Position numbers and translations under genes: made by a program
The notes under the pieces: generated by a model
What the model saw: only the letters and a program-made list of their open reading frames with translations
What the model was told of the DNA's origin: nothing
Databases searched by the model: none
Shown: positions 1 to 45,794 of the stretch, piece after piece
Layout of the letters: each line of letters begins with the position of its first letter
Position numbering within the stretch: position 1 is the stretch's first letter
Source of the DNA: a virus
DNA: 45,794 nt
Direction: 5' to 3' (one strand)
Virus record (IMG/VR): IMGVR_UViG_3300020450_000037
Location: 1 to 45,794 of that record

Positions 1-51
1 ACCAACGATTGATCCTAAAGTATAAACTCCAACGATCCAATAGGCATCCAT
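1..51 (-). CDS. N-terminus of a small membrane protein (cut by window edge)
   Basis: ATG at 51 overlaps the stop of the upstream gene (TAATG), so it is translationally coupled. The 17 residues visible (MDAYWIVGVYTLGSIVG) are hydrophobic and look like the start of a membrane segment. The rest lies outside the window. Family not recognised. Confidence 0.5.
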   Translation of the reverse strand, partial: MDAYWIVGVYTLGSIVG

Positions 52-218
52 TAAACAAACTCCAATTCTGATTTCTTAAATTCTAATCTATCATCATTAG
101 TTTCTGCATCATCATCTAGTATCACAACCTTATTACCTAGGTCTTCAACTATCTTACCTGTTATGGTTAGGTCTGACCAGTAAGGGTCTTTCCAAATTAC
201 TTTATCGCCTATTGTCAT
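51..218 (-). CDS. small acidic hypothetical protein, 55 aa
   Basis: It starts ATG inside an ATGA overlap with the upstream gene and ends in a TAATG overlap with the next, so it sits in a coupled operon. The N-terminus (MTIGDKVIWKDPYWSDLTITGKI) suggests a small SH3/KOW-like beta barrel, followed by an acidic stretch DDDAETNDD. Function unknown; the barrel assignment is inference. Confidence 0.6.
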   Translation of the reverse strand: MTIGDKVIWKDPYWSDLTITGKIVEDLGNKVVILDDDAETNDDRLEFKKSELEFV

Positions 219-553
219 GCTGGCTCCTTTTCTGGTGCCAAATCATCTACAATCAATAAAGGATATTCTGTATCATCATCGTCTGGATCTTTGACTACCT
301 TGCCTTGATATTTCATATCATGATCACCATCTGTAAAGGCTTCGACATAATAAGTTTCAACGTCTCCCATGGCTTTCATTAGTCCGTCATTTATCTGATC
401 ATGATCTAATCCACCATCTTCGAGCCATTTATCAAATGCTTCGTCTCCGTCTTTGGCTTTGATGATCTGTTCTGTTTTTAAGATATAATTATTAGTCACC
501 TTATAAACATTTTTTCCTTCGTCGTCTTTGCCTAAAAAAATATGATCCATCAT
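215..553 (-). CDS. acidic hypothetical protein, 112 aa
   Basis: Highly acidic protein (runs such as DPDDDDTEY near the C-terminus) with no recognised domain and no signal peptide. It shares an ATGA overlap with the downstream gene and a one-base overlap with the upstream gene. Acidic small early phage proteins are often host-enzyme inhibitors or DNA mimics, but nothing here proves that role. Confidence 0.65.
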   Translation of the reverse strand: MMDHIFLGKDDEGKNVYKVTNNYILKTEQIIKAKDGDEAFDKWLEDGGLDHDQINDGLMKAMGDVETYYVEAFTDGDHDMKYQGKVVKDPDDDDTEYPLLIVDDLAPEKEPA

Positions 554-1059
554 TATGCTACCTTCTTTCTCATGCTTGAAAGATGATCTTCTAACATTTC
601 GATATGATCTTTAATAGCAACTTCTTCAAGTGGCTTAAAATATTTGTCATCATATTTTGCATAGAACCAAGTCACTTGTTCTTTACCTAAGTAATCTTTC
701 TGTCCAATCATCTTGCCTAGGTAAATGTAATCTTCTCCTGAATTAAAACCGTTTTCAAGATACTCTGCTTCGTCCTTGTAGACTTTATATCCGCTATCCT
801 TTTCGCCTCTATCTCTACCATAATACACATTCTGATAATCGTAGGAATCTGCTTCTCTATTATCAAAGTCAATCTTTTCTCCAATGAAGTGTCCCCATTT
901 AGACGCATCACCTAACTTGATTGCCTTTGTGACCTTGTCTACTTTATACCAATTGTCTACAAGGTTATAACCTAATCCGCCTGGGTATCCGTCCCAATGC
1001 TGATAGGATCCTATAATCTGATTTTTTTGCTGAATTGCCACTCTTGCTCTTGTTGCCAT
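553..1059 (-). CDS. phage hypothetical protein with HWDGYP motif, 168 aa
   Basis: Starts with MATRARVAIQ followed by QHWDGYPGGLG near residues 20-30. This pattern (MxTRxxI...HWDGYP) recurs in many phage and bacterial proteins of unknown function. No catalytic motif can be named. First gene behind the sigma70-like promoter at 1094-1122 and the repeated 20-bp leader, so it heads an operon running leftwards. Confidence 0.7.
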   Translation of the reverse strand: MATRARVAIQQKNQIIGSYQHWDGYPGGLGYNLVDNWYKVDKVTKAIKLGDASKWGHFIGEKIDFDNREADSYDYQNVYYGRDRGEKDSGYKVYKDEAEYLENGFNSGEDYIYLGKMIGQKDYLGKEQVTWFYAKYDDKYFKPLEEVAIKDHIEMLEDHLSSMRKKVA

Positions 1060-1061
1060 AA

Positions 1062-1081
1062 TTTGCCTCTCTTTGTTGCCT
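1062..1081 (-). repeat. 20-bp operon leader repeat, copy 1
   Basis: The plus-strand sequence tttgcctctctttgttgcct occurs identically at 1062-1081, 5276-5295 and 5891-5910, each time between a sigma70-like promoter and the ATG of a minus-strand gene. Read on the minus strand it carries the Shine-Dalgarno-like GAGAGGC. It is a conserved 5' leader rather than a coding repeat. Confidence 0.85.
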
Positions 1082-1093
1082 TATTATATTTTT

Positions 1094-1122
1094 ATATTAA
1101 AGCCTAACTGACAAAAGGTCAA
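1094..1122 (-). promoter_or_regulatory. sigma70-type early promoter
   Basis: On the minus strand: -35 TTGACC (1122-1117), 17-bp spacer, -10 TAATAT (1099-1094), followed by the repeated leader and the gene at 1059. The same architecture is found at 3926, 5318, 5923 and 6412. Confidence 0.75.
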
Positions 1123-1138
1123 CCACTATTTTACCAAT

Positions 1139-1321
1139 TTAATGGATAGTATCGTAGCCTGGTATTGGATTTTCGTGTTCAGTTATGGATTTAATATCTT
1201 TTGGTTTGATTTCTGGACAGGTATCTTCAAGTGTCAAACAGGCGTCTTTGAAACTCACTGCCACGACCTCATAGATTTCTCCATTATCTAATTCGAAATG
1301 AAATAGGGTTGGTGCTCCCAT
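1139..1321 (-). CDS. small hypothetical protein, 60 aa
   Basis: Acidic 60-aa protein starting MGAPTLFHFELDNGEIYEV. Located 2 bases after the gene at 1324-1686 in the same orientation. The pattern (short beta strands then an alpha-helical 'FKDACLTLED' segment) is common in small phage proteins of unknown function. No family recognised. Confidence 0.6.
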   Translation of the reverse strand: MGAPTLFHFELDNGEIYEVVAVSFKDACLTLEDTCPEIKPKDIKSITEHENPIPGYDTIH

Positions 1322-1323
1322 GA

Positions 1324-1686
1324 CTACTCCTTTACTACTGAAAGAGTCTTCTTTGGGAATAAGGATCTCACATTGTTTTTTGGTGGCTTGGGTTCTTGTG
1401 GTGCCGCCTGTTCGATTGCTGTCAATGTATCTTCCAACTGACTAGGAGTAAGAAAACCTACTACTCCGTCCTCGTTGTTGATTCCTTCTAACCAAACTGA
1501 ATTGTCTTTCTCATCAGTGACCATAATTTCATATAGGCCTTTGGTTCCGCCATAACTCATATTAGTCATTATCACTGATACCTTATAATTGTTATTGAAT
1601 TCTATATTCGCCTTAATTCCGCAAGTGGTAAAGGGAGGCATTTTGAAATCTTCAAATGGTACAAATGGTATATCTTTGAATTTCAT
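1324..1686 (-). CDS. hypothetical protein, 120 aa
   Basis: No recognised domain. The first 80 residues look like a beta-rich fold; the C-terminal 40 residues are Pro/Lys rich and probably unstructured. Start ATG is preceded on the minus strand by AGGAGAGGCGTT, a good ribosome binding site. Confidence 0.65.
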   Translation of the reverse strand: MKFKDIPFVPFEDFKMPPFTTCGIKANIEFNNNYKVSVIMTNMSYGGTKGLYEIMVTDEKDNSVWLEGINNEDGVVGFLTPSQLEDTLTAIEQAAPQEPKPPKNNVRSLFPKKTLSVVKE

Positions 1687-1700
1687 AACGCCTCTCCTAA

Positions 1701-1880
1701 TTATTTTGTAGACTTCTTCTTACGACCTTTTTTCTTGGGAGCAAGTCCTGATGAATAATATTGTTCACCTGTCATGCCTGGTGGAATGATTTCTATCTTG
1801 CCACCCTTGTCCAAGAACTTTTTAATGTCCTCGTCTAGTTTCTTCTGCTTCGCTTCTTGTTCTGTAATATTATATTGCAT
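1701..1880 (-). CDS. small basic-tailed hypothetical protein, 59 aa
   Basis: MQYNITEQEAKQKKLDEDIK... is a short helix, followed by FLDKGGKIEIIPPGMTG and a Lys/Arg-rich tail (KKKGRKKKSTK). Similar 'GGKI..IPPG' small proteins occur in marine T4-like phages as I recall; function unknown. The basic tail would suit nucleic-acid binding (inference). A weaker promoter-like TTGACC...TATAGT lies upstream around 1890-1918. Confidence 0.6.
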   Translation of the reverse strand: MQYNITEQEAKQKKLDEDIKKFLDKGGKIEIIPPGMTGEQYYSSGLAPKKKGRKKKSTK

Positions 1881-1913
1881 ATATCCTTAAACTATACTCT
1901 AAACATCAAAAGG

Positions 1914-2435
1914 TCAAGAATAAAATTTACCAATTATTTCTCTAGCCTTATTATAAAGACTTCTGTCACCTCTTTCCAAAACTTCTATAAGGTCTTTCTT
2001 TTCCTTCATATAGACTTTGGCAAACTTTGGATCATATTCTGTAATAGAAGCAGAATTATGAATAAGGTCCGCCAACTTAATTGTTTGGGCAGGAGTGCCT
2101 ACCGAAGCCAATCTGTTTCTTTCGAACTCTTTTCTTTTGGCTCTGTTTCCTTCAATTGGTTTTTCTGTAAGTTCTAAAACATATTTGAAAACGACAGCAC
2201 CAAATTGATTAAAAATTTCTGTTGGGTGAGTATCTGTATCTTCTAAGACATCATGCAATACAGCCGCCGCCAACATTTCGTCAGTATGGTTAGCCGTCCC
2301 CCTTACAATTTCTGCAACCGCAAGTGGGTGAGTGATATAAGGCTCATTGGTATATTTTCTTTTCTGATCACCATGTGCCTTAGTGGCAAATGCCACTGCC
2401 TTATCATATAAATTCTTCACTAAACTCTGCCTCAT
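1914..2435 (-). CDS. RelA/SpoT-type HD-domain hydrolase (MESH1-like)
   Basis: The protein (173 aa from this start) has the full HD-hydrolase signature of the RelA/SpoT family: YITHP (H36), AAVLHDVLEDT (H61, D62, E65, D66) and IKLADLIHN (D123). In bacteria this stand-alone domain hydrolyses the alarmone (p)ppGpp; the synthetase domain is absent, as in small alarmone hydrolases/MESH1. A phage could use it to dampen the stringent response; that role is inference. The start overlaps the upstream gene by 32 bases; a GTG at 2420 behind GAGG is an alternative. A general nucleotide hydrolase role cannot be excluded. Confidence 0.8.
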   Translation of the reverse strand: MRQSLVKNLYDKAVAFATKAHGDQKRKYTNEPYITHPLAVAEIVRGTANHTDEMLAAAVLHDVLEDTDTHPTEIFNQFGAVVFKYVLELTEKPIEGNRAKRKEFERNRLASVGTPAQTIKLADLIHNSASITEYDPKFAKVYMKEKKDLIEVLERGDRSLYNKAREIIGKFYS

Positions 2436-2694
2436 CAATATCCCAAATGTCGTCAAATGAAACGACAAATTCTTTTTTAGATTCTGTATCTTTAAGTTTC
2501 ACAAGTTTCTTTTCACTATCTCGTTGAAGCATGATACCTAATCCAATATAATTAGTCACACCCTTTAAAGGTACATCTGTCAAATTAGGGTGTGGTTTAC
2601 CATTCATATCAACCATTGTCTGAACCTTAAATTTACAGGCATAACTCTTACCAGGTTGAACTTCACCTATGGTAATAAATTTTTGCTCTGACAT
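2404..2694 (-). CDS. hypothetical protein, 96 aa
   Basis: Begins MSEQKFITIGEVQPGKSYACKFKV, a beta-rich small domain, and ends acidic (DDIWDIDEAEFSEEF). The last 32 bases overlap the start of the HD hydrolase, implying coupling. No family recognised; a small OB/LSm-like barrel is possible. Confidence 0.65.
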   Translation of the reverse strand: MSEQKFITIGEVQPGKSYACKFKVQTMVDMNGKPHPNLTDVPLKGVTNYIGLGIMLQRDSEKKLVKLKDTESKKEFVVSFDDIWDIDEAEFSEEFI

Positions 2695-2697
2695 GAA

Positions 2698-2844
2698 TTA
2701 CTCCTTTGTTAATTCTTGTACCACTGAAGCCCCAGAATTAATCCCATCTTTTACCTTAGAAAGGATTTCATCTTTCTGGCCTGGATTCATATAGATCTGA
2801 TATCCAATAACTCCAATAAAGATTCCAATTGCTATCTTTAACAT
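2698..2844 (-). CDS. small single-pass membrane protein, 48 aa
   Basis: An N-terminal hydrophobic segment (LKIAIGIFIGVIGYQIY, residues 2-18) is followed by a charged helix. GGAGG sits 5 bases upstream of the ATG, and the ATG overlaps the stop of the preceding gene. Function unknown. Confidence 0.65.
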   Translation of the reverse strand: MLKIAIGIFIGVIGYQIYMNPGQKDEILSKVKDGINSGASVVQELTKE

Positions 2845-2996
2845 AAGTCCTCCTTCTTGTTAATAATTAATTCTAAACCTATCATATTAGATAGTGATTC
2901 AGCCATGTGTGGCCACTTCTCAACCAGTGAACTTATAAATTCTGCTCTTTCTTCCATATTCATTCTAGCAATGGTTTCAATTACATCATCAATCAT
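2838..2996 (-). CDS. small helical hypothetical protein, 52 aa
   Basis: Starts in an ATGA overlap with the upstream gene and runs 7 bases into the next. It is a mostly helical 52-residue protein (MIDDVIETIARMNMEERAEF...). Such short helical proteins are frequent among early genes of T4-like phages. Function unknown. Confidence 0.6.
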   Translation of the reverse strand: MIDDVIETIARMNMEERAEFISSLVEKWPHMAESLSNMIGLELIINKKEDLC

Positions 2997-3247
2997 ATCT
3001 TAATACCCTCTTCTTTATTTTGTTTTATTTTAGAGCCTTTGGATCTTTTTGTCAACCTTTTTTGGGCCTTTGGAATAATATTAATTGCCGATACCAATGC
3101 GGCCATATCACTTCCGCCTTTGTCTTTTACTTCTTGATAGGCCTTTTGCCTTTCAGAAAATAATTCACTCATAGGTACTTCCTTATGGACCATTCTATTT
3201 GACTTCCTGTTAGGATCTTTAAAATTTCGTTTCCGCTTCATATACAT
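2993..3247 (-). CDS. basic hypothetical protein, 84 aa
   Basis: Strongly basic (MYMKRKRNFKDPNRKSNR at the N-terminus, KRLTKRSKGSKIKQNK near the C-terminus) with a central helix. Overlaps the upstream gene by 29 bases. Probably nucleic-acid associated by composition only. A start at the third codon (ATG at 3241) is equally possible. Confidence 0.55.
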   Translation of the reverse strand: MYMKRKRNFKDPNRKSNRMVHKEVPMSELFSERQKAYQEVKDKGGSDMAALVSAINIIPKAQKRLTKRSKGSKIKQNKEEGIKI

Positions 3248-3434
3248 TTGGCCTTTTCATCTTACCAAAGATGCAGACCACTCTTGCATTATATCTTTCT
3301 TCAGTCATTGCTAATGACCTTAATTTATTCTCCCACATACCTCTTGTCAATTCATCGAGTTGAGGATTGTTATCGAGCAGACGTCTAATGCTGTCTGCTC
3401 TTTTATATTGAACTTCTTCGCTAAAAGGACCCAT
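3219..3434 (-). CDS. hypothetical protein, 71 aa
   Basis: Helical 71-aa protein whose ATG overlaps the upstream stop (TAATG). It contains an SIRRLLDNNPQLDELTRGMWENKLRSL stretch that looks like a helix pair. No family recognised. Confidence 0.55.
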   Translation of the reverse strand: MGPFSEEVQYKRADSIRRLLDNNPQLDELTRGMWENKLRSLAMTEERYNARVVCIFGKMKRPNVYEAETKF

Positions 3435-3595
3435 TATAATGATACCTCATAAATTTCATCTTTTAGTTGACGAAGCCAGTCTTTGGCTCCTTCTTTATCT
3501 CCGTCATCGATTGTATCAATAATCATATCAATAACTCCATCGACGCCTTTGATACCGTTCAATTGAATTTGATTTAATAGTTCTAATTTATCCAT
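3434..3595 (-). CDS. small hypothetical protein, 53 aa
   Basis: Start chosen at the ATG at 3595 (MDKLELLNQIQLNGIK) because the longer reading frame would run through the upstream gene. Acidic and helical (VIDMIIDTIDDGDKEG). Its start follows the upstream stop by one base. Function unknown. Confidence 0.55.
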   Translation of the reverse strand: MDKLELLNQIQLNGIKGVDGVIDMIIDTIDDGDKEGAKDWLRQLKDEIYEVSL

Positions 3596-3596
3596 A

Positions 3597-3890
3597 TTAA
3601 ACCTCCTCTCCAATTCCAAGTTTGGAGCAATGAGTCGCTGGAACTCTCCAACGGCCGTGAGTACCACAATCAATTGTGATATATTTCTGTGCCACCTTAG
3701 TGACCTTGCCCGAATGTTGAATACCTCTTCGACCAGTGAAACCTGCAATATCGCCAATCATAAATTTTGCGACAGCCTTTCTGCTTAATTGATTTCTTTT
3801 AAGTTTGATCGCTTCGATAACTTGATTCAGTTGATCATTGTTATCCATTTTGTAGATTAAGTCTACGGTCTTTGTGACTAGGTTATTCAT
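3597..3890 (-). CDS. small protein with KOW-like C-terminal half, 97 aa
   Basis: The N-terminal half is helical. The C-terminal half (GDIAGFTGRRGIQHSGKVTKVAQKYITIDCG) looks like a KOW/SH3-type small barrel often found in translation and transcription factors; this is fold-level inference. First gene after the promoter at 3926-3954, with SD-like GAGAGGC before the ATG. Confidence 0.65.
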   Translation of the reverse strand: MNNLVTKTVDLIYKMDNNDQLNQVIEAIKLKRNQLSRKAVAKFMIGDIAGFTGRRGIQHSGKVTKVAQKYITIDCGTHGRWRVPATHCSKLGIGEEV

Positions 3891-3918
3891 AAGTGCCTCT
3901 CTTTCTATTGCCTAATTA

Positions 3919-4059
3919 TTACTTTATTATATTCTCTGACTCCTTAGAAGTCAACCTTTTTTTTGACGGCTCTTCATTATTCCATAACCAAAGTATCAAT
4001 AAGATAAAGGAATATGGTATTCCTATTGTTAGAACCATTGCCAAAATTATTTCACCCAT
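3919..4059 (-). CDS. small membrane protein, 46 aa
   Basis: MGEIILAMVLTIGIPYSFIL... gives one clear transmembrane segment (residues 3-26) followed by a charged tail. The ATG overlaps the upstream gene. The 3' half of the gene contains the promoter for the next operon, so coding and promoter sequence overlap. Function unknown. Confidence 0.5.
   Translation of the reverse strand: MGEIILAMVLTIGIPYSFILLILWLWNNEEPSKKRLTSKESENIIK
3926..3954 (-). promoter_or_regulatory. sigma70-type early promoter
   Basis: Minus strand: -35 TTGACT (3954-3949), 17-bp spacer, perfect -10 TATAAT (3931-3926), followed by a leader GGCAATAGAAAGAGAGGCAC that is a variant of the 20-bp leader repeat. It serves the gene starting at 3890. 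Confidence 0.8.
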
Positions 4060-4303
4060 GCAAGAACTTTCCTAAATAATCCGGCTGTCTATTTCTGCCT
4101 TTCTTATGGCCTAAATAATTGGCGCCTTCATTTACTACCACTGGCTGGCCTTTTCCTCTATCACAGACCCAACCATGTGGTCCTTGCATTACTGCCTTGG
4201 CAGTGAAAGTTTGACCTTGTGGTGTTTCATACCACACCTTGTCGCCCTTTTGGATTTCGTTGAATGCTTCATCTGTCCACATATTATCGCTCCAATATGA
4301 CAT
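4052..4303 (-). CDS. hypothetical protein with KOW/SH3-like barrel, 83 aa
   Basis: Start taken at MSYWSDNMWTDEAF (4303), the last ATG before the conserved-looking part; a longer form starts at 4324. The segment IQKGDKVWYETPQGQTFTAKAVMQG reads as a small beta barrel with GD...V turns. It overlaps the upstream gene by 20 bases. Function unknown. Confidence 0.55.
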   Translation of the reverse strand: MSYWSDNMWTDEAFNEIQKGDKVWYETPQGQTFTAKAVMQGPHGWVCDRGKGQPVVVNEGANYLGHKKGRNRQPDYLGKFLHG

Positions 4304-4496
4304 AGTCACCAAAGTGAAAATCAAAAGTCTTCACTAGGTGTTCATAGTCACCCTGTTTCATTTCATCTATGATCACATGGTAGTTCATACCTAATTGTTC
4401 TGCTAACCTTTTCGCATAGGCCATCAAAGCAAAGGCATTACCATCTGGACCAGTAAGGTCAATGACCAATTCTTTCTGTGTCTTTTCCCTGATCAT
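4284..4496 (-). CDS. small hypothetical protein with DLTGPDGNAF motif, 70 aa
   Basis: The segment ELVIDLTGPDGNAFALMAYA followed by a helix and DYEHLVKTFDFHFGDYV resembles a short conserved protein common in marine T4-like phages (recollection, not a search). No enzymatic function known. Confidence 0.7.
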   Translation of the reverse strand: MIREKTQKELVIDLTGPDGNAFALMAYAKRLAEQLGMNYHVIIDEMKQGDYEHLVKTFDFHFGDYVILER

Positions 4497-4498
4497 AA

Positions 4499-4876
4499 TT
4501 AACTCCCTGTCACGACAGCATAAGTGCCGTCTTCGTTTCTTTCGAAACCTTCGATAAAAATATGATGATCTGGATTGCCATCTGTGTCGACAGCATTTCG
4601 AATGGCACTATCACAAGCCAACCAAACATCACACCACAAACCTTTACCACCAACTACCGCTGAAGTATTGTATCCCCAGACAGAACATTTATTAGTGATA
4701 ACCGTACCAGGTACAAATGGACTCTTCTCGCCCATCATACCATTATACTGAACACCGAAGATCGGATCGTTGTCTGAATAAATTGACCAACGAGTTTCGA
4801 ATCCACATGATGCACCATAGGTATCATGATAGTCCATGTCTTTCATAAACTGGTCTTCTTGAATTTGATTTTCCAT
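4499..4876 (-). CDS. hypothetical protein, 125 aa
   Basis: Start chosen at ATG 4876 because CAGGAGGG lies just upstream; a start at 4921 overlapping the previous stop is also open. The protein is soluble, rich in Gly, Asp and aromatic residues and has no recognised domain. Confidence 0.6.
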   Translation of the reverse strand: MENQIQEDQFMKDMDYHDTYGASCGFETRWSIYSDNDPIFGVQYNGMMGEKSPFVPGTVITNKCSVWGYNTSAVVGGKGLWCDVWLACDSAIRNAVDTDGNPDHHIFIEGFERNEDGTYAVVTGS

Positions 4877-4920
4877 ATTGCCCTCCTGTTGGTTGGAAAT
4901 GTCTAAATAAAGATTTGTCA

Positions 4921-5274
4921 TTAGTCTGCCCTACTTCCCATATATGCCTTGAAGCCATATGCTCTTAAAACTTCTGCATAAGCCTGGGCACCTACTTCTT
5001 TACAATCCATTGATTGTCCATTGTGTTTCGCAGGATCCCACATTGTCATTGTCTTAGGTCTATATGATTTCTTAAATCCAACTGACTCTAATAACTTCGC
5101 CTCTTTAGAGTTCGTTCTGCCTACATTTACATCTACCCAGGCGAAACCACAATACATTGGCTCTCCGTATTCATTGCCACCTGTCTTTGTGTTCCAATCG
5201 TTTAAGAAATTATGAACGGCTGTCTTTGCCGCCTTTGATGCTTCGTAATGTATGTCTTCTATTTTTATTGCCAT
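4921..5274 (-). CDS. hypothetical protein, 117 aa
   Basis: An N-terminal helix (IEDIHYEASKAAKTAVHNFL) is followed by a compact alpha/beta region with YCGFAWVDV and LLESVGFKK. Proteins of this type occur in several phages, function unknown. It is the first gene behind the promoter at 5318-5346 and the second copy of the leader repeat. Confidence 0.65.
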   Translation of the reverse strand: MAIKIEDIHYEASKAAKTAVHNFLNDWNTKTGGNEYGEPMYCGFAWVDVNVGRTNSKEAKLLESVGFKKSYRPKTMTMWDPAKHNGQSMDCKEVGAQAYAEVLRAYGFKAYMGSRAD

Positions 5275-5275
5275 C

Positions 5276-5295
5276 TTTGCCTCTCTTTGTTGCCT
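5276..5295 (-). repeat. 20-bp operon leader repeat, copy 2
   Basis: Identical to the copies at 1062-1081 and 5891-5910; lies between promoter and ATG and carries the ribosome binding site. Confidence 0.85.
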
Positions 5296-5317
5296 TGTTT
5301 TTTTAGCCTATATATTT

Positions 5318-5346
5318 AATATAGTGTCTGGGGTATCAAAAGTCAA
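5318..5346 (-). promoter_or_regulatory. sigma70-type early promoter
   Basis: Minus strand: -35 TTGACT (5346-5341), 17-bp spacer, -10 TATATT (5323-5318). Drives the gene at 4921-5274 and probably those after it. Confidence 0.75.
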
Positions 5347-5365
5347 CCCCTAATTTACCAAAAAA

Positions 5366-5623
5366 TTAACTTTTTTTATCCACAATATCCATTGCCCATT
5401 GGTCCCAAGGTTCTGTTTTGGTAGCCTTTAAGCAATTAAATTGAACATCACAATGATTGGCTAGGACTTCATTTAACATCACATCTTTGATGGTATCCAA
5501 GTCCTCCTTATCATTGGTATCAATCCATAGGGTACCATACTCCCAATTCATATATGGCATTGCCTTTCCTTCTTTGTGAAACCTTTCTTTGATTTCAACC
5601 ATTGCATGAGTTTCTAATCCCAT
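5366..5623 (-). CDS. hypothetical protein, 85 aa
   Basis: A small alpha/beta protein (MGLETHAMVEIKERFHKEGK...) without recognised family. It shares one base with the upstream gene stop, so it is translationally coupled to it. Confidence 0.6.
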   Translation of the reverse strand: MGLETHAMVEIKERFHKEGKAMPYMNWEYGTLWIDTNDKEDLDTIKDVMLNEVLANHCDVQFNCLKATKTEPWDQWAMDIVDKKS

Positions 5624-5886
5624 TATGCAACCTCCTTCGCTCTAAATTCTAATTCACGGTTGACATCTTGTTGAACTGACCTTAACATAATAGAAGTATC
5701 AGAACTACCCCAACCTTCACCTTCGGGCCAGTCCTCAGTGAAGAAGTAGACTGACTCATATATAACATTTAATAAAGTAGGATCTTTAATTTGAAGAAAA
5801 TCAACCGCCCTATGCATCATATTATTAGTAAGGTGATCCTCACCTGCATAATCCCAATCAATTTTATTGTGAACATCTTGAATCAT
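5623..5886 (-). CDS. hypothetical protein, 87 aa
   Basis: Acidic, aromatic-rich small protein (YFFTEDWPEGEGWGSSD) of unknown function. It is the first gene behind the third copy of the leader repeat and the promoter at 5923-5951. Confidence 0.6.
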   Translation of the reverse strand: MIQDVHNKIDWDYAGEDHLTNNMMHRAVDFLQIKDPTLLNVIYESVYFFTEDWPEGEGWGSSDTSIMLRSVQQDVNRELEFRAKEVA

Positions 5887-5890
5887 ATTT

Positions 5891-5910
5891 TTTGCCTCTC
5901 TTTGTTGCCT
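5891..5910 (-). repeat. 20-bp operon leader repeat, copy 3
   Basis: Third identical copy of the leader described at 1062-1081. Confidence 0.85.
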
Positions 5911-5922
5911 AATTATTCTTTT

Positions 5923-5951
5923 ATATTAAAGCCACAGGTCAAAAAAGTCAA
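5923..5951 (-). promoter_or_regulatory. sigma70-type early promoter
   Basis: Minus strand: -35 TTGACT (5951-5946), 17-bp spacer, -10 TAATAT (5928-5923). Serves the gene at 5623-5886. Confidence 0.75.
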
Positions 5952-6026
5952 CCGAAAATGTCAGAAAAGAATCCAGTGAAATCAATGGTTTACAAAAATA
6001 AGAGAATCTTCTTTACCAAAATATTC

Positions 6027-6302
6027 TTAATAAGAATAATTCTGCCAGCCACCTTCTCTTTCCATCTGTCTCTGAGAAGCAAATGGTTCATTGGGGATAA
6101 AAATCCAATCCTCACCACATTTGATACAAGGTTCTCTTAAGGTCCCATCATTTGCAGAGTGACCCATCAGCCATTCATTGTTTGGGGTAGTGACACTCGC
6201 ACAACCAGTAGTGAGACAAATTAAGAGTAGTGACGCCATAGTGAGGCGTATTGACGAAGTTAGCCTTTTAAAAATGGTAGTGACAGCCTGTAGTGATATC
6301 AT
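6027..6302 (-). CDS. small lipoprotein, 91 aa
   Basis: Residues 22-35 (MASLLLICLTTGCAS) form a lipoprotein signal with lipobox LTTGC; the Cys would be lipidated. The true start may be the internal ATG at residue 22, which gives a normal-length signal peptide. The mature part contains CIKCGEDW. Candidates are a superinfection-exclusion or spanin-like lipoprotein, but nothing decides. The coding sequence carries six TAGTGA repeats (see 6188-6296). Confidence 0.6.
   Translation of the reverse strand: MISLQAVTTIFKRLTSSIRLTMASLLLICLTTGCASVTTPNNEWLMGHSANDGTLREPCIKCGEDWIFIPNEPFASQRQMEREGGWQNYSY
6188..6296. repeat. six iteron-like TAGTGA repeats
   Basis: TAGTGA (plus strand) occurs at 6188, 6209, 6228, 6239, 6278 and 6291, usually as GTAGTGA(C/G). 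The copies sit in more than one reading frame of the lipoprotein gene, so protein repeats do not explain them. They may be protein-binding iterons; function unproven. Confidence 0.5.
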
Positions 6303-6379
6303 ATTATTGTTCCTATTACGATAAAGGTGCCTATTAATAAACTTACGTAAAGTATTACATTATCATTTGGTTCAAACAT
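6299..6379 (-). CDS. 26-aa single-pass membrane mini-protein
   Basis: MFEPNDNVILYVSLLIGTFI... is a short polar N-terminus followed by one hydrophobic segment. It ends in an ATGA overlap with the lipoprotein gene and lies 32 bases downstream of the -10 element at 6412-6417. Role unknown. Confidence 0.5.
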   Translation of the reverse strand: MFEPNDNVILYVSLLIGTFIVIGTII

Positions 6380-6411
6380 TGCCTTTGTGCCTTTCTTAAT
6401 TATATACGCAT

Positions 6412-6440
6412 ATAATAACGCACTTTGACACGTTTGTCAA
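6412..6440 (-). promoter_or_regulatory. sigma70-type promoter
   Basis: Minus strand: perfect -35 TTGACA (6440-6435), 17-bp spacer, -10 TATTAT (6417-6412), followed by a GGCACAAAGGCA leader. Drives the mini-protein and lipoprotein pair. The -10 overlaps ATATACGCATATAA, which recurs at 8148-8161. Confidence 0.75.
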
Positions 6441-6589
6441 TGATAAATGGGCATTTTGATGTTCAAATTCATTCCAGATACTAGTAATTCTGCCATTTCT
6501 TGGTTGGCTATGGTACCAATTACCAAATCGTACACCGTATCTATAATAACTGAGTTGCCTGTATCGTCTTTAACAATAATAAATCGCAT
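6437..6589 (-). CDS. small hypothetical protein, 50 aa
   Basis: MRFIIVKDDTGNSVIIDTVY... is a plausible small alpha/beta protein; the stop overlaps the -35 of the next promoter. The upstream ribosome binding site is weak (AATTATTCTTTATC), which lowers confidence. Confidence 0.45.
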   Translation of the reverse strand: MRFIIVKDDTGNSVIIDTVYDLVIGTIANQEMAELLVSGMNLNIKMPIYH

Positions 6590-6610
6590 GATAAAGAATA
6601 ATTAGCAGAT

Positions 6611-6675
6611 CTTACAGCGGGGCCTTGCAGTATAGAGTGCTGTTTTAGGTTATTTGAAAACCTTACAGCGGGGCC
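6611..6675. repeat. 14-bp direct repeat in the divergent intergenic region
   Basis: CTTACAGCGGGGCC occurs at 6611-6624 and 6662-6675, start-to-start 51 bp. The region 6590-6719 separates minus-strand early genes from plus-strand genes and otherwise holds only a small hairpin TGTCC-GTCC-GGACA at 6691-6704. The repeats are GC rich against an AT-rich background and may be regulatory binding sites. Confidence 0.6.
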
Positions 6676-6719
6676 AGTAATAAATATTAATGTCCGTCCG
6701 GACAGATAGGAGAACTCCA

Positions 6720-6938
6720 ATGACACAATTACGAGAATTCAACCTTAATATAAAGGTAGGAGATAATATCCTTGTAGGTAAGAACGATGAGCCTGCACAG
6801 ATTACAAAGATAGAATATTTTAACAAGTCAGGAGATTTAACAATTAATACAACACGTGGACCTAGAAAAGCATTAACATTTAAGTTATTAGATGCCAACA
6901 ATGGCAATGCCGAGTGTCCTGCGGATAAATATAGATAG
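6720..6938 (+). CDS. hypothetical protein, 72 aa
   Basis: Start set at ATG 6720 behind AGGAG; an upstream in-frame ATG at 6690 lies in the hairpin region. The protein (MTQLREFNLNIKVGDNILVG...) looks like a small beta barrel with a GD turn. First plus-strand gene after the strand switch. Function unknown. Confidence 0.6.
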   Translation: MTQLREFNLNIKVGDNILVGKNDEPAQITKIEYFNKSGDLTINTTRGPRKALTFKLLDANNGNAECPADKYR

Positions 6939-6939
6939 C

Positions 6940-7179
6940 ATGAAGATAATAGACTTAGATGAAAAGATAGAAGCAGAAGCGGCCGCGAGTGCAAAACTTT
7001 GTAAAAGTTCTCGCAGTAACTCTTCTTTGGGTGCTTCTGCTTTGGCAAGTTGTAAGAGTCAAGGTTATCGACGCAGAGAAGGTAAAAAGTCTCACAAGAT
7101 TGGTAGTGTGAGAAAGAACGTCGGGGGTAAAAAAATTAAAGGTAAGAAGTACGGAGGTCCTTTACCAGACTGGAGTTAA
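6940..7179 (+). CDS. small basic Ser/Lys-rich conserved phage protein, 79 aa
   Basis: Contains CKSSRSNSSLGASALASCKSQG (residues 20-41), RREGKKSHKIGS and a C-terminal KKYGGPLPDWS. As I recall, similar Cys-Lys-Ser repeats with a GGPLPD(W/Y)S end occur in many marine T4-like phages. No function is known. Starts one base after the previous stop. Confidence 0.65.
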   Translation: MKIIDLDEKIEAEAAASAKLCKSSRSNSSLGASALASCKSQGYRRREGKKSHKIGSVRKNVGGKKIKGKKYGGPLPDWS

Positions 7180-7180
7180 T

Positions 7181-7726
7181 ATGACAGCACAAGCCTATTC
7201 CGGAAAAATGCTTGTCGCGTCCCCGAGTTTAGACAATGACGAAATTTTTTCTAAAGCAGTAGTTTACATATATCAACAAAAAGAAGATTTGGTATTAGGT
7301 TTAGTACTTAACAAGCCTAGTAAACTTAAAATAAGTGACGTGTACAAATTAAAGAATGGCGACCCAGGTATGCCTATGCCCGACAACGTGTATAAGGGCG
7401 GACCTGTAAATGATCAAAGTATTATTTTGTTACACGAAAACAATTGGAATTCTACCTCCTCTGCAAACGTAGGGCACGGATTAGCAGTTAGTTCAGATGA
7501 ATTGATGCTAGAGAAAATATTGACCGGGAACAGACCTAAACACTTTAGAATGTTCTGCGGTTGTAGTACTTGGCACCCAAGACAGTTGGCAATGGAATGT
7601 CATTCTGGAAGTTGGATGCTAATAGATGATCCGAAAGAACATTTGTTCTTTAACCACGAAGGCAAGCAACAATGGTTAAAAGGGATAGAAGTTGCTGGCA
7701 CAGAAGTAATGAACGATTACTTTTAA
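7181..7726 (+). CDS. YqgE/AlgH (UPF0301, DUF179) family protein
   Basis: 181 aa, the usual family length. Hallmarks: MLVASPSLDNDEIFSKAVVYI at the start, LGLVLNKPS near residue 41, GGPV and a central F.GCSTW.P.QL motif matching the family's GYaGWgpGQLE block. The bacterial role is unclear (AlgH was named as an alginate regulator). It sits directly before a secreted protein and 5-aminolevulinate synthase. Metabolic or regulatory function in infection is unknown. Confidence 0.85.
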   Translation: MTAQAYSGKMLVASPSLDNDEIFSKAVVYIYQQKEDLVLGLVLNKPSKLKISDVYKLKNGDPGMPMPDNVYKGGPVNDQSIILLHENNWNSTSSANVGHGLAVSSDELMLEKILTGNRPKHFRMFCGCSTWHPRQLAMECHSGSWMLIDDPKEHLFFNHEGKQQWLKGIEVAGTEVMNDYF

Positions 7727-7737
7727 GGAGAGATAGA

Positions 7738-8145
7738 ATGAAATACTTATTAACAGTTATCCTAGGTGTGATGTTTTCATTTTCTGTGTTTGCTTCGCCT
7801 AATGTAGACGAACCCACAGAAAAAGATGTGCAACCTTTTGATAAAGTAGTGCCACAGGATGACGAAAGATTACAATATCTCCCAATCATGATACAATGTG
7901 GCAATGCCGAAAAAATGATAGGTGTATTAGAAGACCATGACGAACAGCCTTTTATCACTGGACAATTTTCTGTAATTCTACCATCAGGACAAGTAATAAC
8001 ACAACCGGGTGCAGTTTACATGAATCCACAAACTGGAACCGTGTCTGTTGTTATTGCATTTGCTGAGTCAAAGAAAGTATGCCATATCCTAAATGGTTCG
8101 GAGTTTGGACCGGCAGTTAGCCAAGGTTCTTTTCTAAGGTCCTAG
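7738..8145 (+). CDS. secreted hypothetical protein, 135 aa
   Basis: The N-terminal MKYLLTVILGVMFSFSVFA is a Sec signal peptide with cleavage likely after residue 19-20. The mature protein has two cysteines (CGNA, KVCHI) and is mainly beta. Start ATG 7738 follows AAGGAGAG. Exported to the periplasm by inference. Family not recognised. Confidence 0.65.
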   Translation: MKYLLTVILGVMFSFSVFASPNVDEPTEKDVQPFDKVVPQDDERLQYLPIMIQCGNAEKMIGVLEDHDEQPFITGQFSVILPSGQVITQPGAVYMNPQTGTVSVVIAFAESKKVCHILNGSEFGPAVSQGSFLRS

Positions 8146-8156
8146 TAATATACGCA

Positions 8157-8164
8157 TATAAATA
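8157..8164 (+). promoter_or_regulatory. T4-type late promoter motif TATAAATA
   Basis: An exact TATAAATA lies only 5 bases before the hemA ATG at 8170, and no Shine-Dalgarno is visible. Initiation a few bases downstream would give a leaderless message. Similar arrangements occur at 24491 and 27417. Confidence 0.5.
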
Positions 8165-8169
8165 GAGTT

Positions 8170-9354
8170 ATGATAGACACGACTCCATTTGAACAATTAA
8201 TCTCTGACCTAAAGGAGAACGGCAAATACCGTGTGTTCAATGACATTCTTCGTGAGAGAGGTGACTATCCAAATGCTATATGGTATGGTAAGTATGCCAT
8301 TAAAAATATAGTCAATTGGTGTAGCAATGATTACTTGGGAATGGGACAGTCTAAAATTGTTCTCGATGCCATGCATACCGCACTAGATCAAACAGGTGCA
8401 GGTTCGGGTGGAACTAGGAACATAGGCGGTACGAGTCACTATCACGTAGCACTTGAAGCCGAGTTGGCAAGGTTGCATAGCACCGAGTCAGGTTTGCTTT
8501 ATAGTTCTGCCTACGTTGCAAATGAATGGACACTAATTGCTTTAAAACGTATCGTTCCCGACATTGTGTACATAAGTGATAGCAAGAATCACGCTTCTTT
8601 GATACAAGGTATAAGACACAGTGGTGCTGAGAAACATATTTTTAAGCACAACGATCTCGAGCAATTAGAGACATTACTAAAAACTGTCAAAGGTACCCCT
8701 TGCATTGTCTTTGAGTCTGTGTATAGCATGGATGGGTTTGTTAGTAAGATTCCTGAAATTTGTGATCTAGCAGAAAAATATGGTGCCATTACATACATTG
8801 ATGAGGTTCATGCTGTCGGTTTATATGGGAATAGAGGCGGCGGTTTCACTCAGAAACTTGATGTTCAAAACAAAATAGACATCCTCAATGGCACACTTGG
8901 TAAAGCCTTTGGTACACAGGGTGGATACATCGTTGGTAAGTCTGTTATCTTAGATGCTATTCGTTCAGTTGCCTCTGGCTTTATCTTTACAACGTCTATC
9001 AGTCCTGTCATTTGTGCAGGAGCATTGGCAAGTGTAAAATATGTATCAGACCACAATGAACTAAGACAACAACACCAGGAAAGAGCAAACAGACTTAAGA
9101 CTCTTTTTAGAAACAAAGATATTCCAATGATAGAGAACGAAACACATATAGTTCCTGTACACATTGGTGACGCTAAGAAGTGTAAAGCAATAAGCGATAC
9201 ACTGATTAACGAATATGGAATCTATTGTCAAGCAATAAACTATCCAACAGTTGATGTTGGCACAGAGCGTCTAAGATTTGCTCCGACACCTTTCCATACT
9301 AATGCAATGATGCATGATTTAAGAGACGCTCTAGAAAAGGTATTAGATGAATAA
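8170..9354 (+). CDS. hemA: 5-aminolevulinate synthase
   Basis: PLP enzyme joining glycine and succinyl-CoA to 5-aminolevulinate, the first step of heme synthesis by the C4 route used by alphaproteobacteria. Full length (394 aa). ALAS-specific blocks: [12 protein letters not shown] (49-60), [17 protein letters not shown] (76-92), FESVYSMDG (181-189), [10 protein letters not shown] (211-220) and the PLP lysine K245 in NGTLGKAFG. These distinguish it from BioF and Kbl relatives. It overlaps the next gene by 8 bases. As a phage gene it may boost heme supply during infection (inference). Confidence 0.95.
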
Positions 9355-9766
9355 ATTTAAAAAATATATATGGATGGGATTAGGATTTTTATCTTTAGGG
9401 ATGGCCTATGTAGGGGTAATTGTACCTGGCATACCTTTTTCTATCTTCTTAGTTTTTGCGGCATATTGTTTTGCAAAAAGTTCTAAAAGAATGCACGATT
9501 GGTTATACAATCACAAATACTTTGGTCCGTTCCTTACGAACTGGGTACAAAAGAAAGTATTCCCAACCAAAGGAAAATATTTAATGATTGCAGTAATGGC
9601 TTCATCACTTGCTTTTTTATGGTTCACAACAGAAAATATAAAAGCAGTTTTATGGAGTGGAGGCTTTATGGCACTGGTTGCCATATGGGCCTGGAGATAC
9701 CCGGGTTCTGTTGCAGAACAAGAACGTAGGTTGAAAGCAGGCGAAAAGGTAGCATGGCTGAAGTAG
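9347..9766 (+). CDS. DUF454 (YbaN-like) inner-membrane protein
   Basis: 139 aa with 3-4 membrane segments. Family marks: [24 protein letters not shown] (24-47), then [22 protein letters not shown]454 proteins are small inner-membrane proteins, often under iron/heme-linked control in bacteria as I recall. Overlap with hemA supports a joint role in heme or iron handling, which is inference. Confidence 0.85.
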
Positions 9767-9951
9767 ACTATTCACAAATGGATGGCGTGTCAGTACTTTG
9801 GCATTTGATATCTACAGGAGATCCCGGTTTTATGTTTATCGTAGGACTGGGTGTCTTCTTTTTAATTGTAAGCATTATTACAGATAGATACGTAGACAAA
9901 GAAACAGAGAAACAAATTAACCATACACATAGAGATCATGGACAGTATTGA
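9754..9951 (+). CDS. small membrane protein, 65 aa
   Basis: One clear transmembrane segment (GFMFIVGLGVFFLIVSII, about residues 25-42) flanked by a polar N-terminus and a charged tail with KQINHTHRDH. Overlaps the genes on both sides, so it belongs to the hemA-DUF454 operon. Function unknown. Confidence 0.6.
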   Translation: MAEVDYSQMDGVSVLWHLISTGDPGFMFIVGLGVFFLIVSIITDRYVDKETEKQINHTHRDHGQY

Positions 9952-10498
9952 TAAGATAGTAGTTGTAGACAATTGGTTTGATCATCTTACACTAAAAATT
10001 TTAAATGATAAGATTGATCAGTTACAATGGAAGTTCTGCGAAGTTGTAAGTGAAAGCGAAGGCAATCCAGTAGAACGTTTTATGACTAATAACATCTATG
10101 AAGAACAAGAATTAGATAACGATCCACAAGTAGTGATACCATTAATAGATAGAGCCTGCCAAATGCAGTTGCAAAATGTTTGGCCTAATATAAAATTAAA
10201 TGGTTTAAAAAGATTACGATTCAATGGCACGTTTGCTGGTGAAGGTTATAAGATGTTCCCCCATGCAGACATACATGGAGATCAAGATAGTGTGTGGACC
10301 ATAGTAATATTTTTAAATGACAGTGATGGCGGAACAAGTTTCTATACTGATAAAGGTAAAACAAAAGTTAAGACTGTTGACTTTAAACAAAATAGAGCAG
10401 TCATCTTTCCAAGTAAAATATGGCATAATGCAGAGTCACCAACACAGAGTTACTTCCGTGTTACAATAGGTGCTTGTTATATGTTTGAAACTAATTAA
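9938..10498 (+). CDS. 2-oxoglutarate/Fe(II)-dependent oxygenase
   Basis: 186 aa with the double-stranded beta-helix iron triad: H109-x-D111 in FPHADIHGD, distal H163 in KIWHNAE and the 2OG-binding R174 in YFRVTIG. Prolyl-4-hydroxylase-like. The substrate is unknown; phage members of this family are common in marine T4-like viruses. Its 3' end overlaps the convergent oxygenase gene at 10491 by 8 bases. Confidence 0.85.
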   Translation: MDSIDKIVVVDNWFDHLTLKILNDKIDQLQWKFCEVVSESEGNPVERFMTNNIYEEQELDNDPQVVIPLIDRACQMQLQNVWPNIKLNGLKRLRFNGTFAGEGYKMFPHADIHGDQDSVWTIVIFLNDSDGGTSFYTDKGKTKVKTVDFKQNRAVIFPSKIWHNAESPTQSYFRVTIGACYMFETN

Positions 10499-11063
10499 CT
10501 AGATCTGCATTAATCATTATTCTTGATTGACTTTTCACAGGACTACTACCTGCATGATAATATAATCCATTAAACAAAACTGCTCTTCCTTTTACTGGAG
10601 CAACAGTTTTATATTCTCCAAACTTTGTTTCATTAGGATTTTTTTGATCAAACATCTTATCAAATATGTAAGTGTAACCATCACTGTCGTTCACATAATA
10701 TATTAAAACTGTGTGCGGACTTGGCATATCAACGTGTGGTTCAAAACATTGTCCTTCTTTAAAGTCAGGATCTCGTAAATTTAAATTTGCTTTAAGCCTA
10801 TGAAATCCATTGTTAGAATATCCTTTGTCTTCTGCAAAGTACTTGATAGGTTGTAGGAATGTATAATAGTTGCTCATTGGACCTTGTTCGTCATCATAGA
10901 ACGTGTGAACAAAGTCATGCGTGTAATGATACATAGGATCATTTAGTTTAGGTCTACCGCCGCTTTCTCTAGGACGATAGTACCAAGGAAAACTATTTGC
11001 TGTCATCATTATTTCTATTTCATCTTGAAACTTTTTAGGTAAGAAGTTATCTATTATTTTCAT
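10491..11063 (-). CDS. 2-oxoglutarate/Fe(II)-dependent oxygenase
   Basis: 190 aa. Iron ligands H110-x-D112 (EPHVDMP) and H170 (LYYHAGS), 2OG-binding R181 in SRIMINAD. Clear paralogue of the gene at 11635-12183: same start (MxxIDxFLPKxFQDEIE), FPWYY, YYVNDSDG and KGRA(V/I)(L/I)F. The two flank an unrelated PKHD-type member. Substrate unknown. Confidence 0.85.
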   Translation of the reverse strand: MKIIDNFLPKKFQDEIEIMMTANSFPWYYRPRESGGRPKLNDPMYHYTHDFVHTFYDDEQGPMSNYYTFLQPIKYFAEDKGYSNNGFHRLKANLNLRDPDFKEGQCFEPHVDMPSPHTVLIYYVNDSDGYTYIFDKMFDQKNPNETKFGEYKTVAPVKGRAVLFNGLYYHAGSSPVKSQSRIMINADLVN

Positions 11064-11638
11064 TATACAAAATTAGGTCCATGGACCCACCCCACTAGTG
11101 CTTTTCTCGTACCAGAAGTAACAGGTGTTACTCTGTGTAATATGAATGACGGAAAGAATAAGATGCTATTCTTTTTCATCTTCATAGTGTCTGGCTTATC
11201 ACCAAACTTATATAATTCTAATTCGCCACCCTCGAAGTTATCATTTAACAAAATGCTAAACGAAATCTTACGTGTATCATTTTGTTCACCTTTTAGGATT
11301 GCATCAGTGTGCCATGTATAATGTCCTCCGTCAGTGTACTCACTATATTGTATTGGTTCTATTCTACTGATTTGAAAGTTATACTTGCCTTGGTTAACTC
11401 TTTCAACCAGTTGATGTACTTCGCCATATAAATTCTTTTGTGTGTCTTCATTGATGTCTATCCAACTTATGTCTGACTTACGTATGTCTTGATCATCTCC
11501 GTGCTTTTCTGTTCCTGCTGATTGAGTAGGATTATCTTTTACATATTGTTCAACGTATTGTAATGCTTCTGTTGATAAAGCATTTTCTAAATAGGCTTCC
11601 CAAGTTCTATCTGGGTTAGGATTTCTTATGTACATCAT
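11063..11638 (-). CDS. PKHD-type 2OG-Fe(II) hydroxylase (PiuC/YbiX-like)
   Basis: 191 aa. H110-x-D112 (YTWHTD), H168 (FILHRVTPV), R178 in TRKALVGW, with SFSILLND and GGELELY. The C-terminal FFPSFILHRVTPVTSGTRKALVGWV block is typical of PKHD hydroxylases related to PiuC, linked to iron uptake in bacteria. Start may be either of two consecutive ATGs overlapping the upstream stop. Confidence 0.88.
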   Translation of the reverse strand: MMYIRNPNPDRTWEAYLENALSTEALQYVEQYVKDNPTQSAGTEKHGDDQDIRKSDISWIDINEDTQKNLYGEVHQLVERVNQGKYNFQISRIEPIQYSEYTDGGHYTWHTDAILKGEQNDTRKISFSILLNDNFEGGELELYKFGDKPDTMKMKKNSILFFPSFILHRVTPVTSGTRKALVGWVHGPNFV

Positions 11639-12183
11639 ACTATTAGGTCCGCATTCAATATAATTCTATTCTTGTTTTCTATTGGACAATTACTGCTATG
11701 ATATCTTAAACCATCAAATATGATTGCTCTACCCTTTTTAGGTGTTACCTTTTCTAATATGTTAAATTGTTTAGGTTCACCTTCTTCTTCAAACATCTCC
11801 TCATACAAATATGTATCCCCATCACTGTCGTTAACATAATACAAACATACCAAATGGTCCATTGGCATATCCACGTGTGGGTCCTGTTTGCTTTCTTTGT
11901 TCCAACCTTGCACAGGAATAGTCATATTGGCCTTTAACCTATAATAACCTTTGCTCATGTAACCTTGTGGTACAAAGTGTAAAAGTGTTTGGACCAAACC
12001 AAAGAAAGAACTTTGTACACCGTTTTCTTGATGATAAAATTGATGGGTAAATCCGTGTGTTTGTTCTTGAGATTCTGCGGAATTAATGTTTGGCTGATAG
12101 TACCAAGGAAAGTCATGTCTAGTTAAGACTTGTTCTATTTCATCTTGGAAACTTTTGGGTAAAAAATCATCTATAACTTCCAT
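11635..12183 (-). CDS. 2-oxoglutarate/Fe(II)-dependent oxygenase
   Basis: 182 aa paralogue of the gene at 10491-11063. Ligands H103-x-D105 (DPHVDMP), H162 (LRYHSSN) and R173 (NRIILNAD). First gene of the three-oxygenase minus-strand run. TATAAC lies 9 bases upstream of the ATG and no ribosome binding site is visible. Confidence 0.85.
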   Translation of the reverse strand: MEVIDDFLPKSFQDEIEQVLTRHDFPWYYQPNINSAESQEQTHGFTHQFYHQENGVQSSFFGLVQTLLHFVPQGYMSKGYYRLKANMTIPVQGWNKESKQDPHVDMPMDHLVCLYYVNDSDGDTYLYEEMFEEEGEPKQFNILEKVTPKKGRAIIFDGLRYHSSNCPIENKNRIILNADLIV

Positions 12184-12295
12184 ACTATTAGTTATAAATG
12201 TTTTGCCCCCAATACCAAATTAATGATACTAGGGGCCTTAATTTATTGTGTATTCTGCTATGCAGGCATTTCTTTGTGTTTATACTTTCTACATA
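12184..12295. other. intergenic stretch with a long inverted repeat
   Basis: Contains GCCCC (12208-12212) and GGGGC (12233-12237) separated by about 20 bases, a weak hairpin between the oxygenase operon and the 12296 gene. Neither side has a clean T-run, so a terminator is not claimed. Confidence 0.35.
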
Positions 12296-12601
12296 TTATT
12301 TTGCGTTTATAAATTTGTAAAACGCCTCCGCAGTTTCAAGAACCTGAGCAACACCTGGGACATTTGGCATATCAAGTTTATTTACGATATGTCCTGTTTC
12401 CTTATCTCTTGAAACAGTTTGTTCCCAACCCATCCACTTAGATGAATACTCAAACTCCGTGAATTGTTTAGCCATGTCTAGAACCTGTGTTCTAATTTCA
12501 TATCCGTTTTTGTTAAACTGAACTTTTGGTAATGTTTCTCTTACTGATTGTGCAAGTTGTTCTGCACCTTTTTCGATACCTTCTTTGAATGTTTTATTCA
12601 T
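12296..12601 (-). CDS. conserved hypothetical protein, 101 aa
   Basis: Helical N-terminus (MNKTFKEGIEKGAEQLAQSV) followed by NGYEIRTQVLDMAKQFTEFEY and a C-terminal VPGVAQVLETAEAFYKFINAK. Resembles a small protein seen in other marine phages (recollection) and superficially a phasin. Strong ribosome binding site (AGGAGG). Monocistronic. Function unknown. Confidence 0.65.
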   Translation of the reverse strand: MNKTFKEGIEKGAEQLAQSVRETLPKVQFNKNGYEIRTQVLDMAKQFTEFEYSSKWMGWEQTVSRDKETGHIVNKLDMPNVPGVAQVLETAEAFYKFINAK

Positions 12602-12762
12602 GTTATTTCCTCCTGTGTGTATCTGTGTAAAAGTATTTAGTAATGACAGTAGAAATAAGGCTTATTTCCGGTATCTAGAACCATTTATGGTCAGTTTACT
12701 ACCAAAAAAGGTACTTTAAATAACACACCAACTCACGTTGGATAATAAAAAGGAGACATCCT
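12602..12762. promoter_or_regulatory. divergent intergenic region with three small palindromes
   Basis: Between divergent genes. Inverted repeats: GAAATAAG-GC-TTATTTC (about 12651-12668), ACCATTTATGGT (about 12681-12692) and CCAAC-TCAC-GTTGG (12728-12741). TTTAAATA sits near 12716 and AAGGAG precedes the plus-strand mini-gene. Likely regulatory; no factor identified. Confidence 0.4.
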
Positions 12763-12873
12763 ATGAAAAACTTTATGAAAAGTAAAAAAGTATGGATAGC
12801 AATAGCAGTGGCTATAATCGCTATCGGTTATTGGTGGTACACAGGACAACCTGCACCAATTGAAGCAAAGTAA
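12763..12873 (+). CDS. 36-aa membrane mini-protein
   Basis: A basic start (MKNFMKSKK) is followed by one hydrophobic segment (VWIAIAVAIIAIGYWWY) and a short polar tail. Good AAGGAG ribosome binding site upstream and a rho-independent terminator directly downstream, so it is a stand-alone transcription unit. Function unknown. Confidence 0.65.
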   Translation: MKNFMKSKKVWIAIAVAIIAIGYWWYTGQPAPIEAK

Positions 12874-12888
12874 TTTAATCTTAAATTA

Positions 12889-12914
12889 TAGGGCAGTTTT
12901 TACTGCCCTATTTT
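12889..12914 (+). terminator. rho-independent terminator
   Basis: TAGGGCAG-TTTTTA-CTGCCCTA stem followed by TTTTCTATTT. Ends the 12763 mini-gene transcript. The stem is symmetric, so it may also serve minus-strand transcription from 13732. Confidence 0.85.
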
Positions 12915-12968
12915 CTATTTCTTTCTTCCAGATATCCAGTCTATTTCATCTTGAGTGTAAGGCCACAT
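12915..12968 (-). CDS. possible 17-aa peptide
   Basis: MWPYTQDEIDWISGRKK with AGAAAGAAG before the ATG. It ends right at the terminator, as the last reading frame of the minus-strand cluster. Very short, so uncertain; the Trp/Asp pattern is not random-looking for this genome. Confidence 0.35.
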   Translation of the reverse strand: MWPYTQDEIDWISGRKK

Positions 12969-12978
12969 AATCTTCTTT

Positions 12979-13074
12979 CTAATAAATGTAATGCATCGCA
13001 TTAAGTAGAACTACTCCTACTAAAATAGACATCATTATTGTTAACGGAATAATTGCGTGTAAAAGGTTCTTCAT
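12979..13074 (-). CDS. 31-aa membrane mini-protein
   Basis: MKNLLHAIIPLTIMMSILVG... is almost entirely one transmembrane helix. The ATG overlaps the stop of the upstream gene (ATGA). Function unknown. Confidence 0.5.
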   Translation of the reverse strand: MKNLLHAIIPLTIMMSILVGVVLLNAMHYIY

Positions 13075-13310
13075 GCCGCTTTGCCCCTCCATTGGGCAAC
13101 TTCTTTGCCTCTCATATAATGATTAGCAGGTTCGTAACTTCGTTTTAGTTTTTTCCATTTGTCTAGTCTTGCTATTGCCTGTGTCTTTCTTGCCTGTAGT
13201 TTTGCTCTTTCAAGCAGTAGTGCCTTTGATTCGTTATACAAACCTTGTGATGCTAATTGAGAAGCGGCTCTTGTATAGCCTATTATCTCACACCAGTTCT
13301 TTATCTTCAT
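13071..13310 (-). CDS. basic helical hypothetical protein, 79 aa
   Basis: Start at MKIKNWCEIIGYTRAASQLA (13310), the last ATG before the conserved-looking part. Helical and basic, with IGYTRAASQLASQGLYNESKALLLE resembling a TPR-like or DUF1127-like helix pair. Operon partner of the DUF3563-like gene. Function unknown. Confidence 0.55.
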   Translation of the reverse strand: MKIKNWCEIIGYTRAASQLASQGLYNESKALLLERAKLQARKTQAIARLDKWKKLKRSYEPANHYMRGKEVAQWRGKAA

Positions 13311-13336
13311 AAAAAGTAACATCGTTTAATCCTTTC

Positions 13337-13507
13337 CTAATAATAAAACCTTTGTTGTTTTCCATATGGCCCAACCTTGACCGTGCCGTTTGAGATGGCT
13401 CGTTGACGGCGCTCAAGGTCATAATGGTCAACAGACCGAGAGAGATAATCCTCTTCCCAATCGGTTGCAATGAACAAATTCTTGATCCAATTAATGAAAC
13501 TACCCAT
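13337..13507 (-). CDS. DUF3563-like small protein, 56 aa
   Basis: Reads MGSFINWIKNLF... then EEDYLSRSVDHYDLERRQRAI, matching the (A)YL..(A/S)VDxxDLERRxR signature of bacterial DUF3563. An overlapping longer frame here is a shadow. The ATG follows the upstream stop (TAAATG). DUF3563 proteins are small bacterial proteins of unknown function, so a phage copy was probably host-derived. Confidence 0.65.
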   Translation of the reverse strand: MGSFINWIKNLFIATDWEEDYLSRSVDHYDLERRQRAISNGTVKVGPYGKQQRFYY

Positions 13508-13732
13508 TTAGGCCGCTCCTTTAACTGATTCTTTATTATCGTTTTTGGCAAGTTTCGTGAATTGACCCTTGTGGATCGATGGTACTTTGCCTGGGTTGTC
13601 TAACATAAAATGATAAGCATACTGCCAATCATTCTTATATTCTGTTTTGGCCCATGTCTCTAGATCCGTACGGCGCCTATCTTCAGGCCCGCTTGTCACC
13701 CATGACATGAGACCACTTATTAAGTGTGTCAT
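13508..13732 (-). CDS. hypothetical protein, 74 aa
   Basis: MTHLISGLMSWVTSGPEDRRRTD leads into ETWAKTEYKNDWQYAYHFMLDNPGK, a short helical domain. Directly upstream of and coupled to the DUF3563-like gene. Ribosome binding site GGAG upstream. Not recognised. Confidence 0.55.
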   Translation of the reverse strand: MTHLISGLMSWVTSGPEDRRRTDLETWAKTEYKNDWQYAYHFMLDNPGKVPSIHKGQFTKLAKNDNKESVKGAA

Positions 13733-13791
13733 CTTTATCTCCTATATCATGTGTGCTTAAGGAAAGCAATACCCCCTGTCTTTTCAGGGCG

Positions 13792-13980
13792 TCAGTAGTC
13801 TTTGCTACCGTCAATGTCGCTTTGGACATCGTCATTTGCTATTTTAGAAGTGCTCTCTACTTCCCGGTCTATCCCAGTGTCTATGTGTGTGTCATCGGAA
13901 AAACTTGAGATAGTCTTTGCGTCGACATTGGTATTTATAAAAGTAGCATAAAATTTACCTCCTAAATAGAGCAGGATCAC
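13792..13980 (-). CDS. possible membrane-anchored acidic protein, 62 aa
   Basis: The only start for this frame is a GTG without a good ribosome binding site; AGGAGG lies inside the frame and points to a dead-end ATG. The residues (FYATFINTNVDAKTISSFSD... then Asp/Ser-rich) are plausible but unproven. A CCCTG-AAAAGA-CAGGG hairpin follows at 13778-13797 on the minus strand. Confidence 0.3.
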   Translation of the reverse strand: MILLYLGGKFYATFINTNVDAKTISSFSDDTHIDTGIDREVESTSKIANDDVQSDIDGSKDY

Positions 13981-14066
13981 TGTACTATTTTTGCATGGCT
14001 GTCTTGCTAAAAATAAAAGTATTAAAGTATATGTTTGCTCTGGTAAGATACTATCTAAATAATTGT

Positions 14067-14336
14067 ATGTTCTTCAACAGACCCAGGCGCAGGAAGTTGT
14101 CCCAATGGCAACGTTGGAAGAAGAAAGCCCCTAAGGTTCCTGAAATAACTTGTCCTGACATAGATGCTCTAATAGAAACTTTGGACAAATATGTTGGGAA
14201 CAGAGAATTTAGCAAAAGTGCCAATTACAAAATCATACGCAAACTTGAACAGTTGCGTAAAGCCAATGATTCCTTAAGAGAAAGCGGATTGTATTGGTAT
14301 AAGATTGCCAAGGACAACCTAAGGTATAAAAAATAA
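14067..14336 (+). CDS. basic helical hypothetical protein, 89 aa
   Basis: Start set at MFFNRPRRRKLSQWQRWKKK; longer starts at 13995 and 14031 are open. Basic N-terminus, then helical DIDALIETLDKYVGN and IIRKLEQLRKANDSL. No ribosome binding site is clear; CTAAATAATTGT just upstream resembles the late promoter motif. Function unknown. Confidence 0.5.
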   Translation: MFFNRPRRRKLSQWQRWKKKAPKVPEITCPDIDALIETLDKYVGNREFSKSANYKIIRKLEQLRKANDSLRESGLYWYKIAKDNLRYKK

Positions 14337-14370
14337 TCCACATTGTAATCGAACTGTAACAAAACTTTTC

Positions 14371-14399
14371 TTGACTTATTGTAAATATGAGTGTATTAG
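14371..14399 (+). promoter_or_regulatory. sigma70-type promoter for the PiT-like gene
   Basis: -35 TTGACT (14371-14376), 17-bp spacer, -10 TATTAG (14394-14399). Transcription would start near 14406, leaving an 80-base leader. Confidence 0.6.
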
Positions 14400-14405
14400 T
14401 AATAA

Positions 14406-14486
14406 TACCGGGCAGGCAAGGCTATCGAGCCTGCTCTCACTTAACAGGTGTTACGTGGTAAAAGCGGACACCAAAGGAGATAAAAA
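14406..14486 (+). promoter_or_regulatory. structured 5' leader of the phosphate-permease-like gene
   Basis: Two potential hairpins: GCAGGC...GCCTGC at about 14412-14435, and GGTGT...ACACC at about 14448-14474, the second ending 3 bases before AAAGGAG. The second helix could gate ribosome access. It matches no riboswitch class that I recognise. Confidence 0.4.
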
Positions 14487-15446
14487 ATGGATGCAGTCAC
14501 TCTATGGATGGCAGTTGGCTTTTTATTTGCCGGATATGCCGTTATAGCAAACGATTCAGTACAGACTCTTGGTACATGGATCGCATCAAACAACGAAAAA
14601 GTAAACTGGAAGGTCATGTGGGGAGCCGCTTCGGCAGTTCTGCTATACACTCTATGGTATGGGTGGACCACAAATGGTGGAGACATCAGTTATGGTAGAT
14701 TGAACAGGATACCTTTTCAAGAGATACAATGGTATCATGCAATGGCACCCGCACTACTATTAGTGTTGACAAGGATAGGAGTACCAGTCAGTACTTCGTT
14801 CCTAGTCTTAAGTGCATTTGCTAGTACGTTTGTATTAGAAAAAATGTTAATGAAATCTATGATGGGATATGCAGTCGCGGCTGTGGCGGCATATTGTATT
14901 TGGATTGTTGTTAGCAAAATACTTGACGAAGCAAAACCAGTCAAGGAAGAACATAAACTTTATTGGCGTATAGGTCAATGGGTTACAACAGGCTTCCTTT
15001 GGTTTACTTGGTTAAGTCATGACATGGCAAATATTGCCGTGTTCCTACCAAGACAGATACCCTGGGAACTAATGACAATCATATCAGTAGTTTTCATAGC
15101 AGGACTTGGCTTTATGTTTAAAGAAGGCGGAGGTAAGATACAAAAGATTGTGTTGGAGAAACACAATACAAGATATGTCCGTAGTGCAACAATTATTGAT
15201 TGTGTTTACTTTCTTATACTTTGGTTCTTCAAAGAACTCAATGATGTGCCAATGTCAACGACTTGGGTATTCGTAGGATTACTTTGTGGTAGAGAACTTG
15301 CTATGGCAACTATCACAGGTAAGGAAAAGTTTAAAACTGTTTTTCCATTGATAGGAAGAGACTTCTTTAAGATGATCGTAGGACTAGGAGCATCAGTAGG
15401 AGTAGTTTTAGCAATCCATTACGTAATCGTTCCAAACGGTTGGTAA
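14487..15446 (+). CDS. PiT-family (PHO4/SLC20-like) phosphate permease
   Basis: 319 aa, about 8-9 membrane helices. Two internally repeated PiT signatures: IANDSVQTLGTWIASN near residue 20 with PVSTSFLVLSAFAS near 97, and LSHDMANIAVFLPR near 177 with VPMSTTWVFVGLLCGRE near 255. PiT proteins import phosphate with H+ or Na+; a sulfate-type CysP relative is the main alternative. It is shorter than typical bacterial PitA. Phosphate supply during phage replication is the likely benefit (inference). Own promoter, structured leader and terminator. Confidence 0.8.
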   Translation: MDAVTLWMAVGFLFAGYAVIANDSVQTLGTWIASNNEKVNWKVMWGAASAVLLYTLWYGWTTNGGDISYGRLNRIPFQEIQWYHAMAPALLLVLTRIGVPVSTSFLVLSAFASTFVLEKMLMKSMMGYAVAAVAAYCIWIVVSKILDEAKPVKEEHKLYWRIGQWVTTGFLWFTWLSHDMANIAVFLPRQIPWELMTIISVVFIAGLGFMFKEGGGKIQKIVLEKHNTRYVRSATIIDCVYFLILWFFKELNDVPMSTTWVFVGLLCGRELAMATITGKEKFKTVFPLIGRDFFKMIVGLGASVGVVLAIHYVIVPNGW

Positions 15447-15458
15447 AGATATCAGAAT

Positions 15459-15484
15459 AGGCCCTCAGTGGCCTTTTCTTTTCT
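15459..15484 (+). terminator. rho-independent terminator
   Basis: AGGCC-CTCAGT-GGCCT stem followed by TTTTCTTTTC, 13 bases after the permease stop. Confidence 0.75.
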
Positions 15485-15495
15485 TAAGTATATGT

Positions 15496-15735
15496 ATGAG
15501 TTACACAATAGATTGGTCAGTCAAGAAAGTAAAGAATCAAATAGACAAGTTAATGCGAGTAGCCACAGATCCAAAACTAGATGGATTTAACACTTGGGGA
15601 GCAAAACAAGACTTGTATGAGATACTTTGGTATGCTGAAGATAGACTAGAAGAATGTAGCACTTATAGTGACGAAGATGAGTTTACTAAGAAACGCAGTC
15701 AACATAAGATGCTTAAAGCATTAGGAAAAAAATGA
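15496..15735 (+). CDS. hypothetical protein, 79 aa
   Basis: Helical, charged (MSYTIDWSVKKVKNQIDKLM...). It ends in GGAAAAAAATGA where its stop overlaps the ATG of the dehydrogenase gene. No ribosome binding site is visible at its ATG. Function unknown. Confidence 0.55.
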   Translation: MSYTIDWSVKKVKNQIDKLMRVATDPKLDGFNTWGAKQDLYEILWYAEDRLEECSTYSDEDEFTKKRSQHKMLKALGKK

Positions 15736-16463
15736 ATATATTAATTGCCGGCTATGGCTTTGTGGGCCAGGCCCATGAAAAACTATTACAGGAACAACAC
15801 AATGTAATGATCTACGATCCTGCACAAGGTTATAATGACTTTCCAGATGATGTCGTTGAAGCAATGATTGTTTGTGTAAGCACACCGCCTGCCAAAGATG
15901 GATCGTGCGACATGAGTAATGTGTATGACGTAATAGATAAATGTCCTGATGTCCCTATTATTATTAAAAGCACAATTAGTATTGATGGCTGGGATACTAT
16001 ACAAGAACAATACAAGGATAGACAGATATCATTTAGTCCTGAGTTCCTTAGAGCCAAGACTGCTTATGAAGATCTAAAGAATACAGACATGATGTACATA
16101 GGTGGTAACAATATAGAGTTTTGGTCTTTGTTTAAAAAGAATATTACGAAGTGTGAACCTAAAGCATTAGTGTTGGCAAAGTATTTTAGAAATGCCTTCC
16201 TGGCTACAAAGGTTAATTACTTTAATCAAGTGTTTGATCTATGTACCGCACTGAACATAGAATACGAATGTGTAAGAAAAGCAATAACAGATGATCCTCG
16301 TATAGGTGATAGTCATAGTTACATAACAGAAGAACGTGGCTTTGGCGGACATTGTTTTCCCAAAGACGTACAGGCATTGTTAAAGTCTGCTGAAAAAGAA
16401 AAAGTAAGTCTTAGTATCATAGAAAAAGCATTAGAATATAATAATATAATTAAATCCTTATAA
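15732..16463 (+). CDS. short UDP-glucose/GDP-mannose dehydrogenase-family protein
   Basis: 243 aa with NAD-binding GYGFVGQ (7-13), VCVSTPP (47-53), FSPEFLRA (101-108), K160 in TKVNYFNQ and catalytic C208 in GFGGHCFPKD. These match the first two domains of UDP-glucose 6-dehydrogenases, which oxidise a nucleotide sugar to a uronate. The C-terminal sugar-binding domain of the usual 390-450 aa enzyme is missing. Substrate unclear; cell-surface or capsule sugar modification is the likely theme. Confidence 0.8.
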   Translation: MNILIAGYGFVGQAHEKLLQEQHNVMIYDPAQGYNDFPDDVVEAMIVCVSTPPAKDGSCDMSNVYDVIDKCPDVPIIIKSTISIDGWDTIQEQYKDRQISFSPEFLRAKTAYEDLKNTDMMYIGGNNIEFWSLFKKNITKCEPKALVLAKYFRNAFLATKVNYFNQVFDLCTALNIEYECVRKAITDDPRIGDSHSYITEERGFGGHCFPKDVQALLKSAEKEKVSLSIIEKALEYNNIIKSL

Positions 16464-16486
16464 GAATAAAATTTCCTTTTTGGTAA

Positions 16487-16533
16487 TATAAATAATAATA
16501 TGCACTTGACATTATTTGTCATTGTGCTAACAT
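16487..16533 (+). promoter_or_regulatory. alkB promoter region: TATAAATA plus sigma70-like site
   Basis: Late motif TATAAATA at 16487-16494, and TTGACA (16506-16511), 16-bp spacer, TAACAT (16528-16533). Both precede the alkB-like gene, suggesting separate phage-late and host-polymerase initiation. Confidence 0.5.
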
Positions 16534-16577
16534 AGTAATACATTGTGAAACTACAGGTTAAGAGCCGGGAGAACACA

Positions 16578-17642
16578 ATGAGAAAACTTCTAGTAAACAT
16601 AAGGTACTTCATAGCACCACTGTTAATACTTGTAACACTCGCAGGAGTGTTAGCAGGAGGCGTGTGGGCATGGACAGGTGTTGGCCTATTGGGAGTAGGC
16701 ATTATACTTGATACCCTTATCAACGTCCAGACCCGTGGAGCAGTTGATGAGAATGGTGAAACCTTAGGCATCCCCTGGTTACAGAATACAGTAATGTATA
16801 TGATGTTGCCAGTCTTTGTTGCACTTCAGGTTGCACTTGCATATCAGATATACAATGGTATGGCAGGTAGTGAACTGTTAGGTGCAGTATTATCAACAGG
16901 TATATTTGCAGGCATAGGTATAATCTATGGGCATGAACTATCGCACACCAAAGGCGTTGCATTTGTAATAAGTCGTTGGATGATGGCGTTATCAGGTTCA
17001 GCACATTTCTGTTATGCTCATGTTTACAATCATCACTTGGAACTAGCAAGTGAAGACGATCCTGCAACCGCACCTCGTGGACGTGATATCTATTCACACT
17101 ATGTCAAATCACACTTGGGTCAATCTAAGTTCTTGTTTGAGATGGAGAAGCAAAGATTGAAACGTTTACAGAAACCTTTTATATCATTTGGCAACAGATG
17201 GATTAGAGGTTATATGATGAGTGTTCCTTCACTTGCATTGTTCTTCTATGCAGGAGGTTGGTTAGGTGTTGCGTGTTTGGCTCTTGTTTGGGTTATATCA
17301 AACTTTGAGTTAGAAGCACTAAACTATCTAGAACACTATGGTTTGGTACGTGTTAAGAGCGAGCCAATAGACTATAGACATTCTTGGGATAACTCAACAC
17401 TATTCACTTCATGGTTCTTTATTGAAATAGGTCGTCAGGCTGATCATCATGACAGAGGCGAAACACACTTCTGGGAACTAGATGAAGTAGGTGCACCAAA
17501 CACAGGAGTAGGATACTTCACGTTGTTTGCACTCGCACTAATACCTCCAGTGTTTAATGCGTTTATGAAAAAGCATTTAGACAACTGGGATGAAAACTTT
17601 GCCACAGAAGCAGAGAAACAGATAGCGGCTAAACTAGCCTAA
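16578..17642 (+). CDS. alkB: AlkB-like alkane 1-monooxygenase (membrane di-iron)
   Basis: 354 aa from the ATG behind GGGAGA. Six membrane segments and the histidine boxes of the integral-membrane di-iron hydroxylases: HELSH (119-123), H143/H148 with YNHH (150-153), NYLEHYGL (249-256) and QADHHDRGETHF (287-298). The order HELSH..., NYLEHYGL, DHH is that of AlkB rather than acyl desaturases. AlkB hydroxylates terminal carbons of alkanes or alkyl chains using rubredoxin electrons; no rubredoxin is present here. Substrate could be a lipid or other alkyl compound. Terminator follows. Confidence 0.85.
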   Translation: MRKLLVNIRYFIAPLLILVTLAGVLAGGVWAWTGVGLLGVGIILDTLINVQTRGAVDENGETLGIPWLQNTVMYMMLPVFVALQVALAYQIYNGMAGSELLGAVLSTGIFAGIGIIYGHELSHTKGVAFVISRWMMALSGSAHFCYAHVYNHHLELASEDDPATAPRGRDIYSHYVKSHLGQSKFLFEMEKQRLKRLQKPFISFGNRWIRGYMMSVPSLALFFYAGGWLGVACLALVWVISNFELEALNYLEHYGLVRVKSEPIDYRHSWDNSTLFTSWFFIEIGRQADHHDRGETHFWELDEVGAPNTGVGYFTLFALALIPPVFNAFMKKHLDNWDENFATEAEKQIAAKLA

Positions 17643-17649
17643 CACTTGA

Positions 17650-17681
17650 GGGGCTCACTTTTGGGTGAGTCCCTTTCTTTT
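17650..17681 (+). terminator. rho-independent terminator after alkB
   Basis: GGGGCTCAC-TTTTGG-GTGAGTCCC, 9-bp stem with one G-T pair, followed by TTTCTTTT. Confidence 0.9.
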
Positions 17682-17720
17682 GTTCATTGTACGTTAATAT
17701 TCAATATGCTATATATTATT

Positions 17721-17751
17721 AGTAGAATTAATTCTACTGTGGACCGCGGTC
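17721..17751. promoter_or_regulatory. two perfect palindromes upstream of the pqqA-like gene
   Basis: AGTAGAATTAATTCTACT (18-bp palindrome, 17721-17738) and GACCGCGGTC (10-bp palindrome, 17742-17751) stand back to back 41 bp before the start codon. They look like operator sites; no regulator is identified. TATATTATT precedes them at 17710-17718. Confidence 0.5.
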
Positions 17752-17791
17752 ATAAGACAACCGGCACGTAATTTCAATTAGGAGATATACG

Positions 17792-17869
17792 ATGCAATGG
17801 AACACTCCAAAAATCGTAGAGGTATCAGTTGGTTTAGAAATCAATTCATATGCCTGTGCAGAAAAATAG
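17792..17869 (+). CDS. pqqA: PQQ precursor peptide PqqA-like, 25 aa
   Basis: Peptide MQWNTPKIVEVSVGLEINSY plus ACAEK. It fits PqqA: short, W3, P6, E10, VG(L/M)E at 13-16 and the E16-x3-Y20 pair that PqqE cross-links to build pyrroloquinoline quinone. From memory it aligns position by position with the methylotroph PqqA (same E16/Y20 spacing). AGGAG sits 8 bases before the ATG. No pqqB-E genes are in the window, so host enzymes would have to process it. Confidence is limited by its short length. Confidence 0.75.
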   Translation: MQWNTPKIVEVSVGLEINSYACAEK

Positions 17870-17870
17870 G

Positions 17871-17899
17871 TTGACATTTTAATATAGATATAGTATATT
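17871..17899 (+). promoter_or_regulatory. sigma70-type promoter immediately after pqqA
   Basis: Perfect -35 TTGACA (17871-17876), 17-bp spacer, -10 TATATT (17894-17899). It lies only 14 bases before a terminator hairpin, so transcripts would be about 40 bases unless read-through occurs. Confidence 0.65.
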
Positions 17900-17912
17900 A
17901 TAATTTTAACTC

Positions 17913-17945
17913 GGAGCCAACCTTAGGGAAGGCTCCATTTTTTTT
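17913..17945 (+). terminator. rho-independent terminator or attenuator
   Basis: GGAGCC-12-base loop-GGCTCC stem with an uninterrupted run of eight T (17938-17945). It ends the pqqA transcript and also sits just inside the transcript of the promoter at 17871. Confidence 0.85.
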
Positions 17946-17958
17946 GAAAGGAGTTGGT

Positions 17959-18159
17959 ATGCAAAGTACAAAACAAGCAATGGACTGGCATATTCAAGAA
18001 GTTCTAACCTGCGAAGTTCTAAGGTTAGATCCTGATAATAAAATGCTCAAAAAGTTTTTTGAAATGCAAAATCATCACGGAGCAAATATGAGAAACATCA
18101 AAAAACAATATGAGAAACACGGAACATGGAAGGAACCTTTACCTGGGAGTTTGTTATGA
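17959..18159 (+). CDS. hypothetical protein, 66 aa
   Basis: Start at ATG 17959 behind AAAGGAG. Helical (MQSTKQAMDWHIQEVLTCEV...) with HHGANMRNIKKQYEKHG. Its stop overlaps the next ATG (ATGA). Function unknown. Confidence 0.6.
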   Translation: MQSTKQAMDWHIQEVLTCEVLRLDPDNKMLKKFFEMQNHHGANMRNIKKQYEKHGTWKEPLPGSLL

Positions 18160-18326
18160 GACTTTATTCTTTTGAATTAGTTTTATTTGGTTGGTTAGCA
18201 TATAACATATTTGTTGAGTTACACGACTGGGTAGCAGAATCTTTTGAAGAGAATGAACAAACTGTTGAAGCACCAGAGCCGGTAGCAAAACCTTTGCACA
18301 TACAGGAGGTCAACGATGTTAACTAA
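18156..18326 (+). CDS. small membrane protein, 56 aa
   Basis: N-terminal hydrophobic helix (LYSFELVLFGWLAYNIFV) then an acidic, Pro/Val-rich tail (EENEQTVEAPEPVAKP). Start decided by the ATGA overlap. Function unknown. Confidence 0.6.
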   Translation: MRLYSFELVLFGWLAYNIFVELHDWVAESFEENEQTVEAPEPVAKPLHIQEVNDVN

Positions 18327-18504
18327 ATTTATGGTAATTGTTTGGTTAGGATATAACTACGAAAAACCTGTGTTAATAGGAACAGTTGAAGATTGTGATA
18401 AAGGTAGAGTTGTTGCTGATAGGTTACAACCTACACATAAAGCCTTTGGATGTTTTACTAAAGAACACTGGGATAAGAATAAGTTTTTTATTCTTCAGTG
18501 GTAG
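18316..18504 (+). CDS. small hypothetical protein, 62 aa
   Basis: Begins MLTKFMVIVWLGYNYEKPVL behind AGGAGGT. Contains EDCDKG and GCFTKEHW, so two cysteines could pair if exported. It runs tail-to-tail with the convergent gene at 18488. Function unknown. Confidence 0.6.
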   Translation: MLTKFMVIVWLGYNYEKPVLIGTVEDCDKGRVVADRLQPTHKAFGCFTKEHWDKNKFFILQW

Positions 18505-18757
18505 ATATATTAAACAGAGGCCTTTGAACAGAACGTTTCCAAAAGACTTTAGGATCTTGAGGCTGACAATGTACCTTTACTTGTTCAGCAATTTCTTTAT
18601 CTATATTTTTAAGGAAGTTATTTTGTGCAAACGTTCTACGTTCTTCACACTCTGCTAGTGAGTCATATTGAATGCTAGTCCAACCGTCTGGTTGGGCGAA
18701 GTCTCCGGGTGTCCATACGCCATTAATTAAGAAATAGAATACTAGCCAGAATTTCAC
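18488..18757 (-). CDS. exported hypothetical protein, 89 aa
   Basis: Short hydrophobic N-terminus (MKFWLVFYFLINGVW) consistent with a signal peptide, then TPGDFAQPDGWTSI, LAECEERR and VHCQPQDP. Similar 'GVWTPG...GW' small proteins occur in other marine phages (recollection). Function unknown. Confidence 0.55.
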   Translation of the reverse strand: MKFWLVFYFLINGVWTPGDFAQPDGWTSIQYDSLAECEERRTFAQNNFLKNIDKEIAEQVKVHCQPQDPKVFWKRSVQRPLFNISTTEE

Positions 18758-18766
18758 GATAAGTTT

Positions 18767-19252
18767 TTATATATTATCTTTGTTTGGTACTATTGATCCG
18801 TTTCCAAATAGATCAACTGCTTTCCAAGATGAATATATTTTCCAACCTGCAATTTTAGGCTCTGCATCTCTCATAGCCAACAAAAACACTTTATCAGATG
18901 CAACTTTGGCCTGTTTGATTAACTCTTTATCTTCTTTGTCTTTCATTTTCCAACGATATTGTCTAATGCATTTGTACAATAAGTCATGGATGATTGCCGC
19001 TCTTGCCACATCAAATGGTGCTATTGCCCACCACATACCTCTTGGAACAGATGCAAGATCTGTAACAAACCCTGTCGGTACTGTGATAGTTTCTGTTTTA
19101 TTAGTATCACGTTTTACTTTGACACCAACACCTTTTAATGCTTTGATTTCTTCAATTGTTAGGTCTTTTGTTGTGTATGATAAGTCTCTACCCAAAACCC
19201 ACTTACGTGGTGGATTAAATTCTGCCATTATTTTGGCGTTAAACTGTCCCAT
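18767..19252 (-). CDS. DUF1353 family protein
   Basis: 161 aa. Family block VPTGFVTDLASVPRGMWWAIAPFDVARAAIIHDLLYK (about residues 58-94) is the DUF1353 signature, with conserved D, R and H-D residues. DUF1353 proteins occur widely in phages and prophages; function unknown though a hydrolase or lysis role has been suggested. It overlaps nothing and reads opposite to the structural block. Confidence 0.85.
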   Translation of the reverse strand: MGQFNAKIMAEFNPPRKWVLGRDLSYTTKDLTIEEIKALKGVGVKVKRDTNKTETITVPTGFVTDLASVPRGMWWAIAPFDVARAAIIHDLLYKCIRQYRWKMKDKEDKELIKQAKVASDKVFLLAMRDAEPKIAGWKIYSSWKAVDLFGNGSIVPNKDNI

Positions 19253-19325
19253 ATTAAACCTTTCGCTTTCTCATTATGATAATATTTATGTTCAAAAGCA
19301 ATAAATACAATTAAGGAACTGCAAA

Positions 19326-19586
19326 ATGAAAAAACGAACTAGGTCAATATTAGAAGAATTAAACAATCTGCATCAGAAACGTGATTCAGATAGTTTTATT
19401 GCTACCACAGGTAATAATATCATCGAGAGTGCTATTAATCTACTACAACGTATCAATACGGAATATGACGAAGAAACTGCATTAGATCTAGAACGTAGAT
19501 TTATCAATAGTATAAAATCATCAGACCCACGTAAATTTAAACGTGGCGTACAGAAAGTTGTAGAGTCCAAGAAAAAGGAACTATAA
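19326..19586 (+). CDS. hypothetical protein of the virion block, 86 aa
   Basis: Basic N-terminus MKKRTRSILEELNN contains an ILE-E site like the T4 gp21 cleavage motif. The rest is helical and ends in VESKKKEL. Its stop region touches the next ATG (one-base overlap). An AATAAATA motif lies about 25 bases upstream. Function unknown. Confidence 0.6.
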   Translation: MKKRTRSILEELNNLHQKRDSDSFIATTGNNIIESAINLLQRINTEYDEETALDLERRFINSIKSSDPRKFKRGVQKVVESKKKEL

Positions 19587-20341
19587 TGTTACTCACTGAA
19601 GGCGGCAATATCTTCAAAGATGAAACTGGTAAGCCAGTTACTGGACGTATCAATCAAGCAGATGTAGATGCCACTTTACAATATGTAGAAAAGATTACAG
19701 GATTACCTTTAGTAGATAACAAGTTAGGATCTACAGGAATCCGTAGTACAAGTGGCGACCTAGATGTAGCAGTTGACAAAGACAAAGTAAACAAAGACAG
19801 TCTTGTTGCAAAGTTAAAAGCATGGAAAGACAAGAACGCACCCAATGATGATGACAGAGCCTGGATTGCAAAGTCAGGAATCACAGTACATTTTAAGACT
19901 CCTATTAAAGGAGATGTTAAGAATGGATTTGTACAAACAGATTTAATGTTTGGTGAACCAGAACTAATGAAGTTTGCAATGAAAGGTTCTGGAGATGATA
20001 CGCCTTACAAAGGTAGACACAGAGCAATTTTGATAAGCAGTATTGCAAAAGCACAAGGATATAAATTTAATGCAGGACAAGGACTAGTAGACAGAATTAC
20101 AAATAAATCTATATCTAAAAATGCAGATGAAATAGCAAAAACTATACTTGGTCAAGGTGCTTCAGGCAAAGACTTAGATAGTGTTGAATCTATAATTGCA
20201 AAGATAAAAGGTGATCCCAACTATCAGAATTTAATTGCTGACGCCGTTGACAAGTTTAAAGAAGAAGGTTTAGAATTACCTGAACAAGCAAATTTAGATC
20301 AAACAGGAACGATGCGTGAAATTTTAGATAGGTTGGTATAA
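19586..20341 (+). CDS. nucleotidyltransferase-fold protein, 251 aa
   Basis: The motif LGSTGIRSTSGDLDVAVD (residues 47-64) carries the GS...DxD signature (G48, S49, D58, D60) of the pol-beta-like nucleotidyltransferase superfamily, and VQTDLMF near residue 120 can give the third carboxylate. GRHRAI follows. Substrate unknown; similar genes precede the ligase-like gene in other T4-like phages (recollection). Short N-terminal MLLTEGG could be a processing signal (LTE-G). Confidence 0.75.
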   Translation: MLLTEGGNIFKDETGKPVTGRINQADVDATLQYVEKITGLPLVDNKLGSTGIRSTSGDLDVAVDKDKVNKDSLVAKLKAWKDKNAPNDDDRAWIAKSGITVHFKTPIKGDVKNGFVQTDLMFGEPELMKFAMKGSGDDTPYKGRHRAILISSIAKAQGYKFNAGQGLVDRITNKSISKNADEIAKTILGQGASGKDLDSVESIIAKIKGDPNYQNLIADAVDKFKEEGLELPEQANLDQTGTMREILDRLV

Positions 20342-21882
20342 TGAAGATTAAAGAAATAGTATTTGAAGCAAAACGCATTCCACGTAAAAAAGGACAAAAA
20401 GCAAATTCAAAAAAACATTCTGATCTATACACAGATGAAAATCCTAAAGGAACAATACACGGCCTAGGCTTTAAAGATGAAGCAACCGCAAGATCAAGTG
20501 TTGCAAAAATACGTAAGTCTGGAAGAAGTCATGCACATAAAATACAGGCCGCAGTAGCAATGGAGCAAAGAGCAAAGGCGGCAGGCAAGGCAGGCCCGGC
20601 ATCTATATATAGAAAATATATTAATTCAATGAAGAAGAAAACAAAAGCAAAGAATGAAGCCGCGGGTGTAGGAATAGTTACAAAACAAAATGCTACCAAA
20701 GATGTTCCAGTAGGCGGCGAGTATATGAATGTTAAGAAACTAGGTTTAGGAAAAGGTAAACCTAAAAAAATAAAAGAATCAGTTATTAGAGAGGCAGAGG
20801 CACGTATTCAACACGCCGAAGACCTTGTATTTTTTGATGGCTCACGTGGAGCCAAACGTGCTTTAGGCGAACTAAAGCAGTTAGCATCAGGAGGCGAAAA
20901 TGTCACAATCAAATGGGACGGATCTCCCGCAGTCATTTTTGGAAGGAATGATAATGGAGAGTTTATCTTTACCGACAAATCAGGATTTAGTGCAAAAGGA
21001 TACGATGGTAAAGCGAAATCAGGAGACGATGTTGAAAAGATGTTTATGGCTAGACCAGGAGCACAGAAAAATCCTGAAGGGTACAAAGCCTTAGCAGGCA
21101 AAATGAAAAGTGCATATAGCACATTTGAAAGTGCAGTACCAACAAGTTTTAAAGGTTACTTCAAAGGTGACCTTTTGTATTTCAACACACCAGTTGAAAA
21201 AAATGGGCAGTTTATTTTTAAACCTAATATTGTTCAATATGCAGTTCCAACCGACAGCAATTTAGGTAAGAAGATTGCCCAGAGTGATGTGGGCGTTGTA
21301 ATTCATCGTTTAATGGATGAAGAAGGACGAGAAAGTACACTAAAGGATTTCGATATCTTTCAAGGTTCGAAACTACTTGTGATTCCTCCCATCACGATTG
21401 AACAGGCACCTCAGGTTGACGACACTAGTGTTAGAAGACTTGAGGCGCTTGTCTCAAAAAATGCTGGTTTGATAGATGATTTTCTTAACGATCAAAAGTT
21501 AAGAGAAATGAAACTAACAGACTTACCTAAGATCCTATATGCATACTTGAATAGTAAAGTTGATTCAGGATTACAAGATCTGGGCAAAGGTTTCATGGGT
21601 TGGTTGCAGTCAAGTAATGTGTCTGCACCCAAACAGGCAAAAATAGCAGAGTACGTAAAGGCAAACATAAGAACGTTTGGTGCTATATGGCAAACTGTCG
21701 AAGGTATTATGAATGTAAAAAATAATATAATCGATCAGTTGGATAACCAAAAAGGTACCGTAAGTGCAACAATAAATGGCAAGCCAGGAGGAGAAGGTTA
21801 TGTTCTTCAACACCCGGCGGGCGATATTAAATTAGTAAATAGAAGTGGATTTTCTGCGGCTAATAGAGCAGTAGAAAGATAG
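20341..21882 (+). CDS. ligase-like (KxDG) virion-associated enzyme, DUF6267-like, 513 aa
   Basis: Three parts. Residues 1-12 (MKIKEIVFEAKR) resemble a capsid-targeting peptide. Residues 15-95 carry a basic module (KKHSDLYTDENPKGTIHGLG, GRSHAHKIQAAVAMEQRAK) found alone in other viruses and bacteria. From residue 158 an enzyme domain contains HAEDLVFFDG and TIKWDGSPAVIFGR, where K191-W-D-G matches motif I of covalent nucleotidyltransferases (DNA/RNA ligases). The assignment to DUF6267 is from memory. Ligase or RNA-repair activity is inference. One-base overlap with the nucleotidyltransferase gene. Confidence 0.7.
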   Translation: MKIKEIVFEAKRIPRKKGQKANSKKHSDLYTDENPKGTIHGLGFKDEATARSSVAKIRKSGRSHAHKIQAAVAMEQRAKAAGKAGPASIYRKYINSMKKKTKAKNEAAGVGIVTKQNATKDVPVGGEYMNVKKLGLGKGKPKKIKESVIREAEARIQHAEDLVFFDGSRGAKRALGELKQLASGGENVTIKWDGSPAVIFGRNDNGEFIFTDKSGFSAKGYDGKAKSGDDVEKMFMARPGAQKNPEGYKALAGKMKSAYSTFESAVPTSFKGYFKGDLLYFNTPVEKNGQFIFKPNIVQYAVPTDSNLGKKIAQSDVGVVIHRLMDEEGRESTLKDFDIFQGSKLLVIPPITIEQAPQVDDTSVRRLEALVSKNAGLIDDFLNDQKLREMKLTDLPKILYAYLNSKVDSGLQDLGKGFMGWLQSSNVSAPKQAKIAEYVKANIRTFGAIWQTVEGIMNVKNNIIDQLDNQKGTVSATINGKPGGEGYVLQHPAGDIKLVNRSGFSAANRAVER

Positions 21883-21892
21883 GAGCAAACAA

Positions 21893-22318
21893 ATGAAAAT
21901 AAAAGAAATGATAGACGACATCAAGGTAAAAGAAATTGATGACGATATGAGAGACTTAGGTCTTGATGGTCCTGATTCAGCAGATGATGACAATGCTGGA
22001 ATGGATCCTGAATTCAAGCAAACACCAATGATTATACAAGTGGGTAAAGTAATTGACTCAAGAGGTAATCCTAACCCAGTTAAGGCTGTAAAGACAGATG
22101 ATGGTAAGGAACACCCAATTACTCCAGACCAAGCAAGTGCAATCAAAATGTTTTTGACTGCAAACTACGACATTCAAAAGAAACGTCAGTTTACAAAAGA
22201 TGTACAAAACAGTGAAACATTAGGTGCGTTGTTAAAAGGTAAATCCCCTACAGAGATGAAAGACATTTTCCTTAAAATGTATGCACCAAAAGGTAGAGAA
22301 CAAAGCGCCTACGCATAA
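21893..22318 (+). CDS. acidic hypothetical protein of the virion block, 141 aa
   Basis: Begins MKIKEMIDDIKVKEIDDD, again a capsid-targeting-like start, then an acidic linker and a compact domain (IIQVGKVIDSRGNPNPVKAV). AGGAG upstream. Function unknown. Confidence 0.6.
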   Translation: MKIKEMIDDIKVKEIDDDMRDLGLDGPDSADDDNAGMDPEFKQTPMIIQVGKVIDSRGNPNPVKAVKTDDGKEHPITPDQASAIKMFLTANYDIQKKRQFTKDVQNSETLGALLKGKSPTEMKDIFLKMYAPKGREQSAYA

Positions 22319-22329
22319 GGATTAAGATA

Positions 22330-23202
22330 ATGGAGTTTATCCAGGAGATATACGAAGCGAGGATGACTCGCAATAGTAGTAATCAAAAGGTACTAACGTA
22401 CACAGATTGTTGTGAACGTGCATACCTTACGATGCTCGTGTTGGAATTGCTTAGACGCTTTCCGCAGACTGCTCCTACGGCTCATGGATATGCAAAATCA
22501 ACTAGTGGATATGACTCCTACAAACATTTTAGAATGAATGGCACTGACCTATACAACTTCGTATATTTTATTACAGGTGATAAGGAAGTGCTTAAAAAAC
22601 TAAAAGATCCAAAAGGGGCATTGGGTATGAGAAATCAAACAACAATGCCTTTGATGAACTTCAACAGATACATCACAAGATTGTCACAAGGACTAGCACC
22701 TAACATGGAAGATCAAAATGTGTTCATGCGAGTTGAAACTGCTCTAAGAATAAACAACACAGACTACAAGGCAGTACGTAGAAACATTTTTAACTTCAAT
22801 AGATTGTCCACACCAGAGAAACAAAAGACTGTTACTAGATTGTTGTTGGCATCAAGAGCCAAGTTACGTTCAAGTGATATAATAGAACATCTTGAAAAAC
22901 TTGCGGCAATTAAAGATTATGAAACAAGAACTGTCAAGGATACAGAACCTACTGTATCTATGCCTGACTTACCAATTGATCAAAATCAGTTAGCATTTTA
23001 TAGATACCTTGTAGGTGCACCTAATCTAATGTTAACTAAAAAGTTTTTAGAATTAGCAGTACAAGGCAAAAGCATACCGCCACAGTTTGTAAAAGCATAC
23101 TTTCCTGCAATTAAAACTATAGATAATATAGTAAAAGGCGGTCCTGCGTTTATTTCTATGCTAAGAGCACTAGAAAGACGTGCAAAACAGTCCAAAAGAT
23201 AG
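22330..23202 (+). CDS. hypothetical virion-block protein, 290 aa
   Basis: Starts MEFIQEIYEARM (IYE-A cleavage-like site), then a mostly helical protein with several Arg-rich helices. Unrecognised, but position among the virion-block genes and conservation of such genes in marine T4-like phages (recollection) suggest a virion component. Confidence 0.6.
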   Translation: MEFIQEIYEARMTRNSSNQKVLTYTDCCERAYLTMLVLELLRRFPQTAPTAHGYAKSTSGYDSYKHFRMNGTDLYNFVYFITGDKEVLKKLKDPKGALGMRNQTTMPLMNFNRYITRLSQGLAPNMEDQNVFMRVETALRINNTDYKAVRRNIFNFNRLSTPEKQKTVTRLLLASRAKLRSSDIIEHLEKLAAIKDYETRTVKDTEPTVSMPDLPIDQNQLAFYRYLVGAPNLMLTKKFLELAVQGKSIPPQFVKAYFPAIKTIDNIVKGGPAFISMLRALERRAKQSKR

Positions 23203-23285
23203 TATCTTTACCAAAATAGACTAAATATTATTGTAAACACATCGCAGAGTAGCGATGCGTCATTTAGAGAAAATAGGAGAGAAAA

Positions 23286-23627
23286 ATGGCAGGTATAACA
23301 AGAGTAAACGGATTTGGACAATACGCACAAGGTAGTGTTTATTCCGTAGCACAATTAAAAGCATTCCTTATCGACGCTGGTGGATCATTAGCGGCAGAAG
23401 ACGATGGGGCAAAAGAAGCAATGGAACTTTTAATTCAAGAAGTTCAACCATTAATGTACTACTCAACTGGAACAGACGGTTCTGTAACAGTAGTATGTGA
23501 CGGTCATGGTGTTGACGCGGCATCTATGCAGGCAAGAATCAGAGCATTAGGTTCAACTGCAGGTCCAAACAACTACGACTTCACAGGTGCAACTGTAACA
23601 GCGGCATCGGCTTTAGTAGCAAGTTAA
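23286..23627 (+). CDS. conserved virion-like protein, 113 aa
   Basis: MAGITRVNGFGQYAQGSVYSV... with repeated small residues and a C-terminal VTAASALVAS. Similar short proteins starting MA(G)I.RVN are very conserved in T4-like cyanophages and may decorate the capsid; this is recollection. Strong ribosome binding site TAGGAGAG, own terminator, and higher use of GCG/GGT codons than neighbours, suggesting high expression. Confidence 0.65.
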   Translation: MAGITRVNGFGQYAQGSVYSVAQLKAFLIDAGGSLAAEDDGAKEAMELLIQEVQPLMYYSTGTDGSVTVVCDGHGVDAASMQARIRALGSTAGPNNYDFTGATVTAASALVAS

Positions 23628-23666
23628 TAGACACTGAAGCAAGAGTAGTTACACTACTAAACTTAA

Positions 23667-23697
23667 AAGGGCTCGGATTTATTCGGGCCCTTTTTTT
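23667..23697 (+). terminator. strong rho-independent terminator
   Basis: AAGGGCTCG-GATTTATT-CGGGCCCTT, a 9-bp stem followed by seven T. Ends the transcript of the 113-aa virion-like gene. A smaller GTAGTTACACTAC hairpin precedes it. Confidence 0.92.
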
Positions 23698-24132
23698 ATG
23701 ACTATAAGTATTGCTATGAACGTAGAAGTCAAGACACTAGTAGACATTACAGAAACAAAAAAGAATAAACATAATTGTCCTGATAAACTTTTGGTTTTAC
23801 AACAGGCAAATTTTAATACATTCTTTCAAACACTTTCATTAAGGTTTAATCCTTACTATGATGCTAGTCCTGTTTTGGCTCGCAAAGAACTTTCAGAAGA
23901 AGATGGGTTTGGTAGTGAATATAAAGGTATGCACAATGTATGGACCTTTATGTTTAGACTTGAAACTGCGGTTGCAGGATTGGATATAGAAGCAATAAAA
24001 GATGACTTTGATTTAGTTCCTATAATTAAGAATTTGAACGAAAGTATTGTGATAAATACTAGTGCATTCAGAACTAAAGATAAACAAAGTAAAAATATTG
24101 TGTTTAACCGAGTAGATAATACTAGTGAGTAA
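23698..24132 (+). CDS. hypothetical protein, 144 aa
   Basis: ATG lies directly after the terminator T-run; an ATG at 23716 (MNVEVKTLVD) is the alternative and neither has a ribosome binding site. Contains YYDASPVLARKELSEEDGFG and FMFRLETAVAGL. Unknown function. Confidence 0.55.
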   Translation: MTISIAMNVEVKTLVDITETKKNKHNCPDKLLVLQQANFNTFFQTLSLRFNPYYDASPVLARKELSEEDGFGSEYKGMHNVWTFMFRLETAVAGLDIEAIKDDFDLVPIIKNLNESIVINTSAFRTKDKQSKNIVFNRVDNTSE

Positions 24133-24243
24133 CACGGTAAATAATATTGTTATAGAGAATAACATTTAGGCAAACTATACATCTAAAGCAAGGCAAAGTT
24201 AAAAGGCCCCTACCCAGAGAACAAATGGTATGGAGAGATAGAG

Positions 24244-24480
24244 ATGGCAAGAGCCACTAGTTTAGAAAGAGAAAACTTAGAAGCACACGTTGATTTGTGC
24301 GAACAGAGATATGAAAACTTAAACACTCGATTAACAAAGATCGAGGAGAAAGTAGAGCATATCCATAACGACATTACCCATGGTAATAAGTCGATGATCA
24401 AAGTTATTATAGGTGCAACAGGTACTATTGTTGCTGGCCTACTCTCTACCATTGTAGTAATCCTACTTAACATTAACTAA
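24244..24480 (+). CDS. XhlA-like membrane protein with coiled coil, 78 aa
   Basis: N-terminal coiled coil (residues 5-45, LEAHVDLCEQRYENLNTRLTKIEEKVEHI in overlapping heptads) and a C-terminal transmembrane helix (IIGATGTIVAGLLSTIVVIL). The layout matches hemolysin XhlA/holin-associated phage proteins. A lysis role is inference. GGAGAG ribosome binding site. Confidence 0.6.
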   Translation: MARATSLERENLEAHVDLCEQRYENLNTRLTKIEEKVEHIHNDITHGNKSMIKVIIGATGTIVAGLLSTIVVILLNIN

Positions 24481-24490
24481 AGTCAATTCA

Positions 24491-24498
24491 TATAAATA
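24491..24498 (+). promoter_or_regulatory. T4-type late promoter motif TATAAATA
   Basis: Exact TATAAATA ending 8 bases before the ATG at 24507, with no ribosome binding site between; a leaderless late message is likely. Confidence 0.5.
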
Positions 24499-24506
24499 CT
24501 AGTGTT

Positions 24507-24818
24507 ATGCTAGTGAATGAAATCATATCAGCGATTCTAGAGAAAAGAATATGGGCAAAGTCTGGAAACAAGGTTGTCCGTAAGTATAGATGTACCTCAG
24601 GAATAAGGAAAAATAGGATCGTATCCAACATAGGACAATGCTTTGCCGCACCTAATGTTAAGGCTAGAATAAGATTAAAAAGAACCAGAGCAAGACTTGG
24701 TTCTAGAATGGCACGTAAGGCACGTAGAACAAAACGTACAAATCCAGCATCACGTAGAGTAGCGGCTCTAAATAAAGCAGGTAGCAGAAGAGCACCTAAG
24801 AGTACGAGAAGAAGATAA
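24507..24818 (+). CDS. very basic protein, probable internal head protein A, 103 aa
   Basis: MLVNEIISAILE-K (targeting-like start with ILE cleavage-like site) followed by KVVRKYRCTSGIRKNRIVS and a long Arg/Lys-rich, nearly acid-free tail. Paralogue of the next gene: both share (V/L)VRKYRCTSG.RK.RIVS and a C. Probably a DNA-binding protein packaged in the head; as I recall similar proteins occur in cyanophages. Its stop overlaps the next start. Confidence 0.7.
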   Translation: MLVNEIISAILEKRIWAKSGNKVVRKYRCTSGIRKNRIVSNIGQCFAAPNVKARIRLKRTRARLGSRMARKARRTKRTNPASRRVAALNKAGSRRAPKSTRRR

Positions 24819-25144
24819 TGAGAGTTGCCGATATCATCATAGAAGGTGCAGTTGGTATATGGTCTAAAGGTAAAAGTGGATTAGTCCGTAAATACAGATG
24901 CACTTCAGGATCTAGAAAAGGACGTATTGTTTCTACGCCCACAACTTGTAATCAACCTAAAAGAGTTTCAAGTTCTATTAATATTAGAAAAGCAAAATAC
25001 AAGTATGGACGTAACATGAATATCAAATCACAAAGAACTAAACGTGCTGGTGCTTTTAGTAAAAGACTTGCTAAAATTAATAAACGTAATTCTTTAACAA
25101 TAAATAGATACAAACCTAAAAAGAGGAAAGCAAGAAGAAGATAA
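24818..25144 (+). CDS. very basic protein, probable internal head protein B, 108 aa
   Basis: MRVADIIIE-G start (IIE cleavage-like), then LVRKYRCTSGSRKGRIVSTP and a basic tail ending KPKKRKARRR. Tandem paralogue of the preceding gene, diverged outside the shared core. Overlaps neighbours by one base each side. Confidence 0.7.
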   Translation: MRVADIIIEGAVGIWSKGKSGLVRKYRCTSGSRKGRIVSTPTTCNQPKRVSSSINIRKAKYKYGRNMNIKSQRTKRAGAFSKRLAKINKRNSLTINRYKPKKRKARRR

Positions 25145-25671
25145 TGAGATTTCAAGAGTTCCAAATTACTGAAGACGATCTACGTAGAAAGATCAAAGAA
25201 CAGTATCCACATCTCACAGAAGAGCAGATTGATGAGGCCTTACCTGCAATAGTAGGAGCAGTAGGAGGTGCAGTGGCACGTGGTGCTATGGCGGCAGGTA
25301 GAGTTGGAGCGAAGATGGGTACACAGGCCGCAAAGGCAGTTGGTCAAGGTATGGCCAAGGGTGCTAAAGCAGTTGGTAAGATGGCCGGCAACATGGCAAA
25401 GAAAGGTGCTGGTGCTGTCAAGAACAAGGTGCTTAACAAAATACAACAAAAAGCGGCTGGGCAGGCAATGAATAAATTATTAAAGCCTGGTACAACTATT
25501 CCTATGCCAACTAAAGATGGTGAAGAAGAATTTGAAATACAAAAAGCACAAGGTAAAGAGATTACACTTAAACCAAAACAAAGTCCAAAGCCAGGTGATC
25601 CAATAGCAACCGTACACAATAAAAAAGACTTAGAGCCTATTCTAAAACAAATAGCAACAGGACAAGTATAG
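25144..25671 (+). CDS. Ala/Gly/Lys-rich protein, possible ejected or membrane-active virion protein, 175 aa
   Basis: MRFQEFQITE-D start (ITE cleavage-like), a short acidic helix, then residues 36-115 almost wholly Ala, Gly, Lys, Met and Val with AxxxG and GxxxG spacing, like a glycine-zipper or histone-H1-like helix. The C-terminus is a small soluble domain (TVHNKKDLEPILKQIATG). Role in ejection or DNA condensation is inference. Confidence 0.6.
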   Translation: MRFQEFQITEDDLRRKIKEQYPHLTEEQIDEALPAIVGAVGGAVARGAMAAGRVGAKMGTQAAKAVGQGMAKGAKAVGKMAGNMAKKGAGAVKNKVLNKIQQKAAGQAMNKLLKPGTTIPMPTKDGEEEFEIQKAQGKEITLKPKQSPKPGDPIATVHNKKDLEPILKQIATGQV

Positions 25672-25672
25672 T

Positions 25673-25879
25673 ATGAAAATAAATGAACTTCTAAAACATT
25701 TTGATATTCATACTAACAATGAAGAAAAAGAACTTCTTAAAAGAATGTCAGAACCAAAACCATTTTTGTCATACACTGATAGAGAGCAATTCGTAATTGA
25801 AGCATTAATACGGAAAGCATTAGTAAGTAAAAGAGTAGACAATGATACAGTTTTGGTAATGGCTAATGACCCCGTATAG
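25673..25879 (+). CDS. hypothetical protein, 68 aa
   Basis: MKINELLKHFDIHTNNEEKE... has the MKINEL start seen in this block but no clear cleavage site. Helical. Its end overlaps the next gene by 14 bases. Function unknown. Confidence 0.55.
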   Translation: MKINELLKHFDIHTNNEEKELLKRMSEPKPFLSYTDREQFVIEALIRKALVSKRVDNDTVLVMANDPV

Positions 25880-26294
25880 TAAAGAACTAATACAAGCACT
25901 AAAGGACCTTGTTGATTCACAGATCGACATACCTATTCCCTATGCTAAAGGAAACAGTATTAGACTTAAACACATAATCATACGCAAACACAGGAACGGT
26001 TACAGAATCTTTGATCTAAACACTAACAAAATAATTGCAAATACTTTTAGCAAAACGGGTGCGGTTGCAATAGCAAAGTGCGTAGTGGATAAACAAGAAC
26101 AAAAAGTGAAGGAAATACTAGGATTGGACCAAGATCTTGCTAAATTTTACAATGATGCCGTGTTTTACAAGCATACAATAGAGCATACAACTGATGATTT
26201 ACGCAGAGATGCCGCATTTACACGGTTTGAGATAGCAAATGACAAAGCAATGCAAATCAAGTACTCCATTGAATCTTTCATTTATGATAAATAA
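25866..26294 (+). CDS. hypothetical protein, 142 aa
   Basis: A basic N-terminal half (IRLKHIIIRKHRNGYRIFDL) and a helical C-terminal half (LAKFYNDAVFYKHTIEHTTDDLRRDAAF). Conserved-looking but unrecognised; virion block position. Confidence 0.55.
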   Translation: MTPYSKELIQALKDLVDSQIDIPIPYAKGNSIRLKHIIIRKHRNGYRIFDLNTNKIIANTFSKTGAVAIAKCVVDKQEQKVKEILGLDQDLAKFYNDAVFYKHTIEHTTDDLRRDAAFTRFEIANDKAMQIKYSIESFIYDK

Positions 26295-26319
26295 ATATAG
26301 TTACAAGTTAGGATGAACA

Positions 26320-27102
26320 ATGAAAATTAGTCAAATATCACAACCTATTACTGCTAAGACGTTGAACGAGAGTCTGACAAAAAAGTTCGGCGAACGTATT
26401 AACCTTGAAGCATTTACATTAGAAAAATTACAAGATACTAGCAATAAGTTAAGAACTAAACTCAGCGACATTGAAACTAATGAAAGTTTTGATTCAGTTC
26501 ATACTGACGAGTATCAAAAGAACAAATTATTTTTAGATATTATTAATGCTGAAATAAAAGAAAGATCCGAAGCAGGCGAAAATATAGCAGACGCACCAGA
26601 GGCTGAAACTGTAAAAGAAGGCGCTGAAGAAGAAGCAACATTAGTTATGGCCGCAAAGGATATGGTAGACAGAGTTACAGGCTGGATGGAAGACACTGCT
26701 GAAATGCAAACAGAAGCAATGTTAGAAATAGGCGACAAGATTAGAGATGAAATGGGTTCAGAACAATCTGAGCAATTCATTGGTTCAGTGAAACCAGCAT
26801 TAGAAACTTTATTCACAACATTAGAGCAAACTAGAGACGCACTTACAGGTGGCGTAGCCATTGTAACAGGCGAAGGTGCTCCCGCACAAATGGGAGACGA
26901 GGCTCCGGCAGAAGAACCAGAAATGGAGCCAACAGTAGATGCTGAAGCAGGCGCAGAGGCAGAGGCTGGCGCTGAAGATGAATTTGCAACAAGCGAACCT
27001 GCAGTCGGTGGGGAAGAAGAAGCAGGCCGAGGTAAACGTGAAAGTGTAGAACGATCACGAAGACTTGGAAATATTCTGGCCGACTCAAAAAAAAAGTCTT
27101 AG
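26320..27102 (+). CDS. virion-block protein, zero-frame product (260 aa)
   Basis: MKISQISQPITAKTLNE-S start (LNE cleavage-like), a helical domain (residues 18-85, NKLRTKLSDIETNESFDSVH, NKLFLDIINAEIKER), a second helical domain, then an acidic Glu/Ala-rich linker (about 190-240). The frame stops at 27100-27102 just after a run of nine A (27087-27095). The -1 frame is open from the run to 27392, so a 357-aa product is likely the complete protein. Structural role inferred from similar proteins of marine T4-like phages. Confidence 0.7.
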   Translation: MKISQISQPITAKTLNESLTKKFGERINLEAFTLEKLQDTSNKLRTKLSDIETNESFDSVHTDEYQKNKLFLDIINAEIKERSEAGENIADAPEAETVKEGAEEEATLVMAAKDMVDRVTGWMEDTAEMQTEAMLEIGDKIRDEMGSEQSEQFIGSVKPALETLFTTLEQTRDALTGGVAIVTGEGAPAQMGDEAPAEEPEMEPTVDAEAGAEAEAGAEDEFATSEPAVGGEEEAGRGKRESVERSRRLGNILADSKKKS

Positions 27103-27392
27103 AATCATCAACACCTAATCTTATCAAAATTCTCCGAATGCACTCACAAGCAGGCGAAGAAAAGATTTCATGGGACGACTTAAATCAGGAAATGAAAAAC
27201 TTAGGCTCAGAGCAATTTGACGCTGAAACTTTCAAACAAGTTTACGATACTGTTCCAGCAATCAAAAATTTTGTTGATAGTTTTGACCCAGAGGGCGTAA
27301 CGTTCAAGGGTGGTGCTGATAAAGAAGTACCACCTGAGGACACAGGCAACATCGACCAAATGGCTCAAAGAGCAACTCAAGCCAATCTATAA
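27096..27392 (+). CDS. -1 frame continuation of the 26320 gene (98 codons)
   Basis: Reached by a one-base backward slip on A AAA AAG at 27090-27096. Reads VLESSTPNLIKILRMHSQAG... without a stop to 27392. The first 42 bases lie upstream of the only internal ATG (27138), which has no ribosome binding site. The amino-acid pattern flows from the zero-frame helix (RLGNILADSKKK). Alternatives: a miscounted homopolymer, transcriptional slippage, or a separate gene starting at 27138. Confidence 0.6.
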   Translation, partial: VLESSTPNLIKILRMHSQAGEEKISWDDLNQEMKNLGSEQFDAETFKQVYDTVPAIKNFVDSFDPEGVTFKGGADKEVPPEDTGNIDQMAQRATQANL

Positions 27393-27393
27393 C

Positions 27394-27422
27394 TTGACAT
27401 TTTACTATTTTTGTTATATACT
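27394..27422 (+). promoter_or_regulatory. sigma70-type promoter
   Basis: Perfect -35 TTGACA (27394-27399), 17-bp spacer, -10 TATACT (27417-27422). The ATG of the next gene is at 27429, just where transcription should begin, so the message is probably leaderless. Confidence 0.7.
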
Positions 27423-27428
27423 AGTAGA

Positions 27429-28010
27429 ATGGGAAAATTAAACTACACTCACGAAGACGATAACATTCAAAGCGTCAATAACCAATGGATCATTACATCA
27501 AACTATCCTGATTACAAAAAGTTTGAAAAACTATTTGAATTAGATGGCGTTGATATTAGTGAGAACACAACAACTGCCAATGGTGAACAAATTGATTTGG
27601 AAAGTGAAAAGACAACGTGTAAGTGGGGAGATTTAAAAGATGATTACTTAGATTGGATATTATCAAAAGTAAAACAATTCACATTACCAATAAACAAATT
27701 AAAAGTGATTAGAGCATGGACCGTTACATATTATAAAAATGGTTACCAAGGTATTCATGTACACACAGGCGATATGTCATATAAAACCTTTAGTGTTGTA
27801 CTCCATATGGACGATGTAATAACCACAAAAGAAAACAAGTATGACGGAGTCTTATTTACAATGATGCCTGAACCAAACGGATATCAACACCCTGGACATT
27901 ATCTTAGTCAAGCAGGAGGTGTAGTGATGCTAGATGGTAGAGTATGGCATGGGGTATATCCTACTTCAACAAGAAGACGTTCGTTCATAGTAGACCTAGA
28001 ATACGAATAG
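27429..28010 (+). CDS. 2OG-Fe(II) oxygenase-like protein, 193 aa
   Basis: Start at MGKLNYTHED. The core YYKNGYQGIHVHTGDMSYKTFSVVLHMDD, then GGVVMLDGRVWHGVYPTSTRRRSFIVD, fits a double-stranded beta-helix oxygenase, but the first ligand motif is HTGD rather than HxD, so metal binding is less certain than in the other members. Substrate unknown. Next to the exonuclease gene. Confidence 0.6.
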   Translation: MGKLNYTHEDDNIQSVNNQWIITSNYPDYKKFEKLFELDGVDISENTTTANGEQIDLESEKTTCKWGDLKDDYLDWILSKVKQFTLPINKLKVIRAWTVTYYKNGYQGIHVHTGDMSYKTFSVVLHMDDVITTKENKYDGVLFTMMPEPNGYQHPGHYLSQAGGVVMLDGRVWHGVYPTSTRRRSFIVDLEYE

Positions 28011-28019
28011 GAGATTACA

Positions 28020-28700
28020 TTGTCTTTAATCACAAACAAGTACGATTACAAAGAACTTAAACGCCAACACATTGATGGTAAAAGATTATATGCTTGTCCT
28101 GATGGAAATGCAGTAGCAAGTGTAACTACAATATTAGATGCAACTAAAGATAAGACACATCTTATAGAATGGCGTAAACGTGTAGGAACTGAAAAAGCCA
28201 GAGAGATTACAACAGAGGCCGCAGGTATAGGTACACGTATGCACAAATATTTAGAGGACTATATAGACAAAGGAGAATGGCCAACTCCAGGATCTAATCC
28301 TTATGCTAAACAGGCTCATCAAATGGCCGAGACTGTACGTCAAAAAGCAATAGTTGATATAGATGAAATGTGGGGTAGTGAAGTACATCTATTTCACCCT
28401 AAAATATATGCAGGTACAACTGACCTTGTAGGAGTATATAAAGGCAAGCCTGCAATAATGGATTTTAAGCAAACAAATAAGCCTAAGAAGAAAGAGTGGG
28501 TTGAGGACTATTATCTACAATTAACGGCTTATGCCCTAGCACACAACGAATTATATAACACTAATATACGTTCTGGACATATTTTTATGTGTAGTAGAGA
28601 CTTTCAATACCAACAATTCGACCTTTTAGAAGAAGATTTTGCACAATGGGAATCTAAATGGTGGGATAGGGTATATCTGTATTACGACAAGTTCGCATAA
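28020..28700 (+). CDS. PD-(D/E)XK exonuclease (RecB/Cas4-like)
   Basis: 226 aa starting at TTG (28020) behind AGGAG, so a non-ATG start. Nuclease motifs: E121, GTTDLVG with D135, MDFKQT with D148 and K150, and Q167 in LQLTAYA, the RecB-type motif order. No Fe-S cysteine cluster, so not Cas4 proper. Phages use such nucleases in recombination or host DNA degradation; role inferred. Confidence 0.85.
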   Translation: MSLITNKYDYKELKRQHIDGKRLYACPDGNAVASVTTILDATKDKTHLIEWRKRVGTEKAREITTEAAGIGTRMHKYLEDYIDKGEWPTPGSNPYAKQAHQMAETVRQKAIVDIDEMWGSEVHLFHPKIYAGTTDLVGVYKGKPAIMDFKQTNKPKKKEWVEDYYLQLTAYALAHNELYNTNIRSGHIFMCSRDFQYQQFDLLEEDFAQWESKWWDRVYLYYDKFA

Positions 28701-28723
28701 ATATATGTATCAGGAGTTATTAA

Positions 28724-30340
28724 ATGGCAGTAGTACAGATATCACGTATTCAAATTAGAAGAGGACAAAAGAACGTTGGCTCTGGTATCCCTCAACTTGC
28801 TGGTGGTGAATTAGGTTGGGCAGTTGATTCCCAAGAACTTTACATTGGTAATGGAGCAGTATCAGAAGGAGCACCAGCAGTAGGTAATTCAAAGATTATT
28901 ACTGAACACGACAACTTATTTGAATTAGCAAGTACATACACATATAAAACTGGTAGTTCAATACAAACAGGATCAAGTGCAACAAGTCCTGTAACAAGAA
29001 CACTGCAAAAGAGATTAGATGAAACTGTAACAGTTCAGTCATTTGGTGCTTTAGGAGATGGTACTAATCAAACTGAACAACTACAACGAGCAATAGATCA
29101 ATTATATCTTAATACGTCTACCAAAGGCACAGTACCAAGTAGAGTAGTTTTAGAATTACAGCCAGGCACATATACAATTAATAATACAATACATATTCCA
29201 CCCCATGCTACACTTATAGGTGCAGGAAGTGATAAAACAATTATTCATCAAACAGGAGAGTTTCCAATATTTAAAACTGTAAACAGTTTAAGTACTCCAG
29301 GAACACCAGCACCTGACTCAGGAAGTTCTTTAGCCAACCAGGCTAGAAAGATTACTATCAAAGGTATGACACTTAAAACTAACACGTTAGAAAAAACAGG
29401 ATTAGATCTTGTAACCTGTCGTGAAAGTATTTTTGAAGATTTAAGTATTGAAGGTCCATGGATAGCAACCAGTGCCACAATAGCAGATGCAATAGGTATT
29501 AAGATGTCATCATTATCAAGCATTGTTGGAACAATGATGAATACATTTAGAAATGTAAAAGTAACTGGATTTAGTTATGCAGTAAAAAGTGATGATGACT
29601 GTAACGATAATTTATTTGACAAATGTACATTTGAAACAAATGACTTTGGTGTAGTATTTGGTAAAGATACAATCATAGGATCACAAGCACAGGCAACTGG
29701 TCCATCAAAAAACAATATTACAAATAGTATTTTTAAATTTATTAATCAACACGGACTATGGTATGAGAACGGACAGTTTAATCATAGCACAGGAAACAAA
29801 TTTATTGATGTTGGTAACGAAGGCGGAGGAGATACAACCCCATTCTTTACAATTATCAATACAAGACAAGAAGGCAATACAAGTGTTGATGACTTCTTTG
29901 AAAGAAAAAGAAGATTAATGTATGATGCGAACTATACAAGTGTTGCATACAAAAGTGAAACAGAAGGTGAGATAGATTTAATTGATAATTCTACACACGA
30001 TCTTAACATAATACAAACAGGTAGTTTTACAACTCTGTTTAGATTGCCAGGTGATGCTTCAAGAGCCTTTGCAATCCATTACACTTACAAGAGTGCCATA
30101 GTAGATGCACAACGTACGGGTGTAATTAATGTTGTTGTCGACAGTTCCAACAACCTAGTATCCCTTGATGATGAGTACACATATAGCGGAAGTCCAAGCA
30201 ATCAATCCAATTTACAGTTTAGAGCAAACTATTTAGACGTAAATGGTGACACAACGGTTGACACAGTGGCTATTCAGGTGTTAAACTCTACTACAAATGA
30301 TCAAGGATTTCTACATTTTAAAGTCAATAGCAAAACATAG
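28724..30340 (+). CDS. tail fibre/spike with pectate-lyase fold, 538 aa
   Basis: N-terminal adaptor QISRIQIRRGQ...IPQLAGGELGWAVDSQELYIGNG (residues 5-45) resembles the Mtd-type fibre N-terminus found in many phage fibres. From about residue 103, SFGALGDGTNQTEQLQRAI starts a pectate-lyase-superfamily parallel beta helix running to about 370, rich in N and V ladders. The C-terminal part is beta rich. Probably a receptor-binding or glycan-degrading tail component. AGGAG ribosome binding site. Confidence 0.8.
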   Translation: MAVVQISRIQIRRGQKNVGSGIPQLAGGELGWAVDSQELYIGNGAVSEGAPAVGNSKIITEHDNLFELASTYTYKTGSSIQTGSSATSPVTRTLQKRLDETVTVQSFGALGDGTNQTEQLQRAIDQLYLNTSTKGTVPSRVVLELQPGTYTINNTIHIPPHATLIGAGSDKTIIHQTGEFPIFKTVNSLSTPGTPAPDSGSSLANQARKITIKGMTLKTNTLEKTGLDLVTCRESIFEDLSIEGPWIATSATIADAIGIKMSSLSSIVGTMMNTFRNVKVTGFSYAVKSDDDCNDNLFDKCTFETNDFGVVFGKDTIIGSQAQATGPSKNNITNSIFKFINQHGLWYENGQFNHSTGNKFIDVGNEGGGDTTPFFTIINTRQEGNTSVDDFFERKRRLMYDANYTSVAYKSETEGEIDLIDNSTHDLNIIQTGSFTTLFRLPGDASRAFAIHYTYKSAIVDAQRTGVINVVVDSSNNLVSLDDEYTYSGSPSNQSNLQFRANYLDVNGDTTVDTVAIQVLNSTTNDQGFLHFKVNSKT

Positions 30341-30348
30341 AAAGTTTA

Positions 30349-30771
30349 ATGTTTGAAAACGATTACGAGTCTCGGCTACGAGAGTGGCATGAATTCAGAT
30401 CTACATTGGAAAAGTCTAATGATCCGTTCAAGGACTGTCTAATGTTGTATAAAAAAGCACCTCGTATCTTTAAGAGTGATGTAGATCCCTGGGATCAAAA
30501 GACTTGGTTAGACCCATGGCAGTTGGTAGAAAAAAATTTGTACACTGAGATGTGCATTACTTTAGGAATATGTTACAGTCTCCAATTAACTGAACGTTTT
30601 TCTGGTAGCAATTTCGAGATACATAATGCAGTAGACACAAAAAGCAAACACACATTTTATCTGCTGGCTGTGGATAACAACATAATAAACCCAATAGTTG
30701 AGGAAGTATATATAGGATTACCGAAGCATTTTGTTTCACAACGTATTTTCAAGATGCCACTGGTAAACTAA
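30349..30771 (+). CDS. conserved T4-like phage hypothetical protein, 140 aa
   Basis: YESRLREWHEFRSTLEKSNDPF and DPWDQKTWLDPWQLVEKNLYTE followed by LGICYSLQLTERFS. As I recall, this pattern is well conserved in marine T4-like phages, where function is unknown. Lies between the tail fibre and nrdA. No ribosome binding site visible. Confidence 0.75.
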   Translation: MFENDYESRLREWHEFRSTLEKSNDPFKDCLMLYKKAPRIFKSDVDPWDQKTWLDPWQLVEKNLYTEMCITLGICYSLQLTERFSGSNFEIHNAVDTKSKHTFYLLAVDNNIINPIVEEVYIGLPKHFVSQRIFKMPLVN

Positions 30772-30817
30772 ATACTTTTTTGAGGTATTGTAAAAGTATA
30801 AAGTAAGGAAGTAATAG

Positions 30818-33148
30818 ATGTCAAACGGTTCAGGAATTCACATAGTAAAGCGAGATGGTCAAAGTTATCCATTAGATATTAATAAAATTCACAAAGTAGT
30901 TCAATTCGCCTGTGAAGGCTTATCAGGTGTAAGTATTTCACAAGTTGAAATGAATGCAAACATTCAGTTTTACGATGGAATGTCTACTAAAGAAATTCAA
31001 GACATCCTAATAAGGTCAGCAAATGATCTTATTTCATTAGAAGCACCAAACTATCAATACGTTGCGGCAAGACTTTTATTGTACGGAGTGTACAAAGATG
31101 TGTTTGGTGAATACAAACATAAATCATTTATTGATATGATCAAGTTAAACATCGAACGTGGTGTTTATGATCCTCAAATTTTAGATCTTTATAACGAAGA
31201 TGAATTAGATTCTCTTGACAAATATATTAAATTAAACAGAGATGAAAACTTTACCTATGCAGGACTTAGACAAATTGTTGACAAGTATCTAGTGCAGGAT
31301 AGATCTTCAGGACAGATCTTTGAACCACCGCAATATATGTACATGATGATTGCGGCAACATTATTTGCAAACTATCCTAAAGAAGATAGATTATATTACG
31401 TAAGGAGATACTATGACGCGACCTCACTTTTTAAAATCAATATCCCAACGCCTGTCATGGCAGGAGTCAGGACCCCTGTACGTCAGTTTGCATCTTGTGT
31501 ACTTGTTGATAGTGACGATACCCTTAATAGTATTTTTAGCAGTGATATGGCTATTGGACGTTATACGGCTCAACGTGCAGGCATTGGTATCAATGCTGGT
31601 AGGATTCGTGCAATCAATTCTAGGATCAGGGGCGGCGAAGTAGCACACACAGGTCTTGTTCCATTTCTAAAGAAATTTGAATCAACCGTAAGATGTTGTA
31701 CACAAAATGGAGTACGTGGAGGTAGTGCAACTACCCACTTCCCATTATGGCATTATGAAATTCAGGACTTATTAGTTTTAAAAAACAATAAAGGTACAGA
31801 AGATAATAGAGTAAGAAAATTAGATTACTCAATACAACTTAACAAATTGATGTATGAAAGATTCTTAGGTGGTAAAGATATAACTTTATTCTCGCCACAC
31901 GAAGTACCTGACTTGTATGAAGCATTCTTTAGTGATCAAGCAAAGTTCGAAAAACTTTATACAAAGTATGAAAAAGATAATAGCATAAGAAAGAAAACTG
32001 TTCCTGCTATGGAATTGTTTGGTGATATGCTTCGTGAACGTGCTGAAACAGGACGTATCTATATTATGAATGTTGACCATGCAAACACACATAGTTCATT
32101 TAAAGATACTGTTTACATGAGTAACTTATGTCAGGAAATTACATTACCTACAAAACCATTACAACACATTGATGATGGAGAAGCAGAAATTGCCTTATGT
32201 ATTTTAAGTGCAATTAATGTAGGTGTATTAAAAGAACTTGATGACTTAGAAGAACTATGTGAATTAGCAGTAAGGGCCTTAGAAGAAATAATTGATTACC
32301 AAAAATATCCTGTTGAGGCCGCTGAAAAATCCACAAAGGCAAGACGTTCATTAGGTATAGGTTACATTGGACTTGCACATTATCTAGCAAGGCATGGTGT
32401 AAAATACAACGATAAGAAAGCACTTACTAAAGTTCATGAACTAACAGAAGCATTTCAATATTATCTTTTAAGGGCAAGTAATAAACTTGCAAAAGAAAGA
32501 GGTGCTTGTGAATATTTCAATCGTACAAAATACAGTGACGGAATATTGCCAATTGACACATACAAAAAAGATTTAGATGAAGTATGTAATATTAAATTAA
32601 AGTATGATTGGGAAAGTCTACGTGAAGAAATTAAAGAGCATGGTGTTAGACATTCAACATTGTCAGCACAAATGCCATCAGAAAGCAGTTCCATTGTATC
32701 AAATGCTACAAATGGAGTTGAACCACCAAGAGGATATCTTTCAATTAAGAAATCTAAAAAAGGACCTCTTAAACAAATTGTTCCGCAGTATCAAAGTTTA
32801 AAGAACTATTATACATTGCTTTGGGAAATGCCAGGCAATGAAGGTTACATCAATGTAATGGCTGTAATACAAAAATTCTTCGATCAAGCCATATCAGGTA
32901 ACTGGAGTTACAATCCTACTCACTATCCAGATAATGAAGTACCTATGAGTATAATGTTTAAGGACTTATTAACTACATACAAATTAGGTTGGAAAACTTC
33001 TTATTATCAAAATACATACGATTTTAAAGGTGAAGACGTAGAAGAATTGAGAGAAGAGATAAGTACTCCGCTGGAGCAAGAAGCACCACACCCTGAACCA
33101 AGTTCTAAAAAGGAATTGGACGAAGAATGTGAAGCCTGTGCAATTTAA
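30818..33148 (+). CDS. nrdA: class Ia ribonucleotide reductase alpha subunit
   Basis: 776 aa, full length. ATP-cone at residues 8-95, active-site Cys in FASCVLVD (C227, matching E. coli C225), NLCQEITLP with the radical-site Asn-Cys-Glu, and the C-terminal redox pair CEACAI. Reduces ribonucleoside diphosphates for phage DNA synthesis. Followed by nrdB and glutaredoxin, which supplies electrons. Confidence 0.97.
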   Translation: MSNGSGIHIVKRDGQSYPLDINKIHKVVQFACEGLSGVSISQVEMNANIQFYDGMSTKEIQDILIRSANDLISLEAPNYQYVAARLLLYGVYKDVFGEYKHKSFIDMIKLNIERGVYDPQILDLYNEDELDSLDKYIKLNRDENFTYAGLRQIVDKYLVQDRSSGQIFEPPQYMYMMIAATLFANYPKEDRLYYVRRYYDATSLFKINIPTPVMAGVRTPVRQFASCVLVDSDDTLNSIFSSDMAIGRYTAQRAGIGINAGRIRAINSRIRGGEVAHTGLVPFLKKFESTVRCCTQNGVRGGSATTHFPLWHYEIQDLLVLKNNKGTEDNRVRKLDYSIQLNKLMYERFLGGKDITLFSPHEVPDLYEAFFSDQAKFEKLYTKYEKDNSIRKKTVPAMELFGDMLRERAETGRIYIMNVDHANTHSSFKDTVYMSNLCQEITLPTKPLQHIDDGEAEIALCILSAINVGVLKELDDLEELCELAVRALEEIIDYQKYPVEAAEKSTKARRSLGIGYIGLAHYLARHGVKYNDKKALTKVHELTEAFQYYLLRASNKLAKERGACEYFNRTKYSDGILPIDTYKKDLDEVCNIKLKYDWESLREEIKEHGVRHSTLSAQMPSESSSIVSNATNGVEPPRGYLSIKKSKKGPLKQIVPQYQSLKNYYTLLWEMPGNEGYINVMAVIQKFFDQAISGNWSYNPTHYPDNEVPMSIMFKDLLTTYKLGWKTSYYQNTYDFKGEDVEELREEISTPLEQEAPHPEPSSKKELDEECEACAI

Positions 33149-33151
33149 CTA

Positions 33152-33180
33152 TTGACAAGCGACACAAAGTAATTTATAAT
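33152..33180 (+). promoter_or_regulatory. consensus sigma70 promoter before nrdB
   Basis: Perfect -35 TTGACA (33152-33157), 17-bp spacer, perfect -10 TATAAT (33175-33180). nrdB can therefore be expressed apart from nrdA. Confidence 0.88.
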
Positions 33181-33215
33181 AGTATAGGAAAATAGAGAAT
33201 ATAGAAAGAGAACAA

Positions 33216-34319
33216 ATGGCTAAAACTGTCTTTAATAGAAACAAAGTAGACTTCACCAAGCAACCTATGTTTTTTGGAGAGGATCAAAACACACAAAGAT
33301 ACGATACATTTAAGTTTCCTGAGTTTGATAAACTAAATCAAACAATGCTAGGTTACTTTTGGAGACCTGAAGAGGTTAGTTTGCAAAAGGATAGAGCAGA
33401 CTATCAACAGTTCAGACCAGAGCAAAAACATATTTTTACAAGTAATTTAAAATACCAAACGTTACTTGATTCAGTACAAGGACGTGGTCCAAGTCTTGCA
33501 TTTCTACCTTGGGTATCATTACCTGAACTAGAAGGCTGTATTGTTACTTGGGACTTCTTTGAGACTATACATTCTCGTTCTTATACACACATTATGAAAA
33601 ACGTTTATCCTGATCCAAGTGAAGTATTGGATCACATCTTAGAAGATGATGAAATTATTAAACGTGCTATTTCAGTTACAAAGAATTATGACTCTTATAC
33701 AGATGCAGTAGAAAACTTTATGTACAAAGGCAAAGGCACAATGACTGATGTCAAAAAGAAATTGTTCCTTGCAATGATGAACGTAAACATCTTAGAAGGA
33801 TTGAGATTTTATGTTTCGTTTGCCTGTACGTTTGCTTTCGCTGAAAGTAAAATGATGGAAGGGTCAGCAAAAATTATTTCATTAATTGCTCGAGACGAGG
33901 CAACACACTTAAACTTATCAACTCACGTATTAAAAAATTGGTTACGTGGTAATGACGATCCTGAAATGCAAAAGTTAGGACAGGAAAGTGAACAAGAAGT
34001 TTATGATATGTGGAAGACCTGCGTTGAAGAAGAGAAGGCTTGGGCAAAGTATTTGTTCAAAGATGGATCCATCATTGGATTGAACGAAGAAATCTTAGGC
34101 CAGTATGTAGAATTCATTGCTAATAGAAGATTGAAAGCCTTAGGATACAAACCTATCTTTGATCAACCAGTGAATACTAATCCTTTACCTTGGACACAAC
34201 ATTGGTTGAGTTCAGCAGGATTACAAGTGGCTCCACAAGAAACAGAAGTAGAGTCATACATTATTGGGGGCGTTAAACAAGACGTAGAAAAAGATACATT
34301 CAAAGGATTTAAATTATAA
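33216..34319 (+). CDS. nrdB: class Ia ribonucleotide reductase beta subunit
   Basis: 367 aa. Di-iron ligand motifs: WDFFETIHSRSYTHIM (E and H), FAESKMMEGSAK, and RDEATHLNLS (E, H). Provides the tyrosyl radical for NrdA. Two bases separate it from the glutaredoxin gene. Confidence 0.96.
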   Translation: MAKTVFNRNKVDFTKQPMFFGEDQNTQRYDTFKFPEFDKLNQTMLGYFWRPEEVSLQKDRADYQQFRPEQKHIFTSNLKYQTLLDSVQGRGPSLAFLPWVSLPELEGCIVTWDFFETIHSRSYTHIMKNVYPDPSEVLDHILEDDEIIKRAISVTKNYDSYTDAVENFMYKGKGTMTDVKKKLFLAMMNVNILEGLRFYVSFACTFAFAESKMMEGSAKIISLIARDEATHLNLSTHVLKNWLRGNDDPEMQKLGQESEQEVYDMWKTCVEEEKAWAKYLFKDGSIIGLNEEILGQYVEFIANRRLKALGYKPIFDQPVNTNPLPWTQHWLSSAGLQVAPQETEVESYIIGGVKQDVEKDTFKGFKL

Positions 34320-34321
34320 TT

Positions 34322-34585
34322 ATGACAAACGTAGTATATTCAAAACCAATGTGTCCCTATTGTGATAAAGCAAAGCATTTATTAAAAACATCAGGGATAG
34401 AATTTAAAGAAATGTTAATTGGCAGAGACCTGACTAGAGAAACTTTGTTAGAAGAGTTTGAAGCAAATGGTATGCCACAGCCAAGATCTGTACCGCAGAT
34501 TATCCTTAACGGTAAGTACGTTGGGGGATACAACGAACTATTGAAGTACGTTGAAGAACACGGTATGGAAGGACTGAAACAATAA
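34322..34585 (+). CDS. glutaredoxin
   Basis: 87 aa thioredoxin-fold protein with active site CPYC (residues 11-14), SVPQIILNG (cis-Pro) and GGYNEL. It reduces the NrdA disulfide; the gene lies directly after nrdB. Confidence 0.94.
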   Translation: MTNVVYSKPMCPYCDKAKHLLKTSGIEFKEMLIGRDLTRETLLEEFEANGMPQPRSVPQIILNGKYVGGYNELLKYVEEHGMEGLKQ

Positions 34586-34588
34586 AGT

Positions 34589-34876
34589 ATGTTAATTGAA
34601 ACTCCGCACAAAAAAGGCGACACAGTATCATTCAAATTACAATCCGGAGAAGAGATTGTAGCAAGAGTAGACGATGTAACTGACACAAGTTATCGTCTGC
34701 ACAAGCCATTAACATTAATGAACACAGGTAAAGGAATTGGCCTAGGTCAATTCATGATGACAGCAGATCCATTATCGGATATCTATATGCCTAAGTCCAG
34801 TGTAGTTTGTTCTTCAAAAACCCATACCACTATGGCAAAACAATATATTGAAGCAACCACTGGGATTAAAACATGA
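34589..34876 (+). CDS. small hypothetical protein with Sm-like start, 95 aa
   Basis: The first half (KKGDTVSFKLQSGEEIVARVDD) looks like an LSm/SH3-type barrel; the second half is loop-rich with a Cys and ends helical. Overlaps the HAD gene by 4 bases (ATGA). Function unknown. Confidence 0.6.
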   Translation: MLIETPHKKGDTVSFKLQSGEEIVARVDDVTDTSYRLHKPLTLMNTGKGIGLGQFMMTADPLSDIYMPKSSVVCSSKTHTTMAKQYIEATTGIKT

Positions 34877-35490
34877 GTCAAAAAATATTAGTAGATGTAG
34901 ACGGAGTTCTACTTGATTGGGATACTGCCTTTCAGAAATGGATGGCGTTAGAGGGTTTCATCGTTAAGGAAAACGGTGATACAGAGTATAAGACACATCT
35001 TAGATTTGTTACAAATATCCAAAAAGATCCTATTCCAGAAGATAAAGCAGACTGGTTAGTGAAGATTTTTAATCGATCTGCATGGATTGGGTTTTTAGAA
35101 CCCCACAAAGATAGTGTTGAAATAGTGAAGGCATTAAAGGAAAAAGGATATACCTTTACTGCGATTACTTCTTTAACATTAGACCAACCTGCTCAAGCAT
35201 TAAGAAGAAAAAATTTGGCAGACGTCTTTGGAGAAGACACTTTTGAGGATATCCATTTCTTAGAAACTGGTTCTGGTAAAGCAGAAGTTCTAAGCAAAAT
35301 GGGTCAAGGGCATTGGTGGATTGAAGATAAGCCGGATAATGCTTTAGAAGGACTAAAGCACGGACTTAAACCAATCCTTATTGAACATAGTTACAATAAG
35401 ACCTTTTTAAACAGTCAAATCGAAAGGGTACCAACTTGGCGTAACATATATAAAATAGTAACAGGAGAAAAATATGTCATCAATTCATGA
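34873..35490 (+). CDS. HAD-superfamily phosphatase (nucleotidase-like)
   Basis: 205 aa. Motif I DVDGVLLDW (D8, D10), motif II T in ITSLT, and motif IV WIEDKPDNA. HAD phosphatases of this size include 5'(3')-deoxyribonucleotidases, which would fit the ribonucleotide-reductase neighbourhood, but substrate is not determined. Confidence 0.75.
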   Translation: MSQKILVDVDGVLLDWDTAFQKWMALEGFIVKENGDTEYKTHLRFVTNIQKDPIPEDKADWLVKIFNRSAWIGFLEPHKDSVEIVKALKEKGYTFTAITSLTLDQPAQALRRKNLADVFGEDTFEDIHFLETGSGKAEVLSKMGQGHWWIEDKPDNALEGLKHGLKPILIEHSYNKTFLNSQIERVPTWRNIYKIVTGEKYVINS

Positions 35491-35653
35491 GCAAATCACG
35501 GCGGCATACGAGAACTACTTGAAAGAGTCTGAATCTTTCGATACAAAAGGTGTAAAAGCCTCAGCGGCAAGAGCCAGAAAAGCATTAGGCGAAATGGGAA
35601 AACTTGCAAAATCAAGAAGAGCAGAGATTCAAGAAAAAAAGAACTCTATGTAA
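35474..35653 (+). CDS. Hc1-like (histone-H1-like) small protein, 59 aa
   Basis: Helical: ITAAYENYLKESESFDTKGV followed by KASAARARKALGEMGKLAKS and RRAEIQEKKN. This tracks the bacterial Hc1 (histone-H1-like) helical core (K.A..R.RKAL.E...LA...R.EIQE.KN), without the long Lys-rich tail. Could bind DNA or a protein partner. Overlaps the HAD gene by 17 bases; AGGAG ribosome binding site; terminator follows. Confidence moderate because of its size. Confidence 0.6.
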   Translation: MSSIHEQITAAYENYLKESESFDTKGVKASAARARKALGEMGKLAKSRRAEIQEKKNSM

Positions 35654-35666
35654 TTTATTAAAGTTT

Positions 35667-35704
35667 GGCGTTGCATTTGATAATCTTGCAACGCCATTCT
35701 TTTA
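35667..35704 (+). terminator. rho-independent terminator
   Basis: GGCGTTGCA-11 bases-TGCAACGCC, a 9-bp perfect stem, followed by ATTCTTTTATT. Ends the nrd-HAD-Hc1 operon. Confidence 0.88.
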
Positions 35705-35735
35705 TTATGATATCCGTAATAATTACCAAAAAATT

Positions 35736-35743
35736 TATAAATA
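35736..35743 (+). promoter_or_regulatory. T4-type late promoter motif TATAAATA
   Basis: Exact motif 46 bases before the cold-shock gene. Confidence 0.55.
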
Positions 35744-35789
35744 TGATTAGTATTACTACTAAAAACAACACTAGGGCGTAAAATAGAAC

Positions 35790-35993
35790 ATGGAAAAAGG
35801 AAAACTAAAGTGGTACAATCCAGTCAAAGGATTTGGATTTATTACTCCAGAAAAAGGTGGCAAAGATATATTTGTACACGTTTCCCAATTTAAAAAAGCA
35901 GGTATAACGGATATACTAGAAGGTATTCAATTAGAATATCAACTTGAAGAATTCCGTGGCAGAACCATTGCCGCAAACATCAAACAAATCTAA
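35790..35993 (+). CDS. cold-shock-domain protein
   Basis: 67 aa CspA-type OB fold with RNP1 KGFGFITP (residues 13-20) and RNP2 DIFVHVS (26-32). Binds single-stranded nucleic acid, likely an RNA chaperone. Common in marine phages. Confidence 0.93.
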   Translation: MEKGKLKWYNPVKGFGFITPEKGGKDIFVHVSQFKKAGITDILEGIQLEYQLEEFRGRTIAANIKQI

Positions 35994-36008
35994 GATATAT
36001 TAAGAAGA

Positions 36009-36392
36009 TTATTTTACTTGTTTCTTCTGATAATCTGCTATGGCCGCCTTTATGGCATCTTCAGCCAGCACTGAACAATGTATCTTTACGGGTGGAAGAG
36101 CCAACTCTGTAGCGATTTCTGTATTCTTAATTTCCCTTGCTTCGCCCAGTGTTTTGCCTTTTACCCACTCAGTGACAAGCGAACTACTAGCAATAGCAGA
36201 GCCACAGCCAAACGTTTTGAACTTGGCGTCATCTATTGTTCCCTGGTCGCTTACTTTAATTTGAAGTTTCATGACATCGCCACAAGCAGGTGCACCCACT
36301 AGTCCTGTTCCTACGTCAGTATCTTCTTTATCCATTGAACCTACGTTCCTTGGATTCTCATAATGGTCAAGTAGTTGTTTACTATATGCCAT
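36009..36392 (-). CDS. iscU: Fe-S cluster scaffold protein IscU
   Basis: 127 aa, full length. C37 in PACGD with D39, C63 in FGCGSAIASSS, HscA-binding LPPVK (99-103), and C106 in HCSVLAEDAI: the three cluster-ligand cysteines plus chaperone motif. Assembles Fe-S clusters from IscS sulfur. No iscS, hscA or iscA is in the window, so host partners would be needed. Convergent with the cold-shock gene. Confidence 0.95.
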   Translation of the reverse strand: MAYSKQLLDHYENPRNVGSMDKEDTDVGTGLVGAPACGDVMKLQIKVSDQGTIDDAKFKTFGCGSAIASSSLVTEWVKGKTLGEAREIKNTEIATELALPPVKIHCSVLAEDAIKAAIADYQKKQVK

Positions 36393-36406
36393 ATCTATCT
36401 CCGTTG

Positions 36407-36736
36407 TTAATAATCTTTTTGCATTTTTTTAAGAGTGTCTTTCCAATCGTAATCAGGATTAGGACTATATGGCACCATCATTGAACCTGGGCATCTATCA
36501 TCTTTTCCTGTAACGATTGTTTCACTGCTTTTACCAGCACCTACGTATATGCACACAAGGTTATCTCCTATATGGCCCATATACACTCTTCGAGCAACAG
36601 TCATCTTGACTTGGTCTCGTTCACCTCTTCTTATTTGTTGTTCATAAGTATAAGGTTTAGTTGCTCCATATGTCTTTGCTCCCGCAAGTGCGTCAGTCCA
36701 AGGTAATAAAGCAATAACCATAGCAACATATATCAT
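36407..36736 (-). CDS. exported hypothetical protein, 109 aa
   Basis: Signal peptide MIYVAMVIALLPWTDALA with cleavage near residue 18-19. The mature part has two cysteines (LVCIYVG, DRCPGS) and a basic N-terminal half. Overlaps the next gene by 4 bases. Function unknown. Confidence 0.6.
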   Translation of the reverse strand: MIYVAMVIALLPWTDALAGAKTYGATKPYTYEQQIRRGERDQVKMTVARRVYMGHIGDNLVCIYVGAGKSSETIVTGKDDRCPGSMMVPYSPNPDYDWKDTLKKMQKDY

Positions 36737-37215
36737 ATAATCCCTTTGTAGTCTAAGGCAAAATACAATAAGCCAATAATGAAGCCTAGTAATAATAAAA
36801 CTGCAAGTCCTATTTGCATTGCTTCAATAAAATCTTTTTGACGTTCTGCTTGTTTGTAAACTTCTTGTTCTCTTTTTAGTCTAATCTTTCGACGCATCTC
36901 TTTTAATTCGTCCCAGGTACCATAACCATAACGGAAGTTCAATAATGTTTGTAATTCTTTTTCTTGTTCTATGATTTTCTTTTCGTGGATTAATAGTTGC
37001 AGTGCTTCTTCTTCAACTGAACCTGCATTGAAAAGTTTTTTGAACAACGGAGGCTTCTTTTGCATCTGTTGTCCTTTACGAAAATCTGATATTGCGGTGT
37101 ACCACTTGCCCATTTGGCCGACTGTATTTTCAAAGTCTTGTCCGGCCTGGACAAATTTCTTTACGGTATTGAAAGCCGTCGTTGCGGCGGCTATTGCAGT
37201 AAAAGGATCTACTAT
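36733..37215 (-). CDS. conserved membrane/coiled-coil phage protein with AUA start, 160 aa
   Basis: The frame is open to a stop at 37225-ish, and the conserved-looking N-terminus reads VDPFTAIAAATTAFNTVKKF. The only near-cognate start is ATA at 37215-37213, six bases after AGGAGA (37226-37221). The internal ATG at 37113 would drop 34 residues and has no ribosome binding site. Homologues in T4-like cyanophages begin with (M)DPFTA, as I recall. Then helical FNAGSVEEEALQLLIHEKK, RYGYGTWDELKEMRRKIR and a C-terminal membrane helix. Function unknown, probably virion-linked. Confidence 0.65.
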   Translation of the reverse strand: MVDPFTAIAAATTAFNTVKKFVQAGQDFENTVGQMGKWYTAISDFRKGQQMQKKPPLFKKLFNAGSVEEEALQLLIHEKKIIEQEKELQTLLNFRYGYGTWDELKEMRRKIRLKREQEVYKQAERQKDFIEAMQIGLAVLLLLGFIIGLLYFALDYKGII

Positions 37216-37254
37216 TTCCCTCTCCTAAAAAATTCCCTCAATAATATTTATCTA

Positions 37255-37467
37255 TTATTCAAGAATAAGTGATTTGATGGTGATTGATCCGTCTATGTTT
37301 TTTTCTAACTCTGCTTTAGATTTGATGCACTGGTACTTGACGCCTTCGGAGTATTCTCGTTCAGCAGTACGTTTGCCTCTAAGACATTGCCCCATGGAGT
37401 CTTGTATTCTGTGTTCCTTGATCTCATTGTTGATTAACATTAAAAGTGCTACCACTGTCTCGATCAT
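37255..37467 (-). CDS. small hypothetical protein, 70 aa
   Basis: Short hydrophobic start (MIETVVALLMLINNE), then MGQCLRGKRTAER and KYQCIKSKAELE, two spaced cysteines that could pair if exported. Overlaps the upstream gene by 4 bases. Resembles the next gene in layout. Function unknown. Confidence 0.55.
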   Translation of the reverse strand: MIETVVALLMLINNEIKEHRIQDSMGQCLRGKRTAEREYSEGVKYQCIKSKAELEKNIDGSITIKSLILE

Positions 37468-37676
37468 ATGCTCTCTTTCCTTTCACAACCTACTTCAAGA
37501 TGTACTACTGTCAAGTATCCATCTTCGTCAGTAAGCATTGCCCTTGTGTTTTTTTCTTTTTCTACTGCCGCTTCTAGACACAATGATTTAGTTTCAAAAG
37601 TTCTTGTAGGATTTTCATACATGGTTCTACAATCCATCATTGTTGTAACACACATTACTGCAAACATTTCCCACAT
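37464..37676 (-). CDS. small Cys-containing hypothetical protein, 70 aa
   Basis: Signal-like start MWEMFAVMCVTTMMDCRT, then KSLCLEAAVEKEKN and HLEVGCERKE. Four or five Cys suggest an exported disulfide protein. Overlaps neighbours (4 bases, 1 base). Function unknown. Confidence 0.55.
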   Translation of the reverse strand: MWEMFAVMCVTTMMDCRTMYENPTRTFETKSLCLEAAVEKEKNTRAMLTDEDGYLTVVHLEVGCERKESI

Positions 37677-38092
37677 TAGTGACCGTTCCCGTTTGTGTAT
37701 TTGATATCTCTATCTGCGTCTTTTAATTTCTCAATGTCTTTTGCAATCTTTTCTACTTGCTTCTGTAGGAATTCAATGTTAACTCTATTCTCCATATTCT
37801 TTTCTAATACGGCTTCCATCTTCTCTACACTTTTATACAAGTCCTCAATAAGCATAAATTGTTCTAGGTCGTTTTGCGATTGGCCTAATTCACCTCTAGG
37901 ATATTTTATTCTAAATTCTGAATTGGAATCTAGATCTTTCTGCATTAAAGTTATCGTGTTAGTATGTTGGTTAAGTTGCTCTACCACACCAAAGTATGCC
38001 CAAACACCTACTGCTACTGCACCTATGATAGCCAACATATTTCTGATTGGCATTGAAATACTTGTATTGTCCGATACGTTGAATTTACTCAT
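37676..38092 (-). CDS. membrane-anchored coiled-coil protein, 138 aa
   Basis: A transmembrane helix at residues 18-40 (RNMLAIIGAVAVGVWAYFGVV) follows a short cytoplasmic tail, then a long coiled coil (about 45-128). The layout fits a spanin or tail-assembly membrane partner; unproven. First gene of the minus-strand run that ends with iscU. Confidence 0.65.
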   Translation of the reverse strand: MSKFNVSDNTSISMPIRNMLAIIGAVAVGVWAYFGVVEQLNQHTNTITLMQKDLDSNSEFRIKYPRGELGQSQNDLEQFMLIEDLYKSVEKMEAVLEKNMENRVNIEFLQKQVEKIAKDIEKLKDADRDIKYTNGNGH

Positions 38093-38128
38093 AAATCCTT
38101 TTAATTTCTATTTATCATTCAAAAGAGG

Positions 38129-38159
38129 TTGACATACTCCATTATCGGTGCTATAAATA
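38129..38159 (+). promoter_or_regulatory. tmRNA promoter (sigma70 -35 with TATAAATA -10)
   Basis: TTGACA (38129-38134), 17-bp spacer, TATAAATA (38152-38159). The -10 suits both host sigma70 and a T4-type late factor, so the RNA could be made throughout infection. An ATGACGTCAT palindrome lies just downstream (38171-38180). Confidence 0.8.
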
Positions 38160-38167
38160 AAGAGTAA

Positions 38168-38436
38168 TTGATGACGTCATTGTATGTCACAAGAGCAGGA
38201 CCCGGGTGCAATTCCCGGCCACTCCACCAATTCAATATACCCCCTACGGGGTGGAATTAGGATCGACTGGCTTGTTAAGAATGAAAGAGATTACCGGGTG
38301 GGAACTCCGTTAACGTAACAAAACTATAAATGCAAACGATAACTTTGCATCTGAGGATTATGCACTAGCGGCATAATTTGACGGGGTTGGCAACTTACCT
38401 GGCAACAGAAAAGTTGCGTACATTTTGACTGGATAG
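38168..38436 (+). ncRNA. ssrA: circularly permuted (two-piece) tmRNA
   Basis: The acceptor piece comes first: CCGGG-TGCAATT-CCCGG T-arm, CCACTCC acceptor strand, discriminator A and CCA ending at 38229. An intervening loop (38230-38247, ACCCC-CTAC-GGGGT hairpin overlap) leads to the coding piece beginning GGGGTGG (38248-38254), which pairs with CCACTCC to close a 7-bp acceptor stem with one G-T. CTTGT (38271-38275) pairs with ACAAG (38189-38193), as expected for helix P2. The tag frame at 38332-38376 encodes ANDNFASEDYALAA-stop. A GCAACTT/AAGTTGC helix follows (pseudoknot region). The permuted order is the alphaproteobacterial arrangement; the exact outer ends are approximate. It rescues stalled ribosomes and tags their products for proteolysis. 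Confidence 0.92.
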
Positions 38437-38449
38437 AAGGACAAATAAA

Positions 38450-38554
38450 ATGGCTACATATATCACAATTCTAGGAGCCGCATTAGTTATAAATGCAATC
38501 CATGTAGCAATCACAGGACATCAAGTTATGCTCTGTGTTTCTGGCTGTAATTAA
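38450..38554 (+). CDS. 34-aa hydrophobic mini-protein
   Basis: MATYITILGAALVINAIHVA then ITGHQVMLCVSGCN. AGAAGGA lies 8 bases upstream. Sits between tmRNA and tRNA, so it is co-transcribed with RNA genes. One membrane helix; function unknown. Confidence 0.5.
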   Translation: MATYITILGAALVINAIHVAITGHQVMLCVSGCN

Positions 38555-38559
38555 TCAAT

Positions 38560-38634
38560 AGGGGTAAAGTGTCAATGGTTGCACGTCAGACTCCAAATCT
38601 GAAAGACAGGGTTCGATTCCTTGTGCCTCTGCCA
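38560..38634 (+). tRNA. tRNA-Trp (anticodon CCA)
   Basis: Acceptor stem AGGGGTA/TGCCTCT with two G-T pairs, D stem GTGT/GCAC, anticodon stem TCAGA/TCTGA with loop CTCCAAA (anticodon CCA), T stem CAGGG/CCTTG with loop TTCGATT, discriminator G, and CCA encoded at 38632-38634. All four stems close, so it should be functional. Confidence 0.93.
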
Positions 38635-38655
38635 ATTATTTGATTATATCACTTG

Positions 38656-38684
38656 TTGACAAATACAAGTAAAGAGTGTATAAG
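38656..38684 (+). promoter_or_regulatory. sigma70-type promoter
   Basis: Perfect -35 TTGACA (38656-38661), 17-bp spacer, -10 TATAAG (38679-38684), upstream of the 22-aa mini-gene. Confidence 0.75.
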
Positions 38685-38710
38685 TATTTTGCATTCAGGA
38701 GGTGAATATT

Positions 38711-38779
38711 ATGACTGGAGCAGAAATAGGAATTACAATAATGGTTACACTTTGGTTAGTTGGAGTATTGACTAATTAA
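38711..38779 (+). CDS. 22-aa membrane mini-protein
   Basis: MTGAEIGITIMVTLWLVGVL plus TN, essentially one transmembrane helix. Perfect AGGAGGTG ribosome binding site at 38697-38704 and a consensus promoter make expression very likely despite the length. Role unknown. Confidence 0.6.
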   Translation: MTGAEIGITIMVTLWLVGVLTN

Positions 38780-38834
38780 AGATAATATTGTATTATTAGA
38801 CTTATGACTATGAATTGGAGTATGGGAGAATTTT

Positions 38835-39395
38835 ATGCGAATAGTAACTAACCAAGTACCTTTCCCCCATACTATTATATATGATTATTATGCTCCACGA
38901 GAGTATAGCCTAATGTTTGCCGAACTACATAAGTTAAAACCCCTTATGTCGGATAAGACCAACGATGGTGATCCTAGATCAAATGGAATGATTGGTTTAT
39001 CCCTCGACAAACATTTTAGGAACGATAGATCCAAAAGTGACATCCTTACATATAACAGACAAATTTTTGATATTACAGAAAGATTGGTTTCGGACAATCC
39101 AATGTTAAATTATTTGGATATGTGTAATGATGACCTTACTCAAATTAATTTTTATCCTGATGGTAGTGAGTACCAAAGCCACGCCGATCATGCCACAATA
39201 AGTGCAGTAACATTATTCTGTCACGAACCTAGAACATTCAAAGGTGGACATTTAAAGTTTGCTAAACAGGAATATATACCTAATTTGGAAAACAATTCAA
39301 TCATTTTATTTCCAAGTTATGAAGCACACGAAGTTACCAAAACCCAAGGAACGGGTAGATTTTCGATAAATCAGTTTTATTTTATCAACCGATAA
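38835..39395 (+). CDS. 2-oxoglutarate/Fe(II)-dependent oxygenase
   Basis: 186 aa. Iron triad H116-x-D118 (QSHADH) and H165 (YEAHEV), 2OG-binding R175 (GRFSIN), with GGHLKF and ILFPSYEAHEV strands. GGGAG ribosome binding site. Substrate unknown. Confidence 0.85.
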   Translation: MRIVTNQVPFPHTIIYDYYAPREYSLMFAELHKLKPLMSDKTNDGDPRSNGMIGLSLDKHFRNDRSKSDILTYNRQIFDITERLVSDNPMLNYLDMCNDDLTQINFYPDGSEYQSHADHATISAVTLFCHEPRTFKGGHLKFAKQEYIPNLENNSIILFPSYEAHEVTKTQGTGRFSINQFYFINR

Positions 39396-39398
39396 AGG

Positions 39399-39426
39399 TT
39401 GACTTTTCCAAAAAAAGTGTTATATT
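39399..39426 (+). promoter_or_regulatory. sigma70-type promoter
   Basis: -35 TTGACT (39399-39404), 16-bp spacer, -10 TATATT (39421-39426), directly after the oxygenase stop, upstream of the 39459 gene. Confidence 0.65.
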
Positions 39427-39458
39427 AATAGTATAAATTTATTTCAAGAGGTAGAATT

Positions 39459-39923
39459 ATGACAATGCATCTTGCTAGAGGCTTAACAACTTTAAACACT
39501 AAGAAACCTAAAAGGCAGATTACTAAGGCTAAAATGAAACGTTGGGCAGAAGAACTAAGACTGTACAACAAAGACATGAAACGTTTAGGTATGCATAGCC
39601 ATAGAATGACAATGGAACAATATGTTGAATATGTTCATGGCAACTTTACTCCTAAACAACGTAGTACAACTGTGATGTCGACTCCCTGGCATCAAGCAGG
39701 TGTATCATATGAACGTAAGACTGAACATATCCCCAGTGGGAAATCTTCAGCCAGTTTCGCTCCCGCAACTAAAAAAGAACCTATGCAGTACACAGGAAAA
39801 CGTAGATTGATTGGTATTGCAACTATGCATAAATCTAACATGGTGCCTATCTTTGCCGATGATGAAGATGACAAGAATGGTCGTAAGGCGGCAACTGAAA
39901 TTGCAACAATGAGAAGGAACTAA
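39459..39923 (+). CDS. conserved T4-like phage hypothetical protein, 154 aa
   Basis: TMHLARGLTTLNTKKPKR at the start, then KMKRWAEELRLYNKDMKRLGMHSHRMT and a C-terminal LIGIATMHKSNMVPIF motif. This architecture, ending in G(I)ATMHKSN.VP, is well conserved in T4-like cyanophages as I recall. Basic; function unknown. AGAGG ribosome binding site. Confidence 0.8.
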   Translation: MTMHLARGLTTLNTKKPKRQITKAKMKRWAEELRLYNKDMKRLGMHSHRMTMEQYVEYVHGNFTPKQRSTTVMSTPWHQAGVSYERKTEHIPSGKSSASFAPATKKEPMQYTGKRRLIGIATMHKSNMVPIFADDEDDKNGRKAATEIATMRRN

Positions 39924-40609
39924 TGGATAAAAGATTAAAGCAAAAAGTTTTGAGATGGACATATATTATATTTGGTAGTATTTTTATTATTATATCAAGT
40001 TATGGTGCAGGAACATTTTTTCCAAATCCATTTGTAAAAGATAAGATAATAAAGACAAAAGAAATATCCTTACTACAAGAATGGAAGTCATATGGTTTCT
40101 TTCAACCTAGTATAGAATATAGTAATAACACAGAATTTATACTTGCAGTTGGTAAGTGTATTGCATTCCACAACTTACAACTAAACATAGAAACAAGAGT
40201 ACACAGAGATATTATTGTAGCAATGGCTGTTTTGGAAACAGGATATGGTACAAGTAGATTTGCCAACGAGGCTAATAATTTATTTGGTATTAGAACTTGG
40301 CGTAAAAATGAACCACAACTAAAGGCAAAAGGTAATCCCGATGCTCCATGGGGTGTAAAGAAATATAAAACCAAATGTGATAGTGTTTTGGATATGATCC
40401 AAACTATTAATAGACACTCGGCTTATGAAGCCTTTAGAGCAGAAAGACAAGCACAACTAGATTCAGGTAAGATTAATTTGGATAAACAAATTGATTTACT
40501 TGCTAAATGGAGTACCAATCCAGACTATGTTAAATTGGTAAAAGCAAAGGCAAAAAAAGTAGAAAAAATATTACTTAAACATTATAATGGTAATAAATTG
40601 GCAAATTAA
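39923..40609 (+). CDS. Bax/FlgJ-like glucosaminidase with signal anchor
   Basis: 228 aa. N-terminal membrane segment (residues 12-30), then a glucosaminidase/lysozyme-type domain: catalytic E105 in AMAVLETGYGTSRFANEANNLFGIRTW. The closest bacterial model is Bax. It should cleave peptidoglycan glycan strands, either for lysis (signal-arrest-release style) or entry. Its start shares one base with the previous stop. Confidence 0.82.
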   Translation: MDKRLKQKVLRWTYIIFGSIFIIISSYGAGTFFPNPFVKDKIIKTKEISLLQEWKSYGFFQPSIEYSNNTEFILAVGKCIAFHNLQLNIETRVHRDIIVAMAVLETGYGTSRFANEANNLFGIRTWRKNEPQLKAKGNPDAPWGVKKYKTKCDSVLDMIQTINRHSAYEAFRAERQAQLDSGKINLDKQIDLLAKWSTNPDYVKLVKAKAKKVEKILLKHYNGNKLAN

Positions 40610-40612
40610 TGG

Positions 40613-40641
40613 TTGATTTATTTTCTAAAATAGTTTATAGT
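40613..40641 (+). promoter_or_regulatory. sigma70-type promoter
   Basis: -35 TTGATT (40613-40618), 17-bp spacer, -10 TATAGT (40636-40641), before the lipoprotein genes. Confidence 0.6.
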
Positions 40642-40675
40642 GTACGAGTAAGAATAGGCTAAAAAGGAGGCTTAA

Positions 40676-41164
40676 ATGAATAAACTAACGAAAGCACTTG
40701 TACTAGGTTCTATGATACTAGGTCTTGGTGCTTGTTCAAGTATGACTACGGTAAGTGAACGTGAAACGTATGCTATGCCTAGTTGGTACAAGAAGTGTGA
40801 ACAATCAGGAACAGAAGGTTTCTTATTCTGGAAAGAAGATTATGTTTACTCTTGTGGTTCTGGTGTAAGTATATTCCACCAGGGTGCAGAAGAAGAAATG
40901 TATGCATTCGCAATCAATAACTTCGCAAAAAGAATCAACGGTACAGTGGATTCAAGCACAGTTATCAAGATTGATGGTAATAATAAGAATACAACTACTG
41001 TCATTAAACATAAAGTTTCTAACACTAGAATTGCACAATATCTAGAAAAAGAAATGGAATGGTACACACTTGGTGGTAAGCATTACAAGTTCGTGAAGTT
41101 TAAAATGCCAAAAGCAATCTTCGAAGAATTGATTGCTGACGCAAAAGCACAGAGAGTTCAATAA
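40676..41164 (+). CDS. lipoprotein, 162 aa
   Basis: Signal peptide with lipobox LGAC (Cys20), mature N-terminus CSSMTTVSE. The body has CGSGVSIFHQGAEEEMYAFAI and a charged C-terminus. AAGGAGG ribosome binding site. Likely outer-membrane anchored. It shares one base with the next lipoprotein gene. Function unknown; superinfection exclusion or envelope remodelling are possibilities. Confidence 0.75.
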   Translation: MNKLTKALVLGSMILGLGACSSMTTVSERETYAMPSWYKKCEQSGTEGFLFWKEDYVYSCGSGVSIFHQGAEEEMYAFAINNFAKRINGTVDSSTVIKIDGNNKNTTTVIKHKVSNTRIAQYLEKEMEWYTLGGKHYKFVKFKMPKAIFEELIADAKAQRVQ

Positions 41165-41505
41165 TGTATAGAATTGCACTTTTAATATTAGGTGCAGTTC
41201 TTGTTCAAGGGTGTGCAAGTAAACAACTTACTGCTGACCGCCCTGAATATTGTCATACTACAAAAGACATTCTAGTTAAGAATGGTACTGATGTAGAAAG
41301 TATGACTAAAGTTGAATGCACTGACAAAATAGCAGACCAAAACTTCCTAGCAAGATCTGGCATTGCAAGTGACTGTCGCGAGTATTATTATCGTGTTGTC
41401 ATAGGTGGTGAACAGAAATATAAAAGAGGTTTTGTTTGTAAGAAACTTGATAAGAACGGAGAGCATGGTGGTTGGGAAATCGTCAATCCTAGCATTAATT
41501 ATTAG
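41164..41505 (+). CDS. lipoprotein with 17-kDa surface-antigen-like C-terminus, 113 aa
   Basis: Lipobox VQGC (Cys17). The C-terminal SDCREYYYRVVIGGEQKYKRGFVC...GGWEIVN follows the pattern CREYxxxVxIGGxxxxxxGxxCxxxxGxWxIV typical of the alphaproteobacterial 17-kDa surface antigen C-terminus. Envelope location inferred. Overlaps the next gene by 41 bases. Confidence 0.7.
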   Translation: MYRIALLILGAVLVQGCASKQLTADRPEYCHTTKDILVKNGTDVESMTKVECTDKIADQNFLARSGIASDCREYYYRVVIGGEQKYKRGFVCKKLDKNGEHGGWEIVNPSINY

Positions 41506-41905
41506 TGTAAGCCTAATGACTGGCTGTGCTAATACACAGGAAACCTACATTACGTCTAGTAGTGTAGAGTCAAGCACTAATAGTAAGTATTTAGAAACAT
41601 CTACATCTGTTGCAACTGTTGTTAATCTTTTTAGATGGGGTTTGCATAAACTTCCTAAGGAAGATCAATTGAAACAAGAACAAGCAGTATTTTATGCATT
41701 GGATAATTTAGAAGAAGGTCAAGTTACTAAATGGTATAATGCAAAGAATGGATCACAAGGTGCAGTTAAGATATCTATGACATATCCTTCCGGTAGTGGA
41801 TTTTGTAGAGTTATACTATCACAAATTACTTACAAGAATAAAACAAGAGATTTTAAAGAAACTGCCTGTATCAATCACCTAAGGACTTGGAAATTTATAC
41901 GATAA
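41465..41905 (+). CDS. lipoprotein, 146 aa
   Basis: Start at ATG 41465 behind GGAG inside the previous gene. Signal peptide with lipobox MTGC (Cys20 or so). The C-terminal FCRVILSQITYKNKTRDFKETAC...RTWKFI again resembles the surface-antigen pattern, more weakly. Third lipoprotein in a row. Confidence 0.7.
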   Translation: MVVGKSSILALIISVSLMTGCANTQETYITSSSVESSTNSKYLETSTSVATVVNLFRWGLHKLPKEDQLKQEQAVFYALDNLEEGQVTKWYNAKNGSQGAVKISMTYPSGSGFCRVILSQITYKNKTRDFKETACINHLRTWKFIR

Positions 41906-41921
41906 TTTTAGGTAAATATAT

Positions 41922-43670
41922 ATGTATCAAAGGAACAGTATGTGGTTAGGATTTATAACATTTCTATCTGCACTTACAATTAGTGCGGTAGCAATTTACT
42001 ATTCAGTAGCAGGTCTGGCGGCTATATTTGCCGCGGCTGTAATACCTATTATAATAATGGGAGTATCGTTAGAAGTTGGTAAACTTGTAACGGCAGTTTG
42101 GCTTCATAGGAACTGGACACGTGCCGTATGGTGGTTAAAAACTTACCTAGCCATAGCAGTCTTTGTATTAATGTTTATTACGTCTATGGGTATCTTTGGA
42201 TATCTTTCTAAAGCACACATAGAACAAACGTCAATGAGTCAAGAACAGGTTGCACTCATAACTTCATTAGATGATAAATTAGCAAGATCAGAAGCAAAGA
42301 TATCAAGATGGCAAACTGAAATGGATCGCCTATTAGGTGGCGAAGATATTCGTGTTGACAACCTAATTGATCGTGAGCAAGTAGAACTAGATAAGATCAA
42401 TGCACTTATTAAAGCAGAAAAAGATGACATTAGAAAAGACTTTGATAAGCAAATAGAATTACAGAACAAACGTATTGAACAAGCAAAAGAACGTAAAGAA
42501 GCAGACATACAAGCGGCCAAGGATAGATTTGAAGGATCCTTTGGTGGTGGTGCAAAGTTTGACGAAGCAGTAGAAAAAGCAAAAGCCAACGAACTAGCAG
42601 TGGCAAGTTCGGCACAAAGAGAAATACGTAACATTAATTCACAACTAAATGATGCACTGGCTAAAGTAGATGCCAAGTATGCAGATGACATAAAAGCAAT
42701 ACAGGATAGAATACAGGATCTACGTGGACAAGCAAATGCTAAAACAGAAGATTTAGATGCTAGAATTACAGAATTAGAAACATTCATTGATAAAGAACAG
42801 AATATTATTGATAATGTTAGAGAAGAAAAATTTACTTACGAGAAAACTTATAGACAATTAGAAGCAGAAGTAGGACCTATTAAGTACATTGCAGAGTTTA
42901 TTTACGGTGAACAAGCCGACCAATCATTATTAGAGGCCGCTGTCAGATGGGTTATTATAATAATTATATTTGTATTTGATCCACTAGCAGTATTATTGCT
43001 TATAGCATCTCAATACACATTCCATTGGCATAGAGAAGAAAAAGGTCTTGTAGGTCCCGGAGGTGGTACTCTGCCCCCAAAGCCAGACAAGGATCCAGAT
43101 CCAGATCCTGAACCACCTTACACACAAGAACAGTGGGATGATGCCCATCGTGAAAACGAAGAATTTAATCGCAAAAGAGACGAACAATTAAGAGCAGATA
43201 AAATTTCTGCTAATGTACCTCCGGTCATAGGAAGTCCACTTGGTGCGGTATCTGTAAGCAAACCAGAAGTGATGACTGAAGAAGAAGAATATGCCAATGC
43301 AGGTATTACAAAAGAAGAAGCAGAAAAGAAACCAGAAGTACTAGAAGATATAAAAGTAGCAGAAGAAATAGAAGAAGCAATGAAAGGTGAGGGTGACGAT
43401 CTAGATAAATGGAACAACTGGGTTGAAGCGGCAAATAAAGAAGCAGAAAAAACACCAGAGCCTACTTTAAGTGAAACATTGCAAGAAGACTTAGAGCCTT
43501 TGCCTCAAGAAGAAGCAGTAGATAAAGAGATAGAACTTCCGGATACACAGAACAGGATCTTTTATACTAAAGAATTAGAGCAGTCAGATGCTCCAAAAAA
43601 AAAGGGTTCAAGTTACATAGTGAAGGAACAAGGAAATCAAATCCGAAAGAAGACCAATCCGGGCGAATAA
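41922..43670 (+). CDS. large membrane coiled-coil protein, zero-frame product (582 aa)
   Basis: Three to four transmembrane helices at residues 8-90 (SVAGLAAIFAAAVIPIIIMG, AIAVFVLMFITSMGIFGYL), a long coiled coil (about 100-310), another membrane segment (about 335-360, VIIIIIFVFDPLAVLLLIAS) and an acidic Pro/Glu-rich tail. The layout resembles DUF4407-like membrane proteins. It ends shortly after a run of nine A (43595-43603); the -1 frame is open to 43765. Function unknown. Confidence 0.7.
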   Translation: MYQRNSMWLGFITFLSALTISAVAIYYSVAGLAAIFAAAVIPIIIMGVSLEVGKLVTAVWLHRNWTRAVWWLKTYLAIAVFVLMFITSMGIFGYLSKAHIEQTSMSQEQVALITSLDDKLARSEAKISRWQTEMDRLLGGEDIRVDNLIDREQVELDKINALIKAEKDDIRKDFDKQIELQNKRIEQAKERKEADIQAAKDRFEGSFGGGAKFDEAVEKAKANELAVASSAQREIRNINSQLNDALAKVDAKYADDIKAIQDRIQDLRGQANAKTEDLDARITELETFIDKEQNIIDNVREEKFTYEKTYRQLEAEVGPIKYIAEFIYGEQADQSLLEAAVRWVIIIIIFVFDPLAVLLLIASQYTFHWHREEKGLVGPGGGTLPPKPDKDPDPDPEPPYTQEQWDDAHRENEEFNRKRDEQLRADKISANVPPVIGSPLGAVSVSKPEVMTEEEEYANAGITKEEAEKKPEVLEDIKVAEEIEEAMKGEGDDLDKWNNWVEAANKEAEKTPEPTLSETLQEDLEPLPQEEAVDKEIELPDTQNRIFYTKELEQSDAPKKKGSSYIVKEQGNQIRKKTNPGE

Positions 43671-43765
43671 AACCAGACCTAACAGAAGTGATTGAGCCAT
43701 ATACACAAAATGGTGAACAAACTGACACGTCACTTTTCAGCAAGATACTAGATAAGCGAAAATAA
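43604..43765 (+). CDS. -1 frame continuation of the 41922 gene (53 codons)
   Basis: A one-base backward slip on A AAA AAG (43598-43604) reads GFKLHSEGTRKSNPKEDQSG... and ends IEPYTQNGEQTDTSLFSKIL... at a stop at 43763-43765, 11 bases before the next gene. No start codon with a ribosome binding site exists inside this stretch. A full product of 614 aa fills an otherwise empty 106-base gap. Homopolymer miscounting is the main alternative. Confidence 0.55.
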   Translation, partial: GFKLHSEGTRKSNPKEDQSGRIKPDLTEVIEPYTQNGEQTDTSLFSKILDKRK

Positions 43766-43776
43766 GTACTCGTGTA

Positions 43777-44157
43777 ATGAGTAAAATCAATCTGATCACA
43801 CCACCTGATAAACTTAAGAACGACTTGCCTAGTGTTTTGATTGTAAATCCTGATCAAGGTATTAAACAACAATTTAATGATGTAGCAAAGAATATTAAAA
43901 CAGACTTCAACTTATATATGTTTGAAGAAGAAGTTGGTGTTGACACAGACTGGTTGTTAGACGTAGCAAATTATGTTGACCATATATTGATTAATATAGA
44001 TATGTGTGTCGCTACCCAGTGGACAGTAGGACATTTATTACGGTTCCCTAGTAGTTGGTATATGACTAAGAACGATCATGTGCCTTACAATAAGATTAAT
44101 ATTAATAGAATATTTGATCTTGAGTCATTTGTAAAAGGAGTAAATTACTTTGAGTAG
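43777..44157 (+). CDS. hypothetical protein, 126 aa
   Basis: Alpha/beta protein (LPSVLIVNPDQGIKQQFNDV ... VDHILINIDMCVATQWTVGHLL) that looks like a small Rossmann-type or TIR-like fold; similar short proteins are seen in marine T4-like phages (recollection). No ribosome binding site. Function unknown. Confidence 0.6.
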   Translation: MSKINLITPPDKLKNDLPSVLIVNPDQGIKQQFNDVAKNIKTDFNLYMFEEEVGVDTDWLLDVANYVDHILINIDMCVATQWTVGHLLRFPSSWYMTKNDHVPYNKININRIFDLESFVKGVNYFE

Positions 44158-44166
44158 GAGTAAAGA

Positions 44167-44781
44167 ATGTTAAAAGCAGACTTATGGTTTCCAAGTATAG
44201 TATGGTGTGGTAAGTTAGAAGTAGACTTGGTATGGTTAAAAAATTATGCAGATAATTTACGTAAGGCAGATCCAAAAGGACATTCGGTTAGTAACCACGG
44301 TGGTTGGCAAAGTAAAAGCATAGAGTCATGGGATCAATCTCCACAGGAGTTAATGTATTTTAGATCAGTAATAGATAGAGAAGTAAAGGATTGTGTTAAA
44401 CAAGCAGGACTTCCTATGTTACAAATGAGTAATCTTTGGTTTAACATAAACGGATATAAAGACTACAATAATCTACATGATCATCAGAACAGTATTCTAA
44501 GTGGTGCATTTTATATAGACGTAGCCGAACCAGACCTAATGGGAAATATAGAATTTCATAGAGAAGATGCCGCTATACATTTTTTACCACCACTTGACAA
44601 GTACAATCATTTTACAAGTCAAAAAGCATCTTATAGACCAGAGTCAGGATTGTTGTTATTATTTCCTAGTTGGCTTAAACATAATGTAGTAGGAAATTTA
44701 AGTCAACATGAAAGGTATAGTTTATCTTTTAACTTTACTCCTAGACAACAACCAGTGATGCCCGATGGACAACAGAACTAA
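44167..44781 (+). CDS. 2OG-Fe(II) oxygenase, TIGR02466-like, 204 aa
   Basis: LWFNINGYKDYNNLHDHQNS (H104, H106), LSGAFYIDV, LLLLFPSWLKHNV (H172) and R183 in ERYSLSFNF match the phage-frequent TIGR02466 pattern (N...H.H...SG.(F/Y)Y, FPSWL.H.V, R.S.SFN). Substrate unknown. Paralogue of the next gene, with which it overlaps by 17 bases. GGAG ribosome binding site. Confidence 0.8.
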   Translation: MLKADLWFPSIVWCGKLEVDLVWLKNYADNLRKADPKGHSVSNHGGWQSKSIESWDQSPQELMYFRSVIDREVKDCVKQAGLPMLQMSNLWFNINGYKDYNNLHDHQNSILSGAFYIDVAEPDLMGNIEFHREDAAIHFLPPLDKYNHFTSQKASYRPESGLLLLFPSWLKHNVVGNLSQHERYSLSFNFTPRQQPVMPDGQQN

Positions 44782-45343
44782 TTTATTTGCAGATCCTTTA
44801 TGGAAATATAAATTACCTAACACAATAGATACGAGTTGGGTAGTAGACAATGCCTACAACTTAAAAAAGAAAGATACAAATGTATTTGGTGGTTGGCAAA
44901 GTTTTGATGAACAAGAGCAATTTCAATTTGCTTTACCTATACCCCAAGGTATAGTATTACAAGAATATTTAGACGAAAGAATGAATTCGATCGCAAAAGG
45001 ACTAGGCCTTCCGGCAGTTTCACTTTTAAACTATTGGTATAATATAAACCCTCCAGGTGCAGTAAATGAAACACATCATCACCAAGATGCATTACTAGTA
45101 GGCAACTTGTATTTAAAAGTTCCAAAAGATAGTGGTAACATAAGATTTTATAGAGGAGGTGATGCTAGTTATTACGTTCCAAAAGATTCTGAATATAATG
45201 ATGTAATTGGCACACAAACAGAGTTGACACCTGAGGAAAAAGATGTTATTATCTTTATGGGATGGCAAAAACATAGTGTCCTACAGAATAAGAGCACAGA
45301 AGATAGGGTTAGCCTATCATTTAATTATGGAGCAATAAGGTGA
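44765..45343 (+). CDS. 2OG-Fe(II) oxygenase, TIGR02466-like, 192 aa
   Basis: Tandem paralogue of the gene at 44167: FGGWQS, YWYNINPPGAVNETHHHQDA (H104, H106), NLYLKVPKDSGNIRFYR, FMGWQKHSV (H170), R181 in DRVSLSFNYG. The stop overlaps the guaC start (GTGA). Confidence 0.8.
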   Translation: MDNRTNLFADPLWKYKLPNTIDTSWVVDNAYNLKKKDTNVFGGWQSFDEQEQFQFALPIPQGIVLQEYLDERMNSIAKGLGLPAVSLLNYWYNINPPGAVNETHHHQDALLVGNLYLKVPKDSGNIRFYRGGDASYYVPKDSEYNDVIGTQTELTPEEKDVIIFMGWQKHSVLQNKSTEDRVSLSFNYGAIR

Positions 45344-45794
45344 GAATTGAACAAGATATTAAATTAGATTATCAAGACGTATTATTCAAACCCAAAAGAT
45401 CTACACTAACATCTAGAAAAGATGTGGATTTGAAAAGGACTTTTAAATTTTACAATAGTGGGAAACAATGGGAAGGTGTTCCTATAATGGCATCTAATAT
45501 GGATGGCGTTGGAACGTTTGCAATGGCAAAAGTTTTGCAAGAACATAAAATGATCACTGTATTGCGAAAACATTACACACTTGACGATTGGAAAGAAGCA
45601 ATTGGCGATGGTGTCAAAATGAAATATCTTTCTGTTTGTACAGGTACAGGTGTAATATGGGATCCTGATGCTCCAGACTTTGCAGTAATGAAACAAGTAT
45701 TAGAAAAGTATCCAGATGTACCATTCATTTGTGTTGATGTTGCAAACGGGTATCACGAGAATTATGCTGACTTTATAGGACGTTTACGTGATCA
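45340..45794 (+). CDS. guaC: GMP reductase, N-terminal part (cut by window edge)
   Basis: GTG start in a GTGA overlap, behind GGAG. Visible residues (about 151): RIEQDIKLDYQDVLFKPKRS, FYNSGKQWEGVPIMASNMDGVGTF, VLRKHYTLDDWKEA and FICVDVANGY match the start of the IMPDH/GMP reductase family, specifically GuaC (KHY and the lack of CBS domains so far). It converts GMP to IMP with NADPH, in line with the phage's nucleotide metabolism genes. Confidence 0.85.
   Translation, partial: MRIEQDIKLDYQDVLFKPKRSTLTSRKDVDLKRTFKFYNSGKQWEGVPIMASNMDGVGTFAMAKVLQEHKMITVLRKHYTLDDWKEAIGDGVKMKYLSVCTGTGVIWDPDAPDFAVMKQVLEKYPDVPFICVDVANGYHENYADFIGRLRD

What the first reader, a model, noticed from the sequence alone, without database searches (positions are those of the whole stretch)
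17792..17869. Phage-encoded PqqA-like peptide directly downstream of an AlkB-like gene
Seen: a 25-codon gene with a good AGGAG, W3, P6, E10, VGLE at 13-16 and E16-x3-Y20. Established: PqqA is the ribosomal precursor of PQQ and the Glu/Tyr pair is joined by PqqE. Inference: the virus supplies extra precursor so that host PqqB-E make more PQQ for quinoprotein dehydrogenases. With AlkB (alkyl-OH production) next door, an alcohol-oxidation theme is plausible because PQQ enzymes oxidise alcohols. I know of no description of a viral pqqA.
Basis: partly seen in the sequence, partly recalled or inferred. Interest (0 to 1): 0.85.

Follow-up and report, generated by a model that had tools for sequence, protein, structure and literature searches.

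The report
Phage cofactor-precursor gene with RNA leader
Many aquatic phages, this one included, carry the tiny gene for the peptide from which bacteria build the redox cofactor PQQ, and in the marine group around this phage that gene sits behind a small folded RNA that is not in the RNA-family library searched.

Summary
The 25-codon gene is real and is a genuine pqqA: TIGR02107 38.9 bits (cut-off 20), PF08042 29.6 bits (cut-off 21.1). It is not rare. Isolated Methylophilales phages (Venkman, P19250A, MEP301, MEP401, MEP402, Melnitz) carry it; in the five records read it is un-annotated or under a wrong-strand ORF. With Glu16 and Tyr20 left free in the search pattern, 240/240 hits kept both. 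Alphaproteobacteria with near-identical PqqA mostly carry pqqE and often several pqqA copies. Best explanation: the phage adds a copy of the one PQQ-pathway component that is consumed, so host PqqB-E keep making PQQ.

The alkB link is weak (minority association, strong terminator between). The claim that no viral pqqA is described is wrong: Lake Baikal phages, 2020.

Unexpected: a ~30-nt structured RNA, absent from Rfam, lies 19-40 nt before the ATG (window 17739-17767). An unbiased viral scan gave 120 hits, all before pqqA. Seven of nine pairs covary, including tests with the partner strand left free (12/12, 7/7). The one cellular hit lies in the leader of rpoH. What the RNA does is unknown.

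The parts
16578..17642 (+). AlkB-like di-iron membrane monooxygenase (354 aa); neighbour, probably a separate transcription unit
   Evidence: PF00487 100 bits; PDB alkane monooxygenases 8sbb/8f6t E 1e-29/2e-27; relatives in at least 80 viral contigs
17648..17675 (+). intrinsic terminator after alkB (12-bp stem, U-rich tail)
   Evidence: fold -20.4 kcal/mol, z -4.4
17721..17738 (+). small hairpin AGTAGAATTAATTCTACT just before the leader RNA; sequence varies between alkB-pqqA phages but pairing is kept
   Evidence: leaders compared (e.g. AGTACATTTCTTGTACT, AGTAGGCATTTTTCTACT)
17739..17767 (+). conserved structured leader RNA: P1 GUG:CAC, GN bulge, P2 CCG:CGG, CG/AAC internal loop, P3 GUC:GAC
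   Evidence: covariance model R1 scores 46.4 bits here; not in Rfam
17780..17784 (+). Shine-Dalgarno AGGAG, 7 nt before the ATG
17792..17869 (+). pqqA: precursor peptide MQWNTPKIVEVSVGLEINSYACAEK with E16/Y20
   Evidence: TIGR02107 38.9 bits, PF08042 29.6 bits
17871..17899 (+). sigma70-like promoter (TTGACA-17-TATATT, 11/12) directly after pqqA
17913..17945 (+). terminator-like hairpin GGAGCC...GGCTCC followed by a T run
   Evidence: fold of 17868-17950 -22.9 kcal/mol, z -4.0

Best explanation
The gene makes a bona fide PqqA, the ribosomal peptide whose Glu16 and Tyr20 become PQQ. The phage carries no PqqE in the recovered DNA and presumably relies on the host's PqqB-E. PqqA is the only pathway component consumed one for one, and bacteria with this peptide type often carry 2-3 copies, so the phage gene most likely acts as one more precursor copy. 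It would keep PQQ, and through it methanol/ethanol-type PQQ dehydrogenases, supplied while host genes are being shut down. Expression is from a short unit bounded by terminator-like hairpins and passes through a small conserved folded RNA in the 5' leader, which probably controls or boosts translation or stability. A very similar leader precedes the sigma factor gene rpoH in one streamlined alphaproteobacterium, so the leader looks borrowed from host regulation. Shown here: PqqA identity, conservation of E/Y, RNA structure by covariation, specificity of the RNA for pqqA in viruses, presence of pqq and dehydrogenase genes in bacteria with the same peptide. Inferred: that the peptide is processed, that PQQ rises, which enzyme benefits, and what the RNA senses or binds.
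For: HMM scores above curated cut-offs and for other viral types (one sub-type gave no hit at E 1e-5). Two pattern scans with E16 and Y20 unspecified: 120/120 and 120/120 have Glu and Tyr. Many synonymous, few amino-acid differences (dN/dS 0.05-0.17, flattered by pattern choice). Complete genomes of isolated methylophages carry it. Phage hallmark genes flank viral pqqA, e.g. terminase and portal. Same peptide type in 17/385 genomes of one alphaproteobacterial class sample, often 2-3 copies; PqqE above cut-off in 13/17; PqqB, C, D, E, a TIGR03075 dehydrogenase, a methanol-metabolism cytochrome and a MoxJ-like protein in one cluster with two pqqA. No PqqE over cut-off in 49 viral pqqA records. 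Leader RNA: 120 unbiased viral hits all before pqqA; descriptor hits in 9.84 Mb at pqqA leaders; 7/9 pairs with double-sided changes, 0/500 shuffles, same fold from RNAalifold; partner-free tests 12/12 and 7/7 paired, the single non-pqqA hit unpaired.
Against: No expression, processing or PQQ measurement. The host of this phage is not identified; alphaproteobacterial affinity rests on the tmRNA type and peptide similarity. Four of 17 genomes with the peptide lack a PqqE over the cut-off (incompleteness possible). The recovered genome is a 45.8-kb fragment, so other pqq genes could be missing. The rpoH leader is a single genome. The leader RNA is absent from 28 host pqqA leaders and from all type-2 viral pqqA, so it is not needed for pqqA function in general.
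Confidence: 0.8

Rival explanations
1. AlkB and PqqA form one viral alcohol-oxidation module: AlkB makes alcohols and extra PQQ feeds quinoprotein alcohol dehydrogenases that oxidise them.
For: The two genes are adjacent in 13 alkB loci and in the window, with spacings of 150-158 or 779 nt; both enzymes touch alcohols (established chemistry).
Against: Most viral alkB loci lack pqqA and 119/120 pattern-found viral pqqA loci lack alkB in the DNA held; terminator between them; nearest cellular AlkBs are in gammaproteobacteria, 16 of 19 of which lack pqqA, while PQQ-making alphas lack this AlkB.
Confidence: 0.12
2. The peptide is not a PQQ precursor but a decoy or a substrate for another radical-SAM peptide enzyme, lowering or diverting host PQQ synthesis during infection.
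For: Phage-borne copies without any maturation enzyme could in principle compete with host PqqA.
Against: Glu and Tyr, which become PQQ itself, are invariant in 240/240, whereas a decoy should be free to lose them; the sequence matches host PqqA almost letter for letter.
Confidence: 0.06
3. The leader RNA is a metabolite riboswitch, e.g. for PQQ, giving feedback control of viral pqqA.
For: Compact fold with invariant internal-loop bases (CG/AAC, GN bulge) and almost exclusive pqqA association.
Against: The only cellular copy found precedes rpoH, host pqqA leaders lack it, and the element is very small for an aptamer.
Confidence: 0.2

Closest known systems
PqqA of Lake Baikal T4-like methylotroph phage VP_266 (PMC7678222)
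   Same: Phage-encoded PqqA proposed to support PQQ-dependent methanol oxidation
   Different: There it came with a viral methanol dehydrogenase in freshwater phages of Methylophilaceae; here no viral dehydrogenase is found (1 of 49 records has one), the peptide is of the alphaproteobacterial type, and it has the structured leader. The passages read give no leader, conservation test or prevalence
Bacterial PqqA (PF08042 / TIGR02107), e.g. multi-copy pqqA of streamlined alphaproteobacteria
   Same: Length, W/P/E/G/E/Y positions, nearly the same sequence (MAWNTPKVAEVSVGLEINSYACAEV)
   Different: Phage copy stands alone without pqqBCDE and under a different leader
rpoH leader of genome G851 (anonymous alphaproteobacterium, locus L603)
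   Same: Same RNA fold, similar following A/T hairpin and GGAGTTGA ribosome site as some viral pqqA leaders
   Different: Precedes a heat-shock sigma factor gene, not pqqA; single genome so far

Membership tests
PqqA (PF08042 / TIGR02107) | Score above the curated cut-offs | tested here: met
   29.6 vs 21.1 bits; 38.9 vs 20 bits
PqqA (PF08042 / TIGR02107) | Glu-x3-Tyr pair that becomes PQQ, conserved in relatives | tested here: met
   E16/Y20 present; 240/240 hits in scans that left both free
PqqA (PF08042 / TIGR02107) | PqqE (and PqqB, C, D) available in the same cell | tested here: inconclusive
   Absent from 49 viral records; PqqE present in 13/17 genomes with the same peptide type and pqqBCDE confirmed in one, but the host of this phage is not identified
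PqqA (PF08042 / TIGR02107) | Crosslinked by PqqE with PqqD | not testable with these tools
   needs enzyme assay
Viral auxiliary metabolic gene | Lies in viral DNA next to viral genes, not host contamination | tested here: met
   Phage ribonucleotide reductase and exonuclease in the window; terminase/portal, gp32-like SSB, endolysin beside other viral pqqA; complete isolate genomes
AlkB alkane monooxygenase | Sequence relationship to solved alkane monooxygenases and the His-rich motifs | tested here: met
   8sbb E 1e-29; HELSHTK, NYLEHYGL and DHH read directly; substrate not testable
Known Rfam cis-regulatory RNA | Match above a gathering score | tested here: not met
   a freshwater-2 match at 17.2 bits (cut-off 49.9) was not repeated in other leaders

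The most novel reading that the evidence does not exclude
A previously unrecorded class of compact cis-regulatory RNA governs pqqA in many marine phages and was taken from a host rpoH-type leader, so these viruses control supply of a respiratory cofactor precursor through a host stress-regulation or translation-control element.
Probability: 0.55. Interest if true: 0.82.

Novelty: new variant of a known kind. Interest (0 to 1): 0.72.

Why it matters
It indicates that phages commonly supply the substrate peptide, rather than the enzymes, of a host cofactor pathway, an unusually cheap auxiliary gene (about 75 nt) that annotation pipelines miss because it is so short: five complete methylophage genomes read here have it un-annotated or hidden under a wrong-strand ORF. 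It also offers a testable covarying RNA element that joins a viral metabolic gene to a host stress sigma-factor leader, and it makes the question of how infection sustains methanol/ethanol oxidation in marine bacteria directly testable in isolated phage-host pairs.

Tried and rejected
First viral pattern scan was one base out of register and found nothing. tblastn of the window peptide against cultured phages: none; the other PqqA type did hit. Host naming: genome handles are anonymous; blastn of the phage tmRNA against PQQ genomes gave only chance matches; phage 5-aminolevulinate synthase is at most 57% identical to any sampled genome, so neither fixes the host. AlkB as the functional partner: rejected as a general rule. 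Viral methanol dehydrogenase as partner: only 1 of 49 records. freshwater-2 RNA (RF02980) for the leader: sub-threshold, aligned largely on the A-rich ribosome-site region, not repeated. Leader as part of the tmRNA: rejected, the window tmRNA lies 20 kb away and lacks the motif. Leader motif in type-2 viral pqqA, Methylophaga pqqA or alphaproteobacterial pqqA: none. PqqA peptide by phmmer against PDB chains: no hit.

Full report
OBSERVATION. The reported gene is exactly where stated: ATG at 17792, stop at 17867-17869, AGGAG at 17780-17784, peptide MQWNTPKIVEVSVGLEINSYACAEK. Short peptides are prone to chance resemblance, so I tested it with curated models. PF08042 gives 29.6 bits against a cut-off of 21.1 and TIGR02107 38.9 bits against 20. 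A generic PqqA codon pattern occurs once in the window and never in 100 shuffles. The record is a 45.8-kb IMG/VR virus contig with phage ribonucleotide reductase and exonuclease genes, so the gene lies in viral DNA.

RELATIVES. The upstream AlkB-like gene brought in 80 viral loci; 13 of them have a type-1 PqqA downstream on the same strand, 150-158 or 779 nt away, and four have another PqqA type nearby. To avoid circularity I ran two further scans in which the Glu and Tyr codons were left free: 120/120 and 120/120 hits have Glu and Tyr. About 340 distinct viral pqqA loci were collected, in two large types: GLEIN(S/C)YACAE, the window's type, and RFGFEVTMYVMNK. Synonymous variation is high and amino-acid variation low (dN/dS 0.05-0.17; the search patterns themselves limit amino-acid change, so these are optimistic). 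Contigs carry terminase, portal, gp32-like SSB, PhoH and endolysin genes beside pqqA.

CULTURED PHAGES. tblastn of the second type finds it in isolated Methylophilales phages Venkman, P19250A, MEP301, MEP401, MEP402 and four Melnitz isolates. In the records I read, no CDS is annotated at that place in Venkman, P19250A, MEP301 and MEP402, and Melnitz-1 has a hypothetical ORF on the opposite strand (peptides). The paper on isolate methylophages that mentions PQQ mentions it only as a medium component, and no open paper pairs 'Methylophilales phage' with 'PqqA'. A viral pqqA was however reported in 2020 for Lake Baikal phage population VP_266 together with a viral methanol dehydrogenase (PMC7678222), and viral pqqA/D/E are listed in a 2026 reservoir study (PMC13188868).

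HOST SIDE. The window carries an alphaproteobacterial-type permuted tmRNA (RF01849, 126 bits). In a sample of 385 genomes of one class, 17 have the window's PqqA type; 15 of 18 genomes tested carry the alphaproteobacterial tmRNA, which is how I place them. Many have 0.8-2.5 Mb genomes and two or three pqqA copies, for example MAWNTPKVAEVSVGLEINSYACAEV. PqqE is above the cut-off in 13 of 17. One cluster read in detail holds a PQQ methanol/ethanol-family dehydrogenase, a methanol-metabolism cytochrome, a MoxJ-like protein, pqqE, D, C, B and two pqqA copies (copies). By contrast 49 viral pqqA records have no PqqE over the cut-off and only one has a viral PQQ dehydrogenase. So the phage presumably supplies only the precursor.

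ALKB. The neighbour is AlkB-like, but the pairing looks local. Only one of 120 pattern-found viral pqqA loci has alkB in the DNA held. A 12-bp terminator sits between them. The nearest cellular AlkBs are in gammaproteobacteria, including Methylophaga; 16 of 19 of those genomes lack pqqA, and the PQQ-making alphas lack this AlkB (three have only remote relatives at 25-27% identity). An alcohol theme is possible in this lineage but not established.

THE LEADER RNA. Comparing leaders showed a motif GTGGNCYGCGGYC-N(3-9)-RRCAACCRGCAC 19-40 nt before the viral pqqA start; in the window it is 17739-17767. A descriptor of the fold (P1-GN-P2-CG-P3-loop-P3'-AAC-P2'-P1') gave 139 hits in 9.84 Mb; the six non-consensus ones and the consensus ones examined all lie before pqqA. 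On an alignment of 30 variants all cells pair, seven of nine pairs change on both sides, the covariation score is 0.314 against 0.141 in shuffles (0/500), and sliding the partner destroys it; RNAalifold predicts the same structure unaided. Five of those variants were picked by a descriptor that demands pairing, so I added tests without that demand. Fixing the 5' side of P1 as GAG and leaving the partner free gave 12 hits, all followed by the complementary TC and all before pqqA. Fixing AAG gave eight hits: the seven before pqqA all have the complementary TT, and the one GC-rich hit not before pqqA does not pair. Rfam has no matching family at its thresholds.

WHERE THE RNA COMES FROM. It is present in 84 of 157 distinct type-1 viral leaders, nearly all with the GLEINSY peptide, and in none of 153 type-2 viral leaders, 28 alphaproteobacterial pqqA leaders or 14 Methylophaga leaders. 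A covariance model searched over 32 genomes of one alphaproteobacterial order found a single strong match (40.8 bits, E 4e-9), in the leader of rpoH between an rluD-like gene and rpoH (RpoH confirmed). The resemblance extends by eye into the following A/T hairpin and the GGAGTTGA ribosome site of some viral pqqA leaders. My reading, an inference from one genome, is that these phages use a host-type regulatory leader to express pqqA.

MECHANISM. PqqA is the only PQQ-pathway component consumed stoichiometrically (established biochemistry of PqqA/PqqE/PqqD). Extra copies in hosts suggest supply matters. A phage copy under its own leader and flanked by terminator-like hairpins would keep PQQ synthesis going during takeover. 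The window also encodes 5-aminolevulinate synthase and an IscU/NifU-like scaffold, and another pqqA phage has NifU- and IscA-like genes within about 1.5 kb of pqqA, so a wider cofactor-supply theme (haem, Fe-S, PQQ) is plausible but untested.

LIMITS.

Noticed in passing
window 8170-9354 (+): Phage-encoded 5-aminolevulinate synthase (TIGR01821 569 bits, cut-off 339), at most 57% identical to sampled bacterial enzymes; no PHROG match.
   Followed up: partly
window 36009-36392 (-); L608 175-564 and 1968-2288: IscU/NifU-like scaffold in the window; another pqqA phage has NifU-like and IscA-like genes near pqqA.
   Followed up: partly
window 38125-38467 (+): Alphaproteobacterial-type permuted tmRNA in the phage, tag ANDNFASEDYALAA, followed by tRNA-Trp. 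In other phages (L407, L422) a tmRNA-like tag sequence lies just upstream of the pqqA leader RNA.
   Followed up: partly
L603 (G851:C2), about 6948-6979 (-): Same leader RNA before rpoH in a bacterial chromosome that also carries carotenoid-type genes nearby.
   Followed up: partly
L264, L265, L614-L616: pqqA un-annotated, or under a wrong-strand ORF, in complete genomes of isolated methylophages.
   Followed up: yes
L189 contig (G816, 34049-35731): A 72-kb viral pqqA contig that also encodes a PQQ methanol/ethanol-family dehydrogenase, like the Baikal phages.
   Followed up: no
L250-L263: Methylophaga-type genomes carry 4-6 pqqA copies each.
   Followed up: no
L002-L081: AlkB-like genes are common in marine viral contigs (146 confirmed places); one search for open papers describing viral alkB as an auxiliary gene found nothing clearly relevant.
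   Followed up: partly
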